Of a DNA stretch of 44,256 bases, positions 1-44,256 are shown one piece after another (within the stretch, counting starts at the first letter, position 1; every line of letters begins with the position of its first letter). The notes below the pieces were generated by a model. That model was not told the origin of the DNA. It did no database searches and saw only the letters and a program-made list of their open reading frames with translations. Source of the stretch: Phycisphaerales bacterium (GTDB lineage Bacteria > Planctomycetota > Phycisphaerae > Phycisphaerales > UBA1924); contig JAFIFZ010000004.1 of NCBI GenBank assembly GCA_020831775.1, forward strand, positions 1-44,256. The letters are read 5' to 3'. A program made the position numbers and the translations under genes.

Positions 1-23
1 GGGCCGGGGATCCTCCCCGGTCC
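1..23 (-). terminator. Possible terminator hairpin after the 67-723 gene
   Basis: Bases 1-10 and 14-23 form an inverted repeat with one mismatch around a three-base loop. It lies about 45 bases past the stop of the minus-strand gene at 67-723. The window ends at base 1, so a following T-tract cannot be checked. It could equally be a structure belonging to whatever lies to the left. Confidence 0.3.
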
Positions 24-66
24 GCCGGCGTCCACCCTTCCAGCAAGGAGGTCTTGGCCGAATCGT

Positions 67-723
67 TCAGTCCGCTTTGGCCACCCGCCGGTCCTGCTGA
101 GCAGGGGCCGTCACGACCCGACGCTCGCGATCGCTCGCGACCACCGGCGACGACGCGGGCTCGCCCAAGGTCACCAGCTTCACGCCCTCGGCCGGCTCGG
201 CCTGCACTTCGAAGCGCGGGGCGCGTCGCACCGGCACCTGGATGATGTGCCAGCGCGTCTCGTCACGCTCGGCCTTGGCGTACCCGGCCGGGCGGTCGTA
301 GACGGGGTTGCGGAAGACGCGGGTGCCGCCGACATACCCCTGCTCGTGCAGCCAGAGCTGGCGGGCCCGCTCCATCCGCCCGAGGCTGCCGCGCCGCGGG
401 ATCTCGACCCACGGGCTCACCGCGACCTGCACATTGCCGACGCGGGCCGGCAGCGAGCGGAAGTCGTACTCGTCAGCGCCGTACGCCGCAGGGCCGGGCC
501 TGCCCCAGGCCAACGGCATCTGCTGGACCCGTCCGCCGACGATCGTGCGCCCGTGCCACTCGCGCCCGACCTGCTCGACGCCCGACCAGTTCATGGCGCG
601 GTCGTAGACGATCGGGCTCGGCGCCGCGATCGGACGCTCGGGGCTATGCGACTCATACGCATGGCCCAGGTACTGGAACTGACCCAATGAAACGACCGCA
701 ACCGCGGCAAGCATCCCTGACAT
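67..723 (-). CDS. Hypothetical exported protein (218 aa)
   Basis: I do not recognise this family. The open frame extends upstream to 834, but I chose ATG 723 because a purine-rich GGAAAGAGAGAGAAG lies directly before it and the next 20 or so residues (MSGMLAAVAVVSLGQF...) read as a signal peptide ending near LGHA. The earlier frame is Arg-rich and unlike a protein start. The mature part has no obvious motif. It is rich in Arg, Pro and Val, has several aromatic residues in its middle, and ends in a charged tail. It follows the glycosyltransferase-like gene on the same strand after about 250 bases, so co-transcription is possible but not shown. Function is unknown. Confidence 0.6.
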   Translation of the reverse strand: MSGMLAAVAVVSLGQFQYLGHAYESHSPERPIAAPSPIVYDRAMNWSGVEQVGREWHGRTIVGGRVQQMPLAWGRPGPAAYGADEYDFRSLPARVGNVQVAVSPWVEIPRRGSLGRMERARQLWLHEQGYVGGTRVFRNPVYDRPAGYAKAERDETRWHIIQVPVRRAPRFEVQAEPAEGVKLVTLGEPASSPVVASDRERRVVTAPAQQDRRVAKAD

Positions 724-972
724 CGCTTCTCTCTCTTTCCCCAGGCCGTTCCGCCCGGGCTCGTGGCATTCCCGATCGAGGGGCGTCCGCCCCGGCCGCC
801 AACGAAACCGACGCCGCCGGCGCAGCACGAACAATCCCTACAACCAGAAGATGCCCCCGAACCGGCGGGGTACAAGGCTTTCTGAGGCAATAGCTCGAAG
901 GGGACGCTCGATGCGTTGTTTACCGGACCGGCTCGCCGTCTTCGTGGGTTTGCGGACGCCCGACGGAGAGAG

Positions 973-2079
973 TCACTGCCGGGGCAGGTGCTCGCCGATC
1001 GGCACGCTGTCGCCCGAGCACATCCACTCGTACGCGTCGAGCACCGAGGCGATGTGCGTGCTCGCCCGACGCTGCTGGCGGACATACGACCAACCGGCCG
1101 CGGCCAGGCGCTCGGCGCTGTCCGGATCGCGCAGCACGCCGTCGAACAGGCCCGCCCACGCCTCCTCGGTCTGGGCCTGCAGACGCATGACGCCCTCGCA
1201 CCCGACCGCGTCGATGTCGGCGTCGGGCACCGCGGCCACCAGCATCCCCGAGCCCATCGCGCTGAGCAGCATCGAGCGGTGCTCGCCTGTCACCTCGGGC
1301 ACAAGCAGCATGTCGGCCCGCATCAGCAGGTCCCGGCCCTGCTCAAGGCGGTCGATCAGCGAGAGATTCCGGAGCATCGAGGCCTCGCCGGCCGTAGCCC
1401 AGAGGCCCGCCTTGTGCGCCGCCTCCGCCTCGGCGATGAGCACCGCGTCGGGGTCGTGCTCGAGCAGTCGCTTTGCGCCGAGCAACGCGGCACGGGACGC
1501 GCGCGGGTCTCGCCCCGAGATCATGAAGACCACCCCGATCGTCCTGTCACGCCGAAGAATCGGCCTCGGGGCAGAGGCCGCGTGCACACCCCAACGGGTC
1601 ACGCGGACGCGCCCCTGCGCCCCGGCATCTTCGAGCCTCGACGCAAGCGCCTGATCCGGCGCAAGGAGCACGGGCGCACGACCTCCCGAGCCGCCGATCC
1701 GCAGCCCGGCGGCCCGCGCCGTCTGCGACGACTTCCAGACTTCCAAGGCCAACGCCGCGCCGGACTTGTGCGCCAGGCGTGCGCCGAGCGCCCAGAGCGG
1801 CTCGCCGAAGACATGGATCACATCGACAGGGAGATCGTCGCCGGACTTGGGCAGCTGCGCGAGCACCTGCGTCGCCTGCAAGCGCACCGGCGCAAACAGC
1901 CCGGGCGAGGGCACGCCGATCTCCTGCGAGCCCAGATGCTCCTCGGACCTTCCGACCAGCGACTCGGGCACGCCCCTGAAGATGCGGACCCCCTCGTCGG
2001 CCAGACCGACCTCGAGCCTCGAGGCGAGTTCGGCCTCGCGTTCCAAGAACGCCGCGTCGTAGAGAAAGAGCACCCGCAT
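973..2079 (-). CDS. Glycosyltransferase-like protein (GT-B / group 1 style)
   Basis: The protein is 368 aa from ATG 2079. An in-frame GTG at 2091 is an alternative start, and neither has a clear ribosome binding site. The N-terminus MRVLFLYDA followed by helices, the stretch VDVIHVFGEPLWALGARLA near residue 90, and the C-terminal half with LLMRADMLLVPE then a Ser/Gly-rich MLLSAMGSGM segment resemble the two Rossmann-like halves of GT-B glycosyltransferases. There the second half normally carries an E-x7-E type donor site. I cannot see a complete canonical EX7E motif, so the donor site may be degenerate and the assignment rests on overall pattern. Substrate is unknown. It has no signal peptide or membrane segment and is probably cytoplasmic. 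Confidence 0.55.
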   Translation of the reverse strand: MRVLFLYDAAFLEREAELASRLEVGLADEGVRIFRGVPESLVGRSEEHLGSQEIGVPSPGLFAPVRLQATQVLAQLPKSGDDLPVDVIHVFGEPLWALGARLAHKSGAALALEVWKSSQTARAAGLRIGGSGGRAPVLLAPDQALASRLEDAGAQGRVRVTRWGVHAASAPRPILRRDRTIGVVFMISGRDPRASRAALLGAKRLLEHDPDAVLIAEAEAAHKAGLWATAGEASMLRNLSLIDRLEQGRDLLMRADMLLVPEVTGEHRSMLLSAMGSGMLVAAVPDADIDAVGCEGVMRLQAQTEEAWAGLFDGVLRDPDSAERLAAAGWSYVRQQRRASTHIASVLDAYEWMCSGDSVPIGEHLPRQ

Positions 2080-2093
2080 GAGAGACTGCACCG

Positions 2094-2131
2094 GGCCCCG
2101 CCGGCCCGTTCAGTGGACGCCGGGCGGGGCC
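2094..2131 (-). other. GC-rich inverted repeat in the leader of the glycosyltransferase-like gene
   Basis: GGCCCCGCC at 2094-2102 and GGCGGGGCC at 2123-2131 are perfect inverted 9-mers around a 20-base loop, just upstream of ATG 2079. It could form a leader hairpin. In such GC-rich DNA it could also be chance. Confidence 0.3.
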
Positions 2132-2228
2132 AAAGTCGCTGGGGAAGACCTGTTGACAACACGCCCCAGCATCGTGTCGGTTATCCGGACGGTCAAGCAA
2201 AAGATTTCGTGTTCAGGTTTCGCAAAGG

Positions 2229-2257
2229 CCTAAGTCCTTGCTGCACAACGACTTAGG
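2229..2257. other. Inverted repeat between oppD and the glycosyltransferase-like gene
   Basis: CCTAAGTC (2229-2236) and GACTTAGG (2250-2257) are perfect inverted 8-mers around a 13-base loop, in the least GC-rich part of the 2080-2376 gap. On the minus strand it lies 120-150 bases past the end of the importer operon, so it may help terminate it, but no T-run follows. A second short pair, CGACA (2261-2265) and TGTCG (2277-2281), lies beside it. A possible minus-strand promoter for the 973-2079 gene (TTGACC, 17 bases, GATGCT) lies at about 2165-2193. I see nothing else in this gap. Confidence 0.35.
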
Positions 2258-2376
2258 AATCGACAGCCCGACTTCGTGTCGATCCGGGGTTGACACGGAG
2301 CCGGGATGTTCACCCGCGCCGGACCCTCGCGCGAGTGTGGAAAGAACGCAGACCGGACGCCGGAAGACAGCGTTCG

Positions 2377-3506
<1,130 letters not shown>

Positions 3507-3507
<1 letters not shown>

Positions 3508-5003
3508 CACACCCTGGCCTTCTTGAGTTTCGGATCGATCGCGTCGCGCATCGTTTCGCCGATCAGGTTGTACGCCAGCACCGTAAGGAAAATCGCGCCG
3601 CCCGGGAAGATCGCCAGCCACCACTTGAACGAGCCCGACTCGTCGCTGGCGGCACGCAGCAGCTTGCCCCAGCTCGCCTGGTCCGCCGGGCCAAGGCCCA
3701 GGAAGCTCAGGATCGCCTCGATCAGGATCGCCGCGGCGATCGCGAACGACGCGTCGACCAGCACCGGCGTCACGCCGTTGGGCAGCATGTGCTTGAAGAG
3801 GATCGACCGCAGGGGCAACCCCGCGGCCTTGGCCGACTGCACGAAGTCCTGGTTGCGCAGCTTCAGGAACTCGGCGCGCGTAAAGCGCGCAGCGCCCGTC
3901 CATGTGAAACACCCGATGATGATCATCATCACATAGATGTTCCGCGGGAGCACCCCCGCCGCCACGATCAGCAGGAAGAGCACCGGGATGGCCATGAAGA
4001 TCTCGACCACCCGGAAGAGCAGGATGTCGACCCACCCGCCGAAGTAGCCCATCAGGGCCCCGATCGTCACGCCGATCACCACCGCGATCGAGGTCGAGAC
4101 CAGGCCGATCGAGATCGACAGACGCGAGGCGTGCATCAACTGGCTGAGCACATCGCGCCCGCCGCTGTCGGTGCCCAGCACGAAGCGGAAGGTCCCCTCT
4201 TCGTCGCGCCGCTCGGCCTCGGCAACGGTCGTCCCCGGGGTCTTGAAGAACCACGAGGTGTCGCTCTGGTTCGGGCTGAACGGGACCAGCGTGTAGACGG
4301 TGTTCTTCGCCATCCCGTCCTCGACCATGTAGCGGTACTCGAAGGTCGAGAGCGGCTGCGACCACTTCATGCCCATCACCCCGCCCGCGAGCGTCGCCGC
4401 CAGGAGCACGCAGAGCAGCTTGGTCCGCAGCGATTCGATCGTGGGGAGCAGGAAGAAGAAAGCGCCCGCCAGCGCCGCGCACCCGACGGAGCCGAACAAC
4501 GCGTACGCCCACCGGTTGTCCTGGTGGCGGATCGTCCGCGCCCACTCGCCGCGATCGGGCGAGCCGATGTAGCTCGTCAGCATCGACGCGAAGACGATCG
4601 CGAGCAGCGCCTGCAGCGTGATCAGGATCAGCAGCCAGATCCGCGCCGAGCGCTTCGGGCCCACGGGCAGACCCATCCAGATCAGCCCGAAGGTGCCCAT
4701 CACCAGCAGCACGACATCGGTCTGCGTGAGGTGCTCGAACATCGGCCAGGCGCGGCTGAACGACCCGTCTTCGCCCATCTCTAGCATCGTGATCGGGTGC
4801 CCGCTGGCGATCACCGGCGCGTACACCGCAAAGAACGCGACGATCGCGATCCAGACCAGCCCGAAGATCGCCCTCGGACGCCGGACCACATACGACCACG
4901 CCTCGGCCCAGTACCCCTTGGCGGGCTGGTGGCCGATGCCCTGGGCGAGCTGCACGCCCGTCACAGAGCCCATCGGTTGCGGTTGGTCGGAGCCGGAAGT
5001 CAT
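3507..5003 (-). CDS. oppC: Peptide-type ABC importer permease C1 with extra membrane segments (OppC/DppC family)
   Basis: The protein is 498 aa; OppC permeases are usually about 300. TM1 lies near residues 46-66. The conserved entry to the core ([16 protein letters not shown]) appears only at about 274. The stretch between holds roughly four additional hydrophobic segments (about 96-113, 122-143, 166-187, 195-212) and a hydrophilic loop. The core then follows the family, including the EAA coupling loop around [19 protein letters not shown] and a final TM with [15 protein letters not shown]. Start ATG 5003 overlaps the stop of the upstream permease (ATGA), and its own stop overlaps oppD. It should pair with the B permease at 5000-6526. 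What the inserted membrane block does is unknown. Confidence 0.9.
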
Positions 5004-6526
5004 GAGTAGGTAATCCTCGGATCGGCCATGGCGTACAGCAGGTCTGCCAGCAGCAACGCCGCGATGTTCACGGCAGAGATGATCGCCGTCGTCGCCAGGA
5101 TCACCTCGCGGTCACGCTGGTAGATCGCGTCGAGCGTCAGGCGCCCCATCCCGTTGATCGAGAAGATCGTTTCGATCACCACCGAGCCCGAGAGCATCGC
5201 CGGGAAGATCGAGACAAACATCGTGATCAAGGGCAGCAGGCTGTTGCGGAACACATGGCGGAAGATGATGTCATTCGAGCGGACGCCCTTCGCCTTGGCG
5301 GTGCGGACATAGTCCGCGTTGAAGTTGTCGAGCATCGCCGCACGCGTCTGCTTGCTGAGCACCGCGAACCCGCCGTAGACCAGGCAGACCACCGGCAGGC
5401 AGAGGTGCCAGAGCGCATCGAGCAGGTACCCCCGCACCCACTCGCCCTCGATCACTGTCGGCAGGAAGGGCATCCGCTCTGCGCCGGACGAGTGCAGCCC
5501 CGAGGTCGGGAACCAGCCGAGGTAGTCGTTGCTGGAGAGGAACCCGATCGCCAAGACACCCGCCAGCGGGATCGGGAACGACCAGAGCGCCACAAAGAGC
5601 GCTCCCATCCCCGTGTCGAGCGTCGTGCCCTGTCGCGTCGCAGCCAAGATGCCCGAGGGCACCGCGATCGCGTAGATCAGCACCGACGCGATGATGTTCA
5701 AGAGCAGCGTGATCGGCAGGGCCTCGGCGATCAGCTGCGAGACCGGGCGGCTGCTGCTGAAGCTCCGCCCGAGGTCGGGCGTCGCGAGCCCGACACCCCC
5801 GATCCCGATCCCCTCCAGGGGGTAGGGACGCGCGTTCATCGCGCTGATGAACCTCGTGCGGTGGCTCTGGGCGTTCCCGTACGCCGTGAGCATCTGCGCC
5901 GCGAGCCGCTCGACCTCCGCCGCACGCTCGTGCGTCGGGTCGAACTCGATCGAGCGGAGCCGGTCGGAGCGCACCGTGCCGTCGGACCGCACCGCCTGCC
6001 CTTGCCCGGTCGCCCTGAGGTAGCCGGCCAGCTCCTGCTGAAACATGGCTCTGCCCGAGACATACCGGGCCCTCGCCTGGGCGAACGCGCCATCGACCCG
6101 CCTGAACGCACGGTCGCGGTCCTCCGCCGACGCGTCACGCGAGCGCAGGACCTCGGGCAACTCCTCGGGCTCTGGGACTTGCAATTCTTCGGTGAACCAA
6201 CGCCAGGCCAGCGGCGTGTCGAGTTGGCGGGGCCGCCGCACACGCTCGCCGTCGGGCTGCACCAACGCCCGGTTGCCGATCTTCACCGGGCTGATCTGCG
6301 ACAGCCAGCGGAGGTACTGCACAGGAGCCGGGTCGTCCAGCCCGTAGCGATCGTTGAGGTAGGCCTCCTGGATCGCGCGGCTTGTCGCCTCCATCTGGCC
6401 GCCCGAGGCCCGCAGCCCCGCGCCGATCCCGCCCGGGCTCAGCGCCACGAGCATGAACACGACGAAGGTGATCCCGATGAGCGTCGGGATCATCAGCAAC
6501 AGGCGTCTGATGAGATACGAGATCAT
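5000..6526 (-). CDS. oppB: Peptide-type ABC importer permease B with large extracytoplasmic insert (OppB/DppB family)
   Basis: The protein is 508 aa against about 310-340 for typical OppB. It begins as the family does ([22 protein letters not shown]1 about 9-30). The conserved YLRWL lies near 71-75. About 160 mostly hydrophilic, helix-like, Arg/Glu-rich residues then precede the conserved [23 protein letters not shown] region near 251. The EAA loop is recognisable as [23 protein letters not shown], and the last TM ends at [13 protein letters not shown]. The insert lies between TM1 and TM2, which faces outside in this family. The gene is separated from the binding-protein gene by an 81-base gap holding a hairpin, and its stop overlaps the next permease start. 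Confidence 0.92.
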
Positions 6527-6562
6527 TTGAGCTCTGCCCTTCCGGCGACGGCGCGGACCGGC

Positions 6563-6579
6563 GCGGGCGTGTCGCCCGC
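6563..6579 (-). other. Intercistronic hairpin between binding protein and permease genes
   Basis: GCGGGCG (6563-6569) and CGCCCGC (6573-6579) are perfect 7-base inverted arms around TGT, in the only sizeable gap inside the importer operon. A hairpin here could protect the binding-protein mRNA or reduce read-through into the permeases, as happens in some binding-protein operons. That role is inferred from position only. Confidence 0.35.
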
Positions 6580-6607
6580 CGCCGAGCCGCCATCGGCGAC
6601 TTGCCTC

Positions 6608-8638
6608 TTAGAATCCCGGATCGGGCGAGAAGAAGAACTCACGCACCTCGAACCCCGAGGGGTAGGTGTGCACATTCTTGAACTTCTTGTTGACGAAGTA
6701 GGTCCAGGGAGGCGAGAACAGGAAGGTGTAGGGCTGCTCCTCGTGGACCACGCGGTGGAACTCGTGCCAGACCTTCATCCGCTCATCGAAGTCGAGCGTG
6801 CGCCGTGCCTCGTCGATGAAGTGGTCCGCCTCTTCGTTGGCCCACTGGATGAAGTTGTCGCCCTGGTCCTCGATCGACGCGGAGTGGTAGATCTGGCGCT
6901 GGTCGCTCTCGGGGCCGCTGGCCGACCACGCGAAGGTGATCGCGTCGAAGTCGCGGTTGTTGAGGATCTGCGTCACGATCGACCACTCGAAGGGCCGTGG
7001 CTCGACGCGGATGCCCAGGCGGGCGCCCTGGTTGCGCACATAGTTGACCATCCGTTCGTACGCCTCTGAGCCCGAGGGGTACGCCAGCTCGAAGACGAAC
7101 TGGTCCCCGTCCTCGTTGGTCAGCAGCGTCTGGCCCGGGCGGCGCGACCAGCCCGCCTCGGCGAGCAACTGCCGGGCCTTGTCCAGGTCATAGGGCCACG
7201 CCTCGATGTCGGGGTTGCGGACGGGGGAGGCGTTGGTCTGCGGGCCCGTCGCCACCTCGCCGATGCCGGCCCGGATGTCCTGGATCATCCGCTCGCGGTC
7301 GAGCATGTGCGTCATCGCCAGTCGAACACGCTGGTCGTGGAAGGGCGTCAGACGCTCGCCGCGGCGCTTGCCGCACTGCCACGCGATGAACGCGTAGCCC
7401 GAACGCATGTTGAGCCATTCGAGGCTGTGGTGCCGCCTCTTCCATTCCTCGTTGTCGCGGTTGTTGACGAACTGCTCGGAGGTGGCGCGGAGGATGTGCG
7501 CCTCCTCGTTGGTGTAGGCGACCAGCGCCGCGGTCGGATCGTTGATGCTCTTGAAGCGGAGCCTCGCCACCGGCGGGAGGGCCGGGCCCCAGTACGCCTC
7601 GTTGCGCACCAGCACGAAATCAGTGCCGGGGCGCCACTGGTTGTCGGGGTCGACCACTTCGAGGCGGAACGGGCCTGACCCGAGCAGCAACGCCGTCGCC
7701 TGGTTGAACTGCGAGGGCGTGAACCGCTCGTAGAAGTGCTTGGGAAGAATGTACTGCGCCAGCGCCGCCCCCTCGTTGGAGTACAACGCCTCGCGGAACT
7801 CGAACTCGACAACATGCTCGGAAAGCGCGCGGATGCTGGTGATTCCCTCGGTGATCGAGCGGACGCGGTCCGCCTCGATCTGCGGGTTATTGATGATCTC
7901 GTTCCAGGTGAACTCGACATCCGCCGCAGTCACCGGCACGCCGTCGCTGAAGCGGGCGTCCTCCCACAGCTTGACCCTGAGCCACATGCCTTCGGGGTCG
8001 TACTGCCAAGCCTCGGCCAGCACCCCGCGGTTATCGAGCGTCTCGGGGTCGACGCGGGCAAGCACATCGAAGACATGGTCGGAGATGTAGCGGCTGTAGA
8101 CATCCTGCGAGACGAAGGGCATCACCTTCGCCCAACGCGTCGTGTAGATCTCGCCGAGCTCGCCCCCCATACGGAAGGCCTCGTGGTCGGCGGGGTCGTT
8201 GACGAAGTCGTCACGCTCCTGCCACTGGATCTTCACGCCATCGCGGGCCCACGACTCATCACGCGAAGCGGTCGCGGTCGGCCGCTGACCGGTCTGTTGC
8301 TGGGGCTGCTGCCCCGTCTGCTGTTGGGGCTGCTGCCAGGGGGTGGCCCCGACGCCCGAGTGCTGCTCGCCCACCTGCGCCCCGCCCGGCCCGGTGAACA
8401 CATTGACCACCACCGGCTGGTGACGATCCTGCTGCGATTCGCCCGACGCGGTGCCGCCGCGGCGAAGCTGACGCTCCAGCGAGGTCACCTGCGACTCGAC
8501 GCCCCCGACCGCTGCCTCGACGGTCCGGACCCGGTTGAACACGCGGTCCTGCTGTATGAGCGAAAACCACACGCTCAGGCCCACAAGGGCCACCAGCACG
8601 AACAGCACGAAGTCCTTCAGCCCGAATTTGCTCTGCAT
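6608..8638 (-). CDS. oppA: Membrane-anchored family 5 solute-binding protein of a peptide-type ABC importer
   Basis: This 676-aa protein should capture the substrate. An N-terminal hydrophobic segment (about 10-27) acts as signal anchor. There is no lipobox Cys, unlike most Gram-negative-type lipid-anchored versions. Residues 28-60 look like a short coiled coil (VESQVTSLERQLRR), followed by a Gln/Gly linker with a tandem octapeptide at 102-117. From about 150 the SBP_bac_5 fold is clear: DHVFDVLARVDPETL, LRVKLWEDARFSDGVPVTAADVEFTW and LAMTHMLDRERMIQDI. The C-terminal lobe includes PSGSEAYERMVNYVRNQGARLGI. The gene follows permease C2 by 67 bases. Peptide specificity is only an inference; family 5 proteins also bind sugars, nickel or haem. 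Confidence 0.92.
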   Translation of the reverse strand: MQSKFGLKDFVLFVLVALVGLSVWFSLIQQDRVFNRVRTVEAAVGGVESQVTSLERQLRRGGTASGESQQDRHQPVVVNVFTGPGGAQVGEQHSGVGATPWQQPQQQTGQQPQQQTGQRPTATASRDESWARDGVKIQWQERDDFVNDPADHEAFRMGGELGEIYTTRWAKVMPFVSQDVYSRYISDHVFDVLARVDPETLDNRGVLAEAWQYDPEGMWLRVKLWEDARFSDGVPVTAADVEFTWNEIINNPQIEADRVRSITEGITSIRALSEHVVEFEFREALYSNEGAALAQYILPKHFYERFTPSQFNQATALLLGSGPFRLEVVDPDNQWRPGTDFVLVRNEAYWGPALPPVARLRFKSINDPTAALVAYTNEEAHILRATSEQFVNNRDNEEWKRRHHSLEWLNMRSGYAFIAWQCGKRRGERLTPFHDQRVRLAMTHMLDRERMIQDIRAGIGEVATGPQTNASPVRNPDIEAWPYDLDKARQLLAEAGWSRRPGQTLLTNEDGDQFVFELAYPSGSEAYERMVNYVRNQGARLGIRVEPRPFEWSIVTQILNNRDFDAITFAWSASGPESDQRQIYHSASIEDQGDNFIQWANEEADHFIDEARRTLDFDERMKVWHEFHRVVHEEQPYTFLFSPPWTYFVNKKFKNVHTYPSGFEVREFFFSPDPGF
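8288..8335 (-). repeat. Tandem 24-base repeat coding QQPQQQTG x2
   Basis: Two adjacent 24-base units in the binding-protein gene encode QQPQQQTG twice (residues 102-117). They lie in the low-complexity linker between the membrane-proximal coiled coil and the binding domain. Copy-number change here would alter linker length without touching the fold. Confidence 0.7.
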
Positions 8639-8705
8639 GATCGTCGCGGCCGCACGCGGCCAGCTCCTCGTAAAACTCCGGTCGATACCCCGAACCCCGT
8701 CAACT

Positions 8706-9941
8706 CTACCGTCTCGAACGCTTCGGATCGAACGCCTCCCGAAGCCCCTCGCCTACGAAATTCACCGCCAGCAGCGTCGTTCCCAGCAGAAGACACGGGA
8801 ACAGCAGCAGCCACCAGTCCGACTTGTGCGTGTTCAGCTCGCCAAGACCCTCCGCGGCCAGGTTCCCCCAACTCGGAAGAGGCGGGCGGACCCCGATCCC
8901 AAGGAAGCTCAGGAAGCTCTCCTGCAGGATCGCCTGAGGCACCGCCAATGTCGCATAAACGACGATCGCCCCCACCAGGTTCGGCATCAGGTGACGGAAA
9001 AACACCCGGCGCGTCGGCGCCCCCATCGCGCGGGCCGCCTCCACAAAGGGCTGGTTTTTCAGGCTCAAGACCTGCCCGCGCACCACCCGGGCCAGCGTCA
9101 GCCAGCTCACCGCCCCGATCGCCACGAGCAGCGCCATGACATCCACCACACGCCGCCACGCCTCGGGCAAATCGCCGGTCCCGTAACGATCAACGGCACG
9201 CTCACGCAGCTCCTCGGCGAGCGCTTCCCGGTCTGCACCCGCAGGGGCCTGATCCAGACCCCGCTCGACATACGCGATGCGGATCTCCGTTATCCGCTCG
9301 ATCCGCGAGCCCGTCCAGTTCTCCACCGCCGCGTCCACCGCGACCGCGAGCAGCACGACCAGCAGGATGTACGGCAAGCCGTAGAGAATGTCGACGACCC
9401 GCATCATGAACGCGTCGACCTTGCCCCCGAGATACCCCGCGAGCGCGCCGTAGAGCGTTCCGATAAAGACGCTGATGATCGCCGCGGCAATCCCGATCGA
9501 GAGCGAGATCCCGCCCCCGGCCAGCACCCGCAGGAACAAGCTCCGCCCCAGCGCGTCGGTCCCGAGGAAGTAGTGCAAGGGTCGGCCGCGTGTCGGCCAG
9601 TGCCGTCGTAGCTCACGCCCGACCTCGCCGTCGACCGTCCTCGCCACCGCGTCGAGTTCGATCCCGTGCTCGTCGGCGATCCGCTGGCGTTCGACCATCG
9701 GCACGAGCGTGTTCAGACGGATTCGTTCGGCCTCCGGCCTGGGCCACCAAATCGGGCTCAGGCGGGCCTCCTGGGTGTCGCCGGCGTTGTACCGGGCGAC
9801 ATTCAGCGTGGTCCCGTCAGGGCCGGTCGCCCGCCCCAGCGTCCAAGGCATCGAGCAGACGCACAGCAGGAACATCAGGGCGATGAAAACCAGCCCGATC
9901 ACGCCCGCCAGACTCCGCGTCAGCGGGTTGTCCTTGGCCAT
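8706..9941 (-). CDS. Peptide-type ABC importer permease C2 with two extracytoplasmic inserts (OppC/DppC family)
   Basis: This is the first gene of the importer operon and its second C-type permease. I chose ATG 9941 (MAKDNPLTRS, 411 aa). The frame extends to 10094 and a GTG at 9980 is possible; none has a good ribosome binding site. TM1 lies about residues 10-33, followed by about 90 hydrophilic residues. The conserved YFLGTDALGRSLF entry follows, then TMs with GYLGGKVDAFMMRVVDILYGLPYI. A second, charged insert of about 60 residues (from about VENWTGS to PEAWRR) lies between TM3 and TM4, also on the outer face. The coupling loop reads AARAMGAPTRRVFFRHLMPN, and the protein ends FVGEGLREAFDPKRSRR. 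Why the operon has two C-type permeases and one B-type is not evident. Confidence 0.9.
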   Translation of the reverse strand: MAKDNPLTRSLAGVIGLVFIALMFLLCVCSMPWTLGRATGPDGTTLNVARYNAGDTQEARLSPIWWPRPEAERIRLNTLVPMVERQRIADEHGIELDAVARTVDGEVGRELRRHWPTRGRPLHYFLGTDALGRSLFLRVLAGGGISLSIGIAAAIISVFIGTLYGALAGYLGGKVDAFMMRVVDILYGLPYILLVVLLAVAVDAAVENWTGSRIERITEIRIAYVERGLDQAPAGADREALAEELRERAVDRYGTGDLPEAWRRVVDVMALLVAIGAVSWLTLARVVRGQVLSLKNQPFVEAARAMGAPTRRVFFRHLMPNLVGAIVVYATLAVPQAILQESFLSFLGIGVRPPLPSWGNLAAEGLGELNTHKSDWWLLLFPCLLLGTTLLAVNFVGEGLREAFDPKRSRR

Positions 9942-10297
9942 GGGCGGGGCGTGCAGGGATGGCGGCGTGCGGTCGCTCACGGGCCGCACACCATACCCGA
10001 AGCCCGCACGCCTCGCCGAGCAAACGAGAGCTGCCAAACCAGTAAAATACCGTATTTGCCTTGCATTGCTGCATGAATCCACGACCGGATGCACGACCGC
10101 TCGCTGTCCGCAATAAACTACGCAGATTCACTCATCACACCGCGAGAATTCGGTCAACCAACCAATCCCTATTGGACCACCAGCGCACGATTGGGTGTTT
10201 GTCCCCCTTTACAATTGCATGAAGATGTGCAACATTAGTCCATCGCGAGACCGCTCCCCGCGGCACTCGTCTGAGACAGCCTCCTCTCCCCTCGTGA
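9942..10297 (-). promoter_or_regulatory. Long leader/promoter region of the peptide importer operon, with an AT-richer core
   Basis: No convincing gene lies in 9942-10438. The part at about 10020-10250 is clearly less GC-rich than its surroundings and holds several small symmetric elements: AAATAC-C-GTATTT (10045-10057), CCAAT-CCCT-ATTGG (10162-10175), and a direct repeat of ACGACCG around 10081-10100. It lies directly upstream of the importer operon on the minus strand, so these are candidate operator or promoter elements. I could not fit a confident -35/-10 pair. Confidence 0.4.
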
Positions 10298-10329
10298 TTG
10301 GCCCGCCGGGATTCGTCCCGGCGGGCCAA
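10298..10329 (-). terminator. Terminator-like hairpin downstream of hrpA
   Basis: Perfect inverted 14-base arms (10298-10311 and 10316-10329, reading TTGGCCCGCCGGGA on the left) enclose TTCG, a very stable stem. It lies about 110 bases past the hrpA stop. No T-run follows on the minus strand, so termination may be factor-assisted, or the stem may serve as an mRNA 3' end. Confidence 0.6.
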
Positions 10330-10438
10330 CTTCTTGCCCGCACTCGGTCGGCTCAACGACCGCTCGCACCACGGGCACGAAGGATGACAGATCGTCCGGA
10401 ACCATCTGCGCCACCCGGCCCCGTGCGAATGCGATCGC

Positions 10439-13400
10439 TCAGCCCCGGACGCCCGCCTCGATGGACAGTTCGTCCAGCGCGGCGCCCAGCTTCTTGACCG
10501 AGACAGATTCGGCCGTGCGGAGCTCCTGGGCGAACAGCGAGACGCGCAGTTCCTCCAGGCTCCAGCGGAGTTTCTCGACCCGCCGCTGCTTCTTGGTGTC
10601 GCCCCGGCAGAGTTCCGATAGCTCGGCGTGACGCCTGAGCAGGGGCGATAGCGACTCCATCGCCAGCCGGTCGCGCTCCATCCCGCCCCCCACCAGCTTC
10701 TTCAGGCGGACGAGCACGCCGTTGACATAGCGCGGTATATGCCGAAGGGATGCGGGCGGGACCGAACCCGGGAACCCGGCGTCGACCAGCCCGTCGAGCT
10801 GCGCCCACATGTCGTCGGTCGAGGGGGTGAAGGCGGGCGGGAAGCGTCGGTCGAGCTCCAGTCTCGCCTGCTGCGTCCGCTCCAGAACCTTCAGCACCAG
10901 ATTGCCGATCTCCTCGGCGGTCGCGCGCAGGCGCTCGCGGCCCTGGGCGATCAGACGCTCGAAGCTATCCGGATCGCGGGGCGCCGGGGCGCGCCCGCCA
11001 GGCGTCGCAGCGGAACCCAAGTACGCCGCGTCGGCCAGGTGCATCGCCAAGCCGCCCGCGATCTTCTCCCAGCTCGCGAGCGTCGAACTCAGCAGAGTGA
11101 TCGCCTCGCGGTCGGACATGGCCCGGATGGCCCGCTCGATCTCCGCCCGCTCGACGATGGTGATCAGGCGGACGACGCCCCGCTCGTGCTCGACCGCCGC
11201 GTCCTCGGGATCATCGATTGCGCGGAGGGCGACCGTTCCGCCCCGGTCGACGAGCGCGGGGTAGGCCGTCAGTGTGCCGCCGGAGCGCCGGACCTCGACG
11301 GACTCGGGCAGCTCGCCGAAGTCCCAGGCCGTGACGCCGTCGCGGGTGTAGTCGCTGGTGGCGATGGAGCCGGGGGCGAGGCTGTCGGACCCTGCGAGCT
11401 CGCGCCGGATCGCCTGGAGGTCGCGCCCTGCGCCGACGGTCGAGCCGTCCTCCCCGACGACGCGGAAGTTCAGCTTCAGGTGCTCGGGCAGCTCGACCTT
11501 CCGCCAGACCTGCTCATCGATGCGGTGCCCGCTGTCCTTGACAAGAAAGTCGTTGATCGCCGCCGCCAGCGGCTTGTCGGTCGGGGGCTCAGAAGCCATG
11601 AACCGCTCGGCGAACGCGGGTGCGGGGCCGAAGAGCCGCCGGTGCGTCTTGGGCAGCGCCCGGATCATCGCGACAACCTTGTCGGGCACCAGCCCCGGCA
11701 CGAGCCAGTCAGCCGTCGAGGCGTCGAAGCGGGTCACCGCCTCAACCGGGATGGTCACCGTCACGCCGTCGTCCTTGGCCCCCGGCTCGAAGCGGTAGCC
11801 GACGGGCAGCGTCGCCCCCGCGACCTCGACGCGCTCTGGAAACCTCGCGACGGCCCGCTCATCGGGCCGCTCGTTGACGATGTCCTCGTGCGACATGAAG
11901 AGCAGGCGGGGCTCGGACTTCTCCGCGTGCCGGCGCCAGCGCTCGAACTTCTCGCCGGTGTAGACATCGTGCGGGACGCGCCGGTCGAAAAAATCGTACA
12001 GAGCCTTGGGCGAAGCGAGCAGGTCCTTCCGCCGCAGCCTCGCCTCCATCCTCTCAATCTCTTTGATCAGCTTGCGGTTGTGGCGCACATACGGGGCGCT
12101 GGACTTGTAATCCTCGTCGACCAGCGCCCGCTGAATAAACATCTCGCGGCAGGTCTGCGGGTTCAGGGGCCCGTAGTGCACCTTGCGCTTGGGGATGATC
12201 TCCAGCCCGTACAGGCTGATCCGCTCCCACGCGTTGACGCGGGCGCGACGCGTCTCCCAGAAGGGCTCGTGGTGCGTGCGCTTGACCAGGTGCATCGCCG
12301 CCTTCTCGATCCACTCGGGCTGCACCGGCGCGATCGTCCGCGCATACATGCGTGTCGTGCGCACGATCTCGCCCGCCATCACCCACGCCGGTTTGGCCTC
12401 AAAGAGCGCCGAGCCCGGGAAGAGGTGGAAGCGGACGCCGTGCGGCGCCTCGTACTCGTGCTTCTCGCCCTTACGCCCGACCTGCGCAACCAGCCCGGGC
12501 AAGATCGCTCGGTGGACCGCCTCCGGCAGCGCCTCGTGCGAGCCGGCGCGCAGCCCGAGCTCTCCAGCCAGGTCCCGGAGCTGGCGGTGCACATCCTGCC
12601 ACTCGCGCAGACGCGTGTACGACAGGAAGTTGTCCTTGCACCACGCTCGCATGCGACGCTGGTTGAGCTTCTTCTGTTCGACCTTCACGATGTCCCACAG
12701 CCGGATATAGCTCAGGAAGTCAGACTCTTCGTCGCGGAACCGGGCGTGGGCCTCGTCGGCCTGCTGCTGGCGTTCCATCGGCCTGTCGCGAGGGTCCTGC
12801 ACCGAGAGCGCCGCCGCGATGATCAGCACCTCGCGCACGCACCCGTACTCCCCCGCCTCGATGACCATCCGACCGATCTTCGGGTCGATCGGCAGGCGGG
12901 CCAGACGCTCGCCCAGCGGCGTGATCTCCTCTTCCTCGTCGACCGCCCCGAGCTCCAGCAGCGTGCGGTACCCGTCGCGGATCGCCCGGATGTCCGGCTT
13001 CTCAACGAACGGGAAGCGGTCGATCCGGCCCAGACGCAGCGCCTTCATCTGCAGGATCACGCCCGCCAGGCTCGTCCTGAGGATCTCCGGCTCGGTGAAC
13101 TCGGGGCGCTCGATGTACGACTGCTCGCTGTAGAGGCGGATGCAGACGCCGGGGCCGACTCTGCCGCAACGCCCCTTGCGCTGTTCAGCCGACGCGCGGC
13201 TGATCGGCTCGACCTCCAGCCGCTGCACCTTGTTGCGATGGCTGTAGCGGCTGATGCGCGCCACGCCCGTGTCGATCACCGAGCGGATGCCCGGCACCGT
13301 CAGCGAGGTCTCGGCGACATTCGTCGCCAGCACGATCCTCCGCCCCCGCCCCGCCCTCGCAAAGACCCGCTGCTGCTCCTCAACGCTCAGCCTCGCGTAC

Positions 13401-14401
13401 AGCGGCAGGATCTCCCACCCCCGCGACTCGTACTTACGCAGCGCCTTGGCCGCCTCGCGGATCTCTCGCTCGCCCGAGAAAAAGACCAGCGAATCGCCCG
13501 GGTGCGTGCGCTCGAGCTCCTCCACCGCCTCGACCAGGCCCGACGCGAGCTCGTCGCGGTCGGGGTCGTCCGTGCCCGAAGGCGGGCGGTAACGCACCTC
13601 GACCTGATAGGTCCTGCCCGAGACCTCGATGATCGGGCACCCGTCGAAGTGCTCGCTGAACCGCTCCGGGTCGATCGTCGCGCTGGTGACGATCACCTTC
13701 AGGTCCGGGCGTTTGGGCAGGAGCTGCTTGATGTACCCCAGCAGGAAGTCGATGTTCAGGCTGCGCTCGTGCGCCTCGTCGATGATGATCGCGCTGTAGC
13801 GGCGGAGCATCCGGTCGGTCTGCGTCTCGGCGAGCAAGATGCCGTCGGTCATCACCTTGACGAGCGTCTCGGGGGAGGTCTCGTCGGAGAAGCGGACCTT
13901 CGCCCCCACCGCCCTCCCGTACCCGAGCTGGGTCTCCTCGGCGACGCGCCGCGCGATCGACCTCGCGGCGATCCGCCTCGGCTGGGTGTGGGCGATCGTC
14001 CCGTCGACCCCGAGCCCGAGCTCCAGGCAGACCTTCGGGAGCTGGGTCGACTTGCCCGAGCCCGTCTCGCCGCAGATCACCACCGCCTGGTGCTCCCGGA
14101 TCGCCGAAGCGATCTCGTCCTTCCGCCCGCTCACCGGCAGGTCGGAGGGGTAGACCAGGGTCGGGCGGATCGCCGCCCGCTTCTCGCGCAGGGCGATCGA
14201 GTCCTCGATCGCCTTCCGGACCGAAGCGACCGCTTGGGCGTCCGGCCGGCGTGTCTCGCGCAGCCCGCGCAGACGCCGCGCGAACCGGGGCCGGTCGGCC
14301 CCCATCGCCTGGTTCAGCAGTTTGGAGAGTTTGTCCAGTTCATCGCGCACAGTCGGAATCTGTAGGCCGTCCTTGGCTTGTGACGCGGCCCGCGGCCTCA
14401 A
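10439..14401 (-). CDS. hrpA: DEAH-box ATP-dependent RNA helicase HrpA
   Basis: The protein is 1320 aa, matching the roughly 1300 aa of HrpA. It has Walker A GETGSGKST (111-119), the DEAH box in IIIDEAHERSLN, motif III SATIDPERF, motif V ATNVAETSLTVPG and motif VI QRKGRCGRVGPG, all as in HrpA. The HA2/OB region and the long C-terminal domain typical of HrpA (DUF3418-like) follow. In E. coli HrpA acts on RNA and in ribosome/mRNA quality control. The start is a TTG at 14401 overlapping the rlmN stop (TTGA), implying coupling. A GTG at 14350 is an alternative, and the homologous part begins around residue 18. It is the last gene of the ispH-rlmN-hrpA unit. Confidence 0.96.
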   Translation of the reverse strand: MRPRAASQAKDGLQIPTVRDELDKLSKLLNQAMGADRPRFARRLRGLRETRRPDAQAVASVRKAIEDSIALREKRAAIRPTLVYPSDLPVSGRKDEIASAIREHQAVVICGETGSGKSTQLPKVCLELGLGVDGTIAHTQPRRIAARSIARRVAEETQLGYGRAVGAKVRFSDETSPETLVKVMTDGILLAETQTDRMLRRYSAIIIDEAHERSLNIDFLLGYIKQLLPKRPDLKVIVTSATIDPERFSEHFDGCPIIEVSGRTYQVEVRYRPPSGTDDPDRDELASGLVEAVEELERTHPGDSLVFFSGEREIREAAKALRKYESRGWEILPLYARLSVEEQQRVFARAGRGRRIVLATNVAETSLTVPGIRSVIDTGVARISRYSHRNKVQRLEVEPISRASAEQRKGRCGRVGPGVCIRLYSEQSYIERPEFTEPEILRTSLAGVILQMKALRLGRIDRFPFVEKPDIRAIRDGYRTLLELGAVDEEEEITPLGERLARLPIDPKIGRMVIEAGEYGCVREVLIIAAALSVQDPRDRPMERQQQADEAHARFRDEESDFLSYIRLWDIVKVEQKKLNQRRMRAWCKDNFLSYTRLREWQDVHRQLRDLAGELGLRAGSHEALPEAVHRAILPGLVAQVGRKGEKHEYEAPHGVRFHLFPGSALFEAKPAWVMAGEIVRTTRMYARTIAPVQPEWIEKAAMHLVKRTHHEPFWETRRARVNAWERISLYGLEIIPKRKVHYGPLNPQTCREMFIQRALVDEDYKSSAPYVRHNRKLIKEIERMEARLRRKDLLASPKALYDFFDRRVPHDVYTGEKFERWRRHAEKSEPRLLFMSHEDIVNERPDERAVARFPERVEVAGATLPVGYRFEPGAKDDGVTVTIPVEAVTRFDASTADWLVPGLVPDKVVAMIRALPKTHRRLFGPAPAFAERFMASEPPTDKPLAAAINDFLVKDSGHRIDEQVWRKVELPEHLKLNFRVVGEDGSTVGAGRDLQAIRRELAGSDSLAPGSIATSDYTRDGVTAWDFGELPESVEVRRSGGTLTAYPALVDRGGTVALRAIDDPEDAAVEHERGVVRLITIVERAEIERAIRAMSDREAITLLSSTLASWEKIAGGLAMHLADAAYLGSAATPGGRAPAPRDPDSFERLIAQGRERLRATAEEIGNLVLKVLERTQQARLELDRRFPPAFTPSTDDMWAQLDGLVDAGFPGSVPPASLRHIPRYVNGVLVRLKKLVGGGMERDRLAMESLSPLLRRHAELSELCRGDTKKQRRVEKLRWSLEELRVSLFAQELRTAESVSVKKLGAALDELSIEAGVRG

Positions 14402-15558
14402 CCCGTCCGGGCGTGCTCGTGGCGGAGCTGCCCGCAGGCCGCGGCGATGTCACGCCCCCGGCTCGCCCGGATATGGGCGTTGACCCCCCGCTCGCGGAGC
14501 AGCGCCTGGAACTCGTGCACATCCGAGGCCCGGGGCCGCTTGTAGGGCGTCCCCTCCACCTCGTTGTACCGGATCAGGTTCACATTCGCACGCAGCGTCT
14601 TGGCGATCGCCGCCAGTCGTATGGCGTGCTCGGCGTGGTCGTTCACGCCCCGCAGGAGCGTGTACTCCAGCGTGATCTCCCGCCCGGTCTTTTGAAACCA
14701 CTTCGAACAGGCCGCAAGCAGTTCCTCGATCGTCGTGTACTCCGCCCAGGGGATGAGCTGACGCCGCAGCGCGTCGTCCGGGGCGTGCAGCGAGAGCGCC
14801 AGCGTCACCGGCAGCTCCAGCTCATCGGCGAGCTTCTCGATCGCCTTGGGCAGGCCGACCGTCGAGATCGTGATCCGCCTCGCCCCGATCCCCAGCCCCC
14901 AAGGCGCCGCGATCGTGCGCACGGCGTCGACCACCGGGCGGAAGTTGCTCAAGGGCTCGCCCATGCCCATGAACACGATGTTGCTGATGCGCCCCACGCC
15001 CTCCAGTTGCCCGAGCCTCCAGACTTGCTCGACGATCCGCCCCGCAGACAGGTTCCCGTCCAGCCCGCCCATGCCCGAGGCACAGAAGCGGCAGCCGACC
15101 GGGCAGCCGATCTGCGAGCTGACGCACGCCGTCTTGCGCACGCCGTCGAGTGACGGGATCATCACGCACTCGGTCTGTCGTGCGGGGTCGCCGGGTCCGG
15201 CGGCGCTGCCCCCGTAGAACGGCAAGGAGAGCGTGCCCCGCGCCGGATCGCCCGGGCCCCCACCATCGCCTTCGCCATCGGGGCGCGAGCCGTCCCACCA
15301 CTGGACCAAAAGCTTCTGCGTCCCGTCGGTGGCGAGCTGGTGGCCAAGCACATCCCCGGAAAGAAAGGTCATCTCCGAGGCCAGCGTTTCCCGGTCGCCC
15401 TTGGAGAGGTTGCTCATCTCCGCCGGGTCGACCACGCCCTTGAGGTAGACCCATTCGAGGATTTGCTTGGCCCTGAACGCGGGCATCCCCCGCTCCTGGC
15501 ACCAGTCGCGCAGGGAGTCGGGCGTCATCGCGAAGATGTGGTGCTGGGGGTGACGCAT
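14398..15558 (-). CDS. rlmN: 23S rRNA (adenine2503-C2)/tRNA methyltransferase RlmN, radical SAM
   Basis: RlmN methylates C2 of A2503 in 23S rRNA and A37 of some tRNAs. The 386-aa protein has the [4Fe-4S] motif CPVGCRFC (Cys152, 156, 159), the catalytic Cys145 in TACVSSQ, and the methyl-carrying Cys375 in AAACGQL. GMGEPLSN and the C-terminal VNLIRYNEVEGTPY also fit. Residues about 91-129 are an insertion relative to E. coli RlmN. The insertion is rich in Gly, Asp and Pro and contains GPGDPAR twice (101-107 and 121-127). Start ATG 15558 overlaps the ispH stop by one base (TGATG), and its stop overlaps the hrpA TTG. Confidence 0.97.
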   Translation of the reverse strand: MRHPQHHIFAMTPDSLRDWCQERGMPAFRAKQILEWVYLKGVVDPAEMSNLSKGDRETLASEMTFLSGDVLGHQLATDGTQKLLVQWWDGSRPDGEGDGGGPGDPARGTLSLPFYGGSAAGPGDPARQTECVMIPSLDGVRKTACVSSQIGCPVGCRFCASGMGGLDGNLSAGRIVEQVWRLGQLEGVGRISNIVFMGMGEPLSNFRPVVDAVRTIAAPWGLGIGARRITISTVGLPKAIEKLADELELPVTLALSLHAPDDALRRQLIPWAEYTTIEELLAACSKWFQKTGREITLEYTLLRGVNDHAEHAIRLAAIAKTLRANVNLIRYNEVEGTPYKRPRASDVHEFQALLRERGVNAHIRASRGRDIAAACGQLRHEHARTG

Positions 15559-16613
15559 CAGCCGGCGTGCCCGGCGCTCTTGGCGCTGACCGTCACCGGC
15601 ACGGCCCCGTACGCCTGCTGCGTAACCACCGGCGCCGAGACGCGGATGCGGCGCGACTCGGGGTCGATCCCGCGCGACTTCATCATCCGGCGAAGCTCGC
15701 CAGGCAGGTTGAACTCGACATCCTCGTTGAAGATATCCCCCTGCTCGATCTCGCCACCGAACCGCTCGATCAGCGCACGGCAGACCCCCGCCACCAGGTC
15801 CTCGGGCGCGCTCGCCCCGGCCGTCACCAGCACACGCTCACCGCCGGTCGCGAACCACGACCAGTCCAGCTGCGACGCGTCGTCGATGCGGCACGCCTTC
15901 GTCCCGACATTCTCGGCGATCTCCGTCAGCCGCACCGAGTTGGAGCTGTTGGCGCTCCCGACCACCAGCACGAGGTCGCAATCGGGCGCGAGCTGGCGCA
16001 CGGCGTGCTGGCGGTTGGTCGTCGCGTAGCAGATGTCGTCGCTGGGCGGGGCCTTGATGTTCGGGAAGGCCTGCTTGAGCGCGTCGATCACGATCTTCGC
16101 GTCGTCGGTCGAGAGCGTCGTCTGCGTGAGGTAGACGAGCTTGTCCGGATCGTCGATCTTCAGGTTCGGGATGTCCGCGGGAGACTCGACAACCTGCGTC
16201 GCTTCGGGCGCTTCGCCCGAGGTGCCGACGACCTCCTGGTGGTCTTTGTGTCCGACCAGCAGGATCTGGTACCCCTTGCGGGCGTAGCGGATCGCCTCGG
16301 AGTGGACCTTGGTCACCAGCGGGCAGGTCGCGTCGATCGCGTGCAGGCCGCGCTCTTTGGCCCGCTGGCGGACCGAGGGCGGGATGCCGTGGGCGCTGAA
16401 GACGATGATCGAGCCCCGCGGCGCCTCGTCGACATCCTCGATGAACTTGACGCCGCGATCGCGGAACCGCCCGACCACATGCTTGTTGTGGACAATTTCG
16501 TGGTAGACATAAATTGTTTCGAGAGGAAAAAGGTCGAGCACCTGGTCGACGACATCGATGGCCATTCGGACACCCGCGCAAAAACCCCTCGGATTGACCA
16601 GCACAAGTCGCAT
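15558..16613 (-). CDS. ispH: 4-hydroxy-3-methylbut-2-enyl diphosphate reductase IspH
   Basis: This is the last enzyme of the MEP isoprenoid pathway, reducing HMBPP to IPP and DMAPP. The 351-aa protein has the three cluster cysteines: Cys12 in NPRGFCAG, Cys97 in DATCPLV, and the Cys in DICYATTNRQ. It also has the substrate-binding His in HEIVHNKHVV, GHKDHQEVVGT with the catalytic Glu, and GSANSSNSVRL. The frame extends upstream to 16799, but homology begins at ATG 16613, so that start is used. A purine-rich GAGGGGAGAAAGG lies rather far upstream (about 14 bases). It opens the ispH-rlmN-hrpA unit and is divergent from the lipoprotein gene at 16864. Confidence 0.97.
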   Translation of the reverse strand: MRLVLVNPRGFCAGVRMAIDVVDQVLDLFPLETIYVYHEIVHNKHVVGRFRDRGVKFIEDVDEAPRGSIIVFSAHGIPPSVRQRAKERGLHAIDATCPLVTKVHSEAIRYARKGYQILLVGHKDHQEVVGTSGEAPEATQVVESPADIPNLKIDDPDKLVYLTQTTLSTDDAKIVIDALKQAFPNIKAPPSDDICYATTNRQHAVRQLAPDCDLVLVVGSANSSNSVRLTEIAENVGTKACRIDDASQLDWSWFATGGERVLVTAGASAPEDLVAGVCRALIERFGGEIEQGDIFNEDVEFNLPGELRRMMKSRGIDPESRRIRVSAPVVTQQAYGAVPVTVSAKSAGHAG

Positions 16614-16863
16614 CGGGCCAGACAAGCCTTTCTCCCCTCTGCCATGCCGCCGGGCCGACGCCCGCCGAACCCCTCTACCCCCCACGAACGCCACGAACCC
16701 CACGGGCCCCTCCGAAATGATCGGCGGCCCCCACCAGTATCCAACGGTAGGGCCCCAAGAGGGCGCAACCGCCAGAGGTCGGGCACGATCCGCTGGCATC
16801 GAAGGGCTCTAGCGGCTACGCTGCGCATGTCGGGAGTGTTCGGCAACGATGAGGGTACGCACG

Positions 16864-17958
16864 ATGCGCTGCCGCTTAGGCTTCAGGTCCGCGCTGCACG
16901 CGACGCTGCTGTCGTGCGTGGTTGTGTTGACCCCCGGCTGCTCCGAACGAACTGAAGAGCGTCCCGAGCGGCCCCAGCGTCCTGCCGCCGAGCCCCAGAC
17001 CCGCGACGAGGATCTCCGCTCGGGAGCGATCCGCTTCGGCATCAAAGACCCGCCCGCCAAGGCCCCCGGGGCTGTCCGGCTGGCGACCTATAACCTCGAA
17101 AATCTGATCGCCGTCCCCGCCGATGACCAGTCGGCGGGCAAGCCCCCCGCGGAGGTCTCCGCCTTGGCCGAGACGATCCGGCGGCTGGACGCGGACATCC
17201 TGGCCGTGCAGCAGGTCGATTCGCTCGACACCCTCCAGCGGTTCAACGACGAGCACCTCGGCGAGATGGGGTACACCCACATCATCACGGCCGACACGGG
17301 CGACCCGCGCGGCATCCAGCAGGGCGTCCTCAGCCGCTTCCCGATCGTCACCTACCAGTCGTGGCCCGGGATGGAGCTCGGGGGCGAGCACCCGGAGATG
17401 TTCGGCGATCGCCCGAACTTCTTCGCCGGCCAGCCCGTTCGCTACAGGCGCTCCCCGCTCAAGGCGGTCGTCCAGATCCCCGCGGAGGAAGACCACCTGG
17501 AGCTGACGCTGCTGGTCGTGCACCACAAGTCCCACCCGCTGAGCTCCTACTGGCGCGAGGCGGAGGCGAGGGCCCTGACCGAGAAGATCCGCACGATGCA
17601 GGGCGAGCGGTCCGAGCGGCTGATCGCCGTGCTGGGCGACTTCTCCGCCGAGATCGACCACGCGAGCGTCAGGATCTATCTGGAGGTCGGCCTCCGCGAC
17701 GCCCAGCAGCCCGAGTTGATCGAGACGGGCGAGCAGACGCTGCCCGAGAAGAAGTGGGCGACCCACACCACCGGGACGCGGATCGACATGATCCTGGTCA
17801 ACGAGCCGCTCTGGAAGCTGATCGAGCCGAGCTCGGGCTTCGTGCTGGGGACGCCGGCCCGCGCCCCGTGGGAAGGCCGCCAGGACCCCAAGCCCGAGGG
17901 CTGGGCGTCGGACCACTACCCGGTGGCTGTGGACATGCGGGTGGGCGACGATGAGTGA
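16864..17958 (+). CDS. EEP-family (endonuclease/exonuclease/phosphatase) putative lipoprotein with altered active site
   Basis: The 364-aa protein has an N-terminal hydrophobic segment ending in LTPGC (Cys26), a weak lipobox, so it is probably exported and perhaps lipid-anchored. I prefer ATG 16864 over ATG 16849 because GAGG lies 9 bases upstream of it. The EEP fold is clear: LATYNLENL, DADILAVQQVD, GVLSRFPIV, LLVVHHKS, LGDFSAEID, GTRIDMILVNEPL and SDHYPVAV. Two positions are unusual. The metal-binding Glu of the normal QE(V/I) motif is Gln (QQV), and the Asn of GDFN is Ser. The conserved His and the SDH triad remain. Catalysis may be altered or lost. Substrate is unknown. Confidence 0.85.
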   Translation: MRCRLGFRSALHATLLSCVVVLTPGCSERTEERPERPQRPAAEPQTRDEDLRSGAIRFGIKDPPAKAPGAVRLATYNLENLIAVPADDQSAGKPPAEVSALAETIRRLDADILAVQQVDSLDTLQRFNDEHLGEMGYTHIITADTGDPRGIQQGVLSRFPIVTYQSWPGMELGGEHPEMFGDRPNFFAGQPVRYRRSPLKAVVQIPAEEDHLELTLLVVHHKSHPLSSYWREAEARALTEKIRTMQGERSERLIAVLGDFSAEIDHASVRIYLEVGLRDAQQPELIETGEQTLPEKKWATHTTGTRIDMILVNEPLWKLIEPSSGFVLGTPARAPWEGRQDPKPEGWASDHYPVAVDMRVGDDE

Positions 17959-18184
17959 ATCAAACGCGATCTTGACATTGGCCGGGCTCGGCATCGCCGG
18001 GTGGCGGCCGTAAACTATCGCTCTGAACCCGTTCGGTGGGCGGTGGGAGAATCGGACAGAAGCCCCCGCGGCAAAATGACAACCCGGTCGTCAGGTCTTG
18101 ACAAGGCCCGGCGAATCGGACTTTGGGCTCGTTGGGGACGCTCGTGCGGCATCGGGCGTTACGGCACAGAAGAGGCTCTCTCGC

Positions 18185-18643
18185 ATGGGATCGTTGAAGA
18201 AGTGGCAGATCGCCGTGCTCGCCCTCGCACCGATTGTGCTCGGGGTGTCGATCTTCTTCTCCCTCGGCAGAGGGCAGGTGAGGACCGCCGACACTGTCGT
18301 GCTCGTCGATTTGATGTCGGGCGACCGATTCATCTTCTCGACCGCGGGAAGGCGCACGATCGCGATCCCCGCCGAGCACCCCGACACGGGCGAGCAGACA
18401 CTCGTGCCCGTCAGCCAGAACGACAACGGCGTCTGGCACGCCGACCGCCGCTTCATCGGCACGCTCCGCGACCACGCCCGCACACAGGAAGAGATGCGTC
18501 GACAGCTGCGTTCGGCTGGTCGGACCCCGCCGGAGAAAGACAATCTGGAAACCCTGTACGAGAGGCTCCGCAACAGCGAAGTCATCGATCTGGAGTCGGC
18601 GAGGATCAGGGTGACGGAAACCGCTCCGAGAAGAGTCCGCTGA
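18185..18643 (+). CDS. Small membrane-anchored protein preceding a pseudopilin gene
   Basis: The 152-aa protein starts at ATG 18185, supported by AGAGG 9 bases before it; the frame upstream to 18098 is not needed. Residues about 8-24 ([17 protein letters not shown]) form a single membrane segment, leaving an extracytoplasmic domain of about 125 residues. That domain has a conserved-looking [19 protein letters not shown] stretch and a charged C-terminal helix. I do not recognise a named family. It lies 50 bases before the pseudopilin gene on the same strand and likely shares its transcript, so a role with that protein is plausible but unproven. Confidence 0.75.
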
Positions 18644-18693
18644 TCGCGCCAAGAGACCGAAACACACCGCCGAATCCGGCGAGGAATGACCGA

Positions 18694-19758
18694 ATGAAAC
18701 GCAAGCCCGCCAGTGACCGTGGCTTCACGCTCATCGAGCTCTTGGTTGTCATCGCGATTATCGCGCTGCTGATCGGCATCCTGCTTCCGGCGCTGGGCAG
18801 CGCGCGAAACATCGCGCGCGACCTGGTCTGTAAGACAAGACAGAAGACGCTGATCGACGCCCAGTCGCAGTACATGCTCGCGAATCAGGACTGGTACGCC
18901 GGCCGCAACACCACCGGCCTCGTCGCGCCTGTCGAGATGGCCCTCTCCATCCTTCAGGGCGAGGCTGCTCCCTCCTTCCCGACCAGCACCTTCGACTGGA
19001 TCAGCCCCGTCCTCGGCGATTCGCTGAACTTCTCGCCCAACCGAGCCCGACGCACAGCGCAGATCTTCAACGGCTTCGCCGACCCCGCCGCCTACAACTT
19101 CAACGACCTCCTCTTCGGCAGCTCGACCGACCGCTCGGACTTCCAGGCGATCATCGAGGACGAGGGGTTCCGCCAGATCAGCTACCTCTCACCCGCCTCG
19201 TTCCATTACTACTCCAACGACCTCACCGGCCAGGAGCTCGGCGCAAGGCGAGTCCGCCGGCGTTCGAGCTTCGGCGTCTTCGAGGTCGCCCCGGTCCGGT
19301 TCAATGTCCGCGGCGAGTTTGTGACCCCCAGGCGCTTCCGCCCGAGGATCGACCTCATCGGCGTCCAGACCTCCGGCAAGGTGTTGAGCCACTGCGGGAC
19401 CAGGTATTACGAGGCGAGTCAGCGCGTGCTCGATTTCGATGTCAACCCCTTCCCGACCAACTTCGGCTCGTTCACTTCCTCGTCGCCGTCCTTCCATGGC
19501 GCTACCGAGTTCGGTCGGGGCCACTCGGCCCGTGTCGGAGGCGACGCAAACGACCTCACCAATGTCAATCTCACCTTCCGCCACCCCAACCAGCGCATCA
19601 ATACCGGCCGCTTCGACGGCTCGGTCAGCAGCATGACCTCCCGGGAAGCATGGAGCGACGCCGCCCCGTGGTTCCCCGGCGGATCCGTCCGCGTCAGCGG
19701 CGGCACCCCCACGCCAGAGGTGGCTGAGCGATACAGCGTCGGCGATGTGCTCCCCTGA
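18694..19758 (+). CDS. Prepilin-type N-terminal methylation domain protein (type II pseudopilin-like)
   Basis: The 354-aa protein starts at ATG 18694 with AGGA about 8 bases upstream. It opens [19 protein letters not shown], the prepilin peptidase cleavage site (after Gly) with Glu5 of the mature chain, then a hydrophobic helix. The following large domain is of the kind found in many such planctomycete proteins. Near the C-terminus [16 protein letters not shown] resembles the His-x9-Asp-Gly pattern of this group. It would be cleaved and methylated by a prepilin peptidase, and may sit in a pseudopilus or act as a surface or secretion component. The precise role is unknown. A strong terminator follows. 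Confidence 0.9.
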
Positions 19759-19796
19759 CCTCGACTCCGCTCGGACTCAAGTCCCGCAGCACTCCG

Positions 19797-19825
19797 AACG
19801 CCGGCCCATGCCGGCGTTTTTCTTT
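19797..19825 (+). terminator. Rho-independent terminator after the pseudopilin gene
   Basis: AACGCCGGC (19797-19805), loop CCAT and GCCGGCGTT (19810-19818) form a perfect 9-bp stem running into a T-rich tract. It lies 39 bases after the stop of the 18694-19758 gene and 17 bases before the next start. Confidence 0.9.
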
Positions 19826-19841
19826 GCCCTATCCTCGCTCC

Positions 19842-21290
19842 ATGACCACCCCCGCAGACTCCGTCCTCGCCCGCCTCGCTGCCTCCGAGCGTGACGGGAT
19901 CGAACGCCTCCGCGACTGGCTTCGCATCCCCAGCATCTCGACCGACCCGGCCTACAAGGACCGCGTGCGCGAAGCCGCGGTCTGGGCGGCAGACCACCTC
20001 CGCGCCTCGGGCTTCGACGCCGAGCTGATCCCCACCGGTGAGCCCGAGGGCGCCGGCCACCCCGTTGTGCTCGCAAGGTGCGAGGGCGAGCCGGGCGTGC
20101 CCCGCGTGCTGTTCTACGGCCATTACGATGTCCAGCCCGCCGACGAGTCCGAGCCCTGGCGCCACGGGCCCTTCAACCCCGCAATCGAAGAGACCGAGCA
20201 CGGCCCGCAGGTCGTCTGCCGCGGCGCCAGCGACGACAAGGGCCAGGTCTCCAGCTTCCTCGAAGCCGCGCGGGCGTGGTTCGAGGAGACCGGCCTCGCC
20301 GCCGGGGGCGTGCCGATGACCGTCCTCATCGAGGGCGAGGAGGAGTCGGGCTCGGTCAACCTCGAACGGTTCCTTGAAGCCCACAAGGACAAGCTCGACG
20401 ACTGCGCCGTCTGCGTCATCAGCGACACCGGCATGCTCGGGCGGGGCAAGCCCGCCATCACCACCGGCATCCGGGGCCTGACCTACACCGAGGTCACGCT
20501 GCACGGCCCCAGCCACGACCTGCACTCGGGCATGTGGGGCGGTCGCATCGCAAACCCCGCCAACGAGCTCTGCCGCATCCTCGCCGAGCTCCACGACGCC
20601 GACCGACGCGTCACCATCCCGGGCTTCTACGACAGCGTCCGCGAGACCCCCAAAGACGAGCTCGACGCGTGGGGCAGGCTCGACTTCTCCGAGGCCGACG
20701 CGCTGCGAGAGATCGGCCTCCCGCCCGAGGCGAGCCTCGGCGAGGCCGGACGCAACGCCTTCGAGCGGGGCTGGGCCCGCCCCACCTGCGACATCAACGG
20801 CTTCAAGAGCGGCTACATCGGCGAGGGCGCCAAGACCATCATCCCCGCCAGCGCTAGCGCCAAAGTCAGCTTCCGCCTCGTCGCCGACCAGGACCCCGAG
20901 AAGATCACGCGTGCATTCTTCGACTGGCTCGACGAGCGCACGCCCCCGGGCTTCCGCTGGGAGAAGCACGACCACGGCGGGGGCTGGCCCGCCACCGTCT
21001 CGACCGACGAGCCCGTGCTCGGCGCCGCGATGCGCGCCGTCGAACGCGCTTGCGCCGTCGAGCCCGCCCTGATCAAGACCGGCGGATCGATCCCCGTCGC
21101 GGGCCTGCTCAAGCGCCTGCTCGGCATCGACACGGTCTTCATGGGCTTCGGCCTCGACGACGACCGCGTGCACTCGCCCAACGAGAAGTTCGAGATCGAG
21201 TGCTGGCGCATGGGCGCGAGATCGCACGCCGTGCTGATCGAGGAATTGTTGGGGCTGGGAGCGGGGCGCGGGGCGCAGGGCGCGGGGTGA
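19842..21290 (+). CDS. M20-family metallopeptidase (dipeptidase type)
   Basis: The 482-aa protein starts at ATG 19842; a TTG at 19824 would overlap the terminator. Two-zinc M20 ligands are visible: His in FYGHYDVQP, the bridging Asp in GASDDKG, the catalytic Glu pair in IEGEEESGS, Asp in ISDTG, and His in DRVHSPNE near the C-terminus. The lid/dimerisation domain begins after ITTGIRGLTYTEV, with the conserved His in HDLHSGMWGG. This arrangement fits the dipeptidase/carboxypeptidase branch that cleaves short peptides in the cytoplasm. No signal peptide is seen. It is convergent with metF, with 7 bases between the stops. Confidence 0.94.
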   Translation: MTTPADSVLARLAASERDGIERLRDWLRIPSISTDPAYKDRVREAAVWAADHLRASGFDAELIPTGEPEGAGHPVVLARCEGEPGVPRVLFYGHYDVQPADESEPWRHGPFNPAIEETEHGPQVVCRGASDDKGQVSSFLEAARAWFEETGLAAGGVPMTVLIEGEEESGSVNLERFLEAHKDKLDDCAVCVISDTGMLGRGKPAITTGIRGLTYTEVTLHGPSHDLHSGMWGGRIANPANELCRILAELHDADRRVTIPGFYDSVRETPKDELDAWGRLDFSEADALREIGLPPEASLGEAGRNAFERGWARPTCDINGFKSGYIGEGAKTIIPASASAKVSFRLVADQDPEKITRAFFDWLDERTPPGFRWEKHDHGGGWPATVSTDEPVLGAAMRAVERACAVEPALIKTGGSIPVAGLLKRLLGIDTVFMGFGLDDDRVHSPNEKFEIECWRMGARSHAVLIEELLGLGAGRGAQGAG

Positions 21291-21297
21291 AATCAGT

Positions 21298-22206
21298 TCA
21301 GACCGCCAGGGCCAGCGAGTCCTTCACGCCCAGCGAGGCGTAGATGTCCCGCGTCGCGGTCGAGCGGTTCAGCGTGTAGAAGTGCAGCCCGTCGACCTGG
21401 TGGTCGAGCAGGTCGCGGCACTGCTCGGTCGCCCAATGCACGCCGACGCGCTTGGCCGCCTCGTCGCTCCCGTCGGTCCGGTTCATCGCGCGGATGAGCG
21501 AGGCGGGGTAGCGTGCGCCCGCCGCGAGCTCGGCCATGCGCTTCATGCCCTTGATGCTCGTAATCGGCATGATGCCTGCGATGATCGGCACGCGGATGCC
21601 TTCCAGCTCGCAGCGCTCGCGGAAGTCGTAGAAGTCGTGGTTATCGAAGAAGAGCTGGGTGACGATTGCGTCGGCCCCGGCGTCGACCTTCGCCTTGAGG
21701 TAGTCCATCTCCAGCAGGCGGTTGGGGGTCGAGGGGTGACCCTCGGGGTAGCCCGCGACGCCGATGCCGAAGCCCCGCTTGTCGGTGTGCCCGCCCCGCT
21801 CGCCGAACTTGCGGATGAAGCGGACCAGGTCGGTCGCGAAAGGGAACGAGCCCGCCTTGCCGTCGTAGTCCTTGGGCTCATCGCCGCGGAGCGCCATGAT
21901 GTTGCTGATGCCCGCCTCGGCGTACCGCTCGAGCACCTTGCCGATCTCGGTCTCGTCGTGGCAGACGCAGGTCAGGTGGGGGACGGGGTCGAGGGCCGTC
22001 TCGCGCTTCATGCGGAGCACGAGCCCGTGCGTCCGCTCGCGGGTCGAGCCCCCGGCGCCGTAGGTCACGCTGACGAAGCTCGGGCGGAGCGTCTGGAACT
22101 GCGTGAGTGTGCCGAAGAGCTCCTCGGCGGCGGAATCGGTCTTGGGCGGAAAAAACTCGAACGAGCAGGTGCGGTTCTGCTGAACGAAGATGTCGCGGAA
22201 GTGCAT
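21298..22206 (-). CDS. metF: Methylenetetrahydrofolate reductase MetF
   Basis: MetF reduces 5,10-methylene-THF to 5-methyl-THF, supplying the methyl group for methionine synthesis. The 302-aa length is normal. It opens with the family's SFEFFPPK (catalytic Glu), then FVSVTYGAGGSTRERT, the FAD-binding NIMALRGD, IGVAGYPEGHP, ADAIVTQLFFDN and the closing region GLHFYTLNRS. The ribosome binding site GGGGAG lies about 9 bases before ATG 22206. Its promoter contains the same palindrome as that of the ArsR-methyltransferase gene ahead of ahcY, so methionine-cycle control is likely. Confidence 0.97.
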   Translation of the reverse strand: MHFRDIFVQQNRTCSFEFFPPKTDSAAEELFGTLTQFQTLRPSFVSVTYGAGGSTRERTHGLVLRMKRETALDPVPHLTCVCHDETEIGKVLERYAEAGISNIMALRGDEPKDYDGKAGSFPFATDLVRFIRKFGERGGHTDKRGFGIGVAGYPEGHPSTPNRLLEMDYLKAKVDAGADAIVTQLFFDNHDFYDFRERCELEGIRVPIIAGIMPITSIKGMKRMAELAAGARYPASLIRAMNRTDGSDEAAKRVGVHWATEQCRDLLDHQVDGLHFYTLNRSTATRDIYASLGVKDSLALAV

Positions 22207-22246
22207 CGGTCATCTCCCCCCGGCTGTTGGGGCCGGGACAACCGAC

Positions 22247-22275
22247 ATTGTACCATTGATCCGGATGAATGGATG
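22247..22275 (-). promoter_or_regulatory. metF promoter
   Basis: On the minus strand TACAAT (22247-22252) is a good -10 box, about 40 bases before the start codon. The -35 region at 22270-22275 (CATCCA with a 17-base spacer) is weak. The spacer is almost entirely the palindrome at 22254-22271, so a bound repressor would block RNA polymerase. Confidence 0.55.
22254..22271. promoter_or_regulatory. Candidate SahR-like operator in the metF promoter
   Basis: The sequence CATTGATCCGGATGAATG is an 18-bp palindrome (CATTSATCCGGATSAATG) in which 16 positions pair exactly. A closely similar element overlaps the promoter of the ArsR-methyltransferase gene at 26872-26889. Binding by that regulator is inferred. 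Confidence 0.6.
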
Positions 22276-22333
22276 AAATCCACAGAGATTTCCGACAGCA
22301 CCCGACCACATGCCGTTCATTTGTCCCCCCGGA

Positions 22334-24052
22334 TCACGGGAAATACGCGTGCAGGGCGTACTCCCGGACCATCCGCTCGGTGGTGAAGTACGACCCGTTG
22401 ATCGCGATCGCGTGCTTCATGACGCTCGCCCACCTGGCCTTGTCGGCGTAGGCGGGGAGCACGGCGTGCAGCAGCTTGTCGTACAGGCTGTCGGCGTGGG
22501 CGTGGAACAGGGCCTCGCCCTGCCCCTCGCCCTCGATCGCCCAGCCGGTCATGCCCTCGACGCAGCCCTCCAGCCACCAGCCGTCCATGGTGCTGAGGCT
22601 GGGCATGCCGTTGAGGGCCGCCTTCATCCCGCTGGTGCCCGAGGCCTCCAGCGGTGGCTCGGGGTTGTTCAGCCAGAGGTCGGCGCCGGCCGAGTACAAG
22701 CGGCAAAGGTCGATGTCGTAGTTGGGGACGAACGCGACCTCGACGGCGCCGTGGAGCTCCTTCGAGTTGCGCACGATCTCCTGGATGATCTCTTTGCCCC
22801 GCCCGTCGTGCGGGTGGGCCTTGCCCGCATAGATGACCTGGACGGGCCCGGCCTTCTCGGCGATCTTGCGCAGGCGGGCCGGGTCGCTCAGGAGCATCGC
22901 GGGGCGCTTGTACGCCGTGGCGCGACGGGCGAAGGCGATGGTGAAGACATCGGGCTTCATCTTCGTGCCAGCGGTCTTGTTGACATGGTCGATCAGCGCG
23001 CTTTTCTGTTCGGCGTGGGCGCTGAGGATTTCCTCGTCGGGGATCGCGAGAGCGAGCCTCAGGTCGGCGTTGTAATGGCGCCACTCGGGGATGCGCTTGT
23101 CGAAGAGGCGGCGCATCGCCGGGCCCGTCCAGGTCGCCGCGTGCACGCCGTTGGTGATCGGCTCGATGCGGTAGCCCGGGAACATCTTGCGGCTGACCTC
23201 TGCGTGCTTCCTCGCCACAGCGTTGGAAAACCGGCTGAGGTTCATCGCCAGGCGCGTGGTGTTGAGCACTTCGCCCGCGAGGGGGGAACCGCCGGGGCCC
23301 TCGCCCGCTTCGTCGCCGTACATGTCCGGACGGCTGAAGACAGGATGGTTGCCGACGATCGCGCGCACGCGGTCGATGCCGAAACGGTCGTGCCCTGCGG
23401 GGACGGGTGTGTGCGTCGTGAAGACGCAGCGGCTGCGCGCGTACGCCATCGCCTCGGCGTCGAGCCGTTGCTTGTCGTAGCGAGAGAGGTGCTCGCTGAG
23501 CAGTTCGACGGGGACGAGGAAGGCGTGGCCCTCGTTCATGTGGAAGCAGACGCAGTCGTGCGTGAGGGCGCGGAGCATGCGCTTGCCGCCGACGGCGAGC
23601 ACCGTTTCTTGACGGATGCGGTGGTCCGGATCTCCTGCGTAGAGGGCGCGGGTGATGTTCCGGGCCGCTTCGTCGTTGGTGGGCAGATCAGCGTCGAGGA
23701 AGTAGACGGGCACGCGGTGCCCGGTCACCCCCACCACCCAGTGGCGGAAGGCGCGGATCTGGACGTCCCGCCCATCGACGGGGACATACGCCCTCGGCCC
23801 GAGCTCTTCGAGCCTCTCCTCGGGGGACCACTTGACGGGGTGCTCGTGCTGGCGACCGTCCTTGTCGAGCTCCTGGCGGAAATAGCCGTCGCGGTAGAGC
23901 AGCGTGACGGCGGCGTAGGGCAGGCCGAGGTCGGCCGCGGCGCGGATGGTGTCGCCCGCGAGCACGCCGAGCCCGCCGGAGTAGGTCGGGATCGAGGATT
24001 CGAGGCCGATCTCGAGGGAGAAGTAGGCGATCGTCCCGTCCTGGCTTGGCAT
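22334..24052 (-). CDS. glgP: Alpha-glucan phosphorylase (short GT35 type)
   Basis: The protein phosphorolyses alpha-1,4-glucans to glucose-1-phosphate with a PLP cofactor. At 572 aa it belongs to the short phosphorylase-related type (TIGR02094-like) rather than the roughly 800-aa E. coli form. It shows the opening AYFSLEIGLESSIPTYSGGLGVLAGDT (10-35), FHMNEGH (170-176), TTHTPVPAGHDRF (212-224), ITNGVHAATW, FARRATAYKRP (374-383), and EASGTSGMKAALNG (469-482), where Lys477 is the likely PLP lysine. GGAG precedes ATG 24052 by 9 bases. Glycogen turnover would fit with the GH13 enzyme elsewhere in the window. It follows metF's promoter region on the same strand but is likely its own unit. Confidence 0.94.
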   Translation of the reverse strand: MPSQDGTIAYFSLEIGLESSIPTYSGGLGVLAGDTIRAAADLGLPYAAVTLLYRDGYFRQELDKDGRQHEHPVKWSPEERLEELGPRAYVPVDGRDVQIRAFRHWVVGVTGHRVPVYFLDADLPTNDEAARNITRALYAGDPDHRIRQETVLAVGGKRMLRALTHDCVCFHMNEGHAFLVPVELLSEHLSRYDKQRLDAEAMAYARSRCVFTTHTPVPAGHDRFGIDRVRAIVGNHPVFSRPDMYGDEAGEGPGGSPLAGEVLNTTRLAMNLSRFSNAVARKHAEVSRKMFPGYRIEPITNGVHAATWTGPAMRRLFDKRIPEWRHYNADLRLALAIPDEEILSAHAEQKSALIDHVNKTAGTKMKPDVFTIAFARRATAYKRPAMLLSDPARLRKIAEKAGPVQVIYAGKAHPHDGRGKEIIQEIVRNSKELHGAVEVAFVPNYDIDLCRLYSAGADLWLNNPEPPLEASGTSGMKAALNGMPSLSTMDGWWLEGCVEGMTGWAIEGEGQGEALFHAHADSLYDKLLHAVLPAYADKARWASVMKHAIAINGSYFTTERMVREYALHAYFP

Positions 24053-24231
24053 GTCTGGTCGCTCCGTTGGGGCGTGTGGGGTTCAGGCGGCGTCGGGGCG
24101 GGGCCCGACGCGGGAGCATGAGTATCGGTCCGATGATGCCGTCGGCTCAACTCCCCTCAAATGAAGGGTATGAGAAGAGAATCGCACGGCTGCGTCGCTG
24201 GTGGGCCGGGTCCCGCACGACAGCATCCATG

Positions 24232-24264
24232 AAAAAAGGCACTGGCGGACGAGCCGCCAGTGCC
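24232..24264 (-). terminator. Rho-independent terminator after ahcY
   Basis: GGCACTGGCGG (24238-24248) and CCGCCAGTGCC (24254-24264) are perfect 11-base arms around a 5-base loop. On the minus strand the stem is followed by six T (24232-24237). It lies 40 bases past the ahcY stop. The rest of the 24053-24303 gap holds the glgP leader; I see no gene. Confidence 0.92.
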
Positions 24265-24303
24265 ACAGGGATTATTGCCGATCGGGGCTTGCCCCGCGTT
24301 CGA

Positions 24304-25860
<1,557 letters not shown>

Positions 25861-25874
25861 TCAGTCAGCTTCGT

Positions 25875-26870
25875 TCATTCGTGCGTTGTGGACTCGGTGG
25901 GTTTCATCGCAACTGGTGCTCTTGCGGTCGCGACGAACAGGCCCGGGCCCTTGCCCTCCGGGTCGCTGGGCAGTTCTCGGTATCGGGTCCGGGTCAGCCC
26001 GGCGCGCTCCATGAAACCCGTCATCGCCTCTTCGCCGAATCCGAGGTGGCGGTGCCCGAGCGTTTCTCTGAACTCGGTGCGGTCGTGCTCGGTCATGTCG
26101 ACCACCAGCGCGACGCCGCCGCCGCGATCGGTGCGGAGCACACGGCGCGTCTCTGCGAGCACCTTCACGGGGTCGTCGAGATGGTGCAGCACCAGCAGGA
26201 TGATCGCCGCGTCGACCGAGGCGTCTTCGATGGGCAGGGCTTCGAGCCGGCCCGGTCTGCACTCGACATTGCCAAGCCCCTCGCAGCGCTTCTGCGCCGC
26301 AGCGAGCATCGGCTCGGACTGATCGACCGCGATCACTTTCTCGACATACGGCGCGATGCGCTCCGAGCCGTTGCCCGTCCCGCAGCCCAGGTCGGCGACG
26401 GTCCACTCGGGGGGCAGGAGCGAGAGCAGCGCGTCGGCGGTGAACGCGGTGCCAAAGAGATTCGATCGAAGCTCGTCCCATTCCCCAGCGAGGCGTCCGA
26501 AGAAGCTCAGGCTGTCGTCGCGCCGCTCGGCGAGCACGCCGGCAAGGCGCCTGTCGTCCTCGGCGAGTTCGGGCGTCTGCCCGAGCTGCGAGCGGACGGT
26601 GACCCAGAGCTGCCTCGCCTCGACCGGCAGGTCGTCGTGAACGACGCGGTAGAACGAGGCCGTGCCGACCGCCCGCTTGCGGACCCAGCCCCCGTCGGCC
26701 AGCAGCTTGAGGTGCCGGCTGACGGTCGACTGGGGGAGCTGAACAACCTTGGCGACTTCGCCGACAGACAGCTCCTCGTTCTCGAGCAGCCGCAGCAGGC
26801 GGAGGCGGATCGGTTCGGCGAGCGCGCCGAGCCGATCGGTAATTGGTTGGATTGCGGTCAGTCGTTTCAT
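25875..26870 (-). CDS. ArsR-family regulator fused to SAM-dependent methyltransferase domain (SahR-like)
   Basis: The 331-aa protein starts at ATG 26870; the frame to 26921 would run through the promoter. Residues about 10-80 are an ArsR winged helix (LRLLRLLENEELSVGEVAKVV, then recognition helix QSTVSRHLKLL). The CxC metal motif of arsenic sensors is absent. From about 130 a class I methyltransferase fold follows, with motif I VADLGCGTG (158-166), acidic motif II AVDQSEPML and ALPIEDASVDAAIILLVLHHL. SahR of Proteobacteria has this architecture, senses S-adenosylhomocysteine and controls methionine-cycle genes. Position directly before ahcY, and the shared palindrome with metF, support that role here. 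A true methyltransferase activity is the alternative. Confidence 0.9.
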   Translation of the reverse strand: MKRLTAIQPITDRLGALAEPIRLRLLRLLENEELSVGEVAKVVQLPQSTVSRHLKLLADGGWVRKRAVGTASFYRVVHDDLPVEARQLWVTVRSQLGQTPELAEDDRRLAGVLAERRDDSLSFFGRLAGEWDELRSNLFGTAFTADALLSLLPPEWTVADLGCGTGNGSERIAPYVEKVIAVDQSEPMLAAAQKRCEGLGNVECRPGRLEALPIEDASVDAAIILLVLHHLDDPVKVLAETRRVLRTDRGGGVALVVDMTEHDRTEFRETLGHRHLGFGEEAMTGFMERAGLTRTRYRELPSDPEGKGPGLFVATARAPVAMKPTESTTHE

Positions 26871-26871
26871 C

Positions 26872-26889
26872 CGTTGATCCGGATGGATT
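26872..26889. promoter_or_regulatory. Candidate SahR-like operator at the regulator-ahcY promoter
   Basis: CGTTGATCCGGATGGATT shares the core TTGATCCGGATG and the flanking AT with the metF element. It starts two bases upstream of the regulator's ATG and overlaps the expected transcription start and the edge of the -10 box, a typical autorepression position. Confidence 0.6.
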
Positions 26890-26915
26890 GTAGAATCAAT
26901 CCGGTCCCGGACCAA
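26887..26915 (-). promoter_or_regulatory. Promoter of the ArsR-methyltransferase/ahcY unit
   Basis: On the minus strand TTGGTC (26910-26915), a 17-base spacer and TACAAT (26887-26892) make a convincing sigma-70-type promoter. Transcription would begin near 26880, giving a leader of only about 10 bases before ATG 26870. A flanking GGATTG/CAATCC inverted repeat spans the -10. Confidence 0.65.
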
Positions 26916-26969
26916 CCCCACCCGCTGATTTCATCGGCGGGCCGACCTTCGTCGTCAGCGCAACCCGCT

Positions 26970-27647
26970 TCAACCGCCCAATTCCGGAGGCTGGATGGCG
27001 AACCCGGGGCCGGGCACATGGCCCAGCTCGCGCAGGCGTCTGGTCGCCGCCTCGTTACCGGCGTCGATAAAGAGGACCGACCTCAGGCGGACGAGTTCGT
27101 TGCGGTTGTCGCCGATCGACCGATAAAAGCGGGCCAGCGCGAGTTGTGGCTCGACACTCCGGCCCCGGTCGATCCCCGCGGCCTGGCGGTAGGCCACCAG
27201 CGCGTCGTCGGTCGCCCCGAGCCTGAGCTGGAAATCGCCCAACATGATCCAGTCTGCGACGCGGCCTGAGTCACCGGCCCGCTTGCGTAGGTTGGCGATC
27301 ATCCGTTCGTGGCGTCCCGCGGCGTACTGGGCCTCGGCGAGCGCCAGGAAGTAGTCGTCGTTGTTGGGCGAGAGTTGGTGGGCGATCTCGAACTCGTCGA
27401 CCGCGTCGGCGTGCCGGCCCATGGCCGTGAGCGTCCGTCCGATGTCGAACCGGGTGCGGGCGTTCTGGGGGTATCGCTCGGCGATCTGGCGGTGGCGGGT
27501 GAGGGCGAGCTCGTAGTTGCCCACCGCGTAGGCGTCGTACGCCTGGGCCCGGAGGGTCGGGTTGGGATGGGTCTCGCACCCGGCGAGCAGGAAAGCGGCG
27601 GCTGCCGCGATCGTGAGTGTGCGCATGAATGGGATGGCTCGGGCCAT
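26970..27647 (-). CDS. TPR-repeat lipoprotein
   Basis: The 225-aa protein has a clear lipoprotein signal: MARAIPFMRT, a hydrophobic stretch, then LLAGC with Cys24. Start ATG 27647 has GGAG 9 bases upstream; the frame beyond it overlaps the divergent gene's leader. The mature part is built of tetratricopeptide-like helical pairs: AYDAYAVGNYELALTRHRQIAERYP, then ARTRFDIGRTLTAMGRHADAVDEF, and further copies to about residue 200. Such proteins usually act as scaffolds at the inner face of the outer membrane or in the periplasm. The partner is unknown. It is divergent from the LigD-PE-like gene, with a 103-base shared promoter gap. Confidence 0.85.
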   Translation of the reverse strand: MARAIPFMRTLTIAAAAAFLLAGCETHPNPTLRAQAYDAYAVGNYELALTRHRQIAERYPQNARTRFDIGRTLTAMGRHADAVDEFEIAHQLSPNNDDYFLALAEAQYAAGRHERMIANLRKRAGDSGRVADWIMLGDFQLRLGATDDALVAYRQAAGIDRGRSVEPQLALARFYRSIGDNRNELVRLRSVLFIDAGNEAATRRLRELGHVPGPGFAIQPPELGG

Positions 27648-27750
27648 GGGTCTCGCTCCGGTGTTGGAAAGGTGGCTGGCCGCGGGATCGGTCCTGCCTT
27701 GGGCGATCCTATCACGCCGGGCCGCCCCGTCGCCGGGATACGCTGCACCG

Positions 27751-28185
27751 ATGGACCGGGCCCGACCCATGGTGCTGCTGGAACACCGGACGCGGCCCGG
27801 GGAGGGCCATTTCGACTGGATGCTCCAGCGGGAAGACGCCCCGCCGAAACCGACAGGCGACGAGCGGATCCTGACGACTTTCCGCGTCGGCGAGCGGATC
27901 GACCTGCTCGGCGAGGGGGCGAGGTTCGAGGCGGTCCGGATCCACGACCACCGGCTGCTCTACCTGAGCTACGAGGGGGAGCTCTCCGGAGGGCGGGGGC
28001 GGGTGCTGCGGATTGCTGCGGGGCATTGCCGGATTCTCGAGGATGGGGCCGGGCGGTTTGCCGCGGAGATCGATTTCGGGAACGGCACGCTCTTGGTCGA
28101 GGGGGAACCTTCGGCGGTCTCGGCGTCGCTGGGCGAAGGAGCCGGGTGGCGGTTTGTCGTTCGGCCCGGCACGCCGAGCCGATAG
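27751..28185 (+). CDS. Stand-alone LigD 3'-phosphoesterase-like domain protein
   Basis: The protein is 144 aa from ATG 27751. It looks like the phosphoesterase (PE) domain of bacterial NHEJ ligase LigD, without polymerase or ligase parts. LLEHRTRPGEGHFDWML (9-25) corresponds to the PE motif with two His and Asp: here His12, His20 and Asp22. IHDHRLLYLSYEG (64-76) matches the DHPLDYxxFEG region with His67 and Tyr71. The Arg that follows the HxD motif in Pseudomonas LigD is Met24 here. The GGRGRV segment also fits. In LigD this domain trims 3' ends. Whether this short version does so is unknown. It lies 8 bases before asnB and is probably co-transcribed. Confidence 0.7.
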   Translation: MDRARPMVLLEHRTRPGEGHFDWMLQREDAPPKPTGDERILTTFRVGERIDLLGEGARFEAVRIHDHRLLYLSYEGELSGGRGRVLRIAAGHCRILEDGAGRFAAEIDFGNGTLLVEGEPSAVSASLGEGAGWRFVVRPGTPSR

Positions 28186-28193
28186 AGCGACGC

Positions 28194-30014
28194 ATGTGCG
28201 GCCTGCTCGCCATCGTGACCCCCGCCGACGCCCGGCTCGACCTCGCCGACGCCGACGCCCTGCGCATGCGCGACACGATGGCCCACCGGGGCCCCGACGG
28301 CGCCGGCCTCTGGCGGAACAGCCATCTGCTGATGGCCCACCGTCGCCTGGCCGTGATCGACCCCACGCCCGGCGCCGACCAGCCGCTGCATGGGCATGCG
28401 TGGACGCTCGTCTACAACGGCGAGCTGTACAACGACAACGAACTGCGGCGGGAGCTCTCGGGCGAGGGCGATCGGTTCACCACCTCCTGCGACACCGAGA
28501 CGCTCGGTGCGGCGCTGGGCCGCTGGGGGCAAGGGGCGATCGAGAAGCTTCGCGGGATGTACGCGTTCTGCTTTTTCGATCGGGAGCGGTCGAGGGTGCT
28601 GCTGGCGCGGGATCCTTTGGGGATCAAGCCGCTGTACTACGCGCTCGTCACGATCGGCGGCGTGCGCACGCTGGTTGTCGCCAGCGAGGTGCGGGCGATT
28701 CTGGAGCACCCGGCGATCGAGGCGAGGCCGGACTTTGCGTGCGTGAGTTCTTACCTCACGACGATCCGCACGACGCTGGACGACCGAACGATGTTCGCGG
28801 GCGTGCAGACCGTTCGACCGGGCGAGTGGATCTCGGTTGATCTGCGTTCGCCGGACCTGGCGATGCGTCGGTCGAACTGGTGGGACGGGCGGCATGGGGT
28901 GCGGCCGGAGGATGGCCGCGGCGCGACGGCGGAGGCGATCGCCGATTCGGTCGAGCGCCATTTGCGGGCCGACCGCCCCGTGTGCTCGTTGCTGAGCGGC
29001 GGGCTGGACAGCACGATCATCGCCTCGCTGGCGAGCGGGGGCGGGCGGACGCTGCGGACCTACTGCGCCGGGGCGAGGGAAGAGGGTGAGGCGGAAGCGC
29101 CGGACTTCGCGTTTGCGAGGCTGGCTGCTGAAAAGCTCGGATCGTGCCACACCGAGCTGACGGTCGGGCGCGACGCGTTTCTGGAGGGTTGGGCGCGGGT
29201 GATCGATGATCTCGGCGTGCCGATGAGCACGCCCAACGAAGTGGCGATCAACGCGGTCGCTGCTCGGTTGCGCGAGGACGGGCAGGTGGTGGCGCTCTCG
29301 GGAGAGGGGGCGGACGAGCTGTTCGGCGGGTACGAGCCGCCTTTGCGGAGTGCCGCGGCGTTCATCGAGCGTGGCGGGCGCGACCCGGGGGATTTCACGA
29401 TCGAGAACGCCTCGTGGATCCCGCGATCTGCGAAGGCGGGGTTGCTGAACGAGGATGTGTGGCGCGGGATCGAGGGGGATGCACTGTTGACGGGGGTGTA
29501 TCGGGAAGCGTTTACAGAAGAAGCCGCGCGGCTGGGCGAGGGCGAGCCGCTGGCCGTGCACTTGGCGATGCACCGGCGGTTCAACCTGACGGGGCTCTTG
29601 TCGAGGCTGGACTCTGCGACGATGCTGGCGGGGGTGGAGGGACGGACGCCGCTGGCGGATCAGCGTGTCGCGCTGCTCGCCGAGTCGCTGCCGATGGATG
29701 AACGGTTCAGACTGACCGGCCAAGGTGGGGGCGAGTGGACGAGCGTGGGGAAGATCGTGCTGCGCGAGGCGTTCGGTGAGCGTGTGCCGCGGAGCATCAT
29801 CGAGCGGCCGAAGGCGAGTTTTCCGCTGCCGTTTGAAGCGTGGATCGGGGCGGTGTCGGGGGCGCTCGTTGAGTCGGCTATGGCGCGCGAGGTGTTCAGC
29901 GAGGTGTCGCTGAAGGGTGTGGCGGCCGAGCCTCGGCAGCTCTGGCACTACGCGTGGCCGATGCTGAATGTCACCCTGTGGCTGGAGCGCTGGTGGGGAT
30001 CGGGGCGCGGGTGA
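28194..30014 (+). CDS. asnB: Glutamine-hydrolysing asparagine synthetase
   Basis: The 606-aa protein has an N-terminal class II glutaminase domain with the catalytic Cys2 (MCGLLAIV), HRGPDGAG (31-38), AHRRLAVID (48-56), YNGELYN (74-80) and RDPLGIKPLYY (139-149). The C-terminal synthetase domain has the ATP PP-loop SGGLDS (268-273) and LSGEGADELFGGY. It makes asparagine from aspartate, ATP and glutamine. Related proteins also amidate other acids, but no pathway genes are beside it to suggest that. The frame extends far upstream of ATG 28194, but homology requires Met-Cys at the start. Its last 44 bases overlap the 3' end of the convergent cysteine desulfurase-like gene. Confidence 0.95.
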   Translation: MCGLLAIVTPADARLDLADADALRMRDTMAHRGPDGAGLWRNSHLLMAHRRLAVIDPTPGADQPLHGHAWTLVYNGELYNDNELRRELSGEGDRFTTSCDTETLGAALGRWGQGAIEKLRGMYAFCFFDRERSRVLLARDPLGIKPLYYALVTIGGVRTLVVASEVRAILEHPAIEARPDFACVSSYLTTIRTTLDDRTMFAGVQTVRPGEWISVDLRSPDLAMRRSNWWDGRHGVRPEDGRGATAEAIADSVERHLRADRPVCSLLSGGLDSTIIASLASGGGRTLRTYCAGAREEGEAEAPDFAFARLAAEKLGSCHTELTVGRDAFLEGWARVIDDLGVPMSTPNEVAINAVAARLREDGQVVALSGEGADELFGGYEPPLRSAAAFIERGGRDPGDFTIENASWIPRSAKAGLLNEDVWRGIEGDALLTGVYREAFTEEAARLGEGEPLAVHLAMHRRFNLTGLLSRLDSATMLAGVEGRTPLADQRVALLAESLPMDERFRLTGQGGGEWTSVGKIVLREAFGERVPRSIIERPKASFPLPFEAWIGAVSGALVESAMAREVFSEVSLKGVAAEPRQLWHYAWPMLNVTLWLERWWGSGRG

Positions 30015-31233
30015 GTGTCGCCTCGATTTCGATCAGGGCGTCCATCGCGCGGTCGGCGTCGTCTGGCGTGTTGAAGGGGCCGAAGCTCAGGCGGAGCGCG
30101 CCGGTGCTGATCGTCGCGTGGGTCTCGTGGGCGCGAGGGGCGCAGTGGATGCCGGCGCGGACGAGCACGGCGTGGTCGTGTTCCAAGCGATCGGCCAGCT
30201 CGTGCGGGTCTACCGACTCGTGGGCGAAGGAGAAGACGGCGACGCGTTGCGCCGGATCTTGCTGTGAGGTTGGGGGCCCGAGCAGGCGGTAGCCTGCGGC
30301 CTGCGCCTCGGGCAGGCGGTCGAGCACGCGTTCGATGAGTTCGAGTTCGTGCGCACGGATGCGATCGATGCCGCGCTCATGCAACCAGCGCAGAGCGCAG
30401 GCGAGGCCGGCGATGGCGGGTGTGTTGTGGCTGCCGGGCTCGAAACGGTCGGGGAGGTCTTCGGGCTGAGTGTCCTGCTCGCTGGCCGAGCCGGTGCCGC
30501 CCTCGCGCCAGGTGTCGAGGAGGGTTTCGGCGCCGGGGCGGATGGCGAGCACGCCTGTGCCGAGCGGGCCGAGCAGGCCCTTGTGCCCGGGGAAGGCGAG
30601 GAAGTCCGCGCCGAGTTCGGCCATGTTGATCGGCAGATGCCCGGCGGACTGGGCCGCGTCGATCAGCACGGGCACGCCCGCCTCGCGGCAGACCTTGACG
30701 AGCTCATCGATCGGCTGGAGGACGCCCGTGACATTGCTGGCGTGCACGAGACTGACGAGGGCTGTTTCGGTACGGATGGCGCGGCGCAGTTCGTCCGGAT
30801 CGACGAGGCCGGACTCGGGGTCGGCGTGCAGGCAGGACCAGTCCGCCCAGCCCCGCTCGGCGAGCGCGTTGTAGGGGCGGAGGACGGAATTGTGGTCGAG
30901 GGGTGTGGTGATGAGGTACGGGCGGCGGCCGCCGCGCAGGGCTTTGAAGACGACGCCCTTGATCGCCATGTTCAGCGCGTCGGTGCAGTTGAGGGTGAAG
31001 ATGATGCGCTCGGGCGTGGGGAGCCCGATGAGATCCGCGATCAGCTCGCGGCAGTCGGCGATGACGGACGCGCCGGTCCGCGATTCGGCGTAGGCGCCGC
31101 GCCCGGGGGAGGCGCCGACCTCGGTCATGTAGTTCGCGACGGCTTCTGCGACGCCCGGGGGCTTTGGGAAACTCGTCGCCGCGTTGTCCAGATACAGGCG
31201 GTTTTTGGGGGCTTTGGGTGGGGTTCGGGGCAT
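29971..31233 (-). CDS. Cysteine desulfurase-like class V aminotransferase
   Basis: The 420-aa protein belongs to the class V PLP fold. It has YLDNAATSFPKPPGV (14-28), SPGRGAYAE (42-50), PLDHNSVLRP (111-120), the PLP-ring Asp in IDAAQSAGH (191-199), the Schiff-base Lys218 in FPGHKG, and a Cys364 in VRAGIHCAPRAH at the place of the SufS active-site Cys. This pattern matches the cysteine desulfurase family TIGR01977 (SufS-like), which mobilises sulfur from cysteine. It is the last gene of the minus-strand sugar importer cluster, 40 bases after the ATPase. No Fe-S scaffold gene lies nearby, so its acceptor is unknown. Confidence 0.9.
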   Translation of the reverse strand: MPRTPPKAPKNRLYLDNAATSFPKPPGVAEAVANYMTEVGASPGRGAYAESRTGASVIADCRELIADLIGLPTPERIIFTLNCTDALNMAIKGVVFKALRGGRRPYLITTPLDHNSVLRPYNALAERGWADWSCLHADPESGLVDPDELRRAIRTETALVSLVHASNVTGVLQPIDELVKVCREAGVPVLIDAAQSAGHLPINMAELGADFLAFPGHKGLLGPLGTGVLAIRPGAETLLDTWREGGTGSASEQDTQPEDLPDRFEPGSHNTPAIAGLACALRWLHERGIDRIRAHELELIERVLDRLPEAQAAGYRLLGPPTSQQDPAQRVAVFSFAHESVDPHELADRLEHDHAVLVRAGIHCAPRAHETHATISTGALRLSFGPFNTPDDADRAMDALIEIEATLTRAPIPTSAPATG

Positions 31234-31273
31234 GCTGCGCGATGGTAGCGCGCGGCGGCGAGGCTCCGGCGAT

Positions 31274-32974
31274 TTACTGGCTCTCGTCCTGGCTCTGGCT
31301 CTGGTTCTGGCCTTGGCCCGAGGGGTGGCGGCCGGGTGTTTCGGCCCGCTCTCGCGTCGCGAGTGTGAGGATGTTGCGCTGGGTCATGGCCTCGCCTTCG
31401 AGCTCGCCGGCGATGCGTCCGGCGTTCATGACGATGATGCGGTCGGCGAGGGCCAGCAGCTCGGGCATTTCCGATGAGACGAGCACGATGGCGACGCCCC
31501 GGTCGGCGGCTGCGCGGATGAAGCGGTAGATCTCGGATTTGGCGCCGACATCGATGCCGCGGGTCGGCTCGTCGAGGAGGAGGACGCGGACATCGGGGGC
31601 CATCCATCGCGCGATGAGGAGTTTTTGCTGGTTGCCGCCCGAGAGCTCGGAGGGGAGCGAGTTGGCCCAGGCGGTTTTGACGCGGAACTCGGCGAAGCGC
31701 TGGTTGATCAGCGCGAGCTCGGCTCGGGCGCGCCTGAGTCCGACCCGGCCCGAGATCGCGGGGAGAACAGGCTCGATGGTGTTCTCGTCGACACCGAGGT
31801 CGAAGAAGAGGCCCTGGCGCCGGCGGTCTTCGGGGACATAGCCGACCTTGCGCCGGATCATGGCGCGCGTGTCGCCGACTCTCACGGGGTTGCTTTCGAC
31901 TTTGAGCGAGCCCCTCGCGGCCTTGTCGAGGCCGAAGATCGCGTCGAGCAGTTCGGAGCGGCCCGAGCCGACGAGCCCGCCGACGCCGAGGATCTCGCCC
32001 GGGCGGACGCTGATCGAGATGTCTTCGAGCCTGCCCGGGCTGGACAGTTGTTCGACGACGAGCGAAGGCGCCATCGTCTTTGGCGGCGGGCGATGGTGCT
32101 CGTCGCCTTCGGCCTCGGCCTCGATGGCCGCGGCCATCGGGTTTCGGAGCTGGCCGACGCCGGGCGTCTGGAGCCTGCGGCCGATCATCTGCTCGACGAG
32201 GGTCGGCTCGTCGATCTCGCTGACGACGCTGGTGGCGACAAACCTGCCGTCGCGGAGGACTGTTGTTCGGTCGCAGCAGGCGAAGATCTCGCCCATGCGG
32301 TGGGAGACATAGACGACGCAGAGGCCCTGGCTGGCCAGGTCGCGGACGATCTGGTGCAGGCGGGCGACCTCGGCCTCGGCGAGGGAGCTCGTGGGTTCGT
32401 CGAAGACGATGACGCGCGGGGCGGACGCGTTCGAACCTTCGTGTGATGAGCGATCGTCAAGTGCGGCTGCGATCTGGCAGATCTGTCGCCAGCCGGGCGA
32501 GAGCTCGCCGAGGGGGGCGGTGACATCGATGCGGGGTTCGAGGCGGTGGACGAGCTTGTCGGCCCGGTCCGCCATCGCTCGGTAGTCGACGGTGCGAAAG
32601 CGGGTGCGCGGGATGTCGTGCAGGCAGAGGTTTTCGGCGACGCTGAGGTTTGGGCACTGGGCGAGCTCCTGATGGACGATGCGGACGCCGGCGTTGAAGG
32701 CGTCGTTGATCGATCCAAGGGGGAGTTCGCGTCCGTCGAGGCGGATGACGCCCGAGTCGGGCATGTGCAAACCGGCGATGACCTTGCCCAGCGTGCTTTT
32801 GCCGGCGCCGTTCTCGCCCATGAGGGCGTGGACCTCGCCTGCGAGAAAGGAGACGGAGACATCGTCGAGCGCCTGGGTGATGCCGAAGCGCTTGGAGATG
32901 TGCTCGGCGACGAGGCAGGGCTCTTGCGCCTCTTCGTCGCGGCTCGGCTTCTGTGTTTGGTGCGCCTGGCTCAT
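31274..32974 (-). CDS. Sugar ABC importer ATPase, two NBDs (RbsA/MglA/XylG family)
   Basis: This 566-aa double ATPase drives CUT2-type sugar uptake with the binding protein and permease encoded upstream. The first NBD has Walker A GENGAGKST (53-61) and VIVFDEPTSSLAEAEV. The second has the family's degenerate GLVGSGRSELL, the signature LSGGNQQKLLIARW and VLLLDEPTRGIDVGAKSEI. It is longer than the usual 500 aa because of a Ser/Asn-rich insertion in NBD1, an Ala/Glu-rich linker between the domains, and a low-complexity tail ending QSQSQDESQ. The sugar is not predictable from sequence; ribose, xylose or galactose types are all possible. Confidence 0.94.
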   Translation of the reverse strand: MSQAHQTQKPSRDEEAQEPCLVAEHISKRFGITQALDDVSVSFLAGEVHALMGENGAGKSTLGKVIAGLHMPDSGVIRLDGRELPLGSINDAFNAGVRIVHQELAQCPNLSVAENLCLHDIPRTRFRTVDYRAMADRADKLVHRLEPRIDVTAPLGELSPGWRQICQIAAALDDRSSHEGSNASAPRVIVFDEPTSSLAEAEVARLHQIVRDLASQGLCVVYVSHRMGEIFACCDRTTVLRDGRFVATSVVSEIDEPTLVEQMIGRRLQTPGVGQLRNPMAAAIEAEAEGDEHHRPPPKTMAPSLVVEQLSSPGRLEDISISVRPGEILGVGGLVGSGRSELLDAIFGLDKAARGSLKVESNPVRVGDTRAMIRRKVGYVPEDRRRQGLFFDLGVDENTIEPVLPAISGRVGLRRARAELALINQRFAEFRVKTAWANSLPSELSGGNQQKLLIARWMAPDVRVLLLDEPTRGIDVGAKSEIYRFIRAAADRGVAIVLVSSEMPELLALADRIIVMNAGRIAGELEGEAMTQRNILTLATRERAETPGRHPSGQGQNQSQSQDESQ

Positions 32975-33022
32975 CGAGAAAAAGCCCGCCCCGGCGTCAA
33001 CCGTCGGCGGGCTGAGTGAACT

Positions 33023-34072
33023 TCAGTCGGCGGTCCAGCCCCACTGCTCGAGCTGCAGGCGGTACTCGGAGAGGTTCTCGCGGGTAACGCGGATAAGGGG
33101 GGAGTTGATGATCTCGTCGCCGGGAGCGGGGCGCTCATCGTTGTGGAGGTAGTCGATGAGCATGGTCACGCAGTCGTAGCCCCACTGGTAGCTGTTCTGG
33201 CCGAGGAGGACCTGCACGCGTCCGGCCTCGACATAGGGGAGTTGGGAGGGGGCGGCGTCGAGGGAGACGATCTTGGTCTCGGCCGGCACGCCGTCGAGCG
33301 CGTTGGAGATGTACAGGGCCCAGCCGCCGACCATGGCCCAGCCGTCGACGCTCTCGGCGGAGTGGACCTGCTCCATGCGCTGAACGGCCTCGCGCGAATC
33401 TTCGGAGGGATTGTCCTGGACCCTGACGATGGTGATGTCGGGGTGCTCGGCGAGGGCGTCCTGGACGCCGCGGACGCGGGCCTGGAGGTTCACGGCGTTG
33501 GGGTTGCCTGTGAGGATGGCGACGCGTCCGCGCCCGCCGAGGACCTCGGCCATTTCCTTGCCGAGTTGGAGGCCGGCCTCGTAGTTGTCGGTGCCGAGGT
33601 AGGCGAAGCGTGCGGAGTCGGGTGCGTCGGAGTCGAAAGTGATGACGGGCTTGCCCTGCTGACCGACGACCTCGTTGATCGGGTTTCGGAGGATGCTCGC
33701 GGAGCTGACGGAAATCATCACGGCGTCGGCGGAGGCGGCGAGCTGGCGGATGCGGTCGGCCTGCTGCTGGGCGTCTTCGCGGGGCGGGGACTGATCGTCG
33801 ATACGGATGCGGATGCCGTGCTCTTGTTCGAGGGCTCTGGCTGCGTCGCGTGCGCCTTTGCCTGTGGGGATGAAGACCTTGTTGGACGAGCTCTTGGTGA
33901 CGAGGCCGATGACGTACTCGCGCTGCTGGCCTGAGCTGTCGCGGTCGGCCTGAGCGCCTTCGCCCTCGTCGCGCGAGCCGCAGGAGGCGAAGGCGGCGAG
34001 GGTGAATGCGGCACCGATGGCGATGGCGAGGCGTGCGTGTTTGGATCTGATCGCTGTGCTGATGGTGTTCAT
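33023..34072 (-). CDS. Sugar-binding lipoprotein of CUT2 ABC importer (RbsB-like)
   Basis: The 349-aa protein has a lipoprotein signal, with AAFASC giving lipidated Cys31, then an acidic linker. The periplasmic binding protein type 1 fold begins at EYVIGLVTKSSSNKVF. It includes QADRIRQLAASADAVMISVSS, KPVITFDSDAPDS, YLGTDNYEAGLQLGKEMAEVL, GRVAILTGNPNAVNLQARVRGV, and VLLGQNSYQWGYDCVTML near the end. This is the substrate receptor of the importer formed with the 34121-35440 permease and 31274-32974 ATPase. It would sit on the periplasmic side. The ligand is likely a monosaccharide, unidentified. Confidence 0.93.
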   Translation of the reverse strand: MNTISTAIRSKHARLAIAIGAAFTLAAFASCGSRDEGEGAQADRDSSGQQREYVIGLVTKSSSNKVFIPTGKGARDAARALEQEHGIRIRIDDQSPPREDAQQQADRIRQLAASADAVMISVSSASILRNPINEVVGQQGKPVITFDSDAPDSARFAYLGTDNYEAGLQLGKEMAEVLGGRGRVAILTGNPNAVNLQARVRGVQDALAEHPDITIVRVQDNPSEDSREAVQRMEQVHSAESVDGWAMVGGWALYISNALDGVPAETKIVSLDAAPSQLPYVEAGRVQVLLGQNSYQWGYDCVTMLIDYLHNDERPAPGDEIINSPLIRVTRENLSEYRLQLEQWGWTAD

Positions 34073-34120
34073 GGTGGGTCGGCCCTTTCTTTGTTTCTTC
34101 GCCCGGGCGGGGCGGTGCTG

Positions 34121-35440
34121 TCAGGATTTCCTGTGCTGGATGCCGGTTTTGGCGCGGTCGATGGCGACGGCGATGACGATGGTGACGCCGAAGACAACCT
34201 GGCTCCACTGCGCGGGGATGCGCATGACGACGAAGGCGTTTTCGATGAGGGCGATGATGATCGCGCCGAGGACGGCGCCGATGGCCGAGCCCCGGCCGCC
34301 AGCGAGGCTGGTGCCCCCGATGACCGCGGCGGCGATGACCTTGAGCTCGTAGGCCATGCCGGCGGAGGCTTCTGCGGCGCCGAAGCGGCCGAGGGCCATG
34401 AGCGCCGCGAGGCCGCCCAGCGCGCCCGCGATCGTGAAGACCATGATCCGGATACGGTTGACGGGCACGCCGGCGTAGCGTGCGGCGACCTCGTTGCCTC
34501 CGACGGCGAAGATGCGCCGGCCGAAGACGGTGCGGGTGTAGACGAAGGCGCCGATGAGCGCGCAGGCGACCATGGTGTAGATGGCGGTGAGGCGCCAGTC
34601 GAGGCTGGCGGGGACGCTGGCCGGCACGCCGTCGACCGTGTCGCCCCCGGTCAGCACGAGCGCAACGCCCCTGTACACGGCCATCGTGCTGAGTGTGATG
34701 ACAAAGGGATGGACCTTCATCACGACGACGCCGACCCCGTTGACAAAGCCGCAGACCGCCCCCGCGCCGACGCAAAGCGCCGCGGCCAGTGGGATGGCGA
34801 CGAAGGCGCTGGTCCCCGGGTCGAGCTCGCGCAGGACGATGCCCCCGACCACGCCCGCGAGGGCGTAGATCGAGCCGACGGAGAGGTCGATGCCGGCGAG
34901 GATGATGACGGCCGCGGCCCCCACCGCCATGATGGCGAAGATGCTGGCGCTCTCGGCGACGAGTTGGAGGTTTTGGCGCTTGAGGAAGCTGCTGCGTTTG
35001 ACGGTGCGTTCTGCGATGGCTCGCTGGGCGACGAGGCTGCCGTCCTCGAGGGCGGAGACATCCTGTTCGAGGCCGATGCGGACGCGCCGACCCTCGGGGG
35101 GCGTGATGATCGTGCCCTCGGGCGTTCGCTCGAAGGTGGAGCCAGCGGGGAAGGTTCTGCGGCGGATGTCGAAGGACCAGCCGTCGGCGGCGAGGTAGGT
35201 CCCGGCGCGGGGGTCGTTTTCGACGACGATGCCCTCGTCGGTCTCGGTGATCTGGGCTTGGGGGGTGAAGGAGAGGGTCGGGCCGGTCTCTTCGCCGTAG
35301 GAGGCGATGGCGAGGACGGCGCCCATGACGAGGATGACCAGGACGAGCCCCGCCTCTGGCGCCAGGAGGAGGCGTCTGACGAGTGGGCGACGCCTGACGC
35401 TCGCGTTTGGCGAGGGCGTTTGGTCGGAGGGTTGGTTCAC
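34121..35440 (-). CDS. Sugar ABC importer permease (RbsC-like) with extracytoplasmic insert
   Basis: The 439-aa permease is longer than the usual roughly 320-340 aa. TM1 is about residues 29-47. About 105 hydrophilic residues follow (ETGPTLSF... to about KRQNLQL), ending just before the conserved second TM (ASIFAIMAVGAAAVIILAGIDLSVGSIYALAG). The rest is standard: HPFVITLSTMAVYRGVALVLTGG, FAVGGNEVAARYAGVPVNRIR, and AAVIGGTSLAGGRGSAIGAVLGA. The start is GTG 35440, without an obvious ribosome binding site. It is the first transporter gene of the operon and lies 38 bases after a pseudopilin gene. The insert faces the periplasm if family topology holds. Confidence 0.93.
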   Translation of the reverse strand: MNQPSDQTPSPNASVRRRPLVRRLLLAPEAGLVLVILVMGAVLAIASYGEETGPTLSFTPQAQITETDEGIVVENDPRAGTYLAADGWSFDIRRRTFPAGSTFERTPEGTIITPPEGRRVRIGLEQDVSALEDGSLVAQRAIAERTVKRSSFLKRQNLQLVAESASIFAIMAVGAAAVIILAGIDLSVGSIYALAGVVGGIVLRELDPGTSAFVAIPLAAALCVGAGAVCGFVNGVGVVVMKVHPFVITLSTMAVYRGVALVLTGGDTVDGVPASVPASLDWRLTAIYTMVACALIGAFVYTRTVFGRRIFAVGGNEVAARYAGVPVNRIRIMVFTIAGALGGLAALMALGRFGAAEASAGMAYELKVIAAAVIGGTSLAGGRGSAIGAVLGAIIIALIENAFVVMRIPAQWSQVVFGVTIVIAVAIDRAKTGIQHRKS

Positions 35441-35478
35441 GCGTTGGCCAGTCTAGCGGAACGGGAGTGGTTTGCGTG

Positions 35479-36438
35479 TCAGTCGATGGTCTGGACTCGC
35501 CTGCTCCGCTGCGAATCGATCACATTGATGCTCTGGGCGTTGACGGCCGGTCGCCCCGCGGCGTTGGCTTCCTGCCGCGTCTCAAAGAAAGTTTGGTGGA
35601 CCTGACCGGGAACGAGCGCGGCGTGCCCGTCGGTGAAGACGAACTGGCCGCCTCTCCTCCCCCACGCGTCCAAAGGGGCGTAGTTTCCGAACTCGACATC
35701 CCACTGCTGCTCATCCTGAGGCCTGCGGTACCAGGCGTTGGTGCCGACATCCGGGCCGAGGGTCTCGTCGCCCCAGATGGGCGCGGGGGTGACGATGCGG
35801 GCCTCGTCGGTCTTGAGGCCGGCGATGTAGAGGTAGCTGATGTTGTAGCTGATGACCTCGAGCGGGCCGCTGGGCGTCTTGGGGAACTTCATGCGGTTGG
35901 GGTTGTAGTTCGGGACCGCGTTGGGGTTGGTGACGGGTCCGTAATAGATGGTGCGGCGCTGACCGGGCGAGGTGAGGAGAGAGAAGTTGTTGTTGAGGTA
36001 GGGCGACATCAGCGGGATCTTGTTGCCGTCGGAGTACGCGGCGTTGTCGGGGTTGGGGCTGCCGCCGAAGCCGGTGCCTCGGAACCCCATGTCGACACCG
36101 TCGCCTTCTTGAAAGAGGCTGAAGAGCCCTGCCGCACCGCCGTAGATGTACATGTGATCGAGCTTGTTCTGGGCTCGATTGTCCTGCTCCAAAATCGGCG
36201 GCAGATGAAAGCGTGGGTACCAACTGTCGAAATCGTTGGCGTAGTAGGTCATGAGCAGGCCCATCTGGCGGACATTGTTCAGTCCGCCGACCATGCGGGC
36301 CGACTCGCGGGCTCTGCCCAGGGCGGGCAGGAGGATGCCGATGAGCAGCGCGATGATCGAGATGACCACGAGGAGCTCGATCAGCGTAAAGCCGGCGGGC
36401 CTCGGCCCCCGGCGACGACACGATGCACGGAGTCTCAT
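35479..36438 (-). CDS. Prepilin-type N-terminal methylation domain protein (second pseudopilin-like)
   Basis: The 319-aa protein starts at ATG 36438, with GGGAGG 9 bases upstream. A basic leader ([16 protein letters not shown]) precedes [33 protein letters not shown], the prepilin cleavage site and hydrophobic helix shared with the 18694 protein. The mature domain is Asn/Tyr-rich and ends with [11 protein letters not shown], the Asp-Gly-His motif common in this planctomycete group, plus a basic tail. It lies 38 bases ahead of the sugar permease gene on the same strand. It may therefore be co-transcribed with the importer, though functional connection is unclear. Confidence 0.9.
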
Positions 36439-36623
36439 GACGCAGGGCCTCCCTCAGACCGTCTGCGACGACGGGGGCACCATGCCCCCGGGTCCAGCTT
36501 CCAAACCTTGACAAGGTACCGGAAAGGCGTGGCGTCGGTCAAGACGCGACCGAAGATCGTCCCCGTCGGTAAGGTGTACCGTTGACACTCGTGAAAGACC
36601 CAAAAGGATGCGGAGCACGACAA

Positions 36624-38696
36624 ATGACCTCTGACGCACGCCCCCGTGCCGGACGCACACACACGCTCGCGGCACTCATCCTGTGCGCATCGGTCGGCTG
36701 CGGGGTTGCGTGGGCCGAGGAACGGGTCCGGGTGACGCCGATTTCCGGCGGGCTGGGTCTGTTTGACCTTCAGGCCTCACCCCCCCCGGGGGCCGGGGTC
36801 ACGGGCGCGGTGGTGCTCCTGGACCGCCCGGGTAGAGCGACCCTGCTGGAGGCGCCGCTGCACCCGGTCGGTGAGAGCGACGACGCGTGGGGCGGGCGGC
36901 TGATGGCCGGAAGTGAAGGCGACGGATCGGTGCGGTTCAGCGTGGTCTGGAGCACGCCGGAGGGCCGGGTCGAGCAGGGGCCGATCGAGGCCTCCGCCGA
37001 GCCGGAGTTCCCAACGCCCGACTGGGCCAAGGGCGCCGTCTGGTACCAGATCTTCCCGGAGCGGTTCCGCAACGCCAACCCGCTGAACGACCCGGCGCAG
37101 CCCGGCGTTTTCCGCCCGGCGTGGAACAGCCCGTGGTTCGAGGTCTCGCTCGCCGAGGTCGAGGCGAACTGGATGGCGTCGGCCTCGCTGGGGTACACCA
37201 TCGACCCGGATGTGCCCGGCGGCTTTCTTTACAACAGCGTCTGGCACCGGCGTTACGGCGGCGACCTGCAGGGCGTGGTCGAGAAGCTCGACCACATCCG
37301 TTCGCTGGGGGTGACGGCGATCTACTTCTGCCCGGTCTTCGAGGCCAGGTCGATGCACAAGTACGACGCCGCGGACTTCCGCCACATCGACGCCAACCTC
37401 GGGGATACTGGCGTGCCCCGCGTCGAGTACGAGGTTCACCCCGACGAGACGGTCGATCCGGAGACCTGGGTCTGGACGCCCGCGGACATCTACTTCCTCG
37501 AAGTTCTCCTGCCCGAGGCCCGCAAGCGCGGGATGCGCGTCATCATCGACGGCGTCTGGAACCACACGGGCCGGGAGTTCTGGGCGTTTCAGGATGTGCT
37601 CGAACACGGGGCGGACTCGGAGTTCGCCGAGTGGTTCCAGGTGCGCTTTGACGACGAGGGCCAGGTCGTCGGCTGGCGGGCGTGGGATCGTGAGAACGGC
37701 TACCTCCCCGCCTTCCGCCAGGTTCCAGACTCTGACGGAGGCAACCTGCACCCGGAGGTAAAGCGGCACATCTTCGATGTCACCCGGCGCTGGATGGCCC
37801 CCGACGGGGATGTCTCCCGGGGGATCGACGGCTGGCGCCTCGATGTCGCGGCGGAGGTGCCCCAGGGTTTTTGGCGCGAGTGGCACGCGCTCGTCCGCGA
37901 GATCAACCCCGATGCGCTGACGATCGCGGAGATCTGGTTCCCGGCGACGGACTTTCTCCGGGGCGATCAGTTCGACGCGCAGATGAACTACCCCTTCGCG
38001 TATCCGGTGCTGAGCTGGCTGGGCACGACGCCGGGGACGACCGCGTCGCAGCTCCGGCGAGCGCTGGAGGCGGTCTTTGTGCAGCGCCCGGAGGTCGATC
38101 TTGTGCAGATGAACCAGCTCGACTCGCACGATGTCGAGCGGATCTACCCGATGCTGAACAACCCCGGGCGTGGGTACGACCAGCAGGCGAGGCTGTTTGA
38201 GCGTCCGGCCGCGGATCGGTACGACCCGACCCGACCGCCCGATGAGATCTACCGCGACGCGATGCTCGGCGTGGCGATCCAGGCGATGTACATGGGCTCG
38301 CCGATGATCTACTACGGCAACGAGCTGGGCATGACCGGGGCCGACGACCCGGACAACCGGAAGCCGACGCCTTGGCCCGACATGGGCCCCTACCACCCCG
38401 ACGACGAACCGATGCCCGAGCTCGTCCGCGAGTACGCCTCGTGGTTCAACCTCCGGTCGGACCCGACGCTCGGGCCGGTGCTGCGTTACGGCTCGGTCCG
38501 CCACCTCGACGCGGGGCGGGAGGATGTGTTCGCGTTCGTTCGCCAGCTCAACGAGCTTGAGGTGCTGGTGGTGGTCAATCGTTCTCGGACAGGGGCGTAC
38601 GACGCCTCTGGCCTGCTTGGGTCGCTGGGCTGGGGCGCGGGCGGGAGCGAGCCCGTGGCGACGCAGTCGGCGCGGTGGTGGCTGATCCGACGCTAG
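36624..38696 (+). CDS. Secreted GH13 alpha-glucan hydrolase (neopullulanase/cyclomaltodextrinase-like)
   Basis: The 690-aa protein starts at ATG 36624, with GGAG 8 bases upstream; the in-frame TTG 36582 is less likely. A signal peptide (about 13-31, ending VAWA) exports it; a Cys at 26 could make it a lipoprotein. A small N-terminal beta domain is followed by GAVWYQIFPERF (137-148), typical of the cyclomaltodextrinase/neopullulanase branch. The GH13 regions follow: DGVWNHT (309-315), GWRLD with nucleophile Asp407, IAEIWF with acid/base Glu436, and SHD with Asp503. The C-terminal beta domain closes it. It should cleave maltodextrins or pullulan outside the cytoplasm. It is divergent from the sugar importer cluster, suggesting shared carbohydrate use. 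Confidence 0.93.
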   Translation: MTSDARPRAGRTHTLAALILCASVGCGVAWAEERVRVTPISGGLGLFDLQASPPPGAGVTGAVVLLDRPGRATLLEAPLHPVGESDDAWGGRLMAGSEGDGSVRFSVVWSTPEGRVEQGPIEASAEPEFPTPDWAKGAVWYQIFPERFRNANPLNDPAQPGVFRPAWNSPWFEVSLAEVEANWMASASLGYTIDPDVPGGFLYNSVWHRRYGGDLQGVVEKLDHIRSLGVTAIYFCPVFEARSMHKYDAADFRHIDANLGDTGVPRVEYEVHPDETVDPETWVWTPADIYFLEVLLPEARKRGMRVIIDGVWNHTGREFWAFQDVLEHGADSEFAEWFQVRFDDEGQVVGWRAWDRENGYLPAFRQVPDSDGGNLHPEVKRHIFDVTRRWMAPDGDVSRGIDGWRLDVAAEVPQGFWREWHALVREINPDALTIAEIWFPATDFLRGDQFDAQMNYPFAYPVLSWLGTTPGTTASQLRRALEAVFVQRPEVDLVQMNQLDSHDVERIYPMLNNPGRGYDQQARLFERPAADRYDPTRPPDEIYRDAMLGVAIQAMYMGSPMIYYGNELGMTGADDPDNRKPTPWPDMGPYHPDDEPMPELVREYASWFNLRSDPTLGPVLRYGSVRHLDAGREDVFAFVRQLNELEVLVVVNRSRTGAYDASGLLGSLGWGAGGSEPVATQSARWWLIRR

Positions 38697-38734
38697 AGGG
38701 CGGGATCGTCGCCCGGCTGCGGAGCCGAATCGCG

Positions 38735-38759
38735 TCGGCCGGTCCGTCCCGGCGGCCGA
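38735..38759 (+). terminator. Possible terminator hairpin after the GH13 gene
   Basis: TCGGCCG (38735-38741) and CGGCCGA (38753-38759) are perfect inverted 7-mers, 38 bases past the GH13 stop. No T-run follows, so this is a weak call. The rest of the 243-base gap contains a possible promoter for the next gene (TTGCGT, 16 bases, GACAAT, at about 38821-38848) and an ATCCATCCGGATC element at 38913-38925. Confidence 0.3.
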
Positions 38760-38939
38760 AGGCGATATCCGGATGCTGATTCTCGTTTCTCGTTCGGGCG
38801 ACGAGCGTGCGAGAAGATGTTTGCGTCGGGGCGGAAAATCGCGACAATGAACGACGCGCCGAGAGGCGCAGCCCCGGCCCGGCGTGTGGCCGCAGTCGGG
38901 GCATGGATATCGATCCATCCGGATCTGAGGGAGTTCATC

Positions 38940-40973
38940 ATGTGGAAAAAAGGTCTTTCCGGGGCCGCGCTTGTCGCGGTGCTCGCCGGGCACGCGGCGT
39001 CGCAGGTCACTGTCGACGGCTCGCTCGACGGCGATGAGGTCTGCTACGGACAGCTTCTCTGGGTGCAGAACCAGCCGACCAGCTTCGGCGACAACACCCC
39101 GGCGAATGTCCCCCCCGCGGGCGACGCCTCGACCGCGACCTCCGGGGTCGAGATCGTCATCCCGCTCAGCGCGATCGGGAACCCGACGGGGCCGTTCCGC
39201 CTTGCCGGGTGGGTCGCTTCGGGCGACGGCTCGTTCCTGAGCAACCAGGTCATCGGGGGCCTGCCCAACCTCGGCAACGCCCCGATCGACTTCGGCGACA
39301 TCTCGGGCCAGCAGTTCATCACCATCGACCCGACCGTGCTCACGACGCCGCCGGTCGTCGACGGCCAGGTCGACAGCGCGTACGGCCCGCGCCAGGACGA
39401 CTGGCTGCAGAACAACTTCACCGGCTTCGGCAACGCGACGCACGGGAACCAGGCCGGGGGCGACGGCTCGGAGATCGACCAGATCTTCGCCGCGGTCTCG
39501 GGCGGGAACCTCTACCTGATGATCGCCGGCAACCTCGAGGCGAACGCCAACATCATGGCGCTCTACTTCGATGTCGCCCCGGGCGGGCAGTCGACGCTCT
39601 CGTCGTTCAATCCGCCGGTCGCGAACCCGTCGAACCCGGACATCGTCGATGTGCTGGGGCCGCAGAGCGACATCTCGTTCGACAGTGGGTTCGGCGCCGA
39701 CTACGCGGTGATTGTCTCAGGGCGGAATGTCGCGCCGTCCGGCGATCCCGAGGACTTCCAGACGGGCATGACCGTCGTTGCTCTTGAAACCGGCTCGGTG
39801 GTGTTCGCGGGCAACGGGCGCTACGGCAGCGACGGCGCCGCCAACCCCACGCTGGTCAACGGCCAGCTCCCCGGCGCGCAGATGGTCATCGACAACTCCA
39901 ATACACAGGGCGTTTCCGGCAGCCCGCCCATCCAGATACCGTCGCAGGCCGACGCGGTCGGTTCTGAGATCAACGGCCTGTTCGGCTTCGTCGACCCCGA
40001 CACCAACCGGCTGAACCTGCTCATCACCGGCAACCTCCAGACCAACTTCAACAAGCTGGCCCTCTTCTTCGATGTCCAGCCCGGCGGGCAGAACACCCTC
40101 CGCGAGGACAACCTCGACATCGATTTCAACGGGCTCAACCGCATGGGCGGCCCGGGCGCCGGCGCCAACCCGACCGAGCCCGGCCTGACTTTCGAAGACG
40201 ACTTCTTCGCCGACTACTTCCTCAGCGTCGGCACGGGCAATGTCCCGGTGCAGATCTTCGTGAACGCGACCACGCTGCGGACCAACGGGCCGCTGGTCAA
40301 CTTTTCCGGCTTCCCCGTCGACTACTCCGCGTTCGACGGCGGCGATCGCGCCGACAACTTCCCGGTCGACTTCGGCGGCCCGAGGCTGGACGGGCAGGAC
40401 GGCTTCACCCCGCAGATCATCACGAACTACCCGCCGCGCACCGTCGGCGACGCGCTGGTCGGCCAGGGCGGCACCGGCACGCCCCCCGCGCCCGACGCCG
40501 GGCTCATCCAGGTCTTCATCGACAACTCGAACATCGGCGGCGTGACCGACACCGATGTCTCCGACGCCCCGAATGTCACCACCGGCATCGAGATCTCGAT
40601 CGACCTCGACGAGCTTGGCTGGGACGGCGTCTCGGAGATCAAGGTCGCCGGCGGCATCGCCAGCGGCGGGTACGACTTCTGGTCCAACCAGGTGCTCGGC
40701 GGGCTGCCCGGCCCCGATAACCTCGGCGAAGCCCGACAGATCAACTTCGCCTCCCTCTCCGGCACGCAGTATGTCGTGATCCCCGTCCGCGCCTGCGATC
40801 CGGTCGCCTGCCCGCCCGACCTCAACGGCGACGGCGTGGTCGACGCAGACGACTTCTTCCTGTTCCTGCAGTTCTTCGCGGCCGGTGATCCCCGCGCCGA
40901 CTTCAACAACGACGGCGTGATCGACGCCGACGACTTCTTCGACTTCCTCAGCGCCTTCGCCGCCGGCTGCTGA
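38940..40973 (+). CDS. Exported protein with GC-type dockerin C-terminus
   Basis: The 677-aa protein starts at ATG 38940, with GGGAG 6 bases upstream. A signal peptide (MWKKGLSGAALVAVLAGHAAS) precedes VTVDGSLDGDE. A module at about 68-130 (SGVEIVIPLSAIG ... SNQVIGGLPNLGN ... ISGQQFITI) recurs near 547-610 (TGIEISIDLDELG ... SNQVLGGLPGPDN ... SGTQYVVI). Between them are two further similar units containing EIDQIFAAV ... FDVAPGGQSTL and EINGLFGFV ... FDVQPGGQNTL. Residues 624-677 are a dockerin-like pair of Ca-binding loops (DLNGDGVVDADD and DFNNDGVIDADD) and the chain ends in Gly-Cys. The module is known in Phycisphaerae proteins as a GC-type dockerin. Function is unknown; surface attachment is likely. 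Confidence 0.88.
   Translation: MWKKGLSGAALVAVLAGHAASQVTVDGSLDGDEVCYGQLLWVQNQPTSFGDNTPANVPPAGDASTATSGVEIVIPLSAIGNPTGPFRLAGWVASGDGSFLSNQVIGGLPNLGNAPIDFGDISGQQFITIDPTVLTTPPVVDGQVDSAYGPRQDDWLQNNFTGFGNATHGNQAGGDGSEIDQIFAAVSGGNLYLMIAGNLEANANIMALYFDVAPGGQSTLSSFNPPVANPSNPDIVDVLGPQSDISFDSGFGADYAVIVSGRNVAPSGDPEDFQTGMTVVALETGSVVFAGNGRYGSDGAANPTLVNGQLPGAQMVIDNSNTQGVSGSPPIQIPSQADAVGSEINGLFGFVDPDTNRLNLLITGNLQTNFNKLALFFDVQPGGQNTLREDNLDIDFNGLNRMGGPGAGANPTEPGLTFEDDFFADYFLSVGTGNVPVQIFVNATTLRTNGPLVNFSGFPVDYSAFDGGDRADNFPVDFGGPRLDGQDGFTPQIITNYPPRTVGDALVGQGGTGTPPAPDAGLIQVFIDNSNIGGVTDTDVSDAPNVTTGIEISIDLDELGWDGVSEIKVAGGIASGGYDFWSNQVLGGLPGPDNLGEARQINFASLSGTQYVVIPVRACDPVACPPDLNGDGVVDADDFFLFLQFFAAGDPRADFNNDGVIDADDFFDFLSAFAAGC
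40809..40948 (+). repeat. Dockerin-coding repeat, copy 1
   Basis: This 140-base segment aligns without gaps to 44117-44256. I count 13 differences, and 40887-40941 is identical to 44195-44249 including synonymous sites. It encodes CPPDLNGDGVVDADDFF and DFNNDGVIDADDFF. Confidence 0.85.
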
Positions 40974-41002
40974 CCAACACTCGGCCTGACTGGTACCGAC
41001 TC

Positions 41003-41036
41003 ACGCCCCCGTCGGCACGACCGGCGGGGGCGTTTT
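41003..41036 (+). terminator. Rho-independent terminator after the 38940-40973 gene
   Basis: Thirteen-base arms (41003-41015, ACGCCCCCGTCGG; 41021-41033) with one G-U pair enclose CACGA and run into TTTT. It lies 29 bases after the stop. Confidence 0.85.
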
Positions 41037-41347
41037 CGTTCGTTCAAGGTTCGCCCCGACCAACCCGATGACCCCTCACTTGGGCGCCGCGGCGGTTTGG
41101 ACGCGTCGTCTGTTTGGTTACTGGAGAGCACGATCCGGCTTCTCACCCGATCCGCATCCTCACGCTGACCTTTCGCATACTTCTACGCCCGACACAATCG
41201 GTCTTCCGAGGGTCCAATATCATACAAAGCGCTTGCGTTGCGCTCATGGATTGACGAGAATGCAGTGCTCGCCAGGGGGCAGCGGGATGTCGTAGGCCCG
41301 CTCTCAGCCGTTTCTGCCCGGCCTTCTGGCCAAGGAGAAAGAAAAAC
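41037..41347 (+). promoter_or_regulatory. Leader/promoter region of the beta-helix protein gene
   Basis: No gene is seen here. An AT-richer patch around 41214-41228 (CCAATATCATACAAAG) contains TATCAT, a possible -10. AGCGC and GCGCT (about 41229-41245) form a short inverted repeat after it. The ribosome binding site AAGGAG lies about 10 bases before ATG 41348. It could pair with the CCTT a few bases upstream (GGCCTTCTGGCCAAGG), possibly masking initiation. All of these are weak calls. Confidence 0.35.
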
Positions 41348-44256
41348 ATGATCCGTATCCGTTCCGCAAGCACCTGCAGCGTTCGCTGCATGAGCGCGCT
41401 CGTTGTCTCAATGGTCGCCGGCCACGCCGCCGCAGCGACGATCAATGTTCCCGCCGACCAGCCGACCATCCAGGACGCGGTCAATGTCGCCAATACCGGC
41501 GACGAGATCGTCGTCGCCGACGGCACCTACTCCGGCTTCGGCTTCACCAATGTCGACCTGCAGGGCAAGGACTTGGTGATCCGCTCGGCCAACGGCCCGG
41601 CGAGCACCACGCTCAACGGCTTGTTCCAGGGGCGCGCGTTCCTGATCACCTCCGGCCAGACCAGCGCCACCGTGATCGAGGGCTTCACCTTCGACAGCCA
41701 CGGCGACTTCTTCACCGACGAGGGCGGCGCCATCCTCGTCCAGAACTCGGCCGCCACCATCCGCAACAGCGTCTTCCGCAACGGCAGCGCTTTGGACGGC
41801 GGCGCGATCGCCGCCATCAGCGGCGCGCAGGTCACCATCGAAGGCTGCGAGTTCGGCGAGCCCGATTTCGCCGACTCCGGCGGCGCGATCTACATCGCCG
41901 ACAGCAGCGTCACAATCGACGACTCGGAGTTCAAGGACATCGACCTCGACCTGGTCTCCGGCGGCGGCTCGGGCGGCGCGATCTACATGGTCGGCGGCAA
42001 CCTGACGGTCACCAACAGCAACTTCGAGAACCTCACCGCCGGCCAGGGCGGCGCGCTCCGCGCGATCGGCTCGTCGACGAACATCGTCGAGACCTCGTTC
42101 ACCAACTGCACCTTCCGCAACAACACGACCTCCAGCATCGGCGGCGCACTCCGCTTCCTCAACGCCGACGCCACTCTCGTCGACTGCGTCTTCGAGAACA
42201 ACACCGCCGGCAACCAGGGCGGCGCGATCTACGGCGCCGGCCTGTTCATGGATGTCGTCGAGAATGTCCAGTTCATCAACAACCGCGCCGTCGATCCCAT
42301 CGGCGGCGGCAACTGCCTCGGCGGCGCCGTCCGCTTCGCCGCCCAGGGCGCCCGCCTCTCATACGGCAACTTCGTCGACTGCCTGTTCGAGGGCAACACC
42401 GCCTCCAACAGCGGCTCCGGCGGCGGCCAGTCGCGCGGCGCGGCGGTGTACCACTTCTCAGGCGACTCCGTCTTCACCAACTGCGTCTTCCGCAACAACG
42501 AGAACCGCGGTGCAACCACCGGCGTCTCGACCCACGGATCGGTCGTCGTGCTCGGGATCGCCGATGTCACCTTTACCGACTGCCTGTTCGAGGGCAATGT
42601 CGCCCGTATCGCCGACGACAACAACGCGACCGCATGGGGCGCTGCGATCAGCTGCTTCAGCTCGACGGGCGAGGTGACCATCGACGGCTGCGAGTTCATC
42701 AACAACGACGGCCAGCAGGGCGCCGTCTACCTGCAGTCGTCCGCCGGCAGCAACCGCCCCGTCCATGTCGTGACCAACTCGCTGTTCGAGGGCAACACCA
42801 CCAACTTCGGCGCCCTCCGAGCGGTCACCAACACCGAAAACATCATCACCAACACCATCTTCCGCAACAACACCTCAACGAGCGCCCGCGCCGCACTCGC
42901 GATCCAGAACGAGGACAACATCACCCTCGTCGAGAATTGCGTCTTTGAGAACAACTCATCCGACGGCAACGGCGGAGCCATCGGCATCTTCAACCCGCTC
43001 GAAGTGACCATCCGCGACTCGGTGTTTGACGGTAATACCAGCGCCGGGAGCAGCGGCGGCGCCATCCGAGTCGACAACACCGACGCGGTCTCCCACGCCA
43101 CCACCATCCTCATTGAGGGCAGCGAGTTCCGCAACAACGAGGCCAGCTTCGGCGCCAGCATCTCGATGCCCCTCTTCGCAGGATCCAACGGTGTCACAAT
43201 CACCGTCCGCGACAGCCTCTTCGAAAGCAACTCAGGCGCGTGGGGCGCGGGCATCCACACCCAGGGCTTTGTCACCGACGGCATCGCCCCGTCCGTCGTC
43301 CCCGTGGTCGTCGTCGAGAACTCAACCTTCCGCAACAACACCACCACCTCCGGCGGTGCGGCCATCCGCTTCAACAACACCGCCGACGCCACCGTGGTCG
43401 GTTCCCTTATCGAGAACAACACCACCAACGGCTCCGGCGCCGGCGTCTGGGCCCAAGGCGTCAGCGGCGACGGCATCCGCGACACGATCATCCGCAACAA
43501 CAACGCCATCCTCAACGGCGGCGCCGTCTTCCACACCGAGGTCGCCGATGTCTCCTCCACACTCAACATCGTCAACTCCCTGATCGCCGGCAACTCCACC
43601 GAGATCGGCGGCGGCCTCTACGCCGAGGGCGACACCACCACCAACCTCCTCAATGTCACCTTTGCGGAGAACTCCGGCGAGCTTCTCGCCAACAGCATCA
43701 ACGCCGACAACGGCGCCGAGGTCCGCCTGGACAACTCCATCGTCTGGAGCGGCTCGGGCGTCGCATTCGAGCAGATCGCCGTGGGCTTCGACGCCAATAT
43801 CACCGCCAACTGGTCGAACATCCAGGGCGGCGAGACCGGCGTCACCGGCAGCGGCACCACCAACTGGCTCGCCGGCAACATCGACGGCGACCCCCAGTTC
43901 GCCGACACCGCCAACGACGACTACACCCTCGGCGAGGGCTCGGCCTCCGTCGACGCGGGCGACAGCTCGCTCGTCAGCGGCATCGACTTCGACCTCGCCG
44001 GCAACGCCCGCGTGATCGACGCGGTCAACTACGCCACCACCGGCCCGAGCACGCCCGCCGTCGACCACGGCGCCTACGAGGCTCCGGCCAACCTGCCCGG
44101 CGGCACCGGCCCGAGCTGCCCGCCCGACCTCAACGGCGACGGCGTGGTTGACGCCGACGACTTCTTCCTCTTCCTCAGCCTCTTCGCTTCAGGCGATCCC
44201 CGCGCCGACTTCAACAACGACGGCGTGATCGACGCCGACGACTTCTTCGCCTTCCT
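41348..44256 (+). CDS. Exported parallel beta-helix repeat protein with GC-type dockerin (3' end cut by window)
   Basis: At least 969 aa are encoded from ATG 41348, and the frame stays open to the window end. The signal peptide runs to about residue 29 (ending AGHAAA). The next part, TINVPADQPTIQDAVNVANTGDEIVVADGTY, is the usual opening of pectate-lyase-like right-handed beta-helices. Many rungs then repeat the pattern Cys/Ser-x-Phe-x-x-Asn ... Gly-Gly-Ala (for example CVFENN, CLFEGN, CTFRNN, with GGAI or GGAL), as in Pmp-like and chlamydial-type polymorphic surface proteins. From residue 924 CPPDLNGDGVVDADDFF and DFNNDGVIDADDFF form a dockerin-like end matching the preceding gene. Only the last few codons are missing. 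Probable adhesin or polysaccharide-binding surface protein; no catalytic residues identified. Confidence 0.88.
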   Translation, partial: MIRIRSASTCSVRCMSALVVSMVAGHAAAATINVPADQPTIQDAVNVANTGDEIVVADGTYSGFGFTNVDLQGKDLVIRSANGPASTTLNGLFQGRAFLITSGQTSATVIEGFTFDSHGDFFTDEGGAILVQNSAATIRNSVFRNGSALDGGAIAAISGAQVTIEGCEFGEPDFADSGGAIYIADSSVTIDDSEFKDIDLDLVSGGGSGGAIYMVGGNLTVTNSNFENLTAGQGGALRAIGSSTNIVETSFTNCTFRNNTTSSIGGALRFLNADATLVDCVFENNTAGNQGGAIYGAGLFMDVVENVQFINNRAVDPIGGGNCLGGAVRFAAQGARLSYGNFVDCLFEGNTASNSGSGGGQSRGAAVYHFSGDSVFTNCVFRNNENRGATTGVSTHGSVVVLGIADVTFTDCLFEGNVARIADDNNATAWGAAISCFSSTGEVTIDGCEFINNDGQQGAVYLQSSAGSNRPVHVVTNSLFEGNTTNFGALRAVTNTENIITNTIFRNNTSTSARAALAIQNEDNITLVENCVFENNSSDGNGGAIGIFNPLEVTIRDSVFDGNTSAGSSGGAIRVDNTDAVSHATTILIEGSEFRNNEASFGASISMPLFAGSNGVTITVRDSLFESNSGAWGAGIHTQGFVTDGIAPSVVPVVVVENSTFRNNTTTSGGAAIRFNNTADATVVGSLIENNTTNGSGAGVWAQGVSGDGIRDTIIRNNNAILNGGAVFHTEVADVSSTLNIVNSLIAGNSTEIGGGLYAEGDTTTNLLNVTFAENSGELLANSINADNGAEVRLDNSIVWSGSGVAFEQIAVGFDANITANWSNIQGGETGVTGSGTTNWLAGNIDGDPQFADTANDDYTLGEGSASVDAGDSSLVSGIDFDLAGNARVIDAVNYATTGPSTPAVDHGAYEAPANLPGGTGPSCPPDLNGDGVVDADDFFLFLSLFASGDPRADFNNDGVIDADDFFAF
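44117..44256 (+). repeat. Dockerin-coding repeat, copy 2 (reaches window end)
   Basis: This is the partner of 40809-40948. It encodes the same two calcium-loop module at the end of the beta-helix protein. The window ends inside it, so the expected final Gly-Cys cannot be seen. Confidence 0.85.

What the first reader, a model, noticed from the sequence alone, without database searches (positions are those of the whole stretch)
40809..44256. Adjacent GC-type dockerin genes with almost identical 3' DNA
The 140-base segments differ at 13 positions, and 55 consecutive bases are identical including synonymous sites, while the upstream parts of the two proteins are unrelated. This suggests recent module exchange or gene conversion. 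The Gly-Cys end of the complete copy suggests a sorting or anchoring signal whose receptor is not in this window.
Basis: partly seen in the sequence, partly recalled or inferred. Interest (0 to 1): 0.5.

Follow-up and report, generated by a model that had tools for sequence, protein, structure and literature searches.

The report
Genome-wide docking tag closed by cysteines
Two neighbouring bacterial genes end in the same short calcium-binding docking tag, but this genome carries over a hundred copies of that tag, so the pair is ordinary, and the tag's last cysteine most likely locks it shut against a cysteine at its other end.

Summary
In detail: 13 of 138 shared bases differ, the longest identical run is 55, the upstream proteins are unrelated, and copy 1 ends Gly-Cys. 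The pair is not special. The domain is the catalogued family NF041540, 'GC-type dockerin', with 120 matches in this genome; each copy's neighbour ranks only 20th and 19th of 95 by DNA identity. Copy 2 is cut by the contig end, at an exact 141-mer shared with two other contig ends. Over 43 orthologue pairs with a sister genome, dockerins diverge at synonymous sites like their passengers (identity 0.836, 0.843): mainly vertical descent. Dockerin exchange between unrelated genes is real genome-wide (7 pairs against 0.09 expected) but not shown for this pair. The sorting-signal reading is not supported. The terminal Cys co-occurs with a Cys at the domain's start; the pair sits where the ends of a 27+27 repeat meet and holds the only cysteines of 38 of 83 mature proteins. 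A disulfide clasp is the best explanation. No cohesin was recognised in this genome; the receptor is unknown.

The parts
38940..40973 (+). gene 1: likely secreted passenger (signal-peptide-like start MWKKGLSGAALVAVLAGHAASQ) with a C-terminal GC-type dockerin; the longest ATG frame starts at 38817
   Evidence: ORF; NF041540 60.8 bits; the start choice is inference from the sequence
40809..40970 (+). dockerin copy 1, complete, 54 aa, CPPDLNGDGVVDADDFFLFLQFFAAGDPRADFNNDGVIDADDFFDFLSAFAAGC
   Evidence: model of mean pLDDT 95.2
40809..40811 (+). Cys 1, proposed first half of the clasp, three residues before the first calcium loop
   Evidence: co-occurs with the C-terminal Cys
40818..40853 (+). first EF-hand-type calcium loop (DLNGDGVVDADD)
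   Evidence: read from the sequence; EF-hand and dockerin models match weakly, below their cut-offs
40899..40934 (+). second EF-hand-type calcium loop (DFNNDGVIDADD)
   Evidence: read from the sequence; EF-hand_6 E 5e-4, below its cut-off
40968..40970 (+). C-terminal Cys 54, proposed second half of the clasp
   Evidence: a Cys lies within the last four residues in 112 of 118 genome copies with a visible stop
41348..44256 (+). gene 2: passenger with Chlamydia-PMP/POMP-type repeats and a GC-type dockerin, cut by the contig end
   Evidence: contig length 44256
44117..44256 (+). dockerin copy 2, incomplete (46 codons and 2 bases)
   Evidence: NF041540 48.1 bits; 138-base comparison
44116..44256 (+). 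141 bases identical to the right ends of contigs C20 and C64 (the latter reversed): an assembly break at the repeat

Best explanation
Both genes carry one of up to about 118 copies of a catalogued C-terminal docking domain, the GC-type dockerin, which tags many unrelated and probably secreted proteins of this bacterium (a Phycisphaerales relative). The copies are alike because they share descent, strong protein-level selection and biased codons. On top of that comes a low rate of dockerin duplication or conversion between genes, which does not single out this pair. Mechanism (inferred): after export the domain folds around two calcium ions, and Cys 1 and Cys 54 form a disulfide at the point where the two 27-residue repeats meet, closing the domain's ends. 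The near-symmetric closed domain then binds an unidentified receptor on the cell surface or in the matrix. Shown here: the copy number, the boundaries, the vertical signal, the paired occurrence of the cysteines and a confident model that aligns to dockerins. Inferred: the disulfide bond, calcium binding, export and receptor docking.
For: 120 matches to NF041540 in the 3.55 Mb genome, 119 of them over the cut-off; two (contig C80) are other EF-hand proteins. The pair ranks 20th and 19th of 95. In 254 pairs of 0.9 identity or more with unrelated passengers, identity is about 0.35 upstream (rising to 0.73 in the last six bases), 0.81-0.98 inside and about 0.3 beyond the stop, so likeness ends at the domain edges. 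Pooled synonymous identity of orthologues, passenger against dockerin: 0.843/0.836 (43 pairs), 0.825/0.824 (31), 0.860/0.864 (23); the orthologous dockerin is the best match in 29 of 43, 16 of 31 and 19 of 23. Cysteines: of 330 distinct dockerin tails, both ends 281, N only 10, C only 16, neither 23, odds ratio 40. The halves match at 17 of 27 positions in copy 1, and across 94 copies the only positions that never match are 1 and 27, the places of the two cysteines. Of 83 proteins that have both cysteines and a crude signal-sequence call, 38 have no other Cys in the mature part. The model has pLDDT 95.2 and aligns to dockerins 2vn5_D (Z 5.5, 2.6 A, 53 residues) and 2y3n_B (Z 5.5, 2.4 A, 56 residues) over nearly its whole length. 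Non-covalent clasps between dockerin ends are known (PMC5934362, passages seen).
Against: Neither disulfide oxidase tested was found in this genome: DsbB in 0 of 31, VKOR in 10 of 31 but not in G000. Sixteen of 330 tails have only the C-terminal Cys. The odds ratio counts related sequences, and many 'neither' rows are other dockerin classes. Dockerin synonymous divergence is more scattered than the passengers' (chi2 68.6 for 43 pairs, p 0.008; 173.3 for 31; 67.3 for 23), and 19 of 43 copies are at least as close to some paralogue as to the orthologue, so exchange is not negligible. The Z values are moderate and Foldseek gave no match at E 0.001 or less.
Confidence: 0.72

Rival explanations
1. 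Recent gene conversion or unequal crossing-over between the two adjacent genes copied the dockerin from one to the other.
For: Its identity, 0.906, is the highest among 47 neighbouring pairs with unrelated passengers, and such neighbours are somewhat more alike than distant pairs (mean 0.831 against 0.799, p 2e-5). Its codon sharing exceeds 195 of 200 shuffles. Copy 1's orthologues are only 9th of 54 and 5th of 34 in closeness to it, while those two orthologues are best matches of each other.
Against: Eighteen or nineteen copies rank ahead of the neighbour. Copy 2 shares only 2 of 6 of the bases that set copy 1 apart from its orthologues. Thirteen scattered differences in 138 bases do not look recent.
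Confidence: 0.08
2. The terminal Gly-Cys is a processing or anchoring signal: the Cys is lipidated or joined to a surface component by a dedicated enzyme.
For: A Cys is within the last four residues in 112 of 118 copies, and NCBI names the family 'dockerin domain-anchored'.
Against: No hydrophobic or basic tail follows the Cys in copy 1; 37 of 196 two-Cys domains have 1 to 3 residues after it; it travels with an N-terminal Cys; sortase 0 of 31, rhombosortase 0 of 31 over cut-off, exosortase in 31 of 31 regardless of the domain. Generic rhomboids and unknown enzymes are not excluded.
Confidence: 0.12
3. The two cysteines make disulfides between molecules, crosslinking dockerin proteins or dockerin and receptor.
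For: In 38 of 83 proteins these are the only cysteines of the mature part, so links between molecules would also use them up.
Against: Their joint presence or absence and their placing at the two ends of an internal repeat fit a bond within one domain better; non-covalent clasps within a domain are known in dockerins.
Confidence: 0.12
4. The shared 141-mer at the contig end is an assembly artefact, and copy 2's true sequence differs.
For: All three contig ends stop at exactly 141 shared bases, the mark of an assembler k-mer, and another pair of ends (C49/C33) also overlaps by 141.
Against: Two unrelated passengers run into the same 141-mer, which reads of about 150 bases could support (inference); other high-sharing pairs with unrelated passengers lie inside contigs.
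Confidence: 0.2

Closest known systems
NCBIfam NF041540 (dockerin_GC, GC-type dockerin domain-anchored protein)
   Same: Both proteins score above the curated cut-off, at the C terminus.
   Different: No difference found; these are members. I saw the family only as a name and model; one search found no paper in the held library with the phrase 'GC-type dockerin'.
Type I dockerin (Pfam PF00404) of cellulosomes
   Same: Two EF-hand-type loops and two main helices; the model aligns to solved dockerins; the profile's best match among solved chains is dockerin 2y3n_B, E 1e-6.
   Different: Scores below Pfam's cut-off (17 and 13.9 against 22.9). It has a Cys at each end, and no cohesin was recognised in the genome.
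Intramolecular clasp of the Ruminococcus flavefaciens ScaA dockerin (Trp-Pro stacking; PMC5934362, passages seen)
   Same: A contact between the N- and C-terminal ends stabilises the module.
   Different: There it is ring stacking; here a disulfide is proposed.
'Planctosome' cohesin/dockerin proposal for freshwater Phycisphaerae, Nemodlikiaceae (PMC6461901, passages seen)
   Same: Dockerin modules on peptidases of Phycisphaerae; here too three S8, one M14, one M64 and one M12-type match are among 81 of 111 longer dockerin proteins scanned.
   Different: That model needs cohesins, and none was recognised here.

Membership tests
NCBIfam NF041540 GC-type dockerin | score above the curated cut-off of 29 bits | tested here: met
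   60.8 bits (copy 1) and 48.1 bits (copy 2, truncated)
NCBIfam NF041540 GC-type dockerin | C-terminal Gly-Cys | tested here: met
   copy 1 ends Gly-Cys-stop; 99 of 118 copies with a visible stop end exactly so; copy 2 is cut by the contig end and could not be tested
Type I dockerin (PF00404) | score above the Pfam gathering cut-off | tested here: not met
   17 and 13.9 bits against 22.9; 8 of 81 genome proteins scanned match at E 0.001
Type I dockerin (PF00404) | dockerin fold with two calcium loops | tested here: inconclusive
   pLDDT 95.2 model; Z 5.5 to 2vn5_D and 2y3n_B, no Foldseek match at E 0.001
Cellulosome-like cohesin-dockerin system | a cohesin partner in the genome | tested here: inconclusive
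   PF00963: no match in G000, G001 or G002, and in only 3 of 31 genomes; profile of five cohesin stretches from those relatives: no match in G000 at E 0.1; a diverged cohesin could be missed and the assembly is about 95% complete
Sortase/exosortase/rhombosortase-type C-terminal sorting signal | hydrophobic segment and basic tail after the motif | tested here: not met
   the protein ends at the Cys; in 37 of 196 two-Cys domains 1 to 3 residues follow, in the other 159 none
Sortase/exosortase/rhombosortase-type C-terminal sorting signal | a processing enzyme that co-occurs with the domain | tested here: not met
   searches set; enzymes of unknown families were not tested
Disulfide-clasped dockerin (working hypothesis) | a bond between Cys 1 and Cys 54 | not testable with these tools
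   co-occurrence only; no coordinates, no chemistry

The most novel reading that the evidence does not exclude
GC-type dockerins are a covalently closed, pseudo-cyclic docking tag: a disulfide replaces the missing link between the two repeats and keeps both faces of a near-symmetric domain usable. They serve a surface-display system with on the order of 100 (perhaps 200) client proteins per genome in some Phycisphaerales, and the receptor is either not a cohesin or a cohesin too diverged for present models.
Probability: 0.45. Interest if true: 0.62.

Novelty: new member of a known kind. Interest (0 to 1): 0.36.

Why it matters
It turns a local curiosity into a concrete question: a planctomycete spends over a hundred genes on one docking tag, and its receptor is unknown. 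The disulfide-clasp reading can be tested on one small recombinant domain. The repeat also breaks short-read assemblies, so genomes of this group may often lose the ends of such genes.

Tried and rejected
Conversion between the two neighbours: tested by rank, orthologues and derived sites; not supported. Pure codon bias: rejected, because sharing exceeds passenger codon usage (0.712 against 0.617 over 94 copies) and column shuffles. Processing enzymes: exosortase, rhombosortase (weak rhomboid matches in 31 of 31 and in all 14 controls, none over the cut-off) and sortase do not track the domain. Receptor: PF00963 and a five-row profile gave no candidate in this genome. The genomes with cohesin matches are G010 (96 dockerin matches), G012 (3) and G030 (0); G010's three-cohesin protein lies on a 3.6 kb contig and may be a contaminant. 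One search added only weak matches in G024 (E 9e-4) and G006 (E 0.08). Oxidases for my own reading: VKOR and DsbB gave no support. Cysteine parity in passengers: 64 even against 19 odd, but passengers with none drive this, and among the rest it is 26 to 19. The signal-peptide check was a crude script (94 of 111), not a trained predictor. Foldseek gave 27 matches at E up to 10, none at 0.001.

Cysteine counts changed as I corrected where the script placed the first loop: 57 tails from loci other than those I took from G000-G002: 51 both; 367: 280 both, 9 N only, 54 C only, 24 neither; 244: 196, 7, 27, 14; 330: 281, 10, 16, 23. I use for co-occurrence and only for the residues after the last Cys. 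At least two 'C only' rows visibly hold an N-terminal Cys beside a degenerate loop; I left them as counted. The 189 rows outside G000-G002 include named records of the two sister genomes; identical tails were merged. One search's results were discarded because its pattern was one residue short; one search stopped on a missing locus.

Rows dropped: orthologue tests used 99 G000, 54 of 77 G001 and 34 of 64 G002 copies (register-length, or cut by contig ends; not all regions of G001 and G002 were fetched), passengers of at least 60 residues, reciprocal best hits of 60% identity over 60% of the shorter. One search leaves out the C64-end copy and pairs with fewer than 36 same-residue codons. Pfam was run on 81 of 111 longer proteins.

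Papers: searches showed me, in titles and abstract starts, no description of a disulfide-closed dockerin or of GC-type dockerins in the held library; most subscription journals are missing and I did not read the listed papers. PMC11557425 was searched for passages only. PMC11266412 was searched for dockerin, cohesin and cellulosome: none.

Full report
WHAT IS THERE. The window is the whole of contig 36 (44,256 bases) of an 84-contig genome of 3.55 Mb. Gene 1 (from 38940 or 38817 to 40973) and gene 2 (from 41348 to the contig end) both end in a domain that scores above the cut-off of NCBIfam NF041540, GC-type dockerin (60.8 and 48.1 bits); copy 1 has 54 residues. The passengers are unrelated; gene 2's carries Chlamydia-PMP/POMP-type repeats.

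GENOME CONTEXT. The genome has 120 matches to the family, 119 over the cut-off; two of them (contig C80) are other EF-hand proteins, and a few fragments at contig ends may be halves of one gene. One DNA copy used as query found 40 places, itself included, at 87% or more, with only 40 of 299 candidates scored. Among 96 copies in register (94 complete ones and two cut by contig ends) the pair's identity of 0.906 is reached by 5.4% of 4560 pairs, and 19 and 18 copies rank ahead of the neighbour. Copy 2 is incomplete because the contig stops there: its last 141 bases equal the ends of contigs C20 and C64, the signature of a k-mer branch in a short-read assembly (that k=141 suggests MEGAHIT is recalled). 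Two genes with unrelated passengers, on C36 and C20, thus share 141 identical bases beginning one base before the first Cys codon.

HOW THE COPIES EVOLVE. I fetched two genomes of the same genus in part (54 of 77 and 34 of 64 copies used) and paired passengers by reciprocal best hit (at least 60% identity over 60% of the shorter). Pooled synonymous identity is the same in dockerin and passenger: 0.836 and 0.843 over 43 pairs with G001, 0.824 and 0.825 over 31 with G002, 0.864 and 0.860 over 23 between G001 and G002. The orthologous dockerin is the best match in 29 of 43, 16 of 31 and 19 of 23, far above a chance of about 1 in 54 or 1 in 34. So the module is mostly inherited with its gene. There is also real exchange. 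Dockerin divergence is over-dispersed (p 0.008 for the first comparison, smaller for the others, where a few rows dominate). Nineteen of 43 copies are at least as close to a paralogue as to the orthologue, and in 6 of those 19 the closest paralogue has a related passenger. Among 4331 pairs with unrelated passengers, 42 share 0.9 or more of their same-residue codons against 3.7 in shuffles, and 7 share 0.95 or more against 0.09; three of these 7 involve the copies cut at the C36 and C20 ends. Identity stops at the domain's edges: about 0.35 upstream and about 0.3 after the stop. For the window pair the sharing is 36 of 42 codons against 30.65 in shuffles (5 of 200 reach it), and copy 2 mostly lacks copy 1's derived bases (2 of 6). 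Neighbours are in general somewhat more alike than distant pairs even when passengers are unrelated (0.831 against 0.799), and this pair has the highest value of the 47; local exchange in the family is therefore possible, but it is not shown for these two genes.

THE CYSTEINES. In G000 a Cys lies within the last four residues in 112 of 118 copies with a visible stop; 99 end exactly in Gly-Cys. Across 330 distinct dockerin tails from this genome, two sisters, other Planctomycetota and a few outsiders, N- and C-terminal Cys co-occur (281 both, 10 N only, 16 C only, 23 neither). Cases with neither Cys include the C54:6908 gene and its G002 counterpart, L248, L222, L267, L224 and L229, so joint absence probably arose more than once; I did not count events on a tree. 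The 54 residues are a 27+27 repeat, identical at 17 of 27 positions in copy 1. Over 94 copies, positions 1 and 27 of the repeat never match, because there Cys 1 faces residue 28 (Pro in the consensus) and residue 27 (Asp) faces Cys 54. By that symmetry the 27-28 peptide bond of the first junction has its counterpart in the Cys54-Cys1 pair. This is an inference from the repeat; the model (pLDDT 95.2, helices 16-28 and 43-55 of a 57-residue stretch that starts three residues before Cys 1) could not be measured. Of 83 proteins with both cysteines and a crude signal-sequence call, 38 have no other Cys in the mature part. A non-covalent clasp between dockerin ends is documented (PMC5934362, passages), so a covalent one is a modest step. 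Against it, neither DsbB nor VKOR was found in this genome.

WHAT IT PROBABLY DOES. Clients are diverse; 81 of 111 longer proteins were scanned and include peptidases S8, M14 and M64, a GH18, beta-propellers and beta-helices, most of them once to three times. Secretion is supported only by a crude check (94 of 111). Docking to a receptor follows from the dockerin likeness (best E 1e-6 to dockerin 2y3n_B among solved chains; Z 5.5). No cohesin was recognised in this genome. In a draw of 294 genomes of the phylum 20 match and 11 are over the cut-off, most copies being in the window's own family; 23 of 31 relatives match, 21 over the cut-off. The freshwater 'planctosome' proposal (PMC6461901, passages) is the nearest published idea that I saw, but it needs cohesins.

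VERDICT. The pair is an ordinary sample of a known, highly amplified domain. The new element worth testing is the disulfide clasp and the missing receptor.

Noticed in passing
L062:15938-19282 (G000), L121:10841-14374 (G001), L171:1242-4535 (G002): Passengers share 0.96-0.98 of synonymous codons between species while the G002 dockerin shares only 0.84 and ranks 5th of 34: a good candidate for a dockerin swap.
   Followed up: no
L099:1291-2226 (G000) and L177:1542-2477 (G002): Aligned passenger identical between species (synonymous identity 1.00) but dockerin only 0.907; a chimeric contig or contamination is possible.
   Followed up: no
L084:1055-3674 (contig C30 copies at 6454 and 8177): Neighbouring dockerins with unrelated passengers share 39 of 40 same-residue codons, and a few residues read past the stop are also alike.
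   Followed up: no
window 36582-38696: An alpha-amylase-like gene lies just upstream of gene 1.
   Followed up: no
G000 contigs C27, C65, C72, C64, C20 and C36: Several contig ends fall inside, or within ten bases of, dockerin copies, so the repeat fragments this assembly and the copy count may be slightly off.
   Followed up: partly
L077:16040-16162 and L077:19117-19233 (contig C80, matches at 17039 and 20116): Two weak family matches are other EF-hand proteins without the two cysteines.
   Followed up: no
G032, G064, G124: Near-complete genomes of another genus of the same family with about 220 first-look candidates each, only 19 of them scored per genome: better material than this assembly for conversion analysis.
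   Followed up: no
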